Under the pieces are notes generated by a model that was not told the DNA's origin, searched no databases, and worked only from the letters and a program-made list of their open reading frames with translations. The translations under genes and the position numbers were made by a program. This document shows, in pieces, positions 1-64,000 of a stretch of DNA of 64,000 bases (within the stretch, counting starts at the first letter, position 1; each line of letters starts with the position of its first letter). The DNA comes from Anaeromyxobacter dehalogenans 2CP-1 (GTDB lineage Bacteria > Myxococcota > Myxococcia > Myxococcales > Anaeromyxobacteraceae): the NCBI RefSeq assembly GCF_000022145.1, contig NC_011891.1, positions 4,570,501 to 4,634,500 of the forward strand, given 5' to 3'.

Positions 1-884
1 ACCACCGCGCGCGCGATCTCGCCCTCGTAGCGCGCCATGGCTGTGGCGGTCAGCATCTCGCCCAGGAACAGGGCGGCGAGCCAGCCGGCGCGCTTCTTCA
101 CCATGGCGGTGAAGCCGACCTCGAGGTACGGCGCCCCCAGGGCCTCCATGCCGCCGATCTTCTGGATGTCCTCGGTGGCCTCCTCCTCGACCACGTCGAC
201 GATGTCGTCCACCGTGACGATGCCCTTGAGGTGCCCCTCGGCGTCCACCACCGGCAGCGCCATGAAGTCGGTGTCGCGGAACACGCGGCTCACCGCCTCC
301 TGGTCCTGGTCGTCGCGCACGGTGACCGGGTCGGTGCGCATGATGTCGCGCACCCGGCGCCCCGGCTGCGCGGCGAACAGCTCGCGGAAGCTCACCACCC
401 CGAGCAGCCGCTGCGCGTCGTCGAGCACGTACACGTAGTAGATGGTCTCGAGCCGCTCCTGGGCCTGGCGGCGCAGGTAGATGATGGCCTCGTCCATCGT
501 CATGTCCGGCCGGAGCCGCGCGTACCGCGGGCTCATCAGGCCGCCGGCGTCGTCCTCGGCGTAGGCGAGCAGCGCGCGCACGTCGCGCCGGGTCTGCTCG
601 TCGAGCAGGCCGAGCAGCCGCTCGCGCTCCTCCGGCTCCGCCGCCTGCACCAGGTCGGCGGCGTCGTCCGGCGCGAGCAGGCGCGCCCAGGAGCGCTGCT
701 CCTCGTGCGGCACGGCGCGGAGGAGATCGGCCTGGTCGCGCGCCGAGCGCGTCAGGAACAGGTCCTCCGCCTCCGCCCGCGGCAGCAGGTGGAAGCCCTC
801 CACCCGGTCCTCGGGGGAGAGCACCGGCCACAGGTCCGCCAGCTCCTCGGCGGTGACCTCCTCGCGCGCCTCGGTGTCGGCCAT
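1..884 (-). CDS. mgtE: MgtE-family magnesium transporter (3' part outside window)
   Basis: Reading leftward from an ATG at 882-884, the frame stays open to the window edge, giving about 294 N-terminal residues. These match the MgtE plan: an acidic helical N domain, a CBS pair (with DAQRLLGVVSFREL and FMALPVVDAEGHLKGIVTVDD), and then the first membrane helix after KKRAGW. MgtE is a Mg2+-gated inner-membrane channel whose cytosolic N/CBS domains close the pore when Mg2+ is high. The remaining membrane helices lie beyond position 1. It sits 13 bp downstream of the pyrF stop on the same strand and may be co-transcribed. Confidence 0.9.
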   Translation of the reverse strand, partial: MADTEAREEVTAEELADLWPVLSPEDRVEGFHLLPRAEAEDLFLTRSARDQADLLRAVPHEEQRSWARLLAPDDAADLVQAAEPEERERLLGLLDEQTRRDVRALLAYAEDDAGGLMSPRYARLRPDMTMDEAIIYLRRQAQERLETIYYVYVLDDAQRLLGVVSFRELFAAQPGRRVRDIMRTDPVTVRDDQDQEAVSRVFRDTDFMALPVVDAEGHLKGIVTVDDIVDVVEEEATEDIQKIGGMEALGAPYLEVGFTAMVKKRAGWLAALFLGEMLTATAMARYEGEIARAV

Positions 885-897
885 GGGCGTCGCCCCG

Positions 898-1581
898 CTA
901 GAGCCCGGCGGCGATGGCGCGGGCCGCGGCGGCCGGATCCGGCGCGTCGCGGAGCGGTCGCCCCACCACGATGACGTCGGCGCCGGCGCGCACCGCCTCG
1001 GCGGGCGTCGCCACCCGGGCTTGATCGCCCTTCGCCGCCCCCGCGGGCCGGACCCCGGGCACCACCAGCAGCGGGCCGGGCCCCACCGCCGCGCGCACCG
1101 CCGCGACCTCGTGCGGCGAGCAGACGATCCCGCCGGCGCCGGCGACCACCGCCAGCCGCGCCAGCCGGACCACCGCCGCCTCGGGCGGGCCGGCGAGGCC
1201 GACGGCGTCGAGCGCCGCGGCGTCCAGGCTGGTGAGCACCGTCACCGCCAGCACCCGCACCCCGGGGCCGGCGCCGCGCACGGCCGCCCTCACCATCTCC
1301 GCGCCGCCGGCGGCGTGCACGGTCAGCAGCGCCGCGCCGCTCGCGGCCGCGCTCCGCGCCGCGCCCTCCACGGTGTTGGGGATGTCGTGCAGCTTCAGGT
1401 CGAGGAACACCGGCCGGCCCAGCCGCGCCGCGCCGCGCACCGCGGCGGGCCCTTCGGCCGCGAACAGCTCGAGGCCCACCTTGAGCAGGCCGACCTCCGG
1501 CGCGACGGCCCGCGCGAACGGCTCCGCCGCGGCGAAGGTGGGGAAGTCGAGCGCGGCGCAGATCCGTTCCGACGGCTTCAT
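898..1581 (-). CDS. pyrF: orotidine 5'-phosphate decarboxylase
   Basis: A 227-aa protein that decarboxylates OMP to UMP, the last step of pyrimidine synthesis. It starts [14 protein letters not shown] and carries the family active-site block [13 protein letters not shown], with the D-K-D arrangement, around residues 58-70; the C-terminal phosphate loop includes VVPGVRP and IVVGRPL. Length is typical. The ATG at 1579-1581 lies 2 bp after the stop of the DUF4388 gene. The frame is also open upstream of this ATG, but that part is the antisense-like shadow of the neighbouring gene. Confidence 0.95.
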
Positions 1582-1583
1582 GG

Positions 1584-2906
1584 CTAGGCCTTTCCGACCT
1601 GCATGCGCCCGACCTCGCGCAGCAGCGCGTCGGCCTCGGGGCGGGGCAGGCAGTTCTTCACCTCGAACAGCGCGAACGCGAGCAGGTCCTCGAGCGCCTC
1701 CAGCGCCCGCGCCCGCGCCGCCGCGCCGGTCCAGGTCCCGACCGCGAGCACGTTCGCGAGCACCAGCATCACGTCCACCGACCCGTCCTCGGCGAGGCGG
1801 ACGCCCTCGAACAGCGCCCGCTGCTTCGGGGGCAGGCGCTCGAAGTAGCTGTTGAGCCGCGCCGAGGCGTCCGGCTGCGCGGCGGCGAGCGCCTCGTGCA
1901 CGCGCACGAAGATGCGGCGGTAGATCTCGAACGGCCCCGAGGTGCGCACGCCGGGCGGCGGGGTCGGGCGCGGCGTCTCCGGCACCGGCTCGGGCGCCGG
2001 GGCCGCGGGCACGGCCGGGGCCGCCAGCACGCCGCGGCGGACCAGCATCACCGCGGTGGCGAGCGCCTCGCGCAGGGTGAGGCTGGCGGCCCGGGCCGCC
2101 TCGCCGATCGTGCGCACCCCGTCCACCGCCTCGACGAGCCGCGCCTCCAGCGCGGCGAGCCCACCGGCCGCGTCCGCGCCGCCCCGGGCCCGGTGCAGCA
2201 CCACGTCGCGCCCGCCCAGCTCGCGACCGAGCTGCTCCGCCTCCTCGACCCGCCGCATGCCCTCCAGCAGGAGCTCGCGGGTCCGCTGGGGCAGCTTCAC
2301 CGCGTTCTGCTCGTCGGTCCGTCCCTCGAGGAACGCGAACGTGCCGGCGGGCTCCAGGAACGCGCCCATCAGGATCTCGGTCACCTGGAGCGTCATCCCC
2401 TCGTAGAGCTGGCCGGGCGAGAGCAGCCCCTGGTCCACCAGCACCTGCCCGAGCGGATGACCGGCGGAGACGAGGTGGCGGCAGCGCTCCTGGTCCTCGG
2501 GCCGGACCAGGCCGGACCGCACCAGCATCGGGCCGAGCCGCTCGGCGGGCTCGGACGAGGAGGCGAACACCACCTGCCCGTCGCGGAAGAAGATGCTGCG
2601 CCGCCGCAGCTGCTCGGGCCGGTCGGGCGCGGCCGCGTGCTCGCCGTCGGCGCCGAACGCGAGCAGCAGCACGCCGGTCTTGAGCGAGGTGAACACGAAC
2701 TGGATCACCTCGGGCACGGAGAGCGCCGAGAGCGAACCCGCGAACCACGAGCGCGGCGTCTCGCCGCGCGCGGGGGCGATGAGCGCGAACGCGCCGCGCG
2801 CCGACACCAGCTCGGCGTCGCCACCTCCGGCGAGCCCCAGCGCCTCCGCCTCGCGCGGCGGCAACGTGACCTGGCCCTCGGCCCCCACCGACAGCTTCGC
2901 GCGCAT
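1584..2906 (-). CDS. DUF4388 (PATAN-type) protein with AbrB-like N-terminus
   Basis: A 440-aa soluble protein. The first 45 residues ([15 protein letters not shown]) resemble a SpoVT/AbrB swapped-hairpin fold. Residues about 50-200 resemble DUF4388, a domain common in Myxococcota regulators, including [11 protein letters not shown] and a segment [19 protein letters not shown] reminiscent of MshEN-type cyclic-nucleotide-binding repeats. A Pro/Ala-rich linker near residue 310 precedes a helical C-terminal domain of about 110 residues. No catalytic motif is visible. Its stop is 2 bp from the pyrF start, so the two are probably translated from one message. The role is unknown; signalling or scaffolding is an inference from the domain family. 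Confidence 0.75.
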
Positions 2907-2958
2907 CCACCCCTCCGCTGCCCGGCGCGGCGGGATGCGCCCGCCCGGGCCGGACCGA

Positions 2959-4683
2959 CTACGTCGCCGCCCGGACCGCCTCGGCCGCCTTGCGCGCGAC
3001 CTCGCCCACCGGGACGAGCTCCACCGCGCCGCCCTTGCGCAGCTTCCACTCCACGTTGCCGGCGGCGAGCCCCTTCTTCCCCACCGCGATGCGGATGGGG
3101 ATGCCGAGCAGGTCGGCGTCCTTGAACTTCACCCCGGCGCGCTCGTCGCGGTCGTCGAACAGCACCTCGACGCCCTCCTTCCCGAGCGCGGCCACCACCT
3201 CCTCGGCCGCCTTGCGCAGCTCCGGCTCCGGCCCGAGCGTGAGCACGGTGGCGTGGAACGGCGCGATGGCCATCGGGAACACGATGCCGTTGTCGTCGTG
3301 GTGCAGCTCGATGGCGGCGGCCAGGATGCGCTCCACGCCGATGCCGTAGCTGCCCATCACGATGGGCACCTGCTTGCCCTCGGCGTCGAGCACGGTCGCC
3401 TTCATCGACTCGGAGTACTTGGTGCCGAGCTTGAAGATGTGGCCGATCTCGAGCGCCTTGAAGACGTCGAGCGTGCCGTCGCACCGCGGGCAGCCCTCGC
3501 CGGCCTTCACCGTGCGCAGCTCCGCCAGCGTGGCGCCGTGCGCGAGGACGTCGCGCCGGACGTCCACGCCGCGCAGGTGGAAGCCGTCCTCGTTCGCGCC
3601 GGTGACCATGTCCTTGCGGTCGGCGAGCGACGGGTCCAAAAGGACGCGCGCCCTCGTGAACCGCACCGCGCCGAGCGAGCCGGCCCGCGCGCCCATGAGC
3701 GGCGGGATCTCCTCGGGGTGCGCGGGGCGGACGGCCACCGCGCCGGTGGCTGTCTGCAGCTTCGCCTCGTTCAGCTCCTGGTCGCCGCGCACCACCGCGA
3801 TGACCGGCTGCTCGTCCGCCATGTACACGAGCGTCTTCAGCTGCCGCCGCGCCGCCACCGAGTACGGCGCCTGCTCCAGCGCCTCGATGGTGACCACGCC
3901 GGGGGTGGCGAACTTCTCGGGCGTCCCGAGCCCGGGGCCGTCCGCCTCCGCGGCGACGCGCGAGGTGGCGGTCTCGGTGTTGGCGGCGTACCGGCACCTC
4001 GGGCACGCGGCCACCAGGTCCTCGCCGGCGTCGGTGCGCACCATGAACTCGGAGGACTCGCTGCCGCCCATCGAGCCGGAGTGCGCCTGCACCGCCACGA
4101 AGTCGAGGCCGCAGCGGGTGAAGATCTTCTCGTAGGCCCGGCGCTGGTCCTCGTAGCTCCTGTCGAGCCCGGCCCGGTCCACGTCGAAGGAGTACGCGTC
4201 CTTCATGGTGAACTGCCGGACTCGCAGCAGGCCGGACTTGGGCCGCGGCTCGTCGCGGAACTTCGTCTGGATCTGGTACCAGACCTGCGGGAGCTGCCGG
4301 TAGCTGCGCAGCTCGTCGCGCGCGACGGCGGTGAAGATCTCCTCGTGCGTCATGCCGAGGCAGTAGTCGCCGCCCTTGCGGTCCTTCAGCCGGAACATGT
4401 TGTCGCCCATCACGTCCCACCGGCCGGACTCCTTCCAGATCTCCGCGGGGTGGAGGGCGGGCAGGTAGAACTCCTGGCCGCCGATGGCGTCCATCTCCTC
4501 GCGCACGATCGCCTCGACCTTCGCGAGGGAGCGCTTCGCGAGCGGCAGGTAGTCGTAGATGCCGGCGCCGAGCTGGCGGATGAAGCCGGCCCGGACGAGC
4601 AGCTTGTGGCTCGCGACCTGCGCGTCGGCGGGCGCTTCCTTGAGCGTGGGGATGAAGGCCTGGCTGTAGCGGACGGCGTGCAT
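2959..4683 (-). CDS. proS: prolyl-tRNA synthetase (bacterial type)
   Basis: A 574-aa class II aminoacyl-tRNA synthetase that charges tRNA-Pro. The N-terminal catalytic core has [16 protein letters not shown], a motif-2 region [13 protein letters not shown] and [20 protein letters not shown] long insertion (about residues 225-400) containing [20 protein letters not shown] matches the bacterial editing (INS) domain. Motif 3 ([16 protein letters not shown]) and the anticodon-binding domain follow. Length fits the bacterial form. The ATG at 4681-4683 has no Shine-Dalgarno; a TATAAC hexamer ends 8 nt before it. Its start is divergent from the cytochrome c gene, with only 26 bp between the start codons. 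Confidence 0.96.
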
Positions 4684-4691
4684 GGGGGTGG

Positions 4692-4701
4692 GTTATACAA
4701 T
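4692..4701. promoter_or_regulatory. shared -10-like sequence between proS and cytochrome c starts
   Basis: The 26-bp gap between two divergent start codons contains GTTATACAAT. On the + strand TACAAT (4696-4701) ends 8 nt before the cytochrome ATG. On the - strand TATAAC (4692-4697) ends 8 nt before the proS ATG. Neither gene has a recognisable ribosome-binding site. The layout suggests overlapping -10 elements that drive leaderless transcripts both ways. No good -35 hexamer was found for either. Confidence 0.5.
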
Positions 4702-4709
4702 GGAACCTC

Positions 4710-5060
4710 ATGCCTGCGCGCACCCGCTACGCGCTCGCCGCCGCGGTGGTCCTGGCGCTGGGGGCGGCCCTCCTGTCGCAGCTCCCGGCCGGCACCTTCG
4801 GCCGCCGCGCGCCCCCGGCGGTGGAGACCCCGGAGCTCGCCGCCCAGGGCAAGCGCGTGCTCACGCAGCAGTGCTGGCACTGCCACCGGGAGATCCCGCT
4901 CGCGCCGCGGGTGGCGGGCTGGGACGCCCCGCGCGCCTACGAGGCGCTGGGGCGCCTGCCGGAGCTGAACCCGGCCATGCCGCCGTTCCGCGGCACCGAC
5001 GCCGACCGCCGCGCGCTCGCGGCGTATCTCGCCGCGCTCGCCGCGGGCCGCGCGCCGTGA
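4710..5060 (+). CDS. small single-haem c-type cytochrome
   Basis: A 116-aa protein with an N-terminal hydrophobic segment (residues 7-25) acting as a signal peptide or anchor. One haem-attachment motif CWHCH lies at residues 55-59, and Met90 in NPAMPPF is a likely sixth ligand. A short helix rich in Ala closes the fold, as in small class I cytochromes. It is predicted to be an electron carrier on the periplasmic side of the membrane; the partner cannot be told from context. The stop codon lies inside the left arm of a long hairpin. Confidence 0.85.
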   Translation: MPARTRYALAAAVVLALGAALLSQLPAGTFGRRAPPAVETPELAAQGKRVLTQQCWHCHREIPLAPRVAGWDAPRAYEALGRLPELNPAMPPFRGTDADRRALAAYLAALAAGRAP

Positions 5061-5116
5061 ACGACAGTCCGTGAGCCGCGATCACCTGCGGTGTCGCGGC
5101 TCACGCTGTCGTTCAC
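5057..5116. terminator. long near-perfect hairpin after the cytochrome gene
   Basis: The left arm (GTGAACGACAG, then GTGAGCCGCGA) and right arm (TCGCGGCTCAC, then CTGTCGTTCAC) are complementary over 22 bp with a 3-versus-1 nt bulge. An inner CACC/GGTG pair closes on a TGC loop. The stem includes the cytochrome TGA stop. There is no U-tract, so rho-independent action is uncertain; it could instead protect the 3' end or stop both the cytochrome transcript and the convergent ispG transcript. Confidence 0.55.
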
Positions 5117-5125
5117 GCATGATCT

Positions 5126-5260
5126 GACGGGGCTGCGCCCCGCCCCACGGAGCGGAGCTCCGCGGGGCCCCACCCTGCTCGCCGGGTCCCTTGCGCCGCC
5201 GCGGGCGGCTTCGCCGCGGACCCGACGGCGCCCCGGCGGGCTCGCTCCGCTCGCGGGGCG
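5126..5260. repeat. cluster of short GC palindromes 3' of ispG
   Basis: This stretch between the hairpin and the ispG stop has several back-to-back small inverted repeats, for example GGGGCTGCGCCCC, GGAGCGGAGCTCC, GCGGGCGGCTTCGCCGC and CGAGCGGAGCGAGC-type words. No reading frame of note. It looks like a REP-type intergenic sequence and may serve as the ispG 3' end. Confidence 0.4.
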
Positions 5261-6370
5261 CTACTTCGGCGCGCGCTGGCCGGAGATCTGGATGGCCTCG
5301 GCCACCAGCGCCTCCTCCAGCTCCTCCGCCTTCATGCGCTTCACGATCTTGCCGTCGCGGAACAGCAGCCCCACGCCGTTGTGGCCGTAGGCGATCCCGA
5401 CGTCGGCGGCGGCCGCCTCGCCCGGCCCGTTCACCTCGCAGCCCATCACCGCCACCTGCACCTCGCCCTTCAGCGTGGCGAGGCGGCGCTCGACGCGCTC
5501 GGCCACCGGGATCATGTCCACCGAGCACCGGCCGCAGGTGGGGCAGGAGGTGAGCGTGGCCCCGCCGAACTTGAGGCCGAGCGAGGTGAGCAGCATGCGC
5601 GCCACCCGCACCTCCTCGACCGGATCGGCGGTGAGGGAGATGCGGATGGTGTCGCCGATGCCCTCGCCCAGCAGGATGCCCAGCCCCGCGGCGCTCTTCA
5701 CCGTGCCGGCGAGCAGCGTGCCGGCCTCGGTGACGCCGAGGTGGAGCGGGTAGTCGAACTGGCGCGAGAAGAGCCGGTTCGCCTGCACGGTCATGGCGAC
5801 GTCGTGCGCCTTCAGCGAGACCTTGATCTCGCGGTAGCCCTCGTCCTCGAGGAAGCGGATGTGGCGCTCGGCGCTCTCCACCATGCCGGCGGCGGTGGGC
5901 CAGCCGTGCTTCTCGACGATGTCCTTCTCCAGCGAGCCGGCGTTCACGCCGATGCGCACCGGCACCATGCGCTCGCGGGCGGCCTTCACCACCTCGCGGA
6001 CGCGATCGCGCGAGCCGATGTTGCCGGGGTTGAGGCGGATGCCGTGCATCCCGGCCTTCAGCGCGGCGAGCGCCAGCCGGTAGTCGAAGTGGATGTCGGC
6101 CACCAGCGGCACCGGCGTGGCCTTCACGATCTCCGGCAGCGCGGCGGCGGCGTCCTGGTCCGGCACGGCCAGGCGCACCACGTCGGCGCCCGCCTCGGCC
6201 AGCGCCCGGATCTGGGTCAGCGTCGCCGCGGCGTCGGCGGTCTGCGTGGTCGTCATCGACTGCACCGCGATGGGCGCGTCGCCGCCGATCCGCACGTTGC
6301 CGACGCGGATCTGCCGCGTCTTCCGGCGCTCGCCCAGCGTCGCGCCCTCACCCTGCCCGTATGCGCCCAC
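5261..6370 (-). CDS. ispG: 4-hydroxy-3-methylbut-2-en-1-yl diphosphate synthase
   Basis: A 369-aa iron-sulfur enzyme of the MEP isoprenoid pathway, converting MEcPP to HMBPP. The TIM-barrel half shows VQSMTTTQTAD, RLAVPDQDAA and RLNPGNIGSRDRV. The C-terminal half carries the 4Fe-4S cysteines in SCPTCGRC and MGCEVNGPGE. The chosen start is the GTG at 6368-6370, because a GGAGG lies at the right distance in front of it. A further GTG at 6391 is in frame but would place that Shine-Dalgarno inside the gene. Length matches the short bacterial form. Confidence 0.95.
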   Translation of the reverse strand: MGAYGQGEGATLGERRKTRQIRVGNVRIGGDAPIAVQSMTTTQTADAAATLTQIRALAEAGADVVRLAVPDQDAAAALPEIVKATPVPLVADIHFDYRLALAALKAGMHGIRLNPGNIGSRDRVREVVKAARERMVPVRIGVNAGSLEKDIVEKHGWPTAAGMVESAERHIRFLEDEGYREIKVSLKAHDVAMTVQANRLFSRQFDYPLHLGVTEAGTLLAGTVKSAAGLGILLGEGIGDTIRISLTADPVEEVRVARMLLTSLGLKFGGATLTSCPTCGRCSVDMIPVAERVERRLATLKGEVQVAVMGCEVNGPGEAAAADVGIAYGHNGVGLLFRDGKIVKRMKAEELEEALVAEAIQISGQRAPK

Positions 6371-6376
6371 TCGACA

Positions 6377-6381
6377 CCTCC
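6377..6381 (-). promoter_or_regulatory. ribosome-binding site that fixes the ispG start
   Basis: GGAGG on the minus strand lies 6 nt upstream of GTG 6370. It supports this codon over the in-frame GTG at 6391. Confidence 0.6.
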
Positions 6382-6449
6382 GAAACGGCACGGCGGCCGC
6401 GTCCGGATCTAGGACGGGGCCGCCGGCTTCGCCAGCCTGAGGTCGGGGC

Positions 6450-7499
6450 CTACTGCTTGCCCGCCGCCTTCAGCTCCTGGTCGATGACGGCCTTGAAGGC
6501 CTCCAGCGGCTGCGCGCCGGAGATCAGCCGGCCGTTGATGAAGAACGCCGGGGTCCCGCTCACGCCGGCCGCCTCGCCGGCCTTGTGGTGCTCCTGCACC
6601 ACCGGGGCCTTCTCGCCGGACTCGAGGCAGCGGTCGAACTTCGCGCCGTCCGCGCCGACCTCGCGCGCGTAGCCCTTCAGGTCGTCCACGGCGAGCTTGC
6701 CGTTCGCCGCGAACAGCCGGTCGTGCATCTCCCAGTACTTGCCCTGGTCGCCGGCGCAGTGCGCCGCCTCGGCGGCCTTCGGCGCGAGGTCGTGCGAGGG
6801 AAGCGGGAAGTCGCGGTAGACCACCCGGACCTTGCCCGGGTAGGCGGCCATCACGTCCTTCACGGTCGGCTCGGCGCGCACGCAGAACGGGCACTGGAAG
6901 TCGGAGAACTCGACGATGGTGATGGGCGCGTCGTTCGGGCCCTTCGACGGGCCGGTGGCCGCGACCTCGACCTTGGGCGGCATGTACGCGGGCAGCAGCA
7001 CCTCGACGTTCATGTCCTTCTTCAGCTTCTCGTAGTAGGCCGTCAGCTCGGCCTGCGCCTTCTGGTTCTTGATGAACCGCGCGATGTCCGGCTTCACCTG
7101 GTCGATGGGCGGGAGCTGCTGGCCGCCGGCCTTGGCGCGCTCGTACAGGGCGCGGACCTCGTCGTCGGCGGGCTCGGGGATCTTCGCGACCACGTCGCGG
7201 TTCACCAGCTCGTCCGGCGTGATGCCCTCGGCCTTCGCCTTCGCCTCGAAGACGCGGCGGCGGATCATCGACTCCAGGCCCTGCCGCTTCAGCTGGTACT
7301 TCTGCTCCTCGTACTGCTGCTCGAGCTGCTTCAGGTCGCTCTTCACGAGCTCGTCCAGCTCGCCCGTGGTGATGGCCTGGCCGCCCACCTTGGCGACCGG
7401 CGCCGACGGGTTCTCCTTCTGCTGCGCCGGCTGCGCCGGGCGAGGGGACTGGCAGGCGGCCGCAAGGACGGCGAGCGCGCCGAGGACGACGTTGCGCAT
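6450..7499 (-). CDS. lipoprotein with SurA-like N-domain and DsbA-type thioredoxin domain
   Basis: A 349-aa protein starting MRNVVLGALAVLAAACQ, a lipoprotein signal with Cys16 as the modified residue. Residues about 30-175 are helical and resemble the SurA/PpiD chaperone N-terminal region (GGQAITTGELDEL, RRRVFEAKAKAEGI). A DsbA-like thioredoxin domain follows with CPFC at about residues 203-206 and a cis-Pro loop SGTPAFFINGR. It is probably a membrane-anchored periplasmic thiol oxidoreductase or isomerase. An in-frame ATG lies 12 codons upstream, but the lipobox spacing favours this start. trxB is divergent, 211 bp away. Confidence 0.85.
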   Translation of the reverse strand: MRNVVLGALAVLAAACQSPRPAQPAQQKENPSAPVAKVGGQAITTGELDELVKSDLKQLEQQYEEQKYQLKRQGLESMIRRRVFEAKAKAEGITPDELVNRDVVAKIPEPADDEVRALYERAKAGGQQLPPIDQVKPDIARFIKNQKAQAELTAYYEKLKKDMNVEVLLPAYMPPKVEVAATGPSKGPNDAPITIVEFSDFQCPFCVRAEPTVKDVMAAYPGKVRVVYRDFPLPSHDLAPKAAEAAHCAGDQGKYWEMHDRLFAANGKLAVDDLKGYAREVGADGAKFDRCLESGEKAPVVQEHHKAGEAAGVSGTPAFFINGRLISGAQPLEAFKAVIDQELKAAGKQ

Positions 7500-7710
7500 G
7501 GGGATGAGGGCTCCGCGGGAGGTGTGTCGGGCCAACGGCCCGGAGGAGGCGAACCTTCCGCCAAAACGGCCGGTCCGTCAACGGTTTCGACCGCGCGCGG
7601 CGGGGCGCCCGGCGCCCCCTCGCCCGGGCGATGCGCGGGCGAACCTTCGCCGTGACACGCTGGCTCCAAGCGGCTATTCAGAGGTCCCCTCGCACCTGGG
7701 AGGTCACGCC

Positions 7711-8655
7711 ATGTCCAAGCACGAGCGGCTCGTCATCGTCGGCAGCGGTCCCGCGGGCTACACCGCGGCGCTCTACGCCGCGCGCGCCAACCTCCAGCCG
7801 CTGCTGTTCGAGGGCATGCAGCCGGGCGGGCAGCTGACCATCACGAGCGAGGTGGAGAACTTCCCCGGCTTCCCCGAGGGCATCCTCGGGCCGGAGCTGA
7901 TGGAGAAGATGAAGAAGCAGGCCGAGCGCTTCGGCACGCGCTTCGAGGCGAGCGAGATCACGCGGGTGGACTTCTCCCAGCGCCCGTTCAAGCTCTGGCA
8001 GGACGACACGCTCTACACCGCCGACGCGGTGATCGTCGCCACCGGCGCCTCCGCCAAGTGGCTGCAGATCCCGTCGGAGAAGCAGTACCAGGGGCGCGGC
8101 GTGTCGGCCTGCGCCACCTGCGACGGCTTCTTCTTCCGCGGGGTGGAGATCGCGGTGGTGGGCGGCGGCGACACGGCGCTGGAGGAGGCGAGCTTCCTCA
8201 CCAAGTACGCGAGCAAGGTGCACGTGGTGCACCGCCGCGGCGAGCTGCGCGCCTCCAAGATCATGCAGGACCGCGCCCGCAAGAACCCGAAGATCGAGCT
8301 GGTGCTGAACGCGGTGGTGGACGAGATCCTCGGCGACGGCAAGGCCGTCACCGGCGTCCGGCTCAAGGACACCCGCGACGGCTCGACCCGCGAGCTGCCG
8401 CTGAAGGGCGTGTTCATGGGCATCGGCCACGAGCCGAACACCGGCATCTTCAAGGGCCAGCTCGAGATGAACGAGGTGGGCTACCTCGCCGTGAAGGCGC
8501 CCTCCACCGCCACCAGCGTGCCGGGCGTGTTCGCGGCCGGCGACGTGTCGGACCCGCACTACCGCCAGGCGATCAGCGCGGCCGGGACCGGCTGCTCCGC
8601 CGCCATCGACGCGGAGCGCTGGCTGGGCGAGCACGTCACCGAGAGCTGGAACTAG
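7711..8655 (+). CDS. trxB: thioredoxin-disulfide reductase
   Basis: A 314-aa flavoprotein that passes electrons from NAD(P)H to thioredoxin. The FAD-binding GSGPAG is at residues 11-16, the redox pair CATC at 134-137, a second dinucleotide motif VVGGGDTA in the NADPH domain, and the FAD-contact [10 protein letters not shown] near the C-terminus. An HRR triplet in the NADPH domain favours NADPH. A GGGAGGT sequence ends about 7 nt before the ATG at 7711. moaC follows after 2 bp, so the two are probably one operon. Confidence 0.94.
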
Positions 8656-8657
8656 CC

Positions 8658-9155
8658 ATGAAGATGATCGACGTCGGCGCGAAGCCGAAGACCGAGCGCG
8701 TGGCCGTGGCGCACGGCTTCGTGGCGATGTCCGCCGACACGGTGGGCAGGATCCGCGCGGGCGAGGTGGAGAAGGGCGACGTGCTCGCGGCCGCGCGCCT
8801 GGCGGGCATCATGGCGGCGAAGAAGACGCCGGACCTGGTGCCGCTCTGCCACCCCATCGCGCTGTCCGCCGTGGACGTGAGCGCGGTGCCGGGCCCGGGC
8901 GGCGTGGCGGTCGAGGCGACCGTGCGGACGGTGGACCGGACCGGCGTGGAGATGGAGGCGCTCGCGGCGGTCTCGGCCGCGTGCCTGACCATCTACGACA
9001 TGCTGAAGCGGTACGAGAAGGGCATGTCGATCACGGCGATCGAGCTCATCGAGAAGAAGGGCGGGCGGAGCGGGCACTGGACCCGCGGCCCCGCAGCCCC
9101 GCCGGATCGACGCCGAGGAAGCGGATCACGTTCGCGCCGCACACGCGGCGGATGA
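8658..9155 (+). CDS. moaC: cyclic pyranopterin monophosphate synthase
   Basis: A 165-aa enzyme of molybdenum-cofactor synthesis. Family blocks are [11 protein letters not shown] (61-70), [20 protein letters not shown] and the basic C-terminal KKGGRSGHW. MoaC usually ends close to this last motif; here about ten Arg/Gly-rich residues follow before the stop, and they overlap the convergent TatD-like gene. The ATG is 2 bp after the trxB stop. The Mo cofactor made here would serve enzymes such as MsrP at 35507-36448. Confidence 0.92.
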
Positions 9156-9873
9156 CGGCGGGCGCGAGCCCGGCCTTCGCCATCCGGTCGGCCGCCCGCG
9201 CCAGCGCCAGCAGGTCCCCCCCGCCCACGCCGGCGTCCGAGCCGAGGACGATCCCCTCCGGCCCGAGCGACGCCACCATCCGCACCGCCGCGTCCACCGC
9301 GCCGCGTGGGCCCGCGCCGCCGGACAGCGCCAGGCCCGCCAGGTGGCCGCAGGCGCGGATCGCCTTCACGGTGCGTTCATCGGCGCCGGCCACCAGCACC
9401 CGCGCCGGCTCCAGCTCCGACTCGCGCAGCGCCGCGAGCAGCCGCCGGGTGAGGCGCTCGCGCCCGCGCAGCGGCACCGCCGCGACGACCGGCAGCCGCA
9501 GCTCGCGCGCCAGCTCGAGCTGGCGCGCCAGCACCCGCTCCTCCAGCGCGCCGCCCTCGGCCAGCCCGACCGCGCCGAGCGCCGCCACCTCCCGGCGGCC
9601 CAGCGCGTCCGGCAGCTCGGCGAGCAGCGCCTCCAGGCCGCGCGCCGGGATCCGGCGCGGGTGGATGCCGAGGGCCGCCCAGGCCGCGAGGCCGCCGCGG
9701 CGCAGGCGCCGGGCGGCGGTGGACACCTGGTCCCAGCCGCGGCGGATGGCCGCGGGCGTGGCCGTGACCACCGCGTCGCCGGACGGCACCAGCGCCCCCT
9801 CGATCCCGAAGAAGCGGAGATCGGCGACCTCGCGCGCCCCGAGCGCGCCGGCGTGGAGGAAGGCGTCGAACAC
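9046..9873 (-). CDS. TatD-like metal-dependent hydrolase
   Basis: A 275-aa amidohydrolase-fold protein. Resemblance to TatD/YabD deoxyribonucleases is seen in [41 protein letters not shown] and [12 protein letters not shown]. The canonical metal-binding HxH of the first strand appears degenerate (FDAFLHAG), so catalytic status is uncertain. The start is taken as GTG at 9871-9873, where homology-like sequence begins. It lies 68 bp downstream of cheR on the same strand. Its 3' end overlaps moaC by 110 bp in convergent orientation. Confidence 0.65.
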
Positions 9874-9941
9874 GGCGGGATCGTAACCGGCCGTGGCGGG
9901 GAAAGCCCGCGCGGACGCCGCGGCGGGGCGCTGCGGCGCGA

Positions 9942-10745
9942 TCAGCGCGGGCGCCGCAGCAGCGTCGCCCCGCCGTCCTCCACCCACTCCACCGGGAGCT
10001 CCGCCGCGAGCGGCAGCTCCACCGGGCCGAGGACCAGCCAGCCCCCGGGACGCACCGCGGCGAGCAGCGCGCGCAGCACCGTCGCCGCGACGGCCGGGTC
10101 GAAGTAGATGAGGACGTTCCGGCACAGCACCGCGTCGAACGGGGGCCCGGGGAGCGGGTCGCGGACGAGGTTGTGGTGTCGGAGCTCCACCGGCGCGCGC
10201 ACGTCGGGGTGCACCACCCGCGCGCCGTCCGAGCCGGCCGGCAGGAGCCAGCGCGCCGCGATCGCCGGCGGGACCCGCCGGAGCGCCCGCGGCCCGTAGC
10301 GCGCGCGCCGCGCCGCCTCGAGCGCGCGGGCGGAGAGGTCGGTCGCGAGGATCCGGTCGCCCGCGGCGGCGTCCCGACCCGCCTCGCGCAGCAGCATGGC
10401 GAGCCCGTAGGCCTCCTCGCCGCTCGCGCAGCCCGCCGACCAGAGGCGGAGCGGCGCCGGGCGGCCGCCGGCGAGCCGTGCCAGCGCGGCGAGCTGCTCG
10501 GGGTGGCGCCAGAACGAGGTCTCGCGCACCGCCGCCTGCTCCACCAGCGCCGCCAGCGCCGCGGCGTCACCCCCCGCCACCGCAGTCGCGAGCCGCGCCG
10601 GCGTCGTGCCCCGGTCGTCCGCGGCACGGTCCAGGGCAGCGCGCAGCGCGTCGCCCAGGCCGCTCGCGAGGGAGAGCCCCGTCTCCGCGGCGAGCGCGCG
10701 GGCCACCGCGGCGAGCGCCGCCGGCCCCGGGGCGCCGTCCGTCAC
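9942..10745 (-). CDS. CheR-type protein methyltransferase
   Basis: A 267-aa protein with the CheR layout: a helical N-terminal region, RETSFWRHPEQL, the SAM-binding LWSAGCASGEEAY, an ATDLS acidic loop, and FDAVLCRNVLIYFD. CheR methylates glutamates of chemoreceptors. It starts at GTG 10743-10745, which overlaps the cheW stop by 4 bp (GTGA), implying translational coupling. No receptor, CheA or CheB gene is nearby, so the target is unknown. The C-terminal residues (GGATLLRRPR) end without the TPR extension seen in some homologues. Confidence 0.85.
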   Translation of the reverse strand: MTDGAPGPAALAAVARALAAETGLSLASGLGDALRAALDRAADDRGTTPARLATAVAGGDAAALAALVEQAAVRETSFWRHPEQLAALARLAGGRPAPLRLWSAGCASGEEAYGLAMLLREAGRDAAAGDRILATDLSARALEAARRARYGPRALRRVPPAIAARWLLPAGSDGARVVHPDVRAPVELRHHNLVRDPLPGPPFDAVLCRNVLIYFDPAVAATVLRALLAAVRPGGWLVLGPVELPLAAELPVEWVEDGGATLLRRPR

Positions 10746-11308
10746 GGTGCCGCCGGCGCGCCCGCGCCCGCCAGCGCCGCGCGCAGCGGCGACGGGTCGA
10801 GGAGCGGGAGGACCTCGCCGCCATCCACGCACAGTCCGGCCACGAGCGGCGAGCCCCGCCAGCCCTCCGGCGCCGCCTCGGCCGGATCGCCCTCGAACAG
10901 CTTCGGCGCGTCCACCGTGCCCACCACGCGCTCCACCGCCAGGCCCAGCGCCGGCGCGCCCGCGAGGATCACCACGCGCGCGTCCAGGTCGAGGTCCGCA
11001 CGCGCGCCCGCCGCCGCGGCCAGGTCCGCCGCCACCACCGGCACCCCGCGCCAGGAGAAGGTCCCGAGCACGTGGGCCGGCGCCCCCGGCAGCGGCGAGA
11101 GCGCGACCATGCGGACCACCTCCGTCACCTGCGCCACCGGCAGGAGCGCCCGCCGGCCTCCGGTCTCGAGCACGAGGTGCAGCCCCGGGAGCGAGGCGCC
11201 GCCGAGCGCCGCGAGCGCCCGCTGCGCGTCGCGGAGCGCACCGGAGAGCCGGCGGACCTCGGCGGTGAGCGCCGCGCGCGCGGAGGCGGTGAGGAAGTCG
11301 TCGGGCAT
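10742..11308 (-). CDS. CheW-like coupling protein
   Basis: A 188-aa protein. A short helical N-terminus (about 45 residues) precedes a CheW/SH3-like domain with LVLETGGRRALLPVAQVTEVV, VLGTFSWRGVPVVAADL and RVVGTVDAPKLF. CheW links receptors to a histidine kinase. The ATG at 11306-11308 is used; the frame is open far upstream, but there it reads Pro-rich nonsense from a G-rich repeat tract. It is coupled to cheR by a 4-bp overlap. Confidence 0.82.
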   Translation of the reverse strand: MPDDFLTASARAALTAEVRRLSGALRDAQRALAALGGASLPGLHLVLETGGRRALLPVAQVTEVVRMVALSPLPGAPAHVLGTFSWRGVPVVAADLAAAAGARADLDLDARVVILAGAPALGLAVERVVGTVDAPKLFEGDPAEAAPEGWRGSPLVAGLCVDGGEVLPLLDPSPLRAALAGAGAPAAP

Positions 11309-11329
11309 CGCGTCGGGGGAGGATAGCGC

Positions 11330-11600
11330 AACCGGGGGGAGGGGGTGGGCCCGGGGGGCGGGGATGGGCGGGGGCCGGGGATGGGCGGGGGATGTGGAGG
11401 GGGGGCTTTGAGGGTGCGGGGGGTTCGGGGGATGTGGAGGGGGGGCTTGAGGGTGCGGGGGGCGGGGGCCGGATGGCGGGCGGGGGGGCTTTGAGGGTGC
11501 GGGGCGTTCGGGGGGCGTGGCCGTGTGGCCGGAGCCGGGGATGGCGGGATCGGCTTGCGAGAGGCTGGAGGGGGAGGCGCAGGGCGCGGGGGGAGATCGG
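11330..11600. repeat. G-rich, purine-skewed tract with short tandem copies
   Basis: About 270 bp upstream of cheW are strongly G-rich on the + strand, with many runs of 4-7 G. The phrase GATGTGGAGGGGGGGCTT followed by GAGGGTGCGGGG occurs twice in tandem and partly a third time. The spacing of the G runs could allow G-quadruplex folding. It also contains GGATCGGCTTGCGAGA (11547-11562), which recurs at 44709. No coding potential. Confidence 0.7.
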
Positions 11601-11612
11601 TGGAACGGAACG

Positions 11613-11824
11613 GGAACCAATCGAGACATCGCTGACAGTCGGGGTGAGGCGGGCGTAGAGCGGTGACGGAACCAGTCAGGACATCGCTGACAGTTCAGCG
11701 GCGAGCCTGGCGTCGAAACCAGTCGAGACATCGCTGACGGTTCGGGGTGAGGCGGGCGTCGAGCGGTGACGGAACCAATCAGGACATCGCTGACAGTTCA
11801 GCGGCGAGCCTGGCGTGGGTCGGT
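11613..11824. repeat. imperfect tandem array with GACATCGCTGACAG core
   Basis: Four copies of GGAACCArTCrrGACATCGC followed by TGACAGTTC begin at 11613, 11668, 11715 and 11771. They form two larger units of about 103 bp. Read on the minus strand the core starts TGTCAGCGATGTC, which from memory resembles the repeated terminal sequences of IS21-family elements. No transposase of that family is present, so this may be a decayed end or an unrelated intergenic repeat. Weaker copies may continue to about 11900. Confidence 0.65.
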
Positions 11825-12157
11825 GACACGGACTGCGACCCTTCAACCCCTCGCGAACGGTTCGGGCGGTGAGCCTGGCATCGGCGGTGACACGGCGTAC
11901 CTCCGCGCGAGACGCACTCACGGTGTAACGACGCAACTGCGCTCCGCCGGAAGGGACGGCGCCCAGTCGTGCGCCGGAGACGGCGCAGCGCGGACCGCTC
12001 CGCTCGCGGTGAGCCTGTGTATGAACCGCGAGCCAGACGCGAGACGGGAAGGCACGAGTCTGGACTCCCGGGGACATGACTCGCGAGCGCAGCGAACGTT
12101 TGCGACCCACACGGTCAGTGGATGGCGGTCTCACGATGCGTTAATATCTGCCCAATC

Positions 12158-12865
12158 ATGATGCGCGGCGCTCGTCAGCTCCGGTTCCGGCTCTCCCCTC
12201 CCCGCACCCATGGCGGGCGACGGGCGGGTGCGGGGCGCAAGCCCTCGGGAGCGCGGGCGGGGGTCTCGCACCACGGGCGGCCCGCGGTCACCGGCTCCAC
12301 GCCGGTGGACGTCACCTTGCGCGTGCTCCCGCACGTCTGGAACCTGCGGAGCCTGCGCGCGCTCCGCGTCATCGAGGAGGCGCTCGAGGCCGCCACGGCG
12401 GCTCGCAGCACCTTCCGCGTGGTCCACTTCTCGCTCCAGGGGAACCACCTCCACCTCATCGTCGAGGCGGAGGAGGCGCGGGCGCTCTCCGCGGGGATGC
12501 AGGGGCTCTGCATCCGCCTGGCGAAGGGGCTCAACCGCATGATGGGCCGGCGCGGGAAGGTCTTCGCTGACCGCTACCACGCGCGCGTGCTGGCGACGCC
12601 GTCCGAGGTCCGCAACGCGCTCGCCTACGTGCTGCTCAACCACCGGAGCCACCTCGCGCGGATGGGAAAGCCGGTCGGGCACGGGGGCGTGGACCGGTTC
12701 TCCTCCGGCTGGTGGTTCGACGGGTGGCGCGGCGGCGGACCTGCGATGACCACGGCACCGCCAAAGGTCACCGCGGCCCCGCGCACGTGGCTCCTCGCCA
12801 CGGGCTGGCGCCGCCGCGGCCTGCTCTCACCCGACGAGCTCCCTGGACGCCCGCCCCGCCGGTGA
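12158..12865 (+). CDS. REP-associated tyrosine transposase (Y1/IS200-like)
   Basis: About 235 aa. After a basic GGRRAGAGRKPSG segment, the protein shows the RAYT/TnpA_REP pattern: PVDVTLRVLPHVWNLRS, the HUH-type NHLHLIVEA, GRRGKVFADRYHARVL, and ALAYVLLNHRSH, where the tyrosine is the probable nucleophile. Such enzymes are domesticated single-strand transposases linked with dispersed palindromes. Two adjacent ATGs (12158, 12161) are possible, and an in-frame ATG at 12122 is less likely. A TAATAT hexamer lies just upstream at 12142. It is isolated between the repeat array and a gene-free stretch. Confidence 0.75.
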   Translation: MMRGARQLRFRLSPPRTHGGRRAGAGRKPSGARAGVSHHGRPAVTGSTPVDVTLRVLPHVWNLRSLRALRVIEEALEAATAARSTFRVVHFSLQGNHLHLIVEAEEARALSAGMQGLCIRLAKGLNRMMGRRGKVFADRYHARVLATPSEVRNALAYVLLNHRSHLARMGKPVGHGGVDRFSSGWWFDGWRGGGPAMTTAPPKVTAAPRTWLLATGWRRRGLLSPDELPGRPPRR

Positions 12866-13274
12866 GCCGATCTCGTCCCGGCGCTGCCCTCCCGCGGCGC
12901 CGTCGCGCGGACGAGCGCCGCACCCACGCACACGCCCCGCCCGCGCGCAACCTCGCCCGCGACCTCGACTCGCCCTCGTCAGCCCCTTCCGCGCAACTGG
13001 CTCCGGACCGCACCGCGCTCGCGCTCGGCTCGCCCCGCGCGTGCGCCACGCCGCCCGCCGCCACGCCGGCCCAGGCGGCGTCCGACGCCGCGAGCCCGTC
13101 CGTCCGCTCGCCTCGCCGCCAGCGCTGCCGCCGTCAGGCAGCCCAACCATCCGCGGGCCGACGCCGCCACCCCATACATGCGCCCGCTCGCCCCACCGCG
13201 CGGCCACGCACGCCGGCACCGCGGCTTCGTCCTGCAGCACCGCGGCCACGCCCTGCCGGCGCCGAGGGCCCCGC
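12866..13274. other. gene-free, C-rich stretch
   Basis: About 410 bp between the RAYT gene and the ggt stop. It has strong C-over-G skew on the + strand. Long frames exist here only because stop codons are rare at this G+C; none shows a recognisable domain or start signal. No clear hairpin terminator or repeat was seen. Confidence 0.5.
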
Positions 13275-14933
13275 CTACGGCACCGCCGCCCCGCCCTCCA
13301 GGAGCGGGTCGCTCGCGGCCTCCACCCAGCCCTCGGGGGCGACGCGGGCGGCGTGGGCGTTCGACCAGCGACGCTCGCGCCACAGCAGCCGGTGCCCCCT
13401 CGCCTCCAGCGCGCGGGCGGTGGCGGCCTCGAGCCCGTTCGGCTCGACCTGCAGCGCGTCGGGCCTCCACTGGTGGTGGATGCGCGGGGCGGCGAGCGCC
13501 TCGGCGAGCCCCATGCCGTCGTCCACCACGTGCGAGATCACCTGGGCCACCGTGGTGGGGATCGTCGTCCCGCCGGCGGCGCCGACCACGAGGGCGAGCT
13601 TGCCGGCGCGATCGAACACGAGCGTGGGCGCCATCGACGACAGCGGCACCTTGCCGGGCGCGGGGGCGTTCGCGCCGGTGCCGACGGCGCCGAACACGTT
13701 CGCGGCCCCGGGGGCGGCGTCGAAGTCGTCCATCTCGTCGTTGAGCAGGATCCCGGTGCCGGGCACGACCACGCAGGAGCCGAACGAGAAGTTCACGGTG
13801 GTGGTGAGCGCCACCGCGTTGCCCTCCCGGTCCACCACCGACAGGTGCGAGGTCTGGCTCGACTCCTGCGTGGGCGGCGGCGCGTCCACGACGGCGGCGC
13901 GCTCGCCCACCGCGGCGGCGAGCCGCGCGGCGCCCTCGGGCGAGACGAGCTCGCGCTCGACCTGGGCCGCGGCGGGCACGAACGCGGCGTCGCCGAGCAC
14001 CGCGCGCCGCGCGAACAGCCGCTTCTCCACCTCGGCCATGGCGTGCAGGAAGCGCTCGGGCCGGTAGCCGCCGGCCCGCGGGTCCTCGTGCTCGAGCGCC
14101 TGCAGCAGCCCGACCACGATGCTGCCGCCGGACGAGGGCAGCGGCATCGAGACCACCCGGTGGCCGCGGTAGCGCCCCTCGAGCGGCGTCCGCTCGCGGG
14201 TGCGGTAGGCGGCGAGGTCCGCCTCGGTCAGCACGCCGCCCTCGGCGCGCGCGGCGCGCGCGATCCGGCGGGCGAGCGGCCCACGATAGAACGCCTCGGG
14301 GTCGCGCCCGAGGGTCCGCAGCGTGCGCGCCAGCTCGGGCTGGCGGAGCCGCCACCCGGGCGCGGGCGCGACCGGCGCATTGCCGGCGCCGCGGTCGAGG
14401 AAGGTGCGCGCGGCCTCGGGGCGCGCGCCCAGACACGCGAGGCGGGCCCGCGCGGTTCGCACGTAGTGCAGGTTCACGGGCGCGCCCTGCTCGGCGAGGC
14501 GCGCGGCCGGCTCCACCAGCCGCCGCAGCGGCCGGGTCCCGAAGCGCCGCGCCAGCTCGGCGTACCCCTTCACCGCCCCGGGCACCGCCACCGCCAGGCC
14601 GCCGTCGAGCGAGCGCGAGGGCCCCGCCCCCGCGGCGCCGCCGGCGAACATGGTCGCGGACGCGCCGGCGGGCGCCACCTCCCGGAAGTCGAGCGCCACC
14701 ACCCGGTCCTCCCGCGCCAGGTACACGAGCGCGAACCCGCCGCCGCCGATCCCGGACGACTGCGGCTCGACCACGCCGAGCGCGAACGCCGCGGCCACGG
14801 CCGCGTCCACCGCGTTCCCGCCCTCCCGCAGCACCTGCGCGGCGGCGGCGCTGGCGGCGGGGTGGCCGGTGGCGACCGCGCCGCGCGGGGAGGCGGCGGT
14901 GGCCGAGAGCAGGAGGGCGAGCAGGAGCGGCAT
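13275..14933 (-). CDS. ggt: gamma-glutamyltransferase (glutathione hydrolase)
   Basis: A 552-aa Ntn-hydrolase precursor with a short N-terminal signal peptide (first 14-18 residues), so periplasmic. It shows GGNAVDAAVAAAFALGVVEP, SSGIGGGGFALVY, and the autocleavage/catalytic Thr361 in SSQTSHLSVVD. The oxyanion and substrate loops LTTTVNFSFGS and PLSSMAPTLVF follow. It cleaves gamma-glutamyl bonds of glutathione. It stands alone: a gene-free stretch lies downstream and glmU is divergent upstream. Confidence 0.94.
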   Translation of the reverse strand: MPLLLALLLSATAASPRGAVATGHPAASAAAAQVLREGGNAVDAAVAAAFALGVVEPQSSGIGGGGFALVYLAREDRVVALDFREVAPAGASATMFAGGAAGAGPSRSLDGGLAVAVPGAVKGYAELARRFGTRPLRRLVEPAARLAEQGAPVNLHYVRTARARLACLGARPEAARTFLDRGAGNAPVAPAPGWRLRQPELARTLRTLGRDPEAFYRGPLARRIARAARAEGGVLTEADLAAYRTRERTPLEGRYRGHRVVSMPLPSSGGSIVVGLLQALEHEDPRAGGYRPERFLHAMAEVEKRLFARRAVLGDAAFVPAAAQVERELVSPEGAARLAAAVGERAAVVDAPPPTQESSQTSHLSVVDREGNAVALTTTVNFSFGSCVVVPGTGILLNDEMDDFDAAPGAANVFGAVGTGANAPAPGKVPLSSMAPTLVFDRAGKLALVVGAAGGTTIPTTVAQVISHVVDDGMGLAEALAAPRIHHQWRPDALQVEPNGLEAATARALEARGHRLLWRERRWSNAHAARVAPEGWVEAASDPLLEGGAAVP

Positions 14934-15044
14934 GCCGGACCTCTACCACGCCGGGATCCCCCTCCCGATCGGTCCAGCGGGCACCTCCGGGCCCCCCGCC
15001 GGCGCCGCCCGGAGGCCCGCGCTCCGGGTCACACGTGCGCAGGC

Positions 15045-15074
15045 TTGATCGCAGCCCCCACCCGCGCCTAGCCT
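15045..15074 (+). promoter_or_regulatory. possible glmU promoter
   Basis: TTGATC (15045-15050) and TAGCCT (15069-15074) are separated by 18 bp. The second hexamer ends 8 nt before the glmU ATG, and there is no Shine-Dalgarno, as with other candidate leaderless genes here. The hexamers match consensus only partly. Confidence 0.3.
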
Positions 15075-15082
15075 CCGCGACC

Positions 15083-16549
15083 ATGCCACGCACCCGCACA
15101 CCGCTCGCCGCCATCGTCCTCGCCGCCGGCAAGGGCACCCGGATGAAGTCGAACAAGGCCAAGGTCCTGCACGAGGTCGCGGGCCGGCCGCTCGCGTACT
15201 ATCCGGTGAAGCGCGCCCTGGAGCTGGGCGCGAGCCCGGTGGTGGTGGTGGTGGGCCACCAGGCCGAGGCGGTGGAGGCGGCCCTCTCCGCCGCGCTCCC
15301 CGAGGCGCCGCTGCGCTTCGCGGTCCAGGAGCAGCAGCTCGGGACGGCGCACGCGGTGCTCGCGGCGAAGCGCGCCCTGCGCGGCTACCGCGGCCCGGTG
15401 CTGATCCTCTCCGGCGACACGCCGCTGCTCCGCGCCGAGACGCTCGAGGCGGTCGTGTCCGCCGGCCGCCGGGCCCGCGCCGCGGTCTCGCTCGCCACCA
15501 TGACCCTCGAGGTCCCGCGCGGCTACGGCCGGGTGGTGCGTGACGCGCGCGGCCGGCCGGCGCGCATCGTGGAGGAGAAGGACGCGACCGAGGCCGAGCG
15601 CGCGGTGCGCGAGGTGAACGCCGGGCTGTACTGCGTGGACGCGGAGCTGCTCTGGAAGAAGCTCGCGAAGGTGGGCACCGCCAACGCGCAGCGCGAGTTC
15701 TACCTCACCGACCTGGTGCCCATGGCCGCGCAGGCGGGCGGCGTGGCGGGCGTCGAGGTCCCCGCCGAGGAGGCCTCCGGCGTCAACGATCGGGTCGAGC
15801 TCTCGCGGGCGAACCGCGTGATGGTGGGCCGGCTCGCCGAGGCGTTCATGCGCGCGGGCGTGACCATCGAGGACCCGGCCCGCTTCGACTGCGACGAGGG
15901 CGTGGAGATCGGCGCGGACGCGGTGATCGAGCCGAACGTGCGGCTGCGCGGTCGCACCCGCGTCGGCGCGCGCACGCGGGTGGGCGTCGGCGCGGTCATC
16001 ACCGACGGCGTCCTCGCCGACGGCGTGACGGTGAACCCGTACACCGTGATCTCGGAGGCGCAGGTCGCCGAGGGCGCCATCCTGGGCCCGTTCTCGCGCC
16101 TCCGCCCGGGCGCCGACATCGGCCCCGAGGCGCACGTGGGCAACTTCGTCGAGGTGAAGAAGAGCCGGCTCGGGAAGGGTGCGAAGGCGAACCACCTCGC
16201 CTACCTCGGCGACGCGGAGATCGGCGCGGGCGCGAACATCGGCGCCGGCACGATCACCTGCAACTACGACGGGGAGCGCAAGAACCCGACGCGGATCGGC
16301 GAGGGGGCGTTCATCGGCTCCGACTCCATCCTGGTCGCGCCCATCGAGATCGGCGCCGGCGCCTACGTCGCGGCAGGCTCCACGCTCACCGACCCGGTGC
16401 CGGCAGGCGCCCTGGCGCTCGGCCGGGCACGCCAGGTGACGAAGGAGGGGTGGGTGGCCCAGCGGCAGGCGGAGAAGCAGATGAAGGGGACGGCCACCGG
16501 CCCGGCGTCCGCCCGCAAGGGCCGCCCGGCCGCCCGGCGGGCGAGTTAG
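15083..16549 (+). CDS. glmU: bifunctional GlcN-1-P acetyltransferase / GlcNAc-1-P uridylyltransferase
   Basis: A 488-aa cytosolic enzyme making UDP-GlcNAc for peptidoglycan and LPS. The N-terminal nucleotidyltransferase has LAAGKGTRMKS with VLHEVAGRPL. The C-terminal left-handed beta-helix is built from hexapeptide repeats (DGVLADGVTVN, LGDAEIGAGANIGAGTITCNYDG, FIGSDSILVAPIEIG). The tail is longer and more basic than usual (TGPASARKGRPAARRAS). glmS follows 36 bp later, so the pair forms an amino-sugar operon. Confidence 0.96.
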   Translation: MPRTRTPLAAIVLAAGKGTRMKSNKAKVLHEVAGRPLAYYPVKRALELGASPVVVVVGHQAEAVEAALSAALPEAPLRFAVQEQQLGTAHAVLAAKRALRGYRGPVLILSGDTPLLRAETLEAVVSAGRRARAAVSLATMTLEVPRGYGRVVRDARGRPARIVEEKDATEAERAVREVNAGLYCVDAELLWKKLAKVGTANAQREFYLTDLVPMAAQAGGVAGVEVPAEEASGVNDRVELSRANRVMVGRLAEAFMRAGVTIEDPARFDCDEGVEIGADAVIEPNVRLRGRTRVGARTRVGVGAVITDGVLADGVTVNPYTVISEAQVAEGAILGPFSRLRPGADIGPEAHVGNFVEVKKSRLGKGAKANHLAYLGDAEIGAGANIGAGTITCNYDGERKNPTRIGEGAFIGSDSILVAPIEIGAGAYVAAGSTLTDPVPAGALALGRARQVTKEGWVAQRQAEKQMKGTATGPASARKGRPAARRAS

Positions 16550-16585
16550 CAGCGCGCGCGCCCCGCGTGGTATTGAGGCGACCCT

Positions 16586-18421
<1,836 letters not shown>

Positions 18422-18483
18422 CGCGCGGGCCCGCGCCCGCGCCGGACCTCGCGCGCGGCGCGCGGGTGCGGTAGACCTCGGCC

Positions 18484-19068
18484 GTGGTCACCCGCCGCCT
18501 GTTCGTGGCCCTCGAGCCCGCCGACGCCGTGCGACGCCGCATCGGCGCCGCGTCGGACGCGCTCCGCGCGGCGGCCGGGCGCGCGGCCGGCGACGTCCGC
18601 TGGGTGGCGCCCGACGGCGTGCACCTGACCTTGCAGTTCCTGGGGGCGGTGCCCGAGGAGCGGGTGGAGGCGGTGCGCGCCGCGGTCGAGGCGGCCGCCG
18701 CCGGCGCCCGGCCCATGGCGCTCGAGGTGAGCGGCGCGGGCGGCTTCCCCAACGCGCGCCGCCCGCGGGTGGTCTGGCTCGGGCTCGGCGGCGACGTGGC
18801 CGCGCTGTCGGCGCTGGTGGCCGACCTCGGCGCCCGGCTCGCGCCGCTCGGCTTCGCGCCCGAGTCGCGCCCGTTCTCGCCGCACCTCACGCTGGGCCGC
18901 GCGCGGGATCCGCGCGGCGCCCCGGGGCTCGGCGGCGCGCTCGCCGCGCAGGCGCACGCCGACGGCTTCGGCTGGCGCGCGACCGAGCTGGTGCTGTTCG
19001 AATCGCACCTCTCGCCGAGGGGCGCCCGCTACGAGGCCGTGCTGCGCGCCCCGCTCGGCGGCGGGTAG
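18484..19068 (+). CDS. thpR: RNA 2',3'-cyclic phosphodiesterase (LigT/ThpR)
   Basis: A 194-aa 2H phosphoesterase. The two catalytic HxTx motifs are visible as HLTL at residues 47-50 and 134-137, with RLFVALEP at the N-terminus and PRVVWLGLGG between. It hydrolyses 2',3'-cyclic phosphates of RNA. It begins with GTG at 18484. The 62-bp gap after glmS has no obvious promoter, so it may be read through from glmS. Confidence 0.88.
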   Translation: MVTRRLFVALEPADAVRRRIGAASDALRAAAGRAAGDVRWVAPDGVHLTLQFLGAVPEERVEAVRAAVEAAAAGARPMALEVSGAGGFPNARRPRVVWLGLGGDVAALSALVADLGARLAPLGFAPESRPFSPHLTLGRARDPRGAPGLGGALAAQAHADGFGWRATELVLFESHLSPRGARYEAVLRAPLGGG

Positions 19069-19071
19069 TCG

Positions 19072-19117
19072 CTCCCGCGACTCCGCGCGGCCGCGCTGCG
19101 CTCGGGATGAGCGGGAG
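19072..19117. repeat. dispersed REP-like hairpin
   Basis: CTCCCGC (19072-19078) pairs with GCGGGAG (19111-19117), enclosing GACTCCGCGCGG and CTCGGGATGAGC words. The same words recur at 25172-25322 and 59476-59605. It lies between the convergent thpR and sensor genes and could act as a bidirectional terminator. Confidence 0.5.
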
Positions 19118-19134
19118 GGAGCCGGGCCGCCGCC

Positions 19135-20304
19135 CTACCCCGTCCGGCGCCGCGTCAGCTCCTTCAGCTGCCCGCCGACCACCGCCAGGAAGCGGCCGAA
19201 GAAGTCCTCGAACCGGCCGATCTCGTCGGGCGGCCCTGGGGGCGGCGCGGTCACGTCGTGGTCGCCGCCCGCGAGCCGCGCGGAGAGGTCCTCCATGGTG
19301 GAGATCATGCGACCCAGCCGGCCGAAGACCAGCCGCTGCAGCAGCAGCACCAGCACGCCCGCGAGCAGCAGCGCCATGGCGCAGATCACCGCGAACACCC
19401 GCGTGCGGGCGCGCATGAACGTGGCGTGCACGTCGGTGATGTCGTGGAGCACGAACAGCGCGCCCACCCGGCGCCCCGCCGCGTCGCGCACCGGCACCAG
19501 GCCGCGCGCGAACGTGCGCCCGCCGCGCTCCAGCTCGTCCACCAGCTGGCCCTCGTCCGGTACCTCGGCGAGGTCGCCCTGGAACGCGGTGAGCGCCGGG
19601 TCGTCGGCGGTCGCGTCCACCACCACCGTGGCGGGCTGGTCGTCCCAGGGATCGCGCCGGCCCTCGCGCGTGGCGGCCCAGGCGGCGCGGTCGAGGAACT
19701 TCTTCTCCACGACCAGCGCATAGGCATCGCCGGTCTGCGCGCTCATGCGGCCGAGGAAGTGGTCCACCTCCTCGCCCAGCTCCACGTAGCCGAGCGCCGC
19801 GCCCGCGTGCGCCAGCGGCCGGACCACGCGCAGGGCGAACGCGGTCTGGCCGAGCTCCATCCCCGCCCCGCGCGCGCCCGACTCGACCGCCTGCGCGAGC
19901 GTGGCGCGCCCCACCATGTCGCCGTGCTGCTCGGGCTTGTGGACGCGCAGGAAGCAGGTCCGCGCCGGGTCGACGAAGTACCAGTGGGTGATGTCGTGCT
20001 GCGCGCGCAGCCCGGCGAACACCGGCGCCGCGAGCGCCAGCAGCCGCTCGCGATCGCGCGCCGCGAACGCCTCGGCGAACGCGGGGTTCGCGGCGAGCAC
20101 GGAGAGCGTCGCGTCCAGCTTCTCGACGTCGGCGCGCTGCATGGCGGCGAACGTCCCGCCCGCCGCGCGGATGGCCTCGGCGCCCACCAGCCGCACGTTG
20201 CGCTCGGCGGCGCCCCGCACCACCGCGGCGACCGCGAGCGCCACCACCGCGAGAGCGGCCACGATGGCGAGGACCAGCTTCGTCTTGATCGAGATGGCCT
20301 TCAT
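19135..20304 (-). CDS. membrane sensor with extracytoplasmic cache-like domain and no output domain
   Basis: A 389-aa protein with an N-terminal membrane helix (residues 9-30), an extracytoplasmic domain of about 260 residues and a second helix near residues 303-328. The sensor region contains ITHWYFVDPARTCFLRVHKP, GQTAFALRVVRPL and YALVVEKKFLDR, which resemble double-cache domains of chemoreceptors. A HAMP-like stretch after the second helix leads to a short tail ending LKELTRRRTG; no kinase, cyclase or methyl-accepting region is present. It is probably transcribed with the 67-aa gene 15 bp upstream. Confidence 0.75.
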   Translation of the reverse strand: MKAISIKTKLVLAIVAALAVVALAVAAVVRGAAERNVRLVGAEAIRAAGGTFAAMQRADVEKLDATLSVLAANPAFAEAFAARDRERLLALAAPVFAGLRAQHDITHWYFVDPARTCFLRVHKPEQHGDMVGRATLAQAVESGARGAGMELGQTAFALRVVRPLAHAGAALGYVELGEEVDHFLGRMSAQTGDAYALVVEKKFLDRAAWAATREGRRDPWDDQPATVVVDATADDPALTAFQGDLAEVPDEGQLVDELERGGRTFARGLVPVRDAAGRRVGALFVLHDITDVHATFMRARTRVFAVICAMALLLAGVLVLLLQRLVFGRLGRMISTMEDLSARLAGGDHDVTAPPPGPPDEIGRFEDFFGRFLAVVGGQLKELTRRRTG

Positions 20305-20319
20305 GTCGGGACCCCCGCG

Positions 20320-20523
20320 CTACGGGATGGGCTCGCCCAGCACCTGCCGCGCCACGCGGCGGAGCGCGTCGATCTTGGCCTCGTCGTCCGGCGTGGCCTC
20401 CTCGACCAGCGCCAGCGAGAAGCCCACGTGGATCGCGATGAGCCCCTTGGTCTTGAAGACCGGCAGGTTCTTGCGCGCGATCACGGCGTCGATCTGGCGG
20501 ATGGTGTCGTACAGCTTCCCCAT
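20320..20523 (-). CDS. conserved-looking 67-aa protein of unknown function
   Basis: It starts MGKLYDTIRQIDAVIARKN and is predicted to be mostly helical and soluble. I do not recognise the family. The composition (balanced charge, few Arg-Pro-Gly runs) looks like a real protein rather than a shadow frame. The ATG at 20521-20523 is preceded by GGGGAGCG. It lies 15 bp upstream of the sensor gene on the same strand, suggesting a two-gene operon and perhaps a cytoplasmic partner of the sensor's short tail. Confidence 0.6.
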   Translation of the reverse strand: MGKLYDTIRQIDAVIARKNLPVFKTKGLIAIHVGFSLALVEEATPDDEAKIDALRRVARQVLGEPIP

Positions 20524-20768
20524 CGTTCGCTCCCCGTCGGCACCGAGGGCCGACCGGGCGCCCCATTGCCAGCGGGGTGCCGCGCACCCGCGGAGCGATG
20601 ACGCAGGGTTGGACGCATCCCCTCCCGGGGCGCCCCCACCCAGGGGTGGTACGGCACCTGCGCGGCCGCGCACACCCGCCCGGCGCGCGCCCACGTCGCA
20701 CCGGCTTGCACTCCCCACCGCGGCGCGCGAGATCTCCGGGCGTCGCTCGGCCCCACCGGAGGACGCAC

Positions 20769-21362
20769 ATGCCTCAGGACGCTCCCGCCGGACTCGCGCC
20801 CGGCTTCCTCGTCGCGGCGCCGGCGCTGGCGGACCCGAACTTCAACGGCTCGCTCGTGCTCATGGCCGAGCACCACGCGCAGGGCGCGCTCGGCTTCGTG
20901 GTGAACCGGCCCGGGCCCATCACGGTGGCGGACGTGCTCGGCGGGCTGGACGCGGGGCTGCGGGAGCGCGCCGAGGGCGCCGGGCGGGCGGACGACCCGG
21001 TGCTGGTGGGCGGGCCGGTGCAGCCGGAGCGGCTCTGGATCCTGTTCCGGCCCGGGCCGGCGGCGCCGGAGGAGGGCGCGGTGGCGCTGGGGGCCGGGCT
21101 CGCGCTGGGCGGCTCGCGCGAGCTGCTGGAGGCGCTGGTGCGCGCGCGCGACCCGGGGCCGTACCTGCTGCTGCTCGGCTACGCCGGCTGGGCGCCGCTC
21201 CAGGTCGAGCGCGAGGTCGGCGAGGGCGCGTGGGTGCCCCTGCCGCTGCAGGGCGACCTCGTGTTCGACGTGCCCATGGAGAAGCGCTGGGAGACCGCGG
21301 TGCGGCGGCTCGGGCTCGATCCGGCCGGCTTCCTGGTGGGCGGCGGCGGCGCCGAGGCCTGA
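20769..21362 (+). CDS. YqgE/AlgH family protein
   Basis: A 197-aa protein with the family signatures GFLVAAPALADPNFNGSLVLMAEH, GALGFVVNRP, VLVGGPVQPERLWILF and LLLGYAGWAPLQ. The family is widespread, structurally characterised and of uncertain role (once linked to alginate regulation). The ATG at 20769 has GGAGG 7 nt upstream. Its divergent neighbour is the 67-aa gene. Confidence 0.88.
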   Translation: MPQDAPAGLAPGFLVAAPALADPNFNGSLVLMAEHHAQGALGFVVNRPGPITVADVLGGLDAGLRERAEGAGRADDPVLVGGPVQPERLWILFRPGPAAPEEGAVALGAGLALGGSRELLEALVRARDPGPYLLLLGYAGWAPLQVEREVGEGAWVPLPLQGDLVFDVPMEKRWETAVRRLGLDPAGFLVGGGGAEA

Positions 21363-21363
21363 G

Positions 21364-21524
21364 AGAGCGTGAACCCATCCCCTCCCGTCGCCGCGGCGGC
21401 CGATCCGCGTCGCATCGCGTCGTTGCTCCTCCCTCGCATGCCTCGGGGCATGCTCGGTCGTCGCGCCTCGCGCTGCTCGCGTCTCGACCGCCTGGCTCGG
21501 TCCGGGGATGGATTCACGCGCTCT
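21364..21524. repeat. 161-bp sequence bounded by imperfect inverted repeats
   Basis: AGAGCGTGAACCCATCCCC at the left end is nearly complementary to GGGGATGGATTCACGCGCTCT at the right end (one mismatch and a 2-nt insertion). The interior contains further palindromic words such as GCATGCCTCGGGGCATGC. It fills the gap between yqgE and the convergent DUF2378 gene. It could be a MITE-like or REP-type unit, or a large terminator structure. Confidence 0.5.
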
Positions 21525-21562
21525 GAGCCCGGGCCCGCCGGGGGCCGGGCTTCACCCTGCGT

Positions 21563-22153
21563 CTACGCCGCCTCCCAGGCCAGCTCGCACTCCGCGTCGA
21601 GCCCGCTGGTCTGGCGCGCCTCGGTGCGGATGTCCTTCGCCCCGACCCGCTCCAGCACCGCGGTGAACACGCCGCAGTGGAACGGCGGCGCGAGCAGCTC
21701 GCGGCGGAACGTGACGCGGGCCCGGCGCTCGCCGGTCCACTCCAGCCGCCGCTCGCCGTAGCTCACCGCGCCCTTGTAGGCGCTCGGGACGTTCGCGAGC
21801 AGCTGGCGCGCGCCGCCCGCCTCCGAGAGCGCCAGCATGGTCTTGCCGACCATCGAGTCGAGCACCATCCCGCCGGCGCGGTGCCCGATCCGGAAGAACG
21901 CCTGCTGCTCGCCGCCGAGGCGCCCGCCGATCCGGTCCGCGACCGCCGCCGCGAGCGCCAGGAAGTCGGTCACCGGGTAGCTGAAGAACTCGACCCGGCT
22001 CGCCTTGCCGGTGGGGTCGCAGGCGCGCGCGGCCTCGTCGCCGGCCACCTCCCGCACCACCGAGAACAGCGCGTTGAAGACGAGCCCGCGGACGGTGTCG
22101 TCGCTGCGGGCGGCGGCGATGCGGGCCTCGAGGTCCTGTCGATCGACGGGCAT
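21563..22153 (-). CDS. TIGR02265/DUF2378 family protein (Myxococcales-restricted)
   Basis: A 196-aa protein with the family pattern VRGLVFNALFSVV near the N-terminus, FFSYPVTDFLALAA, GEQQAFFRIGHRAGG and LLANVPSAYKGAVSYGERRLEW. Members are paralogous proteins of myxobacteria with unknown function; the fold resembles haem- or ligand-binding regulators, but that is inference. The ATG at 22151-22153 is used; an in-frame ATG 7 codons upstream is less likely. It diverges from recA. Confidence 0.75.
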   Translation of the reverse strand: MPVDRQDLEARIAAARSDDTVRGLVFNALFSVVREVAGDEAARACDPTGKASRVEFFSYPVTDFLALAAAVADRIGGRLGGEQQAFFRIGHRAGGMVLDSMVGKTMLALSEAGGARQLLANVPSAYKGAVSYGERRLEWTGERRARVTFRRELLAPPFHCGVFTAVLERVGAKDIRTEARQTSGLDAECELAWEAA

Positions 22154-22232
22154 GGACCGGGCAGTCTGCCCCAAGCGGCGGGGTGCCGGGCAGAGACCCG
22201 CGCGGGATGGGCGCGGATTCCCGCGCGATTCC

Positions 22233-22273
22233 TTGACTCCACCCGACCGCCCGTTCAGTATCCGGACGTTCAG
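22233..22273 (+). promoter_or_regulatory. recA promoter region with two GTTCAG motifs
   Basis: TTGACT (22233-22238) is a good -35; CAGTAT (22256-22261) at 17-bp spacing is a weak -10. Two GTTCAG hexamers lie at 22253-22258 and 22268-22273, 15 bp apart, one inside and one just after the promoter. GTTCAG is, as I recall, the conserved core of the LexA box described for Myxococcus xanthus, so SOS control of recA is likely. Confidence 0.45.
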
Positions 22274-22425
22274 GTCCGGCGGCCCCGGTGTCAGGGGGCG
22301 CTGGTAGGGGAAGGGAAGTCACGCAGCAGAGGTCGCCGGGAGCGCCCTTCACACAGGCCACGGCGAGCGGGGCCGAACGGATCGACCCCGCGCCAGGCGC
22401 GGCGCGCCCTACAAGGAGACGAAAG

Positions 22426-23502
<1,077 letters not shown>

Positions 23503-23511
23503 TCCGCAACG

Positions 23512-23537
23512 CCCTCGCCCGCCCCCACGGGCGAGGG
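23512..23537 (+). terminator. hairpin just after recA
   Basis: CCCTCGCCCG pairs perfectly with CGGGCGAGGG around a 6-nt loop, 9 bp after the recA stop. No T-run follows; it is the first of two hairpins in tandem. Confidence 0.45.
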
Positions 23538-23558
23538 AGCCGCGACCGCGGCCCGGTC

Positions 23559-23584
23559 GGGCCGGCCTCGAGAGAGGCCGGCCC
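23559..23584 (+). terminator. recA terminator hairpin with GAGA loop
   Basis: GGGCCGGCCTC and GAGGCCGGCCC form a perfect 11-bp stem around a GAGA tetraloop, followed by GCTTCGTCTCTG, which is moderately T-rich for this genome. Confidence 0.6.
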
Positions 23585-23719
23585 GCTTCGTCTCTGCCTC
23601 GCGCACTGCGCCGCGCGGCCCGGCACGCCTGGGCGCCCGCCTGCACGGCGGGGGATCCGCCGGGTGGGCAAGCGGGCGAGGGGCGAACCGGGTTAGACTC
23701 CCGCCCTTCCGGAACCGAC

Positions 23720-25171
23720 GTGGCGAAGGCCCTCAGCGACAAGAGCTGGCTCGAGCACCTCCTCGCGGAGGAGCTGAAGCAGCACGACCCCGAAGCGGCC
23801 CGCGCGCGGCTGCCGGCCGACGTGCGCGCGGCGGCCGAGGCCCGGGGCGACCTGCTCCCGGCGGCGCGCCTGCTGGTGGCCCGCTCGCTGCGCCGACGGC
23901 GGCTCTGCGCCGAGGCCCCGCCGCCCGAGGACGCGTTCCTCGACGAGGTCCGCACGCACGTGGGGCTGGCGCTCGACCTCGCGCTGCTGCGCGGCGAGCC
24001 GTTCCTGCGCACGCGCCAGCGCGCCGAGATCGCGGCGTTCCTGGCGGCGGCGCTCGGCCTCGACGCGCTCGCGCTGGAGGTCGAGCCGGAGCAGCCCGGC
24101 GGGTCCACCGACCGGGCCGTGGAGCGCGCGCTCCGCGGCGCCGCCGAGGCGCTCCAGGCCCGGGCCTACCCGGCCGGCGATCCCGTCTCCGGGCTGCCGC
24201 TCCACCCCGGAGCGACGGCGATCCTCCGGCGGCGGCTCGCGCGCGTGGTGCTCGGCTTCCACCGCGCCGGCCGGCTCGACCCCGAGGCGCTGGCGCGCCA
24301 CGGCGCCTACGCCGCGCGCGAGTCGGTGCTGCTCGCCGAGGCGCTCTCCGGCCTGCTGCTCTCGGCCGGCTCCGACGGCGAGCGCGCCCGCGGCGTGCGG
24401 GTGCGCCAGCTCCCCCGGCTCGGCCTCTCGCGGGTCGAGCTGCGCGACGCGCGACGCGTGGTGGCGTCCCCTCGCGCCCCCGAGGAGCTCGCCGCGGCCG
24501 CGCCGGAGCGGGTGCGCCCGTTCCTGCTCGAGCAGCTCCTGCTCGCGCAGCTCCGGGTGCGGCTCGACGGCGACGCGACGCGCGGCTGGATCGAGCGGTT
24601 CGCCACGGCGGCCGGGCTCGACGCGCAGGCGGTCGCCACCGCGCAGGTGGAGGCGGCCGCGCAGCACTGCGATCACGAGGTCTGGTTCGAGGCGTTCGAC
24701 GAGGGCGGCGTCCCGGTGGACTGGCAGGTCCTCGCCGACGAGTGGGAGTCGGTGGCGGACCACGTGGTCGAGCGCGTCTCCACCGCGGTCACCGACAACC
24801 TGGGCTCGCTGGCGACGGAGATCCGCGAGACCGGCGAGCTGGGCGGGCTGCTCGCGAAGGCCGCCGCCGGGAAGAAGCTCGACGCGGCCGAGAAGCGCAA
24901 GGTGAAGGCGCAGCTCATCGACCTCGCCAAGGCGGTGCCCGCGCTCGCCATCTTCGCGGCGCCCGGCGGCATGCTGCTGCTGCCGCTGCTCGCGAAGCTG
25001 CTGCCCTTCAACCTGATGCCGAGCGCCTGGGACCGTCCGCCGCGCGGGGACGGCGCGCCCGCTCCCGGCCGCGCCAGCGCGAAGCCCGCCGCCGCAACCG
25101 GGGACCCCGCCGCCGCGCCCGCCGTGAAGGCGCCGGGCAAGGCGGGCGGCCGCAAGCGCGAGCCGGCCTGA
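23720..25171 (+). CDS. LETM1-like protein
   Basis: A 483-aa protein starting at GTG 23720. Most of the chain is helical and Ala/Leu/Arg-rich without a motif I recognise. Residues about 400-445 ([20 protein letters not shown], then [20 protein letters not shown] and LMPSAW) match the signature around the single membrane helix of LETM1, the mitochondrial cation/proton exchange-linked protein. A low-complexity Ala/Pro/Lys tail follows. The LETM1 resemblance is by eye; transport activity is not implied. It lies between recA and the convergent HEAT gene. Confidence 0.6.
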
Positions 25172-25322
25172 CGATTCCTCGATTCCGCGCGGCTCCCTCG
25201 GTCCCGCGCGGCTCCGTCGACTCCGCGCGGGATGAGCGCAAAGGATCCGCTCACCCTCACGATTCCTCGACTCCGCGCGTACCCACGCATGGGCGGGCCA
25301 CAGGCCCGCCGGAGTCGAAGGG
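25172..25322. repeat. dispersed repeat with multiple CTCGACTCCGCGCGG copies
   Basis: This gap between convergent genes holds four or five variants of CGATTCCTCGACTCCGCGCG, one joined to GGGATGAGCGC. Related sequence occurs at 19072-19117 and 59476-59605. It ends in a GGCGGGCC hairpin that belongs to the HEAT gene terminator. Confidence 0.55.
25292..25310 (-). terminator. terminator hairpin of the HEAT-repeat gene
   Basis: GGCGGGCC and GGCCCGCC pair over 8 bp around a 3-nt loop, 12 bp past the HEAT gene stop. An identical stem occurs after phoU at 59579-59597, in the same orientation and at a similar distance. Confidence 0.5.
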
Positions 25323-26870
25323 CTACTTCGCGGCGGTCCGCTTCAGCCGGAGCGCCAGCCGCAGCGCGTCCTCGTTCACGCCGGCGGTGAGCGTCCGGCC
25401 CCGGTCCTGCGCGACCGTCCGGTCGATCGCCGCCGCCACCTGCGCGGCGTCCGCGCCGAGCGGCTCGCGCGCCGCGATCCAGCCCAGCCCGAGCACGGCC
25501 GCGTGGCGCGCGGCGACGGCCGCGTCTCCGTCCACCGGGCGCGCGATGGCGTCGGCGAGCGCGCGCGCGTGCGCGGCCCCTCCGGCGCGGCCCACCTCCA
25601 GCGCGGCCCGATCCCGCACCGCCGGATCGGGATCGGCGAGCTTGCCCGCCCAGCAGGCCGCGTCCTGGCAGGCGGCCGCGGCGGCGAGGCGCGCCTTCAT
25701 CCCGGCGAGCGCCTCGCCCTCCTGCGCGGGGCAGCCGTTGCCGCAGGCGCGGATGGCTTCCTCCACCACCGCCGCCTCCGGCGCCCCGCCCAGCCGCGAC
25801 AGCGCCGCGAGCGGCGCCTCGCGCACGCGCCACGCCCCCGCGGCGGCGGCCGCGCGCAGCGCCGGCAGCGCCGCCGGGTCGCCGATCCGCGCGAGCGCCT
25901 CGCAGTAGCGATCGCGCGCGTCCGGGTCCGGCTCGCGGGCGACGAGGTCCGCGAGCGGCTTCACCGCCTCGCGCGCGCGCAGCCGGCCGAGCGACTCCGC
26001 CGCGAAGACGCGCACGTAGACGCCGACGCGGGGATCCGGATCCCGGTAGGTGAGCCGCGCGACCAGGGCCGGCACCGCGTCCGGGCCGCCCACGTCGCCG
26101 AGCACCTGCGCCGCCTTCGCGTACAGCGCGCCGCTCACCACGCCGCGCGTGCGCGCCCAGTCCTGCAGCGCCGCGTCCTTCCCCTCCAGCACTGCCAGCA
26201 GCGGCGCGGCCATGGGCCGGCCGATCTGCGCGGCGGCGAACGCCGCCTCCGGGAAGAACGTGACGCCCGGGCGCTCCTCGAACAGCATCCGGAGCACCAC
26301 CGGGCCGGCCCGCGCGTCGCCGATCCGGCCCAGCGCCAGGATGGCGCGCTTGGCGGTGAACGGCTCGACCTCGGTCGAGGTCGCGATGCGCACCAGCGTG
26401 TCGATCGCGGCCGGGTCGCCGATCTCGCCGAGCGCGTCGACCGCCGCCACCTGCGTGTAGCCGTCGGGCGAGGCGGTCAGCTCGACGAGCGCCGGCACCG
26501 CCTCGCGCGCCCGGAGCGCGCCGAGCGCGGTGGCGATGTGCCGGTTCGCGTCGCGCGTGTCGCGGTCCTGCGCGGCGCGGTCCACCGCGTCCAGCAGCGG
26601 CTTCACCGCGGCCGGGTCGCCGATCTCGCCGAGCGCCATGGCCGCCTCGCCGCGGGCCCGCGGCGCCTGCTTCAGCACCTCGACCAGGTACGGCACGGCG
26701 GCGCGGCGGTCGCCCGGCGCCTTGCGCACCTGCGCGAGCGCTTCGAGCTTCTCGTCGGTGCGGCTCCTGCTGGCGGCGCGCTTCGCCCACCCCTCCGCGT
26801 CCTTCGGGCTTCCACACGCGGTGACGAGCAGGCAGGCGAGCAGGGCGGCAGCGCGGCGCAGCGTCATCAT
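25323..26870 (-). CDS. HEAT-repeat lipoprotein
   Basis: A 515-aa protein with a lipoprotein signal (LLVTACGS, Cys at about residue 19). The mature part is a solenoid of HEAT/PBS-type repeats of about 30-40 residues, for example MALGEIGDPAAVKPLLDAV, DALGEIGDPAAIDTLVRIA and LALGRIGDARAGPVVLRML. Two short Cys-containing loops (ACGNGCP and ACQDAACWAGK) interrupt the series and could be disulfide-linked. A scaffold role at the membrane is likely but unproven. GGAGC precedes the tandem ATGs. It is followed by its own hairpin and probably co-transcribed with the HAMP-like gene upstream. Confidence 0.8.
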   Translation of the reverse strand: MMTLRRAAALLACLLVTACGSPKDAEGWAKRAASRSRTDEKLEALAQVRKAPGDRRAAVPYLVEVLKQAPRARGEAAMALGEIGDPAAVKPLLDAVDRAAQDRDTRDANRHIATALGALRAREAVPALVELTASPDGYTQVAAVDALGEIGDPAAIDTLVRIATSTEVEPFTAKRAILALGRIGDARAGPVVLRMLFEERPGVTFFPEAAFAAAQIGRPMAAPLLAVLEGKDAALQDWARTRGVVSGALYAKAAQVLGDVGGPDAVPALVARLTYRDPDPRVGVYVRVFAAESLGRLRAREAVKPLADLVAREPDPDARDRYCEALARIGDPAALPALRAAAAAGAWRVREAPLAALSRLGGAPEAAVVEEAIRACGNGCPAQEGEALAGMKARLAAAAACQDAACWAGKLADPDPAVRDRAALEVGRAGGAAHARALADAIARPVDGDAAVAARHAAVLGLGWIAAREPLGADAAQVAAAIDRTVAQDRGRTLTAGVNEDALRLALRLKRTAAK

Positions 26871-26900
26871 GGGCAGCTCCTCGGCTCCGGGGGACGGCGT

Positions 26901-27548
26901 TCAGCGGCCGGCGGCGCCCTGGCGGGGCGCCGGGACGGCGATGGGGGTGAGTTCGGGATCGTCGATGGCGAGCGCGGCGCGCCGCTCGCGGGCGGCGGCG
27001 GCGAGCGCCTCGATGGCGGGGGCGAGCTCGGGGGCGTGGGCCTCCGCCGCGCGCATCCGCTCCACCGCGGCCTCGAGCACGGCGGCGTGGCGCGCCTCGC
27101 GCGCCTTCATCGCGTCCACCGCCTCGAGGAAGGTGCGGAAGAACGCCTTCAGCTCGTCCCCCCGCCGAAGGGTCCGCATGCGCGGGAAGCGCCCCTGCGC
27201 CATGATGGAGAGGTAATGGCCCATCACGAACACCGGCCCGGCCACGCGGTGCGTGATCACGATGCCGAGCAGGCCCAGCGCGCCCGAGAGCAGCAGGGCG
27301 ATGCCGGCGAACGCGGCCAGCAGCAGGCGGTCGCTGCGGGCGATGAGCGCGCGCGTGTCGGCGTCCTGCGGCAGGAGCGCGGTGGCCTGCGCGTGGGCCT
27401 GGTGCAGCCACAGCCCGAACGCGATCGCCACCACCAGCCCCGCGCCGGCCATGGTCAGCGCGTACTTGAGCTGGAACCCGCGATCGAGCAGGAAGTGGCG
27501 CCGCGCGTGGCCCGCGCCGGAAGGGCTCGCGGGGGAGACCTCGGACAT
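26901..27548 (-). CDS. two-helix membrane protein with HAMP-like and coiled-coil region
   Basis: A 215-aa protein. After a basic N-terminus (HARRHFLLDRGFQLKY) there is a membrane helix (about 35-55), a short periplasmic loop, a second helix (about 78-100) and a HAMP-like segment THRVAGPVFVMGHYLSIMAQGR. A helical tail predicted as coiled coil (FRTFLEAVDAMKAREARHAA) follows. There is no kinase or methylation domain. Similar proteins are frequent in delta-group genomes and are often linked to signalling, but no function is known. It lies 30 bp upstream of the HEAT lipoprotein. Confidence 0.7.
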   Translation of the reverse strand: MSEVSPASPSGAGHARRHFLLDRGFQLKYALTMAGAGLVVAIAFGLWLHQAHAQATALLPQDADTRALIARSDRLLLAAFAGIALLLSGALGLLGIVITHRVAGPVFVMGHYLSIMAQGRFPRMRTLRRGDELKAFFRTFLEAVDAMKAREARHAAVLEAAVERMRAAEAHAPELAPAIEALAAAARERRAALAIDDPELTPIAVPAPRQGAAGR

Positions 27549-27703
27549 CGTGCGTTCCCCTTTCCGCCTGGGCCCGCCTGGACGCCGACCGGGCCGGGCG
27601 ATTCTACCGCGCGAGCGACCCCCCGCAACGCGGCTCGGCCGTCCCATGTCGGCGCGGCGGGGACAAAGTGTGCGCAGGGCGGACCGCCCGGAGGGCGCCG
27701 CGC

Positions 27704-28996
27704 GTGAGCGCGCGCAGACCGCTCGCGGCCGCCTGCGAGGCGGTGTACCGCGCCGCCCTGGCGCGCACCGCCGCCGCGCGCCTGGTGACGGAGGCGCTGG
27801 CGCGCGAGGCGCTCCCGCCCGGTCCGGTGCGCGTGGCGGCGCTCGGCAAGGCCGCCGCGCCCATGCTGGAGGCGGCGCTGGCCGCGCTCCGCGGGCGCGC
27901 GCGCGATCCGCTCTGCGTGCTGCCCGAGGGCGCGCGGCCGCCGATGGCGCCGGGCGCCCGCTGCATCGCCGCAGGCCACCCGCGGCCCACCGCCGGCTCG
28001 CTCGAGGCGGGACGGGCGCTCCTCGACTGGGCGGGCGCGGGCGCCGGCGCGCCGGCGCTGGTCTTGCTCTCCGGCGGCGGCAGCGCGCTGGCGGTGGCGC
28101 CCGCGGAGGGCGTCGCGGCGGAGGAGAAGGCGGAGGCGATCGCCGCGCTCATGCGCGCCGGCCTCACGATCCAGGCGCTGAACGCGGTGCGCAAGCACCT
28201 CTCGCGGCTGAAGGGCGGCCACCTCGGCGCGCGGCTCGCGCCCGCCGACGTCCGCGTGCTGGTGCTCTCCGACGTGCCCGGCGACGACCTCTCGGTGATC
28301 GCCTCCGGCCCGCTCGCGCCGGATCCGAGCACGTTCGGCGAGGCGCTCGCGGCGGTGCACGGCGCCGGCGCGGCCCTGCCGGACGCGGTGCGGGCGCGGC
28401 TCGAGGCGGGCGCGCGCGGCGCCGTGCCGGAGACGCCGAAGCCGGGCGACCCGCGCCTCGCCGGCGTGCGGCACCGGCTGCTCGCCGGCCCGGTGGACCT
28501 GGCGCGCGCCGCCGCGGACGTGGCGCGCGAAATGGGGATGGAGGCGGCGGTCGACCCGGTCCCGCTCACCGGCGACGTGGTGGCGGTGGCGGCGCGGCTG
28601 GCGCTCTGGGCGCGCGAGCGGGCGGCCCGGCCCGGCGCGCGCGGGCCGCGGCTGCTCGCGCTCGGCGGCGAGCCCACCATCCGCGTCCCGGCCGCCGCGG
28701 CCGCGCCCGAGGGCGGGCGGGCGCAGCACCTGGCGCTCCTCGCCGCCGCCGGCCTGGACGGCCTGCCGGCGGCGCTGCTCGCGGCCGGCTCCGACGGGCG
28801 CGACGGGCCCACCGGACAGGCGGGCGCGGTGGTGGACGGCGAGAGCGCGGGCGAGGCGACGCGGCGCGGGATCGACCTGGCCCGGGCGCTCGCCGAGGCC
28901 CGCTCCGGCCCCGCCGCGGTGGCGCTCGGCGCCGCCATCCCGCGCTTCGAGACCGGGACGCACCTGTGCGACCTGGTGCTGGTCGCGGTGGAGTGA
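27704..28996 (+). CDS. glycerate 2-kinase (MOFRL/GckA type)
   Basis: About 430 aa. The N-terminal domain shows VAALGKAAAPML, AAGHPRPTAGS, VLLSGGGSALAV, LNAVRKHLSRLKGGHLG and LSDVPGDDLSVIASGP. The C-terminal MOFRL domain shows LALGGEPTIRV and ALLAAGSDGRDGPT. It phosphorylates glycerate to 2-phosphoglycerate, feeding glycolysis or the serine and glyoxylate routes. GTG at 27704 is chosen because homology-like sequence begins there; an in-frame GTG at 27668 is the alternative. No other glycerate-pathway gene is nearby. Confidence 0.88.
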   Translation: MSARRPLAAACEAVYRAALARTAAARLVTEALAREALPPGPVRVAALGKAAAPMLEAALAALRGRARDPLCVLPEGARPPMAPGARCIAAGHPRPTAGSLEAGRALLDWAGAGAGAPALVLLSGGGSALAVAPAEGVAAEEKAEAIAALMRAGLTIQALNAVRKHLSRLKGGHLGARLAPADVRVLVLSDVPGDDLSVIASGPLAPDPSTFGEALAAVHGAGAALPDAVRARLEAGARGAVPETPKPGDPRLAGVRHRLLAGPVDLARAAADVAREMGMEAAVDPVPLTGDVVAVAARLALWARERAARPGARGPRLLALGGEPTIRVPAAAAAPEGGRAQHLALLAAAGLDGLPAALLAAGSDGRDGPTGQAGAVVDGESAGEATRRGIDLARALAEARSGPAAVALGAAIPRFETGTHLCDLVLVAVE

Positions 28997-28997
28997 C

Positions 28998-29178
28998 AGC
29001 GCCTCCCGTTCGCGTGGGGCCCGTCGCGAGGCACACGGTGGCGTCGCCGAGCCGGGCACACGAGGACCGAGCAGCGCAGGCGTTCCCGTCGGCACGTCGA
29101 GCAGCGCAGGGACGAGTCTGCCCGGCGCAGGCAGCCAGCGTGCGCCGCAGCAGGGCTCCACGCGAATGGGCGGCGCTA
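28998..29178. repeat. 181-bp sequence bounded by 20-bp inverted repeats
   Basis: AGCGCCTCCCGTTCGCGTGG (28998-29017) matches the complement of 29159-29178 at 18 of 20 positions. The interior is non-coding and holds two GAGCAGCGCAGG words. It lies in the gap between glycerate kinase and fmt. Size and ends are MITE-like, though no target duplication is obvious. Confidence 0.5.
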
Positions 29179-29205
29179 CCGTCCCCGGGCGCGTCCGGTT
29201 GGCGC

Positions 29206-29234
29206 TCGATCTCGCGCCCTCGCCCGCGTATACA
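29206..29234 (+). promoter_or_regulatory. probable fmt promoter
   Basis: TCGATC (29206-29211) and TATACA (29229-29234) are 17 bp apart. The -10-like box ends 9 nt before the fmt ATG, with no Shine-Dalgarno between, so the transcript may be leaderless. Confidence 0.45.
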
Positions 29235-29243
29235 GGGGCGGCC

Positions 29244-30182
29244 ATGCGCATCGCCTTCCTCGGCACCCCCGCCTTCGCGGTCGCCGCGCTCGACGCGCTG
29301 GAGCGGGCCGGCCACGCGCTCGTGACCGTGGTGGCGCAGCCCGACCGCCCGGCCGGCCGCGGCCAGGCGCTGCGCGAGCCGGCCACCAAGGCCTGGGCCC
29401 GCGCGCGCGGCGTCCCGGTGCTCCAGCCGGAGAAGGTCCGCGACGGGACGCTCGCCGCCGCGCTCCGGGCGCTCGCGCCGGACGCGCTGGTGGTCGCCGC
29501 CTACGGCCGGATCCTGGGCAAGGACCTGCTCACGCTCGCCCCGCACGGCGCCCTCAACGTGCACGGCTCGCTGCTCCCGCGCTGGCGCGGCGCCGCGCCC
29601 ATCCAGTGGGCGGTGGCCGAGGGCGAGCGCGAGACCGGCGTCACCATCATGCAGATGGACGAGGGGCTCGACACCGGCGACGTCCTGCTGCAGCGCGCGC
29701 TCGAGATCGGCGAGGACGACACCTCGGAGACGCTGGCGCCGCGGCTGGCGGCGCTGGGGGGCGAGGCGCTGGTCGAGGCGCTCCGCCTGCTCGAGGCCGG
29801 CGCGCTCGTGCCGGTTCGCCAGGACGCGGCGCAGGCCACGCTGGCGCGCATCCTGGAGAAGGAGGACGGGCGCATCGCCTGGACCCGCCCGGCCCGCCGC
29901 ATCTCCGACCGGCTGCGCGGCTTCACGCCCTGGCCCGGCGCGTTCACCACGCTGGAGGGCCGGACGCTGAAGGTGCTGGAGGCGCGGCCGGGCGCGGACG
30001 TGGCGACGCCGGCGGGCGAGCCCGGCGAGGCCGAGGTGGTCCCCGGGCGCGGGCTGGCGGTCGCGTGCGGCGGCGGGAGCGCGCTGCTCGTCACGCGCGT
30101 GCAGCTGGAGGGCAGGCCGGCGCAGTCGGCGCTCGACCTCGCGAACGGCCTGCGCAGGAAGCGCTTCCGGCTGGGCACCTGA
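29244..30182 (+). CDS. fmt: methionyl-tRNA formyltransferase
   Basis: A 312-aa enzyme that formylates initiator Met-tRNA. It shows MRIAFLGTPAFAVAALDAL, the catalytic Asn105/His107 in LNVHGSLLPRWRGAAPIQ, Asp143 in MDEGLDTGDVL, and a C-terminal OB-like domain with TPWPGAFTT. It starts a three-gene run with rsmB and rpe; its TGA overlaps the rsmB ATG by one base (TGATG). Confidence 0.96.
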   Translation: MRIAFLGTPAFAVAALDALERAGHALVTVVAQPDRPAGRGQALREPATKAWARARGVPVLQPEKVRDGTLAAALRALAPDALVVAAYGRILGKDLLTLAPHGALNVHGSLLPRWRGAAPIQWAVAEGERETGVTIMQMDEGLDTGDVLLQRALEIGEDDTSETLAPRLAALGGEALVEALRLLEAGALVPVRQDAAQATLARILEKEDGRIAWTRPARRISDRLRGFTPWPGAFTTLEGRTLKVLEARPGADVATPAGEPGEAEVVPGRGLAVACGGGSALLVTRVQLEGRPAQSALDLANGLRRKRFRLGT

Positions 30183-31549
30183 TGGCCGGCCGCCCGACGA
30201 ACCCGGCCGCGGGCGCGCGCGGCATCGCGTTCGACGTGCTCCGGCGCGTCGAGGAGGGCGGCGCGTACGCGTCGCGCGCGCTCGACGCCGCGCTCGGCGC
30301 GGCCGGCGCGCTCGATCCGCGCGAGGCAGGGCTCGCCACCGAGCTGGTCTACGGGACCCTGCGGCGGGCGCTCGCGCTCGATGCCGCGCTGGCGCCGCAC
30401 TCCCGCCGCGCGCTCGCCGAGCTGGACCCGGCCGCGCGCGTGGCGCTGCGGCTCGGCGCCTACCAGCTGCTCGTGCTCGGCACGCCCGCGCACGCCGCCG
30501 TCGGCGAGACGGTGGCGCTCGCGAAGGCGGTGGACCACGGCCGCGCCGCCGGGTACGTGAACGCGGTCCTCCGGTCGCTGTCGCGCGCGGCGCGCTTCCC
30601 GGACCCGCCGGCGCTCGAGGCGGATCCGGCCGGCCACGTCGCCGCGGCCGAGGCGCTGCCGCGCTGGGTGGCGGAGGAGTGGGTGGGCTGGCTGGGCGCC
30701 GGCGAGGCGCTGGCGCTCGCCCGGGCCATGAACGCGCCCGCCCCGCTGTGCGTGCGCACGCCGGATCGCGAGGCGCTGCTCGCACGCGCCCGCGCCGCCG
30801 GCCTCGCCGCGGCGCCGGCCGCCCGGGCGCCGGGCGGGGTGGTGCTCACCGGCGCGTCGGTCGGCGAGCTGGCCCGCGCGGCCGGCGGCGTGCCGTTCCA
30901 GGTCCAGGACGAGGCCGCCCAGCTCGTGACGCTCCTCGCGGCGGGCGACCTGGCCGGCCGGCCGGCCCGCGTGCTCGACGCCTGCGCCGCGCCGGGCGGC
31001 AAGGCGTTCCACCTGGCCGAGCTGCTCGGGCCCGGCGCCGAGGTGGTCGCGATCGAGCTCCACCCGCGCAAGGCCGACGAGCTGGCCCGCGAGGCGGCGC
31101 GGCGTGGCCTGCCCGCGGTGCGGGTGGTGTGCGCCGACGCAGGGAAGCCCATCCCCGGGCTCGAGCCCGGGAGCTTCGACGCGGTGCTGGTGGACGCGCC
31201 CTGCGCCGGCCTCGGCACGCTCCGGCGCCACCCCGAGCTGAAGCTGCGCCGGGCCCCCGGGGACCTGCCGCGCATGGCCGCGCTCCAGCGCAAGATCGCC
31301 CTGAACGCGGCGCGCTACGCCCGGCCCGGCGCGCCGGTCGTCTACTCGATCTGCTCGCTCTCCCGCGCCGAGGGGCCGGAGGTGGTCGAGACGCTGCTCG
31401 GCGAGGGCTTCCGCCGCGCCCCGCCGCCCGCCGGCTTCCCGGCCGACGTGCTCGACGCGCGCGGCGATCTCCTCACCCTCCCGAGCCGCCACGGGACCGA
31501 CGGCTTCTACGCCGCGCGGCTGGTGCGGGACGTGCCCTCCACCGACTAG
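30182..31549 (+). CDS. rsmB: 16S rRNA (cytosine-967-C5)-methyltransferase
   Basis: A 455-aa RsmB/Sun protein. The N-terminal NusB-like domain (GIAFDVLRRVEEGGAYASRA, YGTLRRALALD) is followed by a SAM-dependent RNA methylase with DACAAPGGKAFHLAELL, the catalytic DAPCAGLGTLRRHPE, and YSICSLSRAEG with the second cysteine. The pairing with fmt is a conserved arrangement in bacteria, and the one-base overlap suggests coupled translation. Confidence 0.95.
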   Translation: MAGRPTNPAAGARGIAFDVLRRVEEGGAYASRALDAALGAAGALDPREAGLATELVYGTLRRALALDAALAPHSRRALAELDPAARVALRLGAYQLLVLGTPAHAAVGETVALAKAVDHGRAAGYVNAVLRSLSRAARFPDPPALEADPAGHVAAAEALPRWVAEEWVGWLGAGEALALARAMNAPAPLCVRTPDREALLARARAAGLAAAPAARAPGGVVLTGASVGELARAAGGVPFQVQDEAAQLVTLLAAGDLAGRPARVLDACAAPGGKAFHLAELLGPGAEVVAIELHPRKADELAREAARRGLPAVRVVCADAGKPIPGLEPGSFDAVLVDAPCAGLGTLRRHPELKLRRAPGDLPRMAALQRKIALNAARYARPGAPVVYSICSLSRAEGPEVVETLLGEGFRRAPPPAGFPADVLDARGDLLTLPSRHGTDGFYAARLVRDVPSTD

Positions 31550-31558
31550 GATCGCCCC

Positions 31559-32233
31559 ATGCCCCTGCCCATCCGCATCGCCCCGTCGATCCTCTCCGCC
31601 GACTTCGGCCGGCTCGCCGAGGAGGTCCGCGCGGTCGAGGCCGCCGGCGCCGACGTGATCCACGTGGACGTGATGGACGGGCGGTTCGTGCCGAACATCA
31701 CCATCGGCCCGCTGGTGGTGGAGGCGGTGCGCAAGGTCACGAAGCTCCCGGTGGACGCGCACCTCATGATCGTCGAGCCGGAGAAGTACGTGGAGGCGTT
31801 CGCGAAGGCGGGCGCCGACCTGGTCTCGGTGCACGCCGAGGTCTCGCCGCACCTCCACCGCACGCTGCAGGCCATCCGCGCCGCGGGCGCGCGCCCGGCG
31901 GTGGCGCTCAACCCGTCCACCGACCTCACCGCCGTCGAGTACGTGCTCGGCGACTGCGAGATGGTGCTCGTCATGACCGTCAACCCGGGCTTCGGCGGGC
32001 AGAAGTACATCGAGGCCTGCACCGAGAAGGTCCGCCGCCTGCGGGCCATGGCGGACGCGCGCGGGCTGGCGCTCGAGATCGAGGTCGACGGCGGCGTGAA
32101 GCCGGAGACCGCCGCCAAGGTCGCGGCGGCGGGCGCGAACGTGCTCGTCGCCGGCACGGCCGTGTTCGGTGCGCCGGACTACCGCCAGGCCATCGCGGGC
32201 ATCCGCGCCGCCGCGGAGCGCGGCCGCGGCTAG
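31559..32233 (+). CDS. rpe: ribulose-phosphate 3-epimerase
   Basis: A 224-aa TIM barrel of the pentose-phosphate pathway. The metal-binding residues lie in [38 protein letters not shown] and [27 protein letters not shown] is a family hallmark. It lies 9 bp after rsmB. Its TAG stop shares the CTAG tetranucleotide with the stop of the convergent rlpA-like gene. Confidence 0.96.
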
Positions 32234-32664
32234 TCGTCCTCGACCGGCTCGATCCGGACGCGCACCACGCCGTCCTCGACCATGCCGAGCTTGCGGGCCG
32301 CCGCGTAGGACAGGTCCACCACCCGGCCGCCGGCGAACGGCCCGCGATCGGTGACCTTCACCACCACGCTCTTGCCCGACTCGAGCGACGTCACCTTGAG
32401 CCGCGTGCCGAACGGCGCGGTCCGGTGCGCGCAGGTCATGGCGTGCATGTCGAAGCGGCTGCCGCTGGCGGTCCGCCGCCCGTGGTGCCGCTTGCCGTAA
32501 TAGCTCGCGAGGCCGACCTGCTCACCCGGGCGCGCGGGCGCCTCGGCGGCGCGGGCCGGCTCGCCGCCGCCGGGACCGCCGCCGGCCTCGCGCGCGGGTC
32601 CGTGCGCGCAGGCGGCCGCGGCGCAGAGCGCCACCGCCGCCGCGCGGAGCGCGCGCCCGCTCAC
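32230..32664 (-). CDS. RlpA-like double-psi beta-barrel lipoprotein
   Basis: A 144-aa protein starting GTG ([21 protein letters not shown]) with a lipobox at AAAC. The mature part has the RlpA fold: [61 protein letters not shown]. RlpA proteins cleave or bind naked peptidoglycan strands; the SPOR domain is absent here. Its start overlaps the upstream glycosylase stop by 4 bp (GTGA). It is related to other cell-wall genes here only by function. Confidence 0.85.
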
Positions 32665-33296
32665 GCGGTGCGCCTCCCTCGGAAGGTGCGCTGGACCTCC
32701 GGGTGATCGGCGATGAGCGTCAGCGCCTCGTCGAGCAGCGTCTTGCCCGGCTCCATCTTGAACCAGGTCGAGGCACCCGACGGGTGCGGCAGCGGGATGA
32801 CGTCGGTCTTCACGCCGTGGAAGTACGCACGGAGCGTGCGCCCGACCACGGCCGCGATGGGCTCCGTGCGGCCGAGCACCTCCTGGATGGCGAGGCGACC
32901 GACCGGGATCACGAGCCGAGGCCGGAGGATCTCCACCTCCCGCCGGACGAAGCCCCGCCACAGCGCGCACTCGTCGGGCGTGGGCACGCGGTCGCCGCCG
33001 CCCGGCGCCTTTCCGGGGAAGCATCGCACCACGGCGGAGATGTAGACGCGCTCGCGGACCAGGTCCTCGCCGGCGCCGGTGGCGCGCTCCAGCCAGCGGA
33101 ACAGCGTCTTGCCGGCGGTCCACGCGAACGGGCGGCCGAAGCGCGCCTCGTGCGGCCCGGGCGCCTGGCCGATGAGGAAGATCCGGCTCGGCACCGGCGG
33201 CCCGTGGATCGGCGGGCCGAAGCCGCGCGGCCGGAACGCCGCCACGTCGCGGAGCACCGCCTCGAGCGCGGTGACGGTCTTCGGGGGGCGCGGCAC
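32661..33296 (-). CDS. uracil-DNA glycosylase superfamily protein
   Basis: A 211-aa protein. Motif A is seen as IFLIGQAPGPHEARFGRPFAW and motif B as PLPHPSGASTWFK, placing it in the UDG superfamily near families 4/5. The cysteine cluster that binds the iron-sulfur centre in family 4 is not apparent (few Cys), so it may be a variant without the cluster. It removes uracil or related bases from DNA, by family inference. It is coupled to the rlpA-like gene by a 4-bp overlap. Confidence 0.75.
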   Translation of the reverse strand: MPRPPKTVTALEAVLRDVAAFRPRGFGPPIHGPPVPSRIFLIGQAPGPHEARFGRPFAWTAGKTLFRWLERATGAGEDLVRERVYISAVVRCFPGKAPGGGDRVPTPDECALWRGFVRREVEILRPRLVIPVGRLAIQEVLGRTEPIAAVVGRTLRAYFHGVKTDVIPLPHPSGASTWFKMEPGKTLLDEALTLIADHPEVQRTFRGRRTA

Positions 33297-33367
33297 GGGG
33301 AGCCGAGCCTATCCGGCACCGCGGCCGCGCGCCAACCGGGCCGGGTGCGCAGGCGTGCGTGCGTCTG

Positions 33368-34306
33368 CTACCCCTCGCGCCAGGGCTCCTCGCGCACCGA
33401 GTGGATCCAGCCCTCGCAGCGCGGGACGTTCGCGGGCACGCCCACGAACCCGAAGTGCCAGGCGGCCGCGGCGGCGGTGGCCGACAGCACCGCGTCGAGG
33501 TGCTCGCCGTCGCCGTCCTCGACGATCTGCGCCGCCTGCTCCATCTCGAATTCGAGCTTGGCGGCGTGGCGCAGCGTGCGGAGGATCTTCGCGCGGGTGG
33601 AGGAGCGCGCGACGCCGTCGCGCTCGTCGTCGCGGTAGGTGCACACCCCGCACATCGCGCGCGCCACGTGGCCCGGGCGCACCTCGACCACGAGCGGCTT
33701 GCCGGCGGCCGGCGGATCCCAGGGCAGGAAGGCGGCGGTGGCGCGGGCCATGGTGCACAGGCCGAAGAAGGTCTGCCGGAACGCGCGCGCGCTGGTGGGG
33801 GTGGCCGGCTCGGCGCGGTAGCAGTCGGTGAAGCGCGGGCGGTCCTTCCCGAGCTCGGCGCGCAGCCGCGCCGCGCCCTCGGAGAAGTCGCCGCCCTGCC
33901 CGAGGAAGCGCTCCTCGAGGTTGCGGCCCAGCACCGCCGGGCCGCGGATGGCCTGCCGCAGCACCCCCAGCTGCCGCAGGTGGGTCTCGGAGAGCGAGAG
34001 CGCGAAGTCGACGCCCAGGGTGAGGCGCCCCTCGGCCCAGCGCGCCTCCTCCGCCAGCCAGGCGGCGAAGCGCGCCTGCACGTCGCGGCGGCCGGGCGCG
34101 TCGGTGAACGGGCGCCACAGGCGCGTCAGGCGCGCCCGCTCGGGCTCGCACTCGATCTTGGCGGCGAGGATCTGGTTGCCGGCGCCCTCGATCCCGCTCC
34201 AGCGCAGCCCGATGACCACGCCGCGCTCGGGCAGCCCGATCCTGGGCGGCGACGCCCTGCCATAGACGGCACCCGAAGCGGTGGATGGCTCGTTCTCGTT
34301 TGGCAT
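33368..34306 (-). CDS. DUF429-like predicted nuclease
   Basis: A 312-aa soluble protein. VVIGLRWSGIEGAGNQILAA at the start, LTLGVDFALSLSE, KPLVVEVRPGHVARAM and EHLDAVLSATAAAAAW follow the order of acidic positions in DUF429, an RNase H-like family. The assignment is by eye, and the first Asp appears replaced by Arg (GLRWSG versus the usual GxDWSG), so activity is doubtful. An internal CGVC motif is present. It diverges from the response regulator. Confidence 0.55.
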   Translation of the reverse strand: MPNENEPSTASGAVYGRASPPRIGLPERGVVIGLRWSGIEGAGNQILAAKIECEPERARLTRLWRPFTDAPGRRDVQARFAAWLAEEARWAEGRLTLGVDFALSLSETHLRQLGVLRQAIRGPAVLGRNLEERFLGQGGDFSEGAARLRAELGKDRPRFTDCYRAEPATPTSARAFRQTFFGLCTMARATAAFLPWDPPAAGKPLVVEVRPGHVARAMCGVCTYRDDERDGVARSSTRAKILRTLRHAAKLEFEMEQAAQIVEDGDGEHLDAVLSATAAAAAWHFGFVGVPANVPRCEGWIHSVREEPWREG

Positions 34307-34527
34307 GGCGCTCGCTGCGTTTATCGCCCGGTTCCGGCGGGTGTCAACCGGCGCCGGACCCCCGCCCCCGATTCACGCGCGGGGGCGGCGGAAGCGGACG
34401 CTCCGTCCGGCCGACGCGCGCACGGACCCCCATTGGCGCGGGCCCTGCCGGGACGCAGCGCCCGGTGCACGGCCGAGCGCTCAGGGGGTTCCCTCTACGG
34501 GCCGCCGTGCCCAGAGTACGGGCGAAC

Positions 34528-34899
34528 ATGGCTTCCCCCGCTCGCATCCTCGTCGTCGAAGACGACGTCGCCATCCGGGAAACGATCGCCGAGCTGCTGC
34601 AGGAAGAGGGCTACGCGGTCAGCTGCGCCTCGAACGGCGCGGAGGCGCTGGACCGGCTCGCGGCGGTCGATCAACCGCCCAACCTGATCGTGCTCGACCT
34701 GATGATGCCGATCATGGACGGATGGGCGTTCCGCTCGGTCCAGCGCGGCGACCCGCGCCTCTCCGCGATCCCCGTGCTCGTGCTCTCGGCGGGCCACGGC
34801 GGCGACAGCCGCGCCGTCGCCAACCTGGCCGCCGAGGCATTCCTCCCGAAGCCGTTCGATCTGGCGAGCTTCGTGGACGCGGTGCACCGGCTCTGCTGA
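34528..34899 (+). CDS. single-domain response regulator
   Basis: A 123-aa receiver domain without an output domain. It shows ILVVEDDVAIRETI, the phosphoacceptor Asp57 in LIVLDLMMPIMDGW, VLVLSAGHGG and the conserved Lys in FLPKPFD. No histidine kinase is adjacent, so it is an orphan CheY-like signal. The ATG at 34528 lacks a Shine-Dalgarno; a GTG 7 codons upstream is in frame. Its 3' half overlaps the convergent msrQ frame by 188 bp. Confidence 0.9.
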   Translation: MASPARILVVEDDVAIRETIAELLQEEGYAVSCASNGAEALDRLAAVDQPPNLIVLDLMMPIMDGWAFRSVQRGDPRLSAIPVLVLSAGHGGDSRAVANLAAEAFLPKPFDLASFVDAVHRLC

Positions 34900-35500
34900 C
34901 CTCGGCGCGGACGCGCGCCGCCGCGCGCGCCCCGAGCAGCGCCGCCAGGATCGTCGCGAACACGTACGGGCGCAGCGCGTCCGCCTTCACGCGCCAGACG
35001 AAGTGCACCACGCCGAGCGCGGCCACCGCGTAGACCAGCCGGTGCAGCCGCTTCCAGCGCGCGTACCCGAGGCGCCGGACCCAGCGGTCGGTGGACGTGA
35101 CCGCGAGCGGCACGAGCAGCAGCCAGGCGACGAACCCGACCGCCATGAACTTCCGCTTCAGCACGTCCTTCGCGAGCACGTGCAGGTCGAAGAACTGGTC
35201 CACGCCCACGTACCAGCACAGGTGCAGCGTGGCGTACGCGAACGTGAACAGGCCGAGCATGCGCCGCACCCGCACCGGCCAGGCGAGGCCGAGGAGGTCG
35301 TGCGCCGGCGTGGGCGCGAGCGAGAGCGTGAGCAGCGTGAGCGTCCAGAAGCCGAGCCGGTTGAGCACCGCCTCGATGGGGTTCGCGCCCAGCCCGCCGG
35401 TGAACGCGTCCCAGGCGAGCTTCGCGAGCGGGAGGCAGCAGGCGGCGAAGGTGAGCGCCTTCAGGAGGCGCAAGCGGATGTGGATGCCGGCGCGCGTCAC
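34712..35500 (-). CDS. msrQ: haem-binding membrane subunit of methionine sulfoxide reductase
   Basis: A 262-aa protein starting at GTG 35498-35500. About five to six membrane helices are visible with the MsrQ/ferric-reductase-like histidines (YATLHLCWY, RLHRLVYAVAALGVVHFVW). It passes electrons from the quinone pool to MsrP. The family domain ends near residue 205; the remaining Arg/Pro/Gly-rich 57 residues are read from the strand opposite the response regulator. Either the tail is real but unstructured or the stop was lost. It lies 6 bp after msrP. Confidence 0.88.
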   Translation of the reverse strand: MTRAGIHIRLRLLKALTFAACCLPLAKLAWDAFTGGLGANPIEAVLNRLGFWTLTLLTLSLAPTPAHDLLGLAWPVRVRRMLGLFTFAYATLHLCWYVGVDQFFDLHVLAKDVLKRKFMAVGFVAWLLLVPLAVTSTDRWVRRLGYARWKRLHRLVYAVAALGVVHFVWRVKADALRPYVFATILAALLGARAAARVRAEVSRAGAPRPRSSPDRTASGGMPRRPGWRRRGCRRRGPPRARARGSRRGAGRRAGPSGTPIRP

Positions 35501-35506
35501 GTCGGG

Positions 35507-36448
35507 TCAGTAGTTCTTGCGCAGGTCGAGGCCGGCGTAGAGCGGCGCGACCTCGGCGGCGTAGCCGTTGAACGGCAGCGTCTTGCGGCGGAAGAACTCG
35601 CCGATGCGCCGCTCCCGCGCCTGGCTCCAGCGCGGGTGGTCCACCTCGGGGTTCACGTTCGCGTAGAAGCCGTACTCGTCCGGCGCGGCGTCGTTCCAGG
35701 TGGTGTGCGGGCGGTCCGCGAGGAAGGTGATCCGCACGATCGACTTCGCGCCCTTGAACCCGTACTTCCACGGCACCACCAGCCGGAGCGGGGCGCCGTT
35801 CTGCCCGGGCAGCACGCGGCCGTACAGCCCGACGGCGAGCAGCGCGAGCGGGTGGTTGGCCTCGTCGATCCGGAGCGCCTCCACGTACGGCCATGGCAGC
35901 ACCGGGCGGCGCTGGCCGGGGAGCTGGTCGCGATCGAGAAGCGTCTGGAACGCGACGTACTTCGCGCGCGAGGTCGGCTCGAGGCGGCGCACCAGGTCGG
36001 CGAGCGGGAAGCCCACCCACGGGATCACCATGGACCAGGCCTCCACGCAGCGCATCCGGTAGACGCGCTCCTCCGGCGGGAACATGCGGACGAGCGCGTC
36101 CACGTCGAGCGTCTGCGGCCGCTTCACCTCGCCGGCGATGGTGACGGTCCACGGGCGGGCACGGAGCGAGCCGGCGTTGCGCGACGGGTCCTCCTTGGAG
36201 GTCCCGAGCTCGTAGAAGTTGTTGTAGCCGGTGACCGAGTCCCAGGGCGTGGGCGTCTCGCCGCCGGCCTGGTCCACCTTGCGCGCCACCTGCAGCGCCG
36301 CGCCGGTGGGATCGCCCGCCCGCGCGCCGCGCGGCAGGAGCAGCCCCACCGCGCCCGCGGCGCCGAGCGCCAGGAAGTCCCGCCGACGCAGGTACAGCGC
36401 CTCCGGGGTGGCCTCCCGCTCCGCCATGTCCGGCCGCCAGCGCGCCAT
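35507..36448 (-). CDS. msrP: periplasmic methionine sulfoxide reductase, molybdopterin subunit
   Basis: A 313-aa MsrP/YedY protein. A Tat signal (RRRDFLALG at residues 21-29, then a hydrophobic stretch) exports the folded enzyme. Family sequence includes [36 protein letters not shown] with the Mo-ligand Cys134, and [12 protein letters not shown]. It repairs oxidised methionines in envelope proteins with MsrQ. GGAGG lies 6 nt before the ATG at 36448; a second ATG 7 codons on is possible. Confidence 0.94.
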
Positions 36449-36497
36449 CGCCGTCCTCCGTCTCCGCAGGGGATACGCGCCCCCCGGCGCCGGGTTG

Positions 36498-36503
36498 CAT
36501 AAT
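36498..36503 (+). promoter_or_regulatory. -10-like CATAAT before the alpha/beta hydrolase
   Basis: CATAAT ends 9 nt before the ATG at 36513, and no Shine-Dalgarno lies between, consistent with a leaderless transcript. No clear -35. Confidence 0.35.
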
Positions 36504-36512
36504 GGCCGCGGC

Positions 36513-37430
36513 ATGGCCCTGCTGCGTTGCCACGGCGCCCTGGACGAGCTCGCGATGTGGGGCGAGGACCGGCGCCGCCGCGCGCCCGTCCCGTTCCGCG
36601 GGGCGGACGCCGCGCCGCTCGACTGCTTCGGCCCGCTCCCAGCGCTGCCGCCGCCGCCGGGCGCGTCCGGCCCGTGGCGCGCCCCCTCGCCGCGGGCGTG
36701 CCCGGGCGACGGGGAGATGTCGGCGATGGCGCGGCCGCCGGAGGGCACGCGGCGCGGCACGGTGGTGCTGGTGCCGCCGTGGAAGATCCCGCGCCTCGGG
36801 CTGGTGGCGCGCTGGGAGCGCGCGCTCGCCGCCGAGGGGTTCGCGTGCTGGACGCTGGTGCCGCCGCGCCACCTGCACCGCGCCGCGCCGGGCGTGCGGA
36901 GCGGCGAGGGGTTCGTCACGCCCGACGTCCCGGCGCTGCGCGCCGCGATGGAGCAGCTCGTGCTCGAGATCCGCGTGCTCCTCGCGCTCGCCCGCGCGCA
37001 CGGGGGCGCGGCCGGCCTGTGCGGGCTCTCGCTGGGCGCGCTCGCGGCCGGGCTCGCCGCCACCGCACCCGAGGCGGCGGACTTCGCCGCGCTGGTGGCG
37101 CCGCCCGTGGACCTCGCCGCGGTGTTCGAGGGGACGCGGATCGGCCGGCGCTACCTGGGCCTGGCGCGCCGCGCCGGGGCGCCGCCGCCGCCGGCGCCGG
37201 AGCTCGGCGCGATGCTGGCGCCGTTCCGGCCGGACGCGCGGCCGCCCACCGCGCGGCGGGTGCTGGTGGTGACCGGCGACGCGGACCGGATCGCGCTCCG
37301 GCCGGGCGCGGACGCGCTCGCGACGCGCTGGGGCGCCGCGCGGGCGAGCTTCCCGCGCGGGCACCTCACGCTCATCTTCGGGTGCGCCGCGGCGCGCCGC
37401 GCGGTGGCGCGCTTCGCCGCGGCCGGCTGA
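36513..37430 (+). CDS. alpha/beta hydrolase (ABHD18-like)
   Basis: A 305-aa protein. A nucleophile elbow [13 protein letters not shown], a later acid position in [13 protein letters not shown] and a C-terminal histidine in [10 protein letters not shown] fit an alpha/beta-hydrolase triad. The order [15 protein letters not shown], then RHLHRA, recalls the ABHD18 group. The substrate is unknown. The stop abuts the convergent dctP stop with no spacer. Confidence 0.7.
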
Positions 37431-38429
37431 CTACTTCTTCTTCGCCGCCCCGCCCGCCTTGCAGGCGTCGCGCGCGGCCTTCACCTCGTCGAAGAACGCG
37501 GCCGGCACGACCCCGCCGCGCACCACCTGCCAGGTCTTCTCCATGGCGGTGCGCCAGGCGGCCGGATCGCCCTTCTCCACCTGCAGCCCCTGCTTCTGCA
37601 TGGCCGTGACGGCGTCGGTGTTGAGCCGCTTCACCTCGACGTCCACCTTCTCGCCCAGCTCCTTGGCGATGGCGACCAGCTTGGCGCGGGTGTCCGCCGG
37701 GATCTTCTCCCAGGCGTCCTTGCGCACCAGCGTCGCGCCCATCATCCAGCTCCAGGGCAGGTCCATCATGTGGCTCGCCTTCTCGTGCAGGCGGGCGGTG
37801 AGGACGTACAGCGGCACGTTCGGGATGCAGTCGATCATGCCGGTCTGCAGCGAGGGGACGATGTCGTTGGACGAGAGCACCACCGGCTTCAGCCCCGCCG
37901 CGCGGAACGCCTCCACGCTCTTCGGGTCGCCCTCCCAGGCCCAGATCTTCGCGTTCGCCATGTCCGCCGGCGAGCGGTGCGCCGAGGAGCAGAACAGGTG
38001 GATGGCGCCGATGCGGCTCCACTGCAGCGCGATCAGCCCGCGCCTCTCCAGCGCCGCCTCGAGCTGCGGCCGCATCTTCGCGAACGCGCACTCCATCTGC
38101 GCCTGGTCCTCGAACAGGAACGGGACCGAGAGCGCCTGCGGCTCGGGGATGACGTCGTGCATGCCGACGTTGGAGATGGCGGCGCCCTGGAGCTGGCCGA
38201 TCCCCATCTTCCGGACCATGTCGCCCTCGCTGCCCTGGGCGCCGCCGGCGTAGATGCGGAGCTTCACCTGCCCGCCGGACGCCTGCTCCCAGCGCTGCGC
38301 CATCTCCTTCAGGATCTCGTGCCAGGTGGACCCCTGCGGCGCGAGCGTGCCGAGCTTGATGACCACGTTCTGGGCGCGGGCGGCCGGGGCGAGCGCCGCG
38401 AGGAGCGCGGCGAGGAGCAGCTTCTTCAC
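37431..38429 (-). CDS. dctP: TRAP transporter solute-binding protein
   Basis: A 332-aa DctP-family protein starting at GTG with a signal peptide (KKLLLAALLAALAPAARAQ). Mature sequence shows VIKLGTLAPQGSTWHEILKE, QLQGAAISNVGMHDVIPE, the ligand-binding Arg region SRIGAIHLF and GMIDCIPNVPLYVL. It binds an organic acid or similar solute in the periplasm and delivers it to the DctQM permease. It lies 15 bp downstream of the TatT-like gene. The ligand cannot be told. Confidence 0.92.
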   Translation of the reverse strand: MKKLLLAALLAALAPAARAQNVVIKLGTLAPQGSTWHEILKEMAQRWEQASGGQVKLRIYAGGAQGSEGDMVRKMGIGQLQGAAISNVGMHDVIPEPQALSVPFLFEDQAQMECAFAKMRPQLEAALERRGLIALQWSRIGAIHLFCSSAHRSPADMANAKIWAWEGDPKSVEAFRAAGLKPVVLSSNDIVPSLQTGMIDCIPNVPLYVLTARLHEKASHMMDLPWSWMMGATLVRKDAWEKIPADTRAKLVAIAKELGEKVDVEVKRLNTDAVTAMQKQGLQVEKGDPAAWRTAMEKTWQVVRGGVVPAAFFDEVKAARDACKAGGAAKKK

Positions 38430-38444
38430 GTGGGACTCCCGGGA

Positions 38445-39404
38445 CTAGAGGAACAGATCGTCGACGTGGTCGAGCAGCGCGCGGGCGCGCCGCTGGGCCA
38501 GGATGTTGGCGAGCCGGTACCTCGGCTCGGCGTCCGGATCGGCGCGCACGACCTCCTCGAGGACGCGCGTGAACTCGGCCCGGTCCTGCTGCTGGACGAG
38601 GACGCCCTCCGCCCAGGAGACGAGCGGACCCAGCTTCTTGTTCATCGAGAGGGCGAGCGCCCGGTCCAGGTGCGCCCTGGCCCTCCCCGCCCCGCCGCCC
38701 TGGGCGGCGCTGCGGGTGGCGTCGTAGGAGACGAAGAACTCGTGGATCGCCCCCTCGCCCCATCGCTCGTCGAGCTCGAGCGCGCGCTCCATCATCGCGA
38801 TCGCGACCGGCAACTCGGCCACGAGCTGCATGTCGCCCTTGCCGTTCACGATGGCGAGCGTCCAGGCGGAGGCGGTCCAGTACAGCAGCGGGACGTCCTT
38901 CTTCTCGGCGCGCCGGAGCGCGCCCGCCACGTCGCGCCCGTCGCGGAGGCGGCGGGAGAGCTTCTCGTGGCGGACCTCCAGCCCGCGCAGCCCGTACTCG
39001 CGGGCGCGCAGGAAGAGCTTCTTCGCGCGGGCGCGGCCGGCGCGGGCCGCGTCGATGCGGCCGTCGAGGTCGGCCTGCTCGGCGTCCGCCTGCACGAACG
39101 CGTAGCCGTACTGGGTGAAGCTGCTGGTGAGCGCGGTGAGGAGCCCGACGTGCCGGGGGTTCTCCTCGAGGATCCCCTCCATCGTCTTCAGGCCGAACGG
39201 GACCGCGTCGCGCACCAGCTCCGGATCGTCGTCCGAGGCGTAGGAGGTGCCGCTCTGCGCGATCGCGTCCGCCGCGAAGGAGAGCGCGGCGCTCTTGCAC
39301 CCGGCGAGCGGCGGCAGCGTGACCGCCAGTATGAGGGCGACGTGTGTACGGTTCACGCGGGATGGCCCGTCCGCGGAGGGATCGTGATAAGCGTGGGTAC
39401 TCAT
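38445..39404 (-). CDS. TatT-like TRAP-associated lipoprotein
   Basis: A 319-aa protein with a lipobox LPPLAGC around residues 30-36. The mature part is helical TPR-like repeats (ARAKKLFLRAREYGLRGLEV, VAIAMMERALELDERWGEGA, RARAHLDRALALSMNKKLG). It matches the TRAP-associated T-component (TatT) described first in Treponema, a trimeric partner of the solute-binding protein. GGAGG lies 7 nt before the ATG at 39404; a GTG at 39356 would give a more usual signal length but has no ribosome-binding site. Confidence 0.82.
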   Translation of the reverse strand: MSTHAYHDPSADGPSRVNRTHVALILAVTLPPLAGCKSAALSFAADAIAQSGTSYASDDDPELVRDAVPFGLKTMEGILEENPRHVGLLTALTSSFTQYGYAFVQADAEQADLDGRIDAARAGRARAKKLFLRAREYGLRGLEVRHEKLSRRLRDGRDVAGALRRAEKKDVPLLYWTASAWTLAIVNGKGDMQLVAELPVAIAMMERALELDERWGEGAIHEFFVSYDATRSAAQGGGAGRARAHLDRALALSMNKKLGPLVSWAEGVLVQQQDRAEFTRVLEEVVRADPDAEPRYRLANILAQRRARALLDHVDDLFL

Positions 39405-39406
39405 AG

Positions 39407-41296
39407 ATGCCCCTCCGTGAGGGGTCAATCGACTTTCGCGTGACCGCCCCAACCATCTCCAGCCACGGCGATCCGGAAGCGCAGGGCACGCGCATCGAGC
39501 GCGGCCTCGTCACGTTCCTGCTCGTGACGATGATCCTGCTGCCGGCCGCCTCCACCGTGTCGCGGCGCCTCCTCGGCCGGGAGCTGCCCGGCTCGGCCGT
39601 GCTCGCGCAGCACATCACCCTCTGGGTGGGCTTCCTCGGAGCGATGCTCGCCACCGCGAGCGGACGCCACCTCGCCCTGTCCACGCTCGACGTCATCCCG
39701 GTCGGCTGGCCCCGCACCGCGGCCTGGTTCCTCGGCCAGGCCGTCTCCGCCGCGGTGACCGCGCTGCTCGCCTGGGCGTCGCTCGAGCTGGTCAAGGTGG
39801 AGTGGACCGGCTTCGGCCAGGTCGCGTTCGGCATCAAGGTGGCCTGGAGCCAGCTGGTGATGCCGGTGGGCTTCGCGATCATGGCGCTGCGCTTCGCGTG
39901 GCGTGCCGGCGCGCCGTGCGAGTCCCTCCGCTGCTGGGGGCTGCGCGTCGCCGCCGCGCTGATCGCCGCGGGCGCCTTCCTGCTCGGCTCGGCCGTGCCC
40001 GGCCCCGCGCTCACCTGGATCCTGTCGATCCTGGTGCTGCTCGCGTTCCTGCTGGGCGCGCCGGTGTTCGTGGCCATGGCAGGCCTCGCCATGGTCCTGT
40101 TCTTCCGCGACGCGGGCGATCCGATCGCCGTCGTCGCGGTCCCCACCGCCACGTTCAACCTGGTCTCGTCGGCCACGCTGCCCGCCATCCCGCTGCTCAC
40201 CGCGGCCGGCTACGTGCTCGCCGAGGGCGGCGCGGCGCGCCGGCTGGTGCGCGCGTACAAGGGGATCTTCGGGTGGATGCCGGGCGGCGTCGCGGTGATG
40301 GCGACGTTCGTCTGCGCGCTGTTCACCACCTTCACCGGCGCGTCCGGCGTCACCATCCTCGCGCTGGGCGGCCTGCTGCTCCCGGCGCTGCTCGAGGACG
40401 GCTACCCGGAGGACTTCTCGGTCGGCCTGGTCACGGCGGCCGGCTCGCTGGGCCTGCTGTTCCCGCCCTCGCTGCCGGTGATCCTCTACGGCGTGGTGGC
40501 GCAGGCGCCCATCGACCACCTGTTCATCGGCGGCCTGGTGCCGGGCCTGCTCATGATCGTCCTCGTGGCCGCGTACGGCGTCCTCGTGGGCGTCCGCTCC
40601 CGCGCGCCGCGGCAGGCGTTCCACCCGCGCGAGGCGCTCGCCGCGCTGTGGGACGCGAAGTGGGACCTCGGGCTCCCGACGCTCGTCGTCGTGGCGGTGG
40701 GGTCCGGGTTCGCCACGGTGGTGGAGGCCGCCGCGCTCGCCGCCGCCTACGCGCTGGTGGTGGAGCTGCTGGTGTTCCGCTCGATCGGCCCGGTCCGCGA
40801 CCTGCCGCGGGTGCTGGTCCACGCGTCCACGCTGGTCGGGAGCGTGGTGATCCTGCTCGGCACCGCGCTCGGCCTCACCTCCTGGTTCGTGGACGCGGAG
40901 ATCCCCACCCGGCTGGTGGAGTGGATGACGGCGCACGTGCACTCGCCGGCGCTCTTCCTGCTCATGCTGAACGCGGTGCTGCTGGTGCTCGGCAGCGTGC
41001 TCGAGATCTACTCGGCCATCGTGGTGCTGGCGCCGCTGGTCGCGCCGCTCGGCGTCGCGTACGGCATCGAGCCCATCCACCTCGGCGTGGTGTTCCTCGC
41101 GAACCTCGAGCTCGGGTTCCTGTTCCCGCCCATGGGGCTCAACCTGTTCCTGTCGGCCTCGCGGTTCAACAAGCCGCTGCCGTACCTGTACCGGAAGGCG
41201 TTCCCGTTCCTGCTCATCATGAGCGCGGGCGTCCTCGCCATCACCTACCTGCCGGCCATCACCACCGGCGTGGTGGAGCTGCTGGCGCGGGACTAG
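39407..41296 (+). CDS. TRAP transporter fused DctQM permease
   Basis: A 629-aa membrane protein with about 16 helices. The first about 180 residues are a DctQ small permease (FLGAMLATASGRHLALSTLD), fused to a DctM large permease (AGYVLAEGGAARRLVRAYKG, FTGASGVTILALGGLLLPAL, LGLLFPPSLPVILYGVVAQ). It imports the DctP-bound solute with sodium or protons. The ATG at 39407 begins 2 bp from the divergent TatT ATG; GTG 39440 is an alternative that would leave room for regulation. The stop shares CTAG with the convergent PAP2 gene. Confidence 0.92.
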   Translation: MPLREGSIDFRVTAPTISSHGDPEAQGTRIERGLVTFLLVTMILLPAASTVSRRLLGRELPGSAVLAQHITLWVGFLGAMLATASGRHLALSTLDVIPVGWPRTAAWFLGQAVSAAVTALLAWASLELVKVEWTGFGQVAFGIKVAWSQLVMPVGFAIMALRFAWRAGAPCESLRCWGLRVAAALIAAGAFLLGSAVPGPALTWILSILVLLAFLLGAPVFVAMAGLAMVLFFRDAGDPIAVVAVPTATFNLVSSATLPAIPLLTAAGYVLAEGGAARRLVRAYKGIFGWMPGGVAVMATFVCALFTTFTGASGVTILALGGLLLPALLEDGYPEDFSVGLVTAAGSLGLLFPPSLPVILYGVVAQAPIDHLFIGGLVPGLLMIVLVAAYGVLVGVRSRAPRQAFHPREALAALWDAKWDLGLPTLVVVAVGSGFATVVEAAALAAAYALVVELLVFRSIGPVRDLPRVLVHASTLVGSVVILLGTALGLTSWFVDAEIPTRLVEWMTAHVHSPALFLLMLNAVLLVLGSVLEIYSAIVVLAPLVAPLGVAYGIEPIHLGVVFLANLELGFLFPPMGLNLFLSASRFNKPLPYLYRKAFPFLLIMSAGVLAITYLPAITTGVVELLARD

Positions 41297-42036
41297 CGCG
41301 CCGGCGCGCGGGCCGGCCAGCCCTCGCGCAGCGCGAACACCGCCAGCGTCACGGCGTACGCGCCGGCCACGTCGATGGTGTAGTGCAGGTGCGCGAGGAA
41401 CACCGACGCGACCACCAGCACGTGGCCCACGAGCGCCGGCCAGCGCAGGCGCGGCCACCGCCACACGTAGAGCAGGAGCAGGAACGTGGTGGCGGTGTGG
41501 CCGGAGAAGAACAGGTCCTTGGTGAGGTACGCGCGCATCGAGCCGTTCGCGAACACCTGCCACGGCGAGAGGAGCTGCACGTACGCGTCCCAGGGGGCGT
41601 GCCCGGAGATCCCGGGGCCGGCGCGCGCCGGGTCGGGCGCGCCCAGGCCGGTCATCGCGATGGTGGCGCCGCGGAGCAGCGACACGATCGCGCCAGCCAC
41701 GTTGTAGCGGACGAAGGTGCGCGGCGAGATCCAGAGCAGCGCGGCGGCCACCGGCAGGTAGATGCCCAGCCAGAGCACGTAGTTCCCGCGCGCCACCCAC
41801 TCGACGTAGGGGACGTGCGCGAGCAGGAGGTCGGGCAGCGCGGCGGGCGCGGGGCGGAGCTCGTTCCAGACCGCGGCCGCGGTCATGGCGGCGTAGCTCG
41901 CCAGGCGCAGCGCGAGCGCGAGCAGCACCGCGGCCCAGGCGGCGCGCAGGGCGGGCCACCCGCCCTTGGCCGGCGGCGGCGCGCTCGCGGACGGGGCGAG
42001 CCGCGCGGGCTCGGGCTGGGGCGACGGGGCGGCCAT
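41293..42036 (-). CDS. PAP2_C / sphingomyelin-synthase-like membrane phosphotransferase
   Basis: A 247-aa protein with six predicted membrane helices after a Pro/Ala-rich cytosolic N-terminus. The catalytic set KDLFFSGHTATT and HLHYTIDVAGAY matches the PAP2_C pattern of sphingomyelin synthases and related lipid phosphatases/phosphotransferases (two His plus Asp). Its bacterial substrate is unknown. A TATACA hexamer ends 8 nt before the ATG and no Shine-Dalgarno is present. Confidence 0.75.
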   Translation of the reverse strand: MAAPSPQPEPARLAPSASAPPPAKGGWPALRAAWAAVLLALALRLASYAAMTAAAVWNELRPAPAALPDLLLAHVPYVEWVARGNYVLWLGIYLPVAAALLWISPRTFVRYNVAGAIVSLLRGATIAMTGLGAPDPARAGPGISGHAPWDAYVQLLSPWQVFANGSMRAYLTKDLFFSGHTATTFLLLLYVWRWPRLRWPALVGHVLVVASVFLAHLHYTIDVAGAYAVTLAVFALREGWPARAPAR

Positions 42037-42044
42037 GGCGGGGG

Positions 42045-42050
42045 TGTATA
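42045..42050 (-). promoter_or_regulatory. -10-like TATACA before the PAP2_C gene
   Basis: TATACA on the minus strand ends 8 nt upstream of ATG 42036; the intervening bases are CCCCCGCC, with no ribosome-binding site. Leaderless candidate. Confidence 0.45.
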
Positions 42051-42106
42051 GAGCACGCCGCCGGCCGGGGCACCAGCCACCCACGGCGCCCTCCGCCGAC
42101 GTGGGT

Positions 42107-42112
42107 TACAAT
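42107..42112 (+). promoter_or_regulatory. -10-like TACAAT before the BI-1 gene
   Basis: TACAAT ends 6 nt before ATG 42119 in an otherwise GC-rich gap of 82 bp. No Shine-Dalgarno. Leaderless candidate. Confidence 0.45.
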
Positions 42113-42118
42113 CCGTCC

Positions 42119-42829
42119 ATGTCCTTCGACTCCCCGTCCCGCTTCCCGGCCCGCGAGCAGGTGCTCGTCCGCGGCGCCTCCGACGTCGAGCGCCGCTTCA
42201 TGTCGGCGGTCTACCGCTGGATGACGCTGGGGCTCGGCGTCACCGCGCTGGTCGCGACTGCGGTGGCGAGCTCCGAGACGCTCCTCCTCGCCATCGTCGG
42301 GAACCGGATCCTGTTCTACGGGCTGATCCTGGGCGAGCTGGCGCTCGTGATCTGGATCTCCGCCGCGGTGAACCGGCTCCCGGCGGCGGCCGCGGGCGGG
42401 CTGTTCCTGCTCTACTCCGCGATCAACGGCGCGACGCTCTCGGTGGTGCTGCTCGTCTACACCGGGGCGTCGGTGGGGATCGCGTTCCTCACCACCGCCG
42501 GCACGTTCGCGGCGATGAGCGTCTACGGCACGGTCACCCGGCGCGACCTCACCGGCTGGGGGAGCTTCCTGTTCATGGGGCTCATCGGGATCGTGATCGC
42601 GAGCCTCGCGAACCTGTTCTTCCGGTCCGACATGATCTCGTGGGTGGTGTCGTGCGCGGGCGTGCTGGTCTTCACCGGCCTCACCGCCTACGACACCCAG
42701 AAGCTCCGCGCGTACGCGCGCGCGGGGGGCGGCGCGGCGGCGGCGCCGGTGAGCGGCGCGCTCTCGCTCTACCTCGACTTCGTGAACCTGTTCCTGTCGC
42801 TGCTGCGGCTGTTCGGGAACCGGCGCTAG
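42119..42829 (+). CDS. Bax inhibitor-1 / YccA family membrane protein
   Basis: A 236-aa protein with seven membrane helices. Family marks are FMSAVYRWMTLGLGVTALVA at the start, LFLLYSAINGATLSVVLLVY, and TGLTAYDTQKLRAYAR near the end, with the paired Asp environment of the pH-sensitive calcium-leak channel. E. coli relatives modulate FtsH or calcium leak. It is divergent from the PAP2_C gene. Confidence 0.92.
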   Translation: MSFDSPSRFPAREQVLVRGASDVERRFMSAVYRWMTLGLGVTALVATAVASSETLLLAIVGNRILFYGLILGELALVIWISAAVNRLPAAAAGGLFLLYSAINGATLSVVLLVYTGASVGIAFLTTAGTFAAMSVYGTVTRRDLTGWGSFLFMGLIGIVIASLANLFFRSDMISWVVSCAGVLVFTGLTAYDTQKLRAYARAGGGAAAAPVSGALSLYLDFVNLFLSLLRLFGNRR

Positions 42830-42830
42830 C

Positions 42831-43682
42831 TCAGGCCGGTGTCCCGCCGTCGGGCCCGGCCCCGGCGAGCGTCCGCAGCAGCTTCGGGCGCACGCCGGTG
42901 GCCGCGAGCAGCGCGTCCAGCCGCGCCTGCGCGTCGCGCGACGTGGCCCGGACCTTCTTCCCGAGGATGAGCTCGTTCTTCACCGAGTGCTCCCAGCCGG
43001 TGAGCTCGGTGACGGTCACCTTGTAGCCGTGCGCCTCGAGCGCCAGCGCGCGGAGCACGTTGGTGAGGTGCGAGCCGAACTCGCGCCGGTGCCAGGCGTG
43101 CGCGAACAGCGGCGCGAGCAGCGGCGAGGGCTCCTTCGCCTCGTCGAGCTGCCGCGCCACCTCGGCCTGGCAGCAGGGGACCACCGCCACGTGGTCGGCG
43201 CCGTGCCGGATCGCGAGCGCGAGCGCGTCGTCGGTGGCGGTGTCGCAGGCGTGCAGCGCGGTGACGAGGTTGACCCGCTCCGGCACCGGCGCGGCGTCGA
43301 TGGGCGCCTCCACGAACGAGAGCCGGTCGAAGCCGAGGCGCGCGGCGCGCTCGGCGCCGGCCTTCGCGAGGTCGGGGCGCGACTCGAGCGCGAGGAGCCG
43401 GCCCTTGCCGGCCGGCCCGAGGAACAGCTCGTACAGGATGAAGCCGAGGTAGCTCTTGCCGGCCCCGCAGTCCACCACCACCGGATCGCCGAAGCGCCCG
43501 AGCACGTCGTCGAGCGCGGGGGCGAGCAGGTTCGCGAGGTGGTTCACCTGCTTCAGCTTCCGGAGGCTGTCGGCGTTGAGATCGCCCTGCCGGGTGAGCA
43601 GGTGCAGCTCCTTCAACAGCGCCGGGGACGTGCCCGGGAGCAGCTCGCGGCGGACCGCCTCACCCTTCACCTGCCTTCGCAT
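42831..43682 (-). CDS. SAM-dependent methyltransferase (Methyltransf_32-like)
   Basis: A 283-aa protein. The N-terminal helices (LTRQGDLNADSLRKLKQVNH) lead to a Rossmann methylase with VVVDCGAGKSYLGFILYELF, LLALESRPDLA, VNLVTALHACDTATDDALAL and a PCCQAE loop. This order matches the Methyltransf_32 (RRNAD1/METTL25-type) family, whose substrate in bacteria is unknown. The stop is 1 bp from the BI-1 stop, in convergent orientation. Confidence 0.8.
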   Translation of the reverse strand: MRRQVKGEAVRRELLPGTSPALLKELHLLTRQGDLNADSLRKLKQVNHLANLLAPALDDVLGRFGDPVVVDCGAGKSYLGFILYELFLGPAGKGRLLALESRPDLAKAGAERAARLGFDRLSFVEAPIDAAPVPERVNLVTALHACDTATDDALALAIRHGADHVAVVPCCQAEVARQLDEAKEPSPLLAPLFAHAWHRREFGSHLTNVLRALALEAHGYKVTVTELTGWEHSVKNELILGKKVRATSRDAQARLDALLAATGVRPKLLRTLAGAGPDGGTPA

Positions 43683-43773
43683 GGCGAGGTTCTAACCCGG
43701 CGGCGCCGCGGGCGGAACCTCGGGGCACGCCCGAGGCGTTGACGGGGGCGGCGGGGCGGAAGAAGGTCGGCGG

Positions 43774-44604
43774 GTGACCGCTCTCAGCCCTCCCTCGCCG
43801 GACCGCGCGCCCGCGCGCGCCTACCTCTCCCGCCCCGGCCCGTGGCTGGTGGCCCACCGCGGCGGCAGCGCGCTCGCCCCGGAGAACACGCTCGTCGCGT
43901 TCGACCGGGCGGTCGCCCTCGGCGCGGACGCGCTCGAGATCGACGTGCGCCGCACCGCCGACGGCGCGGTGGTGGTGTTCCACGACGACGACACCGCGCG
44001 CCTCACCGGCGTGCCGGGGACCATCGAGGCGCGGACGCTCGAGGAGGTGGGGCGGCTCGACGCGGCGTTCGGGTTCACGCCGGACGGGGGGGCGACGCGG
44101 CCGCTCCGTGGGAAGGGGGTGCGGGTGCCGACGCTGGCGGAGGTGCTGGCGCGGTATCCGGGGCTGCGGCTGAACATCGACGCGAAGCCGGACGAGGCCG
44201 CGCTGGCGGAGGCGCTGGCGCGGGAGATCCGGGCCGCGGGGGCGGAGGACCGCGTGTGCGTCGGGTCGTTCTTCGACGCGCAGGCGGAGCGGCTCGCGCC
44301 GCTGTTGCCCGGGTGCGCGCGGTACCTGCCGGAGCAGGCGGCGACGTGCCACGTGATGGCGGCGCTGTCGGGGCAGGCGGCGGAGGGGTGTCCATCCGGC
44401 TACGACGTCGCGGATCTGCCGCATCGGATGGGGGAGATCGAGGTGGTGTGCCCGAAGGTCGTCGAGCACTTCCACGGGCTGGGGATTCCGGTGCACGTGT
44501 GGACGGTGGACGATCCGGTCGAGATGGGGGAGCTGCTCGCGCTCGGGGTGGATGGGATCGTCACCGATCGGCCGGATCTGTTGGCGAGGGTGTTGGGGAG
44601 GTAG
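43774..44604 (+). CDS. glycerophosphodiester phosphodiesterase
   Basis: A 276-aa GDPD-family TIM barrel. Catalytic block LVAHRGGSALAPENTLVAF (His28, Arg29, Glu37), ALEIDVRRTADGAVVVFHDD, and a C-terminal PVHVWTVDDPVEM are all present. It hydrolyses glycerophosphodiesters to glycerol-3-phosphate. It starts at GTG. No signal peptide, so cytosolic. The second half of the gene switches to G-ending codons and runs into the G-rich intergenic stretch downstream. Confidence 0.92.
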   Translation: MTALSPPSPDRAPARAYLSRPGPWLVAHRGGSALAPENTLVAFDRAVALGADALEIDVRRTADGAVVVFHDDDTARLTGVPGTIEARTLEEVGRLDAAFGFTPDGGATRPLRGKGVRVPTLAEVLARYPGLRLNIDAKPDEAALAEALAREIRAAGAEDRVCVGSFFDAQAERLAPLLPGCARYLPEQAATCHVMAALSGQAAEGCPSGYDVADLPHRMGEIEVVCPKVVEHFHGLGIPVHVWTVDDPVEMGELLALGVDGIVTDRPDLLARVLGR

Positions 44605-44708
44605 CTCCCGGTAGATGGGCTGCGGGGCTGCTGGGTTGACCGGAAGAGGAGCTGGAAGTGGGCAGCGGGCCGGCGGGGCGGGCCTTGTTGGCCGCGAGCG
44701 GCGGCGCA

Positions 44709-44727
44709 GGATCGGCTTGCGAGAAGC
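44709..44727. repeat. 19-bp motif shared with the 11.5-kb region
   Basis: GGATCGGCTTGCGAGAAGC matches 11547-11565 with one mismatch. Both copies lie in G-rich non-coding DNA, about 50-65 bp before a tandem array, in the same orientation. The stretch 44605-44777 is otherwise G-rich with no gene. Confidence 0.5.
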
Positions 44728-44777
44728 CTGTGGGGCGTGGCGGGGCTGGCGGTCGGTGGCCGCGGTCGTGTGGTGCC

Positions 44778-44902
44778 GCTCATGGTGAGCCGCCGGAATT
44801 CCCCTCGCGGTGAGCCGCGGGAATTCCGCTCATGGTGGGCCACCCGAACTCCGCTCATGGTGAGCCGCTGGAGTTCCGCTCATGGTGAGCCCCGTCGAAC
44901 CA
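44778..44902. repeat. five-copy 25-bp tandem array
   Basis: Units begin at 44778, 44803, 44828, 44853 and 44878 with exact 25-bp spacing. The consensus is GCTCATGGTGAGCC followed by GCYGGAATTCC. Each contains the partial palindrome GCTCAtggTGAGC. The last unit ends CCCCGTCGAACC and runs into ATGAGCGAGGTCGAAC, which extends the symmetry. It lies 255 bp upstream of the HNH gene; 44903-45156 has no gene. Confidence 0.8.
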
Positions 44903-45156
44903 TGAGCGAGGTCGAACTCTCGGTGAGCGACCGCTTGCGGCCCAACGGGAACGCGCTCCTCACTTGACGCGCCATTCACTGTAAGGCGAACCCGCGGTCC
45001 TGGGCGCACGGAAACGCCGCCCAGAACGCACGGCCTCGTGCCTGCGCCTCGCGCCGTCGTTCCGAGCGCTTCTGCGACCCCTCCCTGCTCTTCTCGCGCG
45101 TGCGGGCTTCTGCGTGCGTCCGGCGAGGGCTCGGAAACCCGTGAGAGAGTGGTCGC

Positions 45157-46300
45157 ATGGACACTGCGCGTGAACTCTCGGATCGGCTCGCCGCCCTCCT
45201 TCGCCGTGAGCGCTCGGCGCTCGCAGAATTCCTGGTCGCGCTCGCGGGCTTCGACGCGCGGCGCGCGTGGGCGGAGCTGGGGTACGCCTCGCTATTCCAC
45301 TACCTGCACCGTGAGCTGGGGCTGTCGAAGGGCTCGGCGCAGTACCGCAAGGTCGCGGCGGAGCTCATCCAGGCGGTCCCGGCCATCGTCGAGCCGCTGC
45401 GGAACGGGCGGCTCTGCTTCACGACCGTCATCGAGGTGGCGCGGGTGGTCACGGCGGAGAACTGGGAGGCGGTGCTGCCGCGGTTCTACGGGCTGTCGCG
45501 GCATGAGGCGGCGAAGGTGGTCGCCGCATTGGCGCCGCATCCGGCGCCGCCGGTTCGAACGGTCCTCACGGCGGTGCGTGCGCCTGCTGGTTCAACTGTT
45601 GAACTGGCCACCCCTGCGGTGACCTCTGGTTCAACTGTTGAACTGGCCGCCACGGGGGTGACCGCTGGTTCAACTGTTAAACCGATGGTCCCGCGAGAGA
45701 CGTCTGGTTCAACTGTTGAACCACGGGGCCCTGCGATGACCTTGGTGGCCCTGGCGTCGTCTCCCCGTTCCACGGACCTCTCCCCGCTCACGGCGGACCG
45801 TCAGCGGCTCCACGTGACGGTAAGTGAATGTTTCGTGCGCAAGCTGGGGCGACTGAGGGATCTCCGCCCGGACCTCTCCGACGACGCGCTCCTCGAGGCG
45901 GCGGTGGATCTGCTGCTGGCGAAGGCTGAGAAGCGCGTCGGCGCGCTCACGGACCGGCCTCGGGGCGGCGTGCGTCCCGGTCAGGCCGATCGCGTCCCCG
46001 CCCACGTTCGCCGCGAGGTCTGGCGGCGGGATGGCGGGTGCTGCCAGTGGCGGTTGGCGAACGGGGAGCTCTGCGGCTCCACGCACGCGCTGCAGCTCGA
46101 CCACGTCGTTCCGCGGGCGCGGGGCGGCGAGTCCACCGCGGCCAACCTTCGCGTGCTCTGTGCGGCGCACAACCTCGAGGCGGCGCGGCTCGTGTTCGGG
46201 GACGCGTGGATGGGCAGGTACACCAAGGGCCGGCGCGATGGGGATCGGGCCGGCCCTGCGGTGGTTCGCTATCTGTCCGGCGATCCGCGGGACTTGGCGC

Positions 46301-46317
<17 letters not shown>
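45157..46317 (+). CDS. DUF222/HNH endonuclease with in-frame palindromic linker
   Basis: A 386-aa protein. Residues 1-125 resemble the DUF222 (13E12-type) domain (WAELGYASLFHYLHRELGLS, NGRLCFTTVIEVARVV). The C-terminus (about 275-355) is an HNH nuclease: VPAHVRREVWRRDGGCCQW, LQLDHVVPRARGG, NLRVLCAAHN. Between them a linker of four 13-residue repeats (GSTVELATPAVTS type) is encoded by palindromic DNA at 45589-45722. Such proteins are often selfish or mobile genes; the target is unknown. The end overlaps the convergent ABC-F gene by 17 bp. Confidence 0.85.
45589..45722. repeat. four 17-bp palindromes at 39-bp period inside the HNH gene
   Basis: GGTTCAACTGTTGAACC or one-base variants start at 45589, 45628, 45667 and 45706. 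Each is an 8-bp inverted repeat around one base, separated by 22-bp spacers that differ in sequence. The 39-bp period keeps the frame, encoding GSTVE at each palindrome. The palindromes are much lower in G+C than the surrounding gene. A shorter GTTCGAAC palindrome lies just upstream at 45553. Confidence 0.9.
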
Positions 46318-47902
<1,585 letters not shown>

Positions 47903-48033
47903 GGGAGCGGCGCCTTCTTAACGGATCTCCGGAAGTTTTGCGAGGCGGATCGCGGACTTCACTGGGCGCGCCGCGCGCCTCCCCGCCGCCGCGCGGGCCC
48001 CGGATGCGCGCCGTCCCGGAGGGCACTCCGCGC

Positions 48034-48062
48034 TCGACCGCGCGCCGGGGCGCAGGTACGCT
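48034..48062 (+). promoter_or_regulatory. probable MFS gene promoter
   Basis: TCGACC (48034-48039) and TACGCT (48057-48062) are 17 bp apart; the -10-like box ends 8 nt before the GTG start, with no Shine-Dalgarno. Confidence 0.4.
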
Positions 48063-48070
48063 GCCGCACC

Positions 48071-49351
48071 GTGCACTCCACGCCCGGCGCCGCCCGCCTC
48101 TTCCATGGCCCCGGCGGCCGCGCGCTCCTCGTCCTCACCTTCATCAACCTGTTCAACTACCTCGATCGGTTCGTGGTCTCGGCGCTGGTCGAGAGCCTGC
48201 GCGCGGACCTGTGGCTCACCGACACGCGCCTCGGCTGGCTGATGACGAGCTTCACCATCGTCTACGCGCTCGCCTCCCCGGTGTTCGGCGCGCTGGGCGA
48301 CCGCCGGTCCCGTCCCCCGCTCGTCGCGCTCGGCGTCTTCCTCTGGAGCGCCGCCACCATGCTCTCCGGCGCGGCGCGCGGCTTCTTCACGCTGCTCCTC
48401 GCCCGCGCCGCGGTGGGCGTGGGCGAGGCCGCGTACGGCACGCTCTCGCCCGGCCTGCTCGCCGACTACTTCGGCAAGGACCGCCGCGGCCGCGCCTACG
48501 CGACGTTCTTCGCCGCCATCCCCATCGGCTCCGCGCTCGGGTACATCGTGGGCGGCCTCGTCGAGCACCGCTTCGGCTGGCGGACGGCTTTCGTCATCTC
48601 CGGCGCGCCCGGCGTGCTGCTCGCCTACTGGTGCCTGCGCCTGCCCGACCCGCCGCGCGGCGCGAGCGAGCGCCCCTGGCTCGAGCTCGGGAAGCGTGGG
48701 CTCGCCGCGACCTATCGCCGGCTCCTCGCGAACCGGCCCTACGTGCTCGCCGTGGCGGGCTACGCCGCCTACACGTTCGCGGTGGGCGGCATGGCGTTCT
48801 GGATGCCCGCGTTCCTGGAGCGCTCGCGCGGCGTGCCCCGCGCCATCGCCACCGTCCAGTTCGGCGCGGTGGTGGTGATGACCGGGTTCGCCGGCACGTT
48901 CGCCGGCGGCTTCTTCGCCGACTGGCTCCGCCGCCGCCGGCGCGAGGCCGACCTGTGGGTCTCCGGCATCGCCACGCTGCTCGCCGCGCCGCTCTCGCTG
49001 GCGGTGTTCCTCACCTGGCGCCCCGGGCTCTACCTGTCCGCGCTCATCGCCGCGCAGCTCCTGCTGTTCGCGTCCTCCGGGCCCATCAACGCCGCGCTCA
49101 TGAACGTGGTCCCGCCCGCCGAGCGGGCCACCGCGGCGGCGCTCTCCATCCTCGCCATCCACGTGTTCGGCGACCTGCCCTCGCCCACGCTCATCGGCGT
49201 GCTGTCCGACCACAGCTCGCTCGGGCGCGCCGTGCTCATCGTGCCCGCCGCGATCCTGATTTCCGGGGCGATCTGGACGTGGGCGGCGTGGCGCGGGGAG
49301 CGGGCGGCGGCGTTGGCCGGCGCCGGCCCGGGCGACGACCGCGCGGCGTAG
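48071..49351 (+). CDS. MFS transporter (spinster-like)
   Basis: A 426-aa membrane protein with 12 predicted helices. It shows FINLFNYLDRFVVSALVESL in helix 1, the MFS loop motif GALGDRRSRPPLVALGVFLW between helices 2 and 3, and RAAVGVGEAAYGTLSPGLLADYF in helix 4-5, which together resemble the Spinster family of lipid or small-molecule exporters. It starts at GTG. The substrate is unknown. A RAYT/REP locus lies just downstream. Confidence 0.87.
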   Translation: MHSTPGAARLFHGPGGRALLVLTFINLFNYLDRFVVSALVESLRADLWLTDTRLGWLMTSFTIVYALASPVFGALGDRRSRPPLVALGVFLWSAATMLSGAARGFFTLLLARAAVGVGEAAYGTLSPGLLADYFGKDRRGRAYATFFAAIPIGSALGYIVGGLVEHRFGWRTAFVISGAPGVLLAYWCLRLPDPPRGASERPWLELGKRGLAATYRRLLANRPYVLAVAGYAAYTFAVGGMAFWMPAFLERSRGVPRAIATVQFGAVVVMTGFAGTFAGGFFADWLRRRRREADLWVSGIATLLAAPLSLAVFLTWRPGLYLSALIAAQLLLFASSGPINAALMNVVPPAERATAAALSILAIHVFGDLPSPTLIGVLSDHSSLGRAVLIVPAAILISGAIWTWAAWRGERAAALAGAGPGDDRAA

Positions 49352-49385
49352 TGCTAGCCCGCGCTCCGCTGCGGCGACTCCTCGG

Positions 49386-49434
49386 GGGCCCCGACCCCGG
49401 GGCCCCGACCCCGGGGGGCCCCGACCCAGAGTAA
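49386..49434. repeat. REP-like GGCCCCGACCC repeats, left side of RAYT locus
   Basis: Three tandem near-copies of GGGGCCCCGACCCC end in GGCCCCGACCCAGAGTAA (49417-49434). That 18-mer recurs at 49854-49871 and, as the exact inverse complement, at 51095-51112 and 51168-51185. Confidence 0.75.
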
Positions 49435-50290
49435 CGCGATTCGGCCGCCCGGTCCGTAGTTCGGCCCATCCGTGCGAGCGCGGCCCCAGTGTCTTCGGGC
49501 GTCTTCGCGGGGCACGAGAACTGCGACTCCGCACGGCGTGACCGCCCCGCGCCAGATCCTCCCGCACGCCACCTATCTCGTCACCCGCCGCTGTTCGCAG
49601 CGGCAGTTCCTGCTGCGGCCTTCCGAGTCCACGAACGCGATCGTGCTCTACGTCCTTGCCGTGGCAGCCCGGCGGTACGGGATCCTGATTCACGCGTTCT
49701 GCGCTCTCTCCAACCACATCCACCTCGTCGTCACCGACCCCGGCTCGCGCCTCCCCGCCTTCCAGCAGTACGTCGACGCGCTCGTCGCCAGGGCCGTCAA
49801 CGCTTCCCTCGGTCGGTGGGAGAGCTTCTGGGCCCCGAGCAGCTACAGTGCGGGGCCCCGACCCAGAGTAACGCGATTCGGCCGCCCGGTCCGTAGTTCG
49901 GCCCATCCGTGCGAGCGCGGCCCCAGTGTCTTCGGGCGTCTTCGCGGGGCACGAGAACTGCGACTCCGCACGGCGTGACCGCCCCGCGCCAGATCCTCCC
50001 GCACGCCACCTATCTCGTCACCCGCCGCTGTGCACAGCGACAGTTCCTGCTGCGGCCGTCGGAGTCCACGAACGCCATCGTGCTCTACGTCCTGGCCGTG
50101 GCGGCCCGGCGGTACGGGATCCTGATCCACGCGTTTTGCGCTCTCTCCAACCACATCCACCTCGTCGTCACCGACCCCGGGTCGCGCCTCCCTGCCTTCC
50201 AGCAGTACGTCGACGCGCTCGTCGCCAGGGCCGTCAACGCTTCCCTCGGTCGGTGGGAGAGCTTCTGGGCGCCGAGTAGCTACAGCGCCG
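49417..50290. repeat. 437-bp direct tandem duplication
   Basis: Sequence from 49417-49853 is repeated at 49854-50290 with an exact 437-bp offset. The first 120 bp are identical by eye; scattered substitutions occur later, for example around 49590 versus 50027. The unit covers the RAYT leader and about 105 codons of the gene, so the left copy is a 3'-truncated RAYT. Confidence 0.85.
49538..49852 (+). pseudogene. truncated RAYT transposase copy
   Basis: A GTG at 49538 begins the same protein as the intact RAYT at 49975, almost identical for about 105 residues through NHIHLVVTDPGS to WAPSSYSA. At 49853 the duplication junction replaces the rest; the frame runs into the second copy's leader and stops at 49978. 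The His motif is present but the helix with the probable catalytic tyrosine (TAYVLANPV) is missing, so it should be inactive. Confidence 0.85.
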
Positions 50291-50871
50291 TGCGCCTCGT
50301 CTCCCCGGCAGACGTGCTCGACAAGACGGCATACGTGCTCGCGAACCCGGTCGCGGCGGGCCTCGTGCGCACGGCTTCGGAGTGGCCGGGCCTCTGGTCG
50401 GATCCTTCGATGCTCGGCTCGGGCAAGATTGTCGTCCGTCGCCCCAAGCACTTCTTCTCGGCGAACGGCTCGATGCCCGAGTCCGTCGAGCTCGCCCTCG
50501 TCGCGCCGCCGGGTTTCGACTCTGCCGACCAGTTCCGCGAGCAGCTCGTCGACGCGCTGGCCGCGCGCGAGCGCGAGGCCGTGCGAGCACAGGAGGTAAA
50601 GGGCCTCGGGTTCATGGGACCGCGGAAGGTGCTCGCGCAAAGGCCCAACGGGCGCCCGGCACCTGGGGAACCGCGGCGCGCGCTCAACCCACGGATCGCG
50701 AGCCGGGACAAGTGGAGGCGCATCGAGGCGCTCGGAAGGCTTCTCGAGTTCCTGCAGGACTACCGGACCGCGCTCCGCGCCTGGAAGAACGGGATGCGCG
50801 CTGTCGTCTTCCCGGCGGGAACGTACGGAATGCGCATCGGCCACGACGTCGTGTGCGCCGCGGCTCCGTAG
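49975..50871 (+). CDS. REP-associated tyrosine transposase (Y1/IS200-like)
   Basis: A 298-aa protein starting at GTG. Marks of the family are LPHATYLVTRRC, the HUH-type SNHIHLVVTDPGS, ALVARAVNASLGRWESFW, and DKTAYVLANPVAAGLV with the probable nucleophilic Tyr. A C-terminal about 130 residues (RPKHFFSANGSMPESVELAL, GPRKVLAQRPNGRP) are typical of larger RAYTs. It is bracketed by inverted 18-bp repeats and is much less similar to the RAYT at 12158. Confidence 0.85.
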   Translation: MTAPRQILPHATYLVTRRCAQRQFLLRPSESTNAIVLYVLAVAARRYGILIHAFCALSNHIHLVVTDPGSRLPAFQQYVDALVARAVNASLGRWESFWAPSSYSAVRLVSPADVLDKTAYVLANPVAAGLVRTASEWPGLWSDPSMLGSGKIVVRRPKHFFSANGSMPESVELALVAPPGFDSADQFREQLVDALAAREREAVRAQEVKGLGFMGPRKVLAQRPNGRPAPGEPRRALNPRIASRDKWRRIEALGRLLEFLQDYRTALRAWKNGMRAVVFPAGTYGMRIGHDVVCAAAP

Positions 50872-51159
50872 GCCGACGCCACCCAGACACAGCGGAACCT
50901 GCGCGAGCGGTCGCCTGTGGCGCTACCGCAGGCGGCGGTGCGTCCGGATCGGCCCCGAGCACCAACCAAGGCCCGCTTCCCCGGCGCGATCGCGAGTTCC
51001 GAGTAGTCTTTGACCACGTTTCGGACTGCGCTGTCGCCCCGTACACACCGCGTTCGGCGGGCAGGGCACCGCGGCGGCGCCCTCACCTAGCCAATTACTC
51101 TGGGTCGGGGCCTCCCCACACCGCGTTCGGCGGGCAGGGCACCGCGGCGGCGCCCTCGC
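50872..51159. other. non-coding flank of the RAYT gene
   Basis: After the RAYT stop, about 170 bp show no gene or strong structure; they contain GAGTAGTC, with the GTAG tetranucleotide common at REP ends. From 51044 the 73-bp tandem repeat begins. Confidence 0.4.
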
Positions 51160-51189
51160 CTAGCCAATTACTCTGGGTCGGGGCCTCGC
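51044..51189. repeat. 73-bp tandem duplication carrying inverted REP ends
   Basis: Two copies start at 51044 and 51117 with 73-bp offset and differ by one base in the matched part. Each contains CACACCGCGTTCGGCGGGCA and TAGCCAATTACTCTGGGTCG followed by GGGCC. The embedded 18-mers (51095-51112, 51168-51185) are exact inverse complements of those left of the RAYT gene. Confidence 0.85.
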
Positions 51190-51465
51190 GAACCACAACG
51201 CCATCCCCGTCCGTCGATCGGACCGAGGCGTCCTGACCAGGATCCACCCCAGCGCTGCCAGATCGAGGAGCAGGAAGGCGGCGAGGATCGGAACCGCGGT
51301 GAGGAAGAAGGAGACGGCGTCTCCTGGCCCGCCAGGCATGCCTTCTTCTCCCGGCTGAACCCAGAGGGCCGACCCGACCTTCAGGAAGAGAATCATCCCG
51401 GCGAGGTTGAGCGAGGCCCAGAGCCAGCGCTTACGGAGGTGACGCTTTGGTTCCATGTCGGGCAT
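51160..51465 (-). CDS. small two-helix membrane protein, unknown function
   Basis: About 101 aa. A basic N-terminus (MEPKRHLRKRWLW) is followed by membrane helices at about 18-35 and 57-80 and a short basic tail. I recognise no family. The last about nine residues (ARPRPRVIG) and the stop are encoded by the REP repeat, so the original C-terminus has probably been replaced. The start overlaps the upstream lipoprotein gene by 35 bp, implying coupling; ATG 51456 is an alternative. Confidence 0.55.
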   Translation of the reverse strand: MPDMEPKRHLRKRWLWASLNLAGMILFLKVGSALWVQPGEEGMPGGPGDAVSFFLTAVPILAAFLLLDLAALGWILVRTPRSDRRTGMALWFARPRPRVIG

Positions 51466-51844
51466 CCACGCGATGGAGTTCGTACCGCTCGCCACCCTCC
51501 TCGCCTTTCCAGTTGAACAGGATCATCGCGCCTCCGCGCCCTTCGGTGAGGAGGTCGGTTCTGAATCCGCTGCGATGTTCCGCGAGAGCATCGAAGACGA
51601 GCCAGATCTCGCGCTTTCGCACACCCCACCGGCCTTTCCCGCCCACGAGCTTCGGCTCGGGTGAACCCAGGAGGCCCAGGACCGGCGCCGGGATGTGCTC
51701 GGCCGTGAAGCCCGTCTCGGTGAAGACCATCCGCCCGCCGTCGTTCGATGCCCACTCGCCGCGTACCTCGGCAGGCTCGATGGAGCCACCCGAACAGTGA
51801 ACCAGGGTGCAGGCGACAGCGACGACAGCGCAGGCATGCTTCAT
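51431..51844 (-). CDS. putative lipoprotein of unknown function
   Basis: A 137-aa protein with a lipoprotein-type signal (ACAVVAVACTLVHCSGGS). The mature domain, about 110 residues, is beta-rich: GEWASNDGGRMVFTETGF, REIWLVFDALAEH, GGAMILFNWKGEEGGERYEL. This looks like a small barrel or lipocalin-like fold, but no family is recognised. It lies upstream of and overlaps the small membrane protein gene. Confidence 0.6.
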   Translation of the reverse strand: MKHACAVVAVACTLVHCSGGSIEPAEVRGEWASNDGGRMVFTETGFTAEHIPAPVLGLLGSPEPKLVGGKGRWGVRKREIWLVFDALAEHRSGFRTDLLTEGRGGAMILFNWKGEEGGERYELHRVDARHGTKASPP

Positions 51845-51869
51845 GTCCACTCGATCACCTCGCGGTCCT

Positions 51870-52250
51870 TCACCGAGGACGAACCTCCACCTCGAACCCA
51901 TGGGCCCGCGCTTCCCGACGGAGCACGTTCGCGCTCCGCGATGCGGTGATCACCAGCCGGCCTGCCTCCCACGCGACGGTTGGCTTCTCGAGGTCGGGGA
52001 GCGCGTCCTCCGAGAACACGATCGTCCCCGCCGCGTCCTTCGACGCGGCCTCGCGGACGAGCACCCGGTCCGCCACCGACGTCAGCAGGCCGTTCGCGTA
52101 CTCCACCTCGTCCACGACCGCGACCCATTGCGCCGACGGGTCGGCAACCCTGTGCACGACCCGGCGCGTGCCGCGTTCGCACGAGGCCGCTGGCACGGCC
52201 AGCGCCGCGACGATTCCCAGCGCGACGATCGATGCGGCTCGCTTCGTCAT
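51870..52250 (-). CDS. small secreted or lipid-anchored protein of unknown function
   Basis: A 126-aa protein starting MTKRAASIVALGIVAALAVP with Cys in PAASCERG as a possible lipidation site. The mature part has alternating strands (QWVAVVDEVEYANGLLTSVA, GTIVFSEDALPDLEKP, GRLVITASRSANVL). No family is recognised. It lies 25 bp upstream of the next lipoprotein gene on the same strand, forming a three-gene cluster of small envelope proteins. Confidence 0.6.
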   Translation of the reverse strand: MTKRAASIVALGIVAALAVPAASCERGTRRVVHRVADPSAQWVAVVDEVEYANGLLTSVADRVLVREAASKDAAGTIVFSEDALPDLEKPTVAWEAGRLVITASRSANVLRREARAHGFEVEVRPR

Positions 52251-52339
52251 CGGAGTCCCCCCGCGACGAACGCGAGCATACCAGACCGGGACGATGCGTG
52301 AAGCGGCTCCGGGCGTACGGGGCGTGTCCGCGCCCGGAC

Positions 52340-53155
52340 CTAGACCGGCAGCATCCGGTACAGGTCCTCGAGCCGCCCCTCGGCGTACGCCCGGACCAGC
52401 TCGGGATACGCGCCGCGATCCAGCTCGCGGAGCAGCGCGTACTTCCGGCCGTGGTAGTGCCCCACCGCCTCGGCGAGCCGCCAGCCGTCTGCGCCGCCGC
52501 GGGCGATCGCGCCCTTGAACGCCGCGTGCCGCACCGCGTGCACCCACTTCTGCACCGCGGGCGTCTTCCGCCGCGCCCCCTCGGCGCGGTAGCGGAGCGC
52601 CCACAGGAGCGCGTAGCGATCCACCTTGCTGCGCATCGCCTCCACCGAGGTCGCGAAGCGGTGCTCGACGTGGATGGGCAGCTGAACGGTCGGCGCGGGC
52701 GGCAGCGCCTCGTGCACGATCATGGTGGCGTCCCACCGCGCCGCCTCGCGCCGGATCAGCCGCACGTGGTGCTCGGTGCGGAACAGGAACCGGTGCCCGT
52801 CGAGGTCGGCCCAGTCGCGGCGGACCAGGCCGTGGTAGGGAACGGTCCCGCCGCCGGTCGCCTTCCAGGCGCGGATGGCCGCGATCGCCTCCGGCTCCAG
52901 CCACTCGTCCGAGTCGAGGAAGAAGACGTGGGTGCAGCCCTCGAGCGCCTCGACGGCGGCGGCCCGCGCGGCACCGTAGCCGCGCCAGGCCAGGTCCACC
53001 CGCCGGAACCCGCGCGCGCGCGCCAGGTCGGCGGAGCCGTCGGTCGAGCGGGAGTCCACCGCGACGCACGCGTCGGCCACCGCGGCGATGCCGGCGAGGC
53101 AGCGATCGAGCGTGTCGGCGCTGTTCCCGTGGATGACGAACCCGCCGAGGCGCAT
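52340..53155 (-). CDS. family 2 glycosyltransferase (WaaE/KdtX-like)
   Basis: A 271-aa GT-A enzyme. GFVIHGNSADTLDRCLAGIA, VAVDSRSTDGSADLARARGF and the metal-binding VFFLDSDEWLEPEA are typical of GT2; HRFLFRTEHHVRLIRREAAR and EHRFATSVEAMRSKVDRYA resemble LPS-core beta-glucosyltransferases. It is probably involved in lipopolysaccharide or exopolysaccharide assembly. TAGGGT ends 8 nt before the ATG and TTGCGC lies 18 bp further up; no Shine-Dalgarno. Confidence 0.82.
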   Translation of the reverse strand: MRLGGFVIHGNSADTLDRCLAGIAAVADACVAVDSRSTDGSADLARARGFRRVDLAWRGYGAARAAAVEALEGCTHVFFLDSDEWLEPEAIAAIRAWKATGGGTVPYHGLVRRDWADLDGHRFLFRTEHHVRLIRREAARWDATMIVHEALPPAPTVQLPIHVEHRFATSVEAMRSKVDRYALLWALRYRAEGARRKTPAVQKWVHAVRHAAFKGAIARGGADGWRLAEAVGHYHGRKYALLRELDRGAYPELVRAYAEGRLEDLYRMLPV

Positions 53156-53251
53156 GGCGGCGGACCCTACTTGGCCCGCCCCGGCGCGCGCAAGCGCGGC
53201 GTGCCGGGGCGGCGCCGCGCGCGAGGGCTCCACCCGGGCGGCCTCCACCGA

Positions 53252-53257
53252 TACAAT
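53252..53257 (+). promoter_or_regulatory. -10-like TACAAT before the PEGA gene
   Basis: TACAAT ends 6 nt before ATG 53264. No ribosome-binding site lies between. Leaderless candidate. Confidence 0.45.
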
Positions 53258-53263
53258 GCCCGC

Positions 53264-53740
53264 ATGTCGCAGCCTGCCTTCCAGGGCCCGCCTCCGTCCG
53301 GCCCGGGCGCCCCTCCGCCGCCGCCCCCGCAGCGCCCGCCGTTGCGCCACGCCCCCGGGATCCTGCGCCTGGTGGCCCTCGCGATCGCGTTCCTCGGCAC
53401 GGCCGCGCTCCTCGTCGCGTTCGCGCTGCGCGGCCGCCCTTCCGCGCCCTCCACCCCGCTCACCGCGCTGCCGCCGCTCGAGGCGGAGCACGACCAGCGC
53501 ACCGGCGAGGACGTGGCGCCGTTCACCGGCTTCGCCGTGTCGGTGGACACGATCCCGCCCGGCGCGCTGGTGCTGGTGGACGGCGTGGCCCGGGGCGAGG
53601 CGCCGGTGCTCGCGGGCCTCGACTGCCCGCCCGGCCGCGAGATCGAGATCCGGGCCGAGGCCGCCGGTCGCCGCGCCTCGGCGCGGGTCGCCTGCCGCGC
53701 CGACGCGCTGGTGAAGATCACGCTCCGGCTCGAGCGCTAG
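53264..53740 (+). CDS. membrane-anchored PEGA-like protein
   Basis: A 158-aa protein. A Pro-rich cytosolic N-terminus (GPPPSGPGAPPPPPPQRPP) is followed by one membrane helix (about residues 33-55). The outer domain contains FAVSVDTIPPGALVLVDGVA and GEAPVLAGLDCPPGREIEI, which fits the PEGA surface-protein pattern. PEGA domains are common in Myxococcota envelope and kinase proteins; the role here is unknown. The methylase gene follows within 2 bp. Confidence 0.68.
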   Translation: MSQPAFQGPPPSGPGAPPPPPPQRPPLRHAPGILRLVALAIAFLGTAALLVAFALRGRPSAPSTPLTALPPLEAEHDQRTGEDVAPFTGFAVSVDTIPPGALVLVDGVARGEAPVLAGLDCPPGREIEIRAEAAGRRASARVACRADALVKITLRLER

Positions 53741-53742
53741 CC

Positions 53743-54696
53743 TTGGCCGTGCGCGCCGCCGAGCGGATCTTCTGCGCCTGCGCGCCGGGCCTCGAGGCGG
53801 TGCTGGCCGCCGAGCTGCGCGCGCTGGGCCTTGAGGCGCGCGCCGTGGACGGCGGCGCCGAGGCGGTGGGCGAGGACGCCGCCGCGCTCGCGTGCCTGGG
53901 CGCGCGCACCGCCGACACCGCGCTCCTCCGGCTCTGGGAAGGTTCCGCCGCCGAGCTGCCGGCCGCGAAGCGCGCCGCCGCGGCCCGGGCCGGCGGGCTC
54001 GAGCTCCTGGTGCGCGCCCGGGGTGGGCACGCGACGGTGAGCGTGGACGCGGCCGGCGCGCCGCTGTTCCGGCGCGGGTGGCGGGCGCGGGTGGGCGCGG
54101 CGCCGCTCCGCGAGTCTCTCGCCGCCGGCATCCTGCTGGCGTGCGGCTGGACCGGCGACCGGCCGTTCCTCGATCCGATGTGCGGCTCGGGCACGCTCGC
54201 CATCGAGGCCGCGCTCGTCGCCGCCGGCCGCGCCCCGGGCCTCGGCCGGACCTTCGCGTTCGAGCGCCTCCCCGGCCACGACGCGGCGCGCACCGCGCGG
54301 CTGCGCGCACACCTCGAGGCGCGGTCCCGGCCGGTGAGCGTGCCGATCCACGCCTCCGACCGGAACGCCGGCGCGCTCCGGCTCGCGCAGAAGAACGCGG
54401 CCGCGGCCGGCGTGGCGGACGCGATCGCGTTCGCGCGAGAGGACGCCGCGCGGGTGGTGCCGCCGCCCGGCCCGGGGCTGTGCGCGGTGAACCCGCCCTA
54501 CGGCGTGCGCCTCGACCAGGACGCGGCCGGCGCCTGGCGTGCGCTGGCCACGCTCATGGGCCGGCTCGCCGGATGGGAGGTGGCGGTGCTCGGGCCCGAC
54601 CGCGGGCTCGAGCGGCTGCTCGCGCGCCCGCCCTCCGAGGCGCTGCCGGTCCAGAACGGCGGGATCCGCTGCCGGCTGCTGCGCTGGCGCGGCTGA
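53743..54696 (+). CDS. RlmL/THUMP-type RNA (guanine-N2) methyltransferase
   Basis: About 317 aa. An N-terminal THUMP-like region (IFCACAPGLEAVLAAELRAL) precedes a methylase with LRESLAAGILLACGW, FLDPMCGSGTLAIEAALVAA and NPPYGVRL. This order matches the N-terminal half of RlmL and stand-alone homologues that methylate 23S rRNA. Candidate starts are TTG at 53743 and GTG at 53749. It immediately follows the PEGA gene. Confidence 0.82.
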   Translation: MAVRAAERIFCACAPGLEAVLAAELRALGLEARAVDGGAEAVGEDAAALACLGARTADTALLRLWEGSAAELPAAKRAAAARAGGLELLVRARGGHATVSVDAAGAPLFRRGWRARVGAAPLRESLAAGILLACGWTGDRPFLDPMCGSGTLAIEAALVAAGRAPGLGRTFAFERLPGHDAARTARLRAHLEARSRPVSVPIHASDRNAGALRLAQKNAAAAGVADAIAFAREDAARVVPPPGPGLCAVNPPYGVRLDQDAAGAWRALATLMGRLAGWEVAVLGPDRGLERLLARPPSEALPVQNGGIRCRLLRWRG

Positions 54697-54764
54697 TCGT
54701 CCCGCGCGGGCAGGCGGCCAGGCGGGCAGGCCGCCGCGCGCACGGGTCCGCATCGTGTGCCCGC

Positions 54765-55700
54765 ATGTGGAGGGAGCTCGCCGCCCGGCTCACCCGGCGC
54801 CCGCGCGCCGACGCGGCCGGAGGCCTGCTCGTGCCCAGCCGCGCCCGCCCGGGCCGGCCCAAGATCGACGTCGCGCGGGTGGCGCACCGCTTCCCGAACG
54901 AGGTGATCGCGCTCCAGGACGTGAACATCGCCGTGCACGCGGGCGAGTTCGTGTGCCTGCTCGGCCCGTCCGGCTGCGGCAAGACCACGCTGCTCTACGC
55001 GCTCGCCGGCCACCTCGCGCCGAGCGGCGGCCGCATCTCGATCGACGGCGTCGAGGTGAAGGGGCCCGGACCGGAGCGCCTGCTCGTGTTCCAGGAGCCG
55101 GCGCTGTTCCCGTGGCTGACGGTGCGGCAGAACCTGCTGTTCGCGCTGCGGGCGAGCGCCATCAAGCGCGCCGAGGCGGCCCGGCGCGCCCGGGCGTTCG
55201 TGGAGATGGTGGGCCTCACCGGCTTCGAGGACGCGCTCCCGCACGAGCTGTCCGGCGGCATGCGCATGCGCGTGCAGCTCGCGCGCGCGCTGGCGCTCGA
55301 CCCCGCGGTGCTGCTCATGGACGAGCCGTTCGCGGCGCTCGACGCCCAGACCCGTGGCCAGATGCAGCAGCACCTGCAGCGGATCTGGATGCGCGATCGC
55401 AAGACGGTGGTGTTCGTCACCCACGACGTGCGCGAGGCGCTGGTGCTGGGCGACCGGGTGGTGGTGATGGCGGCGCGGCCGGGGCGCGTGCTGGAGGACC
55501 TGGAGGTCCGGCTGCCGCGGCCGCGCGACCCGGACGATCCGGCGCTGGTGGACCTGTCGCGGCGAATCCGCGACGAGCTGCGCCGCGCCGACGAGTCGGG
55601 GCGCCGGACGGCGCCGGCGGAGGAGGAACACGATGCGCGAGCGGCTCCGGACGGCGGTGTTCCTGGCGGGCGCGCTGCTGACGTGGGAGCTCGCGGCTAG
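54765..55700 (+). CDS. ABC transporter ATPase (sulfonate/nitrate/taurine type)
   Basis: A 311-aa ATPase. Walker A GPSGCGKTT, Q-loop LVFQEPALFPWLTV, signature LSGGMRMRVQLARALA, Walker B VLLMDEPFAALDAQT and the switch FVTHDVREALVLGDRVVVM are all seen, closest to SsuB/TauB/NrtD. The N-terminal 30 residues are an Arg-rich extension. The last 23 codons overlap the permease gene by 68 bp. Confidence 0.9.
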   Translation: MWRELAARLTRRPRADAAGGLLVPSRARPGRPKIDVARVAHRFPNEVIALQDVNIAVHAGEFVCLLGPSGCGKTTLLYALAGHLAPSGGRISIDGVEVKGPGPERLLVFQEPALFPWLTVRQNLLFALRASAIKRAEAARRARAFVEMVGLTGFEDALPHELSGGMRMRVQLARALALDPAVLLMDEPFAALDAQTRGQMQQHLQRIWMRDRKTVVFVTHDVREALVLGDRVVVMAARPGRVLEDLEVRLPRPRDPDDPALVDLSRRIRDELRRADESGRRTAPAEEEHDARAAPDGGVPGGRAADVGARG

Positions 55701-56394
55701 GTTCGGGCCCTGGCCACGCTGGCTGTTCCCCGGGCCGTTCGCGGTGGCGGACGGCATCCGCGCCATGGCGGCCGACGGGCGGCTCGGCGCCGCGGTGCTC
55801 CGGTCGCTGGGCCGGCTGGCGCAGGGCTACGCGATCTCCATCGCGGTGGGCGTGCCGCTCGGCGTGGCGCTGGCGCGGAGCGCGCTCGTGCAGGCGGCGC
55901 TCCGCCCCATCACCACCGGCCTGCAGGCGCTGCCGTCCATCTGCTGGCTGCCGCTGGCGGTGCTCTGGTTCGGGCTCTCCGAGGCGGCCATCGTGTTCGT
56001 GGTGGTGATGGGCTCGCTCCTCGCGGTCTCGATCGCCACCGAGGACGCCATCGCGGGCGTGGACCCGGTGCTCCTGCGCGCGGCCGGCACGCTGGGGATC
56101 CGCGGCCCCCGCTTCCACCTGGGCGTGCTCCTCCCGGCCGCGCTGCCCGGGATCCTCACCGGCCTGAAGCTGGGCTGGAGCTTCGCGTGGCGCGCCCTCA
56201 TGGCCGGCGAGCTGCTGTTCGTGGCGGGCGGCCTGGGGCAGCTCCTCGCCCAGGGGCGCGAGCTCCTCGACGCCGCGCAGGTGATGGGCGTGATGGTCTG
56301 CATCGTGGCGCTCGGGATCCTGGTGGACCGCGTGCTGTTCCGGCTGCTCGAGCTCCGCGTCCGCCGCCGCTGGGGCCTGCTCGAGGCCGCCTGA
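55633..56394 (+). CDS. ABC transporter permease (sulfonate/nitrate/taurine type)
   Basis: A 253-aa inner-membrane protein with about six helices. SLGRLAQGYAISIAVGVPLG, LQALPSICWLPLAVLWFGLS and the coupling EAA-like loop RAAGTLGIRGPRFHLGVLLP are typical of SsuC/TauC. GAGGAGGA lies upstream of the ATG. It forms one importer with the preceding ATPase and following binding protein. Confidence 0.9.
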   Translation: MRERLRTAVFLAGALLTWELAARFGPWPRWLFPGPFAVADGIRAMAADGRLGAAVLRSLGRLAQGYAISIAVGVPLGVALARSALVQAALRPITTGLQALPSICWLPLAVLWFGLSEAAIVFVVVMGSLLAVSIATEDAIAGVDPVLLRAAGTLGIRGPRFHLGVLLPAALPGILTGLKLGWSFAWRALMAGELLFVAGGLGQLLAQGRELLDAAQVMGVMVCIVALGILVDRVLFRLLELRVRRRWGLLEAA

Positions 56395-56418
56395 CCCACG
56401 ACCGAGGAGGCCGCTCCC

Positions 56419-57420
56419 GTGCGCCGCTCCGCCCGCGCCCTCGCCGCGCTCGTCACGCTGGGTGCAACGCTCCTCGCGGCACCGCTCGCCTGCCGCCGCG
56501 GCGGTGATGCGGCCACCCGACCGCTGCGCGTCGGCCACTTCCCGAACCTGACCCACGCGCAGGCGCTGGTGGGCTTCGCCGACGGGACGTTCTCTCGCGC
56601 GCTCGGCGGGCGGGTGGAGGCGAAGCAGTTCAACGCGGGCCCGGGGGCGATCGAGGCGCTGGCGAGCGGAGACCTCGACGCCGCCTACGTCGGACCGGGC
56701 CCGGCCACGGTCGCCTACCTGCGCACGCGCGGCGATCTGCTGCGCGTGGTCGCGGGCGCGACCTCCGGCGGCGCCGTGCTGGTGGTGCGCGACGCGCGGC
56801 GCGCCGCCGACCTCGCCGGCCAGCGGGTGGCGAGCCCGCAGCTCGGGAACACGCAGGACGTCGCGCTCCGCACCTGGCTGTCAGCGCAGGGCCTCCGCGT
56901 GGGCGACGGGCCCGGCCAGGTGCGGGTGTATCCGGTGGCGAACGCGGAGATCCTCGGGCTGTTCGCGCGCGGTGAGCTCGCCGGCGCCTGGGTGCCCGAG
57001 CCGTGGGGCGCGCGCCTCGTGGCGGAGGCCGGCGCGCGCATCCTGGTGGACGAGCGCACGCTCTGGGAAGGCGGGCGCTTCCCCACCGCGGTGCTGGCCG
57101 TCTCGCGCCGCGCGCTCGAGACGCGGCGCGCCGACGTGCTCGCGCTGGTGCGCGCCCACCTCGAGCTGACCCGGCGCTGGGAGCGGGATCGCGAGGCCTT
57201 CGCGCGCGCCGCGAACGCGGCGTTCGGGGCGCTCACCGGGAAGCCGCTCCCGGAGCCGGTGCTGCACGACGCGTTCTCGCGGATCGACCCCGCGTCGGAC
57301 CCGATGGCGGCGCAGCTCGCGCTCATGGCGGAGCAGGCGCGCGCGCTGGGATTCGCGCCCGCCGGCGATGTTTCGGGTATGGTCGACGGCTCCCTGCTGC
57401 AGGAGCTGTCTGCCCGATGA
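56419..57420 (+). CDS. ABC transporter substrate-binding lipoprotein (SsuA/NrtA-like)
   Basis: A 333-aa periplasmic binding protein starting GTG with a lipobox AAPLACRR. VGHFPNLTHAQALVGFADG, FNAGPGAIEALASGDLDAAY, VGPGPATVAYLRTRGDLLRV and SPQLGNTQDVALRTWL match binding proteins of aliphatic sulfonates, nitrate or taurine. The true ligand cannot be told. GAGGAGG precedes the start. Its stop overlaps the next ATG (ATGA). Confidence 0.88.
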   Translation: MRRSARALAALVTLGATLLAAPLACRRGGDAATRPLRVGHFPNLTHAQALVGFADGTFSRALGGRVEAKQFNAGPGAIEALASGDLDAAYVGPGPATVAYLRTRGDLLRVVAGATSGGAVLVVRDARRAADLAGQRVASPQLGNTQDVALRTWLSAQGLRVGDGPGQVRVYPVANAEILGLFARGELAGAWVPEPWGARLVAEAGARILVDERTLWEGGRFPTAVLAVSRRALETRRADVLALVRAHLELTRRWERDREAFARAANAAFGALTGKPLPEPVLHDAFSRIDPASDPMAAQLALMAEQARALGFAPAGDVSGMVDGSLLQELSAR

Positions 57421-58060
57421 CGGATCGCCTCCCCGCCGCGCTGCTCGCGCTCGTCGCCACCGTCCTGGCCTGGTCCGGCATCGGCCCGAAGGACCGGGGC
57501 ACCTGGCTCATGGAGGTCGCGCCGGTGCTCGTCGTCGTCCCGGTGCTCGTCGCGACCCGGCGGCGCTTCCCGCTCACCCCGCTCCTGTACGTGCTCGTCG
57601 CGCTCCACGCCGCGGTGCTGTGCGTGGGCGGCCACTACACCTACGCCGAGGTGCCGGCCGGCTTCTGGGTGCGCGACGCGCTCGGCCTGGCCCGGAACCA
57701 CTACGATCGCCTCGGCCACCTCATGCAGGGCTTCGTGCCCGCGCTGGCGGTGCGCGAGCTGCTCCTGCGAACCTCGCCGCTGCGGCGCGGGCGCTGGCTG
57801 ACGGCGCTCGTCACCTGCGTCGCGCTCGCCATCTCCGCGGCCTACGAGCTGGTGGAGTGGCTGGCGGCGGTGCTGCTCGGCCAAGGCGCGGACGCGTTCC
57901 TCGGGACGCAGGGGGATCCGTGGGACACGCAGTGGGACATGTTCCTGGCGCTGGTGGGCGCGGTGGCGGCGCAGGCGCTCCTGTCGCGCGTGCACGACCG
58001 GGCCCTCGCGCGCCTCGGCGCGAGCCCGGACGGCCGTCGCCCCGGCGATCGGATGGCGGC

Positions 58061-58064
<4 letters not shown>
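57417..58064 (+). CDS. DUF2238 (YjdF-like) membrane protein
   Basis: A 215-aa integral membrane protein with about six helices. The family signature is ARNHYDRLGHLMQGFVPALA, AISAAYELVEWLAAVLLG and GTQGDPWDTQWDMFLALVGA. The function is unknown. It overlaps the binding-protein gene by 4 bp and the NlpC gene by 4 bp, so it is part of one transcript. Confidence 0.88.
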
Positions 58065-58869
<805 letters not shown>

Positions 58870-58873
<4 letters not shown>

Positions 58874-59475
58874 CGGACGACCGGATCCCACTGGACGAAG
58901 GCCAGGCCGCCGAGGTGGCCGTGGACGCCGCCGCCGGCACGGTGGTGGTGCGGATCGGCCGGCTGCAGCGCATCCTCTCGCTGGACGAGGCGCTGCTCGT
59001 CTCCGTGCAGCGCTTCCGGCGCCCCTGGCGCACCGCGCTGGCGCGGACGCTCACCCGCCTCGGCGACGGGAAGAGCTGGACGGTCATCGGGCTCGCCTGC
59101 ATCGCCAGCGCCACCCAGCGCGGCGCGCACCTCGGCCTGCGCATCGGCGCGGCGACCGGGATCGCGACGCTGCTCTCGCAGGCGCTGAAGCGCAGCCTCA
59201 CCCGCGCCCGACCGGACGCGGCCATCACCGGCTTCGAGGCGCTGGCGGCGAACCCGGATCGGTTCTCGTTCCCGTCCGGTCACACCGCGGCGGCGTTCGG
59301 CGTGGCGATCGCGTTCGCGGACGAGCCGGCCGGCCTCGGGCCCGCCGCCCTGCTCCTCGCGGTGGGGATCGGCCTGTCGCGCGTCTACCTGGGCGCCCAC
59401 TACCCGCTCGACGTGGTGGCGGGCGCGGTGCTGGGCGTGTTCGGCGGCCTGGCCTCGCGGCTGCTGGTTTCCTGA
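58870..59475 (+). CDS. PAP2-family lipid phosphatase
   Basis: A 201-aa membrane protein. The three phosphatase motifs are KRSLTRARP, PSGHTAAA and SRVYLGAHYPLDV, in a six-helix frame. It could dephosphorylate undecaprenyl-diphosphate or phosphatidate. Its ATG overlaps the NlpC stop by 4 bp, giving a four-gene run of envelope functions downstream of the ABC importer. Confidence 0.88.
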
Positions 59476-59578
59476 GCGCGTCCCTCGACTCCGCGCCGCC
59501 GGAGGTCCCTCGACTTCGCGCGGCCCTTGGCCGCGCTACGCTCGGGATGAGCGCGAACGCCCGCTCTCCCTGGGCGTC
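59476..59578. repeat. dispersed repeat between PAP2 and phoU
   Basis: CCCTCGACTCCGCGC and CCCTCGACTTCGCGCGGC occur in tandem, followed by GCTACGCTCGGGATGAGCGC. These match the repeats at 19072-19117 and 25172-25322. It ends in the phoU terminator hairpin. Confidence 0.55.
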
Positions 59579-59597
59579 GGCGGGCCGCGGGCCCGCC
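59579..59597 (-). terminator. terminator hairpin of the pst-phoU operon
   Basis: GGCGGGCC and GGCCCGCC form an 8-bp stem with a 3-nt loop, 8 bp after the phoU stop. The same stem ends the HEAT gene at 25292-25310. Confidence 0.5.
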
Positions 59598-59605
59598 GGA
59601 GCTGT

Positions 59606-60307
59606 CTACTCCGACGTCGCGGGCGCGTCCTGGTCGGCGCGGCTGCGCGGGTGGCGCACGTCGGTCCCCTGCACCATGTAGACGACCATCTCGGCCAGGT
59701 TGGTGGCGTGGTCGCCGAAGCGCTCCAGGTGCTTCGCCGCGAACATGAGCGAGGTGGCGCGCCGGATGTTGCGCCCGTCCTCCATCATGAGCGCCAGCAG
59801 GTCGTTGAAGATCTTGAGGTAGAGCGCGTCGAGCAGGTCGTCGCCGCGCATCACCTCCTGCGCCTTCTCCACGTCGCGGGTGACGAACGCGTCGAGCGCG
59901 CGCTTGAGCTGCGCCTCGGAGAGGTCCGCCAGCTTGGAGAGATCGTGCAGGGGCACCAGCGACGGCGCCTGGTTGAGGTCGAGCGCGCGCTCCGCGATGT
60001 TGACGGCGAGATCGCCCATCCGCTCGAGGTCGGTGACGATCTTGAGCGCGGTGGTGATGAAGCGCAGGTCGGAGGCGGCCGGCTGGCGGAGGGCGAGGAT
60101 GCGGCGGCAGGCGCCGTCGATGTCCACCTCCATCCGGTTGACCTCGCGGTCGCGCAGCTTCACCTGCTCGGCCAGCGGCGAGTCGCGCTCCACGATCGCG
60201 CGCACGCTCGCCGCGATGGCCTGCTCCACCAGCCCGCCCATCTCCAGCAGCCGGTCGCGCAGCGTGCGGAGCTCGGTCTCGTACGACTTGTCGGTGTGCG
60301 TCGCCAT
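59606..60307 (-). CDS. phoU: phosphate-system regulator PhoU
   Basis: A 233-aa helical protein made of two three-helix PhoU repeats, with the metal-cluster signatures DLERMGDLAVNIAERA and HLERFGDHATNLAEMVVYMV. It restrains the phosphate-starvation kinase via the PstSCAB transporter. It is last in the operon, 32 bp after pstB, with a hairpin immediately downstream. Confidence 0.95.
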   Translation of the reverse strand: MATHTDKSYETELRTLRDRLLEMGGLVEQAIAASVRAIVERDSPLAEQVKLRDREVNRMEVDIDGACRRILALRQPAASDLRFITTALKIVTDLERMGDLAVNIAERALDLNQAPSLVPLHDLSKLADLSEAQLKRALDAFVTRDVEKAQEVMRGDDLLDALYLKIFNDLLALMMEDGRNIRRATSLMFAAKHLERFGDHATNLAEMVVYMVQGTDVRHPRSRADQDAPATSE

Positions 60308-60339
60308 GGCGTCCCCGTCCCGGAGCTTACCCGATCCGC

Positions 60340-61128
<789 letters not shown>

Positions 61129-61129
61129 G

Positions 61130-62044
61130 TCAGTGACCGGCGGCGGCGCGGCGGCGCGTGCGGGTGCGGATGGCGATCGCGACCAGGTTCAGCGCGAAGG
61201 TGAGGGCCAGCAGGACGAGCACGGTCGCGTACAGCAGCGGCCGCGTCGCCTCCACGTCGGGCGACTGCGTGGCGAGCACGTAGACGTGGTAGCCGAGGTG
61301 CATGAACTGCGAGAACGGCGAGCCGGGGAGGTCGGGCAGGAAGTAGGCGACGCCGGTGAACAGGATGGGCGCGACCTCGCCCGCGCCGCGCGCCACCGCC
61401 AGGATGGCGCCCGTGAGGATGCCGGGGAGCGCGCCGGGCAGCACCACGCGCGCGAGCGTCTGCGACTGGGTGGCGCCGAGCGCGAGGCTGGCGTCGCGCA
61501 GCTCGCGGGGGACGGCGCGGAGCGCCTCCTCGGTGGAGACGATCACCACCGGGAGCGTGAGCACCGCGAGCGTGAGCGAGGCCCAGATCAGCGCGGGCTG
61601 CCCGTAGTGCAGCGTGCCGGGCTCGGAGAGCGCGCGATCCAGGCCGCGGCCCACGAACTGGATGAAGAAGCCCAGGCCGAACAGGCCGAACACGATGGAC
61701 GGGACGCCGGCCAGGTTCGTCACCGCGACGCGCACCGCGCCGGCCAGGCCCGAGCGGGGCGGCGCGTACTCGTGGAGGTAGACGGCGGTCGCGACGCCCA
61801 CCGGGAGCACCGCGACCGTCATGAGCAGCGTCATGACGGCGGTGCCGTAGATCGCCGGGAAGATGCCGCCGCCGGTCATCCCCTCCTCCGGCGCGGCGGT
61901 GAGGAACTCCCAGGAGACGCGGGCGGCGCCGCCGCGGACGACGTCCCACAGGATGACGCCCAGCATGGCGACCACCAGGAAGGCGGCGGCCCCGGTGAGG
62001 AGCGCCAGCGCGCCCCCGACGGCCTTGCGGCGGCGGACGGTCAC
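61130..62044 (-). CDS. pstA: phosphate ABC transporter permease PstA
   Basis: A 304-aa inner-membrane protein with six helices. [37 protein letters not shown] and [20 protein letters not shown] are typical of PstA. It starts at GTG 62042-62044, overlapping the pstC stop by 4 bp (GTGA). The frame is open upstream, but only pstC is encoded there. Confidence 0.94.
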
Positions 62045-63051
62045 GCCGCCCCTCCGGACATGCGGCGCACCAGGCGCTTCACGAAGGCGGCGGCGAGCGC
62101 GTTCAGCACGAAGGTGAACAGGAAGAGCTCGACGCCGATGAAGAACAGCACCGAGTAGTGCGCGCCCCCGAACACCACCTCGCCCATCTCCGCGGCGATG
62201 GTGGCGGGGAGCGTGCGCACCGAGTCGCCCAGGCTCCAGGAGGTGATGGCCGCGTTGCCGGAGGCCATCAGCACGATCATGGTCTCGCCGATGGAGCGGC
62301 CGAAGCCGAGGACCACGCCGGCGAGGACCCCCGGGGCGGCCGCGGGCAGGATCACCCGGAACGCCGTCTCCCAGCGCGTGGCGCCGAGCGCCAGCGAGGC
62401 CTCGCGGTAGGCGCGAGGCACCGCCTGGAGCGCGTCCTCGCTCACCGTGAAGATGACCGGGATGACCGTCAGCGCCAGCCCGAGCCCGGCCACCACCGCG
62501 TTCAGCCGGAACGTGAAGCCGAACGCGGACTGCAGCCAGGTCGCCATCACCATCAGGGCGAAGAAGCCGAGCACGACCGAGGGGATGCCGGCGAGCAGCT
62601 CGATGACCGGCTTCAGCACCTCGCGCAGCCGGCGCGGCGCGAACTCCGAGGCGTAGAGCGCCGCCGCGATGCCGACCGGGACCGAGACCAGCATGGACAC
62701 CGCCGTCACCTTCAGCGTGCCGACGAACAGCGGGATCATCGAGTACTTCGGCACCCCGCTCACCGGCTGCCACATGTAGCCGGGCGGCCGGCTGGGGCGG
62801 AGCACCTGCGGGAGGAACATCTTGCCGAAGCTCGCCTCGCCCCGGACCTCGGGGTCGGTGAGCAGCGGCAGCGCCTCGCGCGCCACGAACACGAAGATGA
62901 GGACGACGGCGGCGATCCCCGTGAGCGCGATCAGGGTGATGATCCCCCGGATCGCCGCCTCGCGGAGCTGCCGCCGCCGGATGGAGGGGAGAGGGCGGTC
63001 CTCCCCCCTCCGGAGCGGTGCGATGGCCGGCACGGACGCGGATTCAGCCAT
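62041..63051 (-). CDS. pstC: phosphate ABC transporter permease PstC
   Basis: A 336-aa inner-membrane protein with six helices and a cytosolic N-terminal extension. [40 protein letters not shown] and GFGRSIGETMIVLMASGN are PstC features. It starts at ATG 63049-63051, 51 bp downstream of pstS. Confidence 0.94.
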   Translation of the reverse strand: MAESASVPAIAPLRRGEDRPLPSIRRRQLREAAIRGIITLIALTGIAAVVLIFVFVAREALPLLTDPEVRGEASFGKMFLPQVLRPSRPPGYMWQPVSGVPKYSMIPLFVGTLKVTAVSMLVSVPVGIAAALYASEFAPRRLREVLKPVIELLAGIPSVVLGFFALMVMATWLQSAFGFTFRLNAVVAGLGLALTVIPVIFTVSEDALQAVPRAYREASLALGATRWETAFRVILPAAAPGVLAGVVLGFGRSIGETMIVLMASGNAAITSWSLGDSVRTLPATIAAEMGEVVFGGAHYSVLFFIGVELFLFTFVLNALAAAFVKRLVRRMSGGAA

Positions 63052-63078
63052 GGCTCGATTGCGCGGACGTGGCGGCCG

Positions 63079-63097
63079 TGTGACGGGACGGTGACGA
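63079..63097 (-). promoter_or_regulatory. Pho-box-like direct repeat between pstS and pstC
   Basis: On the minus strand TCGTCACCGTCCCGTCACA has GTCAC and GTCAC spaced 11 bp, the layout of a PhoB box. It lies 28 bp upstream of pstC, which would allow a second phosphate-responsive start inside the operon. Confidence 0.45.
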
Positions 63098-63102
63098 CGC
63101 CC

Positions 63103-63921
63103 CTACTTGATCGGGAAGTAGCCGACCTTGGTGACGAGCTGCTGGCCCTCGGGCGAGAGGCAGTAGTCGATGAACGCCTTCACCTCGCCGGCCGGCTTGG
63201 CGCGCGTGTACATGAACAGCGGGCGGGCCAGCGGGTACTTCCCGCTCTTCACGTTCTCGGCGCTGGGCGCGTACGCCTGGCCGTCGGCGCCCACCACCTT
63301 CACCTCCTTCACCCCCTTGGCGTAGGCGGCGCCGCCGTACCCGATGCCGCCCTTCTCCTTCGCGACCGCGTTCACCACCGCGGCCGTGCCGGGGAGCGTC
63401 TGCGCGGCCGGGGCGTAGTCGTCGCCCTTCAGCACGTGCTCCTTGAAGAACACGTAGGTGCCGGAGGAGTTCTCGCGGGAGTAGAGGACGATGCGCTGGT
63501 CGGGCCCGCCCACCTGCTTCCAGTTGGTGACGTCGCCCACGTAGATCTGGTGGAGCTGGTCGATGGTGAGCTGGCTCACCGGGTTCGACTCGTTCACGTA
63601 CAGCGCGACGCCGTCCTGCGCGACCGGGATCTCGGTGGGGAGGACGCTGTAGCGCTCGCGCACCTTGCCCTTCTCGTCCGACTTCATCGAGCGCGAGGCG
63701 TTCGCGATGTCGGTGGTGCCGTTGATGAGCGCGGCGATCCCGGTGCCGGAGCCGCCGCCGGTGACCTGCACCTTCTTGCCGGGGTTCTTGTTCATGTAGT
63801 CCTCGGCCCAGCGCTGGGCGAGGATCACCATCGTGTCGGAGCCCTTCACGGTCACGGCGGCGGAGGCGAGGGCCGGAACCGCCGCGGCGAGCGCGGCGAG
63901 GGCGAGCAGCATGCGCTTCAT
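63103..63921 (-). CDS. pstS: phosphate-binding protein PstS
   Basis: A 272-aa periplasmic protein with a cleavable signal peptide ending near ALASAA. It shows VKGSDTMVILAQRWAEDYM, VTGGGSGTGIAALINGTTDI, NASRSMKSDEKGK and SRENSSGTYVFFKEHVL, as in the PstS family that binds phosphate in a cleft. GAAGGAGAG precedes the ATG. It is first in the pst operon. Confidence 0.95.
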   Translation of the reverse strand: MKRMLLALAALAAAVPALASAAVTVKGSDTMVILAQRWAEDYMNKNPGKKVQVTGGGSGTGIAALINGTTDIANASRSMKSDEKGKVRERYSVLPTEIPVAQDGVALYVNESNPVSQLTIDQLHQIYVGDVTNWKQVGGPDQRIVLYSRENSSGTYVFFKEHVLKGDDYAPAAQTLPGTAAVVNAVAKEKGGIGYGGAAYAKGVKEVKVVGADGQAYAPSAENVKSGKYPLARPLFMYTRAKPAGEVKAFIDYCLSPEGQQLVTKVGYFPIK

Positions 63922-63974
63922 GGAGTTCTCTCCTTCTCGGTTGGCTGCGATCTAGATCTCGACGAGGGAGGACC

Positions 63975-63993
63975 GGTGACGGTCGCGTGACGA
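63975..63993 (-). promoter_or_regulatory. Pho-box-like direct repeat upstream of pstS
   Basis: On the minus strand TCGTCACGCGACCGTCACC has two CGTCAC half-sites 11 bp apart, about 54 bp upstream of the pstS ATG. The spacing and GTCA core fit a PhoB/PhoP box. The promoter itself may extend past the window edge. Confidence 0.5.
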
Positions 63994-64000
63994 CCGCGTG

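Follow-up and report, generated by a model that had tools for sequence, protein, structure and literature searches.

Palindromes conserved as DNA within the genes of a multi-copy HNH family in Anaeromyxobacter, candidate recognition sites of the encoded proteins

The parS site resembles TTTC...GAAA, and there is a parS site inside the spo0J gene; no paper on the latter was found in the open-licence literature. Rickettsia palindromic elements are palindromic DNA read in frame inside genes, and they have spread through unrelated genes. For ParB and Noc, with their sites parS and NBS, a few residues of the helix-turn-helix region determine specificity, according to Jalal et al. (2020, PMC7383237). 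KorB of plasmid RK2 is another protein known together with its operators (structure 1r71). The homing endonuclease I-TevI is a nuclease that acts as its own repressor and binds an operator akin to its target, as described in a review (PMC2988022). In mycobacteria, REP13E12, HNH endonuclease and DUF222 are named together (PMC10589994), and for M. tuberculosis a preprint describes 87 events of gene conversion in REP13E12 repeat regions (PMC13061034).

Here, we analysed a stretch of 64,000 nucleotides of Anaeromyxobacter dehalogenans 2CP-1 (the window), which holds an HNH-family gene with four palindromes in its coding sequence. The family is like the ParB and Noc of Jalal et al. in having palindromic sites and a predicted DNA-binding domain of similar kind. 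Unlike them, it shows no CTPase domain, an HNH nuclease follows the DNA-binding part, there are many copies and several site types per genome, and the sites are in the gene's own linker. It differs from KorB in being chromosomal, multi-copy and fused to HNH, with sites inside the coding sequence. With the mycobacterial DUF222-HNH genes and REP13E12 repeats, it shares its multi-copy nature; the match to DUF222 is weak here. Like I-TevI, as portrayed in that review, it would be a nuclease with self-repression through site binding, but the I-TevI operator is at a promoter, whereas here the site lies within the coding sequence and does not serve as a target for insertion. The in-frame palindromes are like those of Rickettsia, except that the window's palindrome was found only in HNH paralogues in its own genome. 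No report of in-gene sites of this kind was found in the open-licence literature, including the accessible parts of PMC10589994 and PMC12707154, nor was a role for multi-copy HNH genes of this sort found there.

The gene (45157..46317 of the window) lies on the forward strand, as do all the protein features given below. It is an intact open reading frame of 386 amino acids, assigned to a multi-copy family from the frame itself, paralogues in its own genome and PF01844. The HNH nuclease domain (residues 282-356; 46000..46224) scored 24.2 bits against Pfam PF01844, above the cut-off of 21.4, which bears out the earlier note's placement of the repeats within an HNH endonuclease gene. In 59 aligned family proteins, D315 was kept in 58, H316 and H338 in all 59 and N330 in 55, and C296, C306 and C335 were present in 59/59. 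An HNH nuclease is predicted from this profile score and these near-invariant residues.

The N-terminal helical domain (residues 1-127; 45157..45537) was modelled by AlphaFold2 with a pLDDT of 92-98 in blocks of ten over residues 1-120. The best structural matches of the model were ParB, Noc, Spo0J and KorB, several of them solved with their own DNA sites, and the domain is predicted to resemble the DNA-binding domains of ParB, Noc and KorB. The N-terminal CTPase domain of ParB proper is not seen, since the helical domain starts at the N-terminus of the model. A putative helix-turn-helix with its recognition helix (residues 46-73; 45292..45375) was placed from the model helices at residues 46-52 and 58-73 and from the fixed differences described below. 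A sequence search against solved structures gave nothing firm; its best matches were HNH proteins, with an E of 0.0044 at best. The DUF222-like N-terminal part claimed previously was found as a match to PF02720 that falls under the cut-off (20.6 vs 24.4 bits), and 12 of the 59 family proteins matched DUF222 at E up to 1 (best 2.1e-4). The linker (residues 131-216; 45547..45804) is predicted to be disordered, with a pLDDT of 32-59 in blocks of ten, and shows raised diversity. It is followed by a pre-HNH segment of two helices (residues 217-265; 45805..45951; helices at 224-236 and 242-265 in the AlphaFold2 model). By eye, this could be a ribbon-helix-helix; the Antitox_RHH profile matched weakly in 2/59 proteins (best E 0.054), and the strand is unformed in the monomer model. 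Upstream of the gene, an alignment of 13 upstream regions showed, by eye, blocks common to most of the 13 own-genome paralogues (44709..44955, forward strand). A 25-bp tandem repeat, CCGCTCATGGTGAGCCGCCGGAATT, is present in 4.6 copies at 44776-44891. The only Rfam hit over 44400-46500 was far under its gathering score (25.1 vs 197 bits).

Four near-identical palindromes start at 45589, 45628, 45667 and 45706, in frame and with a period of exactly 39 bp; they were located by sequence match, are given for neither strand in particular and have the 15-bp core GTTCAACTGTTGAAC. Copies 1 (45589..45605) and 2 (45628..45644) both read GGTTCAACTGTTGAACT and end in T, not C, at a position outside the core. 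Copy 3 (45667..45683), GGTTCAACTGTTAAACC, has a G to A change in one arm, which breaks the palindrome. Copy 4 (45706..45722), GGTTCAACTGTTGAACC, is the only exact instance of the 17-mer quoted in the earlier note. The array, the period, the frame and the differing spacers of that note were all seen again on re-examination, but its 17-mer is exact in a single copy, and three copies, not one, differ from it by one base. Tandem Repeats Finder recovered the same array with period 39 and units alike across the whole 39 bp (79% matches). With up to three mismatches allowed, the window gave eight strand matches vs 0.03 expected; they make up four places, all in the array. The repeats in the linker of the HNH gene are real. 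Elsewhere in the window, a 437-bp unit occurs as two tandem copies (49415-50285, 96% matches), and there is a 103-bp pair at 11615-11816 and a 73-bp pair at 51044-51187.

The genome of the window (a single contig of 5,029,329 bases) and those of relatives were searched for the palindrome. At up to three mismatches, all 12 places in the own genome fall in three paralogous HNH genes, four in the window gene, three in L011 and five in L012. L012 (G000:C1:2060151-2061256) is frame-disrupted near codon 50, and its first 53 codons match in another frame; its five palindrome units are still intact or one base off in the core. Across 41 genomes (the own genome and 40 relatives), the core with any centre base was found in five. 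All 23 copies in three genomes of the same genus sit in nine family genes, and two more distant genomes, G013 and G033, hold single exact cores outside family genes. Copy number, which the earlier note proposed to compare, does vary among paralogues and genomes, from 1 to 5 units in the nine genes. The family itself gave 19 matched stretches in the own genome (13 span most of the protein), 7 to 26 in each of eight other genomes of the genus under a stricter cut-off, and up to 35 in one genome with another query. By eye, homology among the 13 own paralogues breaks off sharply near codon 356, and their tails are unrelated.

To examine conservation at the DNA level, we took the 28 candidate units given by a script and dropped one that was out of frame, which left 27 units in nine genes. 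Across these units, the third positions of the codons GGT, TCA, ACT, GTT and GAA were changed at 2/135 and kept at 133/135, five amino-acid changes were seen, and the spacers varied at most positions. These codons are rare in the N domains of the family (GGT 41/431, TCA 6/568, ACT 13/293, GTT 26/603, GAA 44/820), and the full rare-codon set would arise by chance at about 1e-7 per unit. By this codon evidence, the palindromes are conserved as DNA and not as peptide alone. This is the opposite of the conserved protein with diverged DNA that the earlier note had named as the sign of a protein repeat. A GSTVE repeat under amino-acid selection only would account for the frame and for the Glu aligned with residue 188, which is nearly invariant in 59 proteins. 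Peptide selection alone is insufficient, however, because the rare synonymous third positions are kept while the spacers vary and the linker is predicted to be disordered. Other clades also encode different peptides, FRAPE, FHAHE, VHPDE or VQPVE, from related DNA half-sites. The pure protein repeat is contradicted on these grounds, and we regard it as extremely improbable. A synonymous re-sampling test of the palindromes was weak because GC-rich palindromes often arise by chance (p for the longest arm ranged between 0.0005 and 0.54 in 20 genes), and in its place we relied on the codon and helix tests. The linker has raised diversity, which dips at the motif in clades B, E6a and F6b but not clearly in clade A. 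No gene-conversion signal centred on the palindrome site was seen in diversity.

Other clades carry other palindromes, of which TTCGGGCGCCCGAA, TTCATGCGCATGAA and GTTCATCCGGATGAAC are perfect. The clade B palindrome, TTCGGGCGCCCGAA, is in the same linker as that of the window gene; clade C has TTCATGCGCATGAA and clade D has GTTCATCCGGATGAAC with a second site, ATTCACCCGGGTGAAC (GTTCACCCGGGTGAAC in genome G001). The linker of L015 holds both a B-type (24 bp) and a C-type (22 bp) site. In another genus, L186 has a perfect palindrome, GTTCAACCGGTTGAAC, in the same linker; it is one base longer and is therefore in another frame at its 5' end. The motifs of G006, a different species, are of the GTTCGTCAAGCGAAC and GTTCGCCGGCAGAAC types, with a less symmetric centre. 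Of 26 places matching one G006 pattern, which misses some forms such as that of L091, 25 fall within family genes or their remnants and the remaining one lies upstream of such a gene. The motif expression was unmatched in 10 of 13 G004 genes and in several distant relatives, and the three G004 genes that matched have an unsymmetric form. In the E6a clade of G006 (L088-L095), seven of eight genes have, by the motif expression, a GTTC...GAAC frame 290-295 bp upstream of the start; only the L088 copy is fully palindromic (GTTCGCCAGGCGAAC). In a further G006 clade, L102 and L105 show GTTCGACGTCCGAAC at -102. An inverted repeat, TCAC-N5-GTGA, recurs at about -240 upstream of clade A-C genes (e.g. 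L011, L013 and L018), and TCAC-N4-6-GTGA is found somewhere in 19 of 68 upstream regions examined. The linkers of L013, L016 and L018 have an in-frame REP-like repeat with a peptide of the type ESARSEPV; in L018 it is present twice, 27 bp apart.

The own genome also has exact B and C palindromes beyond the family genes. There are four such sites, three B and one C, spread over three loci. At L130 (1005-1060; G000:C1:4804407-4804448), B and C palindromes are 28 bp apart between two open reading frames, and the arms of the B site are extended to CGTTTC...GAAACG, as they are at some of the palindromes outside family genes. The other two loci are intergenic by eye. These sites may be further targets or remnants. 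In three genomes, a clade B palindrome adjoins, by eye, a tRNA-like sequence (L129:1020-1045, L140:1072-1097, L146:960-985); the fetched stretches of L129 and L146 contain no HNH match, and that of L140 gave weak local matches only.

The copies outside family genes and the REP-like repeat in clade B linkers would fit mobile palindromic elements inserted in frame into a tolerant linker. This was part of the earlier note's proposal, which likened the repeats to palindromic elements inserting in reading frames. In its own genome, the window's palindrome was found only within HNH genes; the units are alike over 39 bp, as in tandem duplication, and conservation of the B and C palindromes goes together with the helix. 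A genome-wide mobile palindrome was rejected for the window's palindrome from its 12/12 places in HNH paralogues, and insertion of mobile elements is a very improbable explanation.

Several predicted recognition helices pair with particular palindromes. KGSAQY pairs with GTTCAACTGTTGAAC, AGSAQL with TTCATGCGCATGAA, KGAAQN with GTTCA(T/C)CCGGATGAAC in two species, and AGAAQY with TTTCGGGCGCCCGAA, also in L121 of G008. The pairing is not one-to-one, as KGAAFY occurs with several motifs or none and L185 pairs KGAAFY with a clade D site. Much of the pairing in the main clades could be due to shared descent. Clades B and C were compared using 13 and 5 genes, respectively, over residues 1-127 and 217-355, with 154 variable positions. 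Only four fixed differences were found, R51H, G/R55K, A60S and Y63L, all in the helix-turn-helix; five more fixed columns past residue 355 are in the unrelated tails and were excluded. Eight of the 154 variable positions are within residues 46-73, a range picked after the result was seen, and all four fixed differences are there (hypergeometric 3e-6). Random relabelling of the genes gave 0 or 1 fixed differences in 3000/3000 draws, and the four persisted without L121, without L121 and L015, or without L020. L076, which has a C site and a truncated start and is outside the count, has a C-type helix, and no helix was found in L085. Five more distant clade pairs showed no excess of fixed differences in the helix.

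The C-half tree rejected the C-type genes as one clade (p-AU 0.0018), as did both halves together (0.024), but the N half without the helix did not (0.15). The 3' halves are mosaic between clades B and C. Codons 69-127, between the helix and the linker sites, have no fixed B/C difference. Linkage over about 300 bp stays a caveat to the coupling because C-type genes are not one clade elsewhere. An independent-pairs test gave 1 to 3 pairs on supported branches, all in the expected direction and too few for significance. Between clades B and C, these alignments indicate that the palindrome changes together with residues of the predicted helix-turn-helix.

This coupling bears on two other explanations. 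The array folds far better than shuffled sequences (z -7.0), which would suit palindromes acting as mRNA hairpins on translation or stability. Such folding is expected of any palindromic array, however, and the sites of clades A-D are symmetric through their central 4-5 bases, which a loop would not need, although the G006 motifs are not. The palindrome type also follows the predicted DNA-binding helix in clades B and C, and hairpins are very unlikely to be the explanation. A host regulator, rather than the HNH protein, might bind the palindromes, since helix and site are not strictly one-to-one and B/C palindromes are also found in a few positions beyond the family genes, including the one by the tRNA-like sequence that three genomes have in common. 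In clades B and C, though, site type tracks the helix of the gene that carries it, and we consider a host regulator improbable, if slightly less so than hairpins.

The gene is present at the window's locus in 3/9 genomes of the genus. In G008, it is missing and matches to both neighbours are 10 bp apart; in G003, G005 and G007, there is a gap of about 1 kb without an HNH match. In G004 and G006, the fetched flank, which lacked the neighbour on that side, has no HNH match. A homing endonuclease was rejected, as the palindromes lie within the gene and none of the six genus genomes that showed no HNH gene at the locus (G003-G008) has the core, so the target expected at an empty locus was not found.

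A different role for the nuclease would be that the palindromes are targets for cutting or nicking, with the HNH domain breaking family copies in mid-gene and repair from paralogues driving conversion and spread. The nearly invariant HNH residues, the mosaic 3' halves, the patchy presence at the locus with the 10-bp junction in G008 and the M. tuberculosis conversion events in the preprint described above are in keeping with it. Loss of a site would allow escape from cutting, yet the sites are strongly conserved, and linker diversity around the site is raised, not lowered. Cutting is the strongest of the competing explanations, though still an unlikely one. Self-control is preferred over it because the sites are conserved, whereas one would expect a target of cutting to disappear, and because seven of eight E6a genes have upstream copies.

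Under self-control, the conserved sites in the coding sequence would likely be bound by the ParB/KorB-like helix-turn-helix of their own gene's product, which would hold down the gene and its close copies; we give this reading about an even chance. A dimer of the encoded protein would bind the symmetric palindrome. Less certainly, the bound protein could block transcription through the gene, as a roadblock or operator, and the block could provide copy control proper to each clade. A change of site and helix might then found a new group free of control by resident copies, again with less certainty. The linker would be the cheapest place for such sites because the protein there is predicted to be unstructured. 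The earlier note's alternative suggestion, that a selfish nuclease carries sites for self-recognition, has what support sequence can give, in that the sites are confined to the family, are conserved as DNA, differ between clades and, for the two closest clades, are coupled to the helix. More tentatively, and with greater doubt than self-control itself, this could be a selfish nuclease family with an in-frame identity tag, in which protein and tag switch together to give mutually blind groups of copies, with two-tag genes like L015 as possible intermediates.

If true, these would be groups of mutually blind copies, comparable to plasmid incompatibility groups. Should each gene carry the site read by its own product, the specificities of many proteins could be taken from sequences together. 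The family would then be a natural library for working out how helix and site correspond in a ParB-like domain, and would allow tests of how selfish nucleases restrain or propagate themselves. The palindromes would also be an unusual DNA signal, one that is written in coding sequence and changes along with the part of the protein that reads it. A family of unknown function would gain a testable job if its proteins recognise their own genes.
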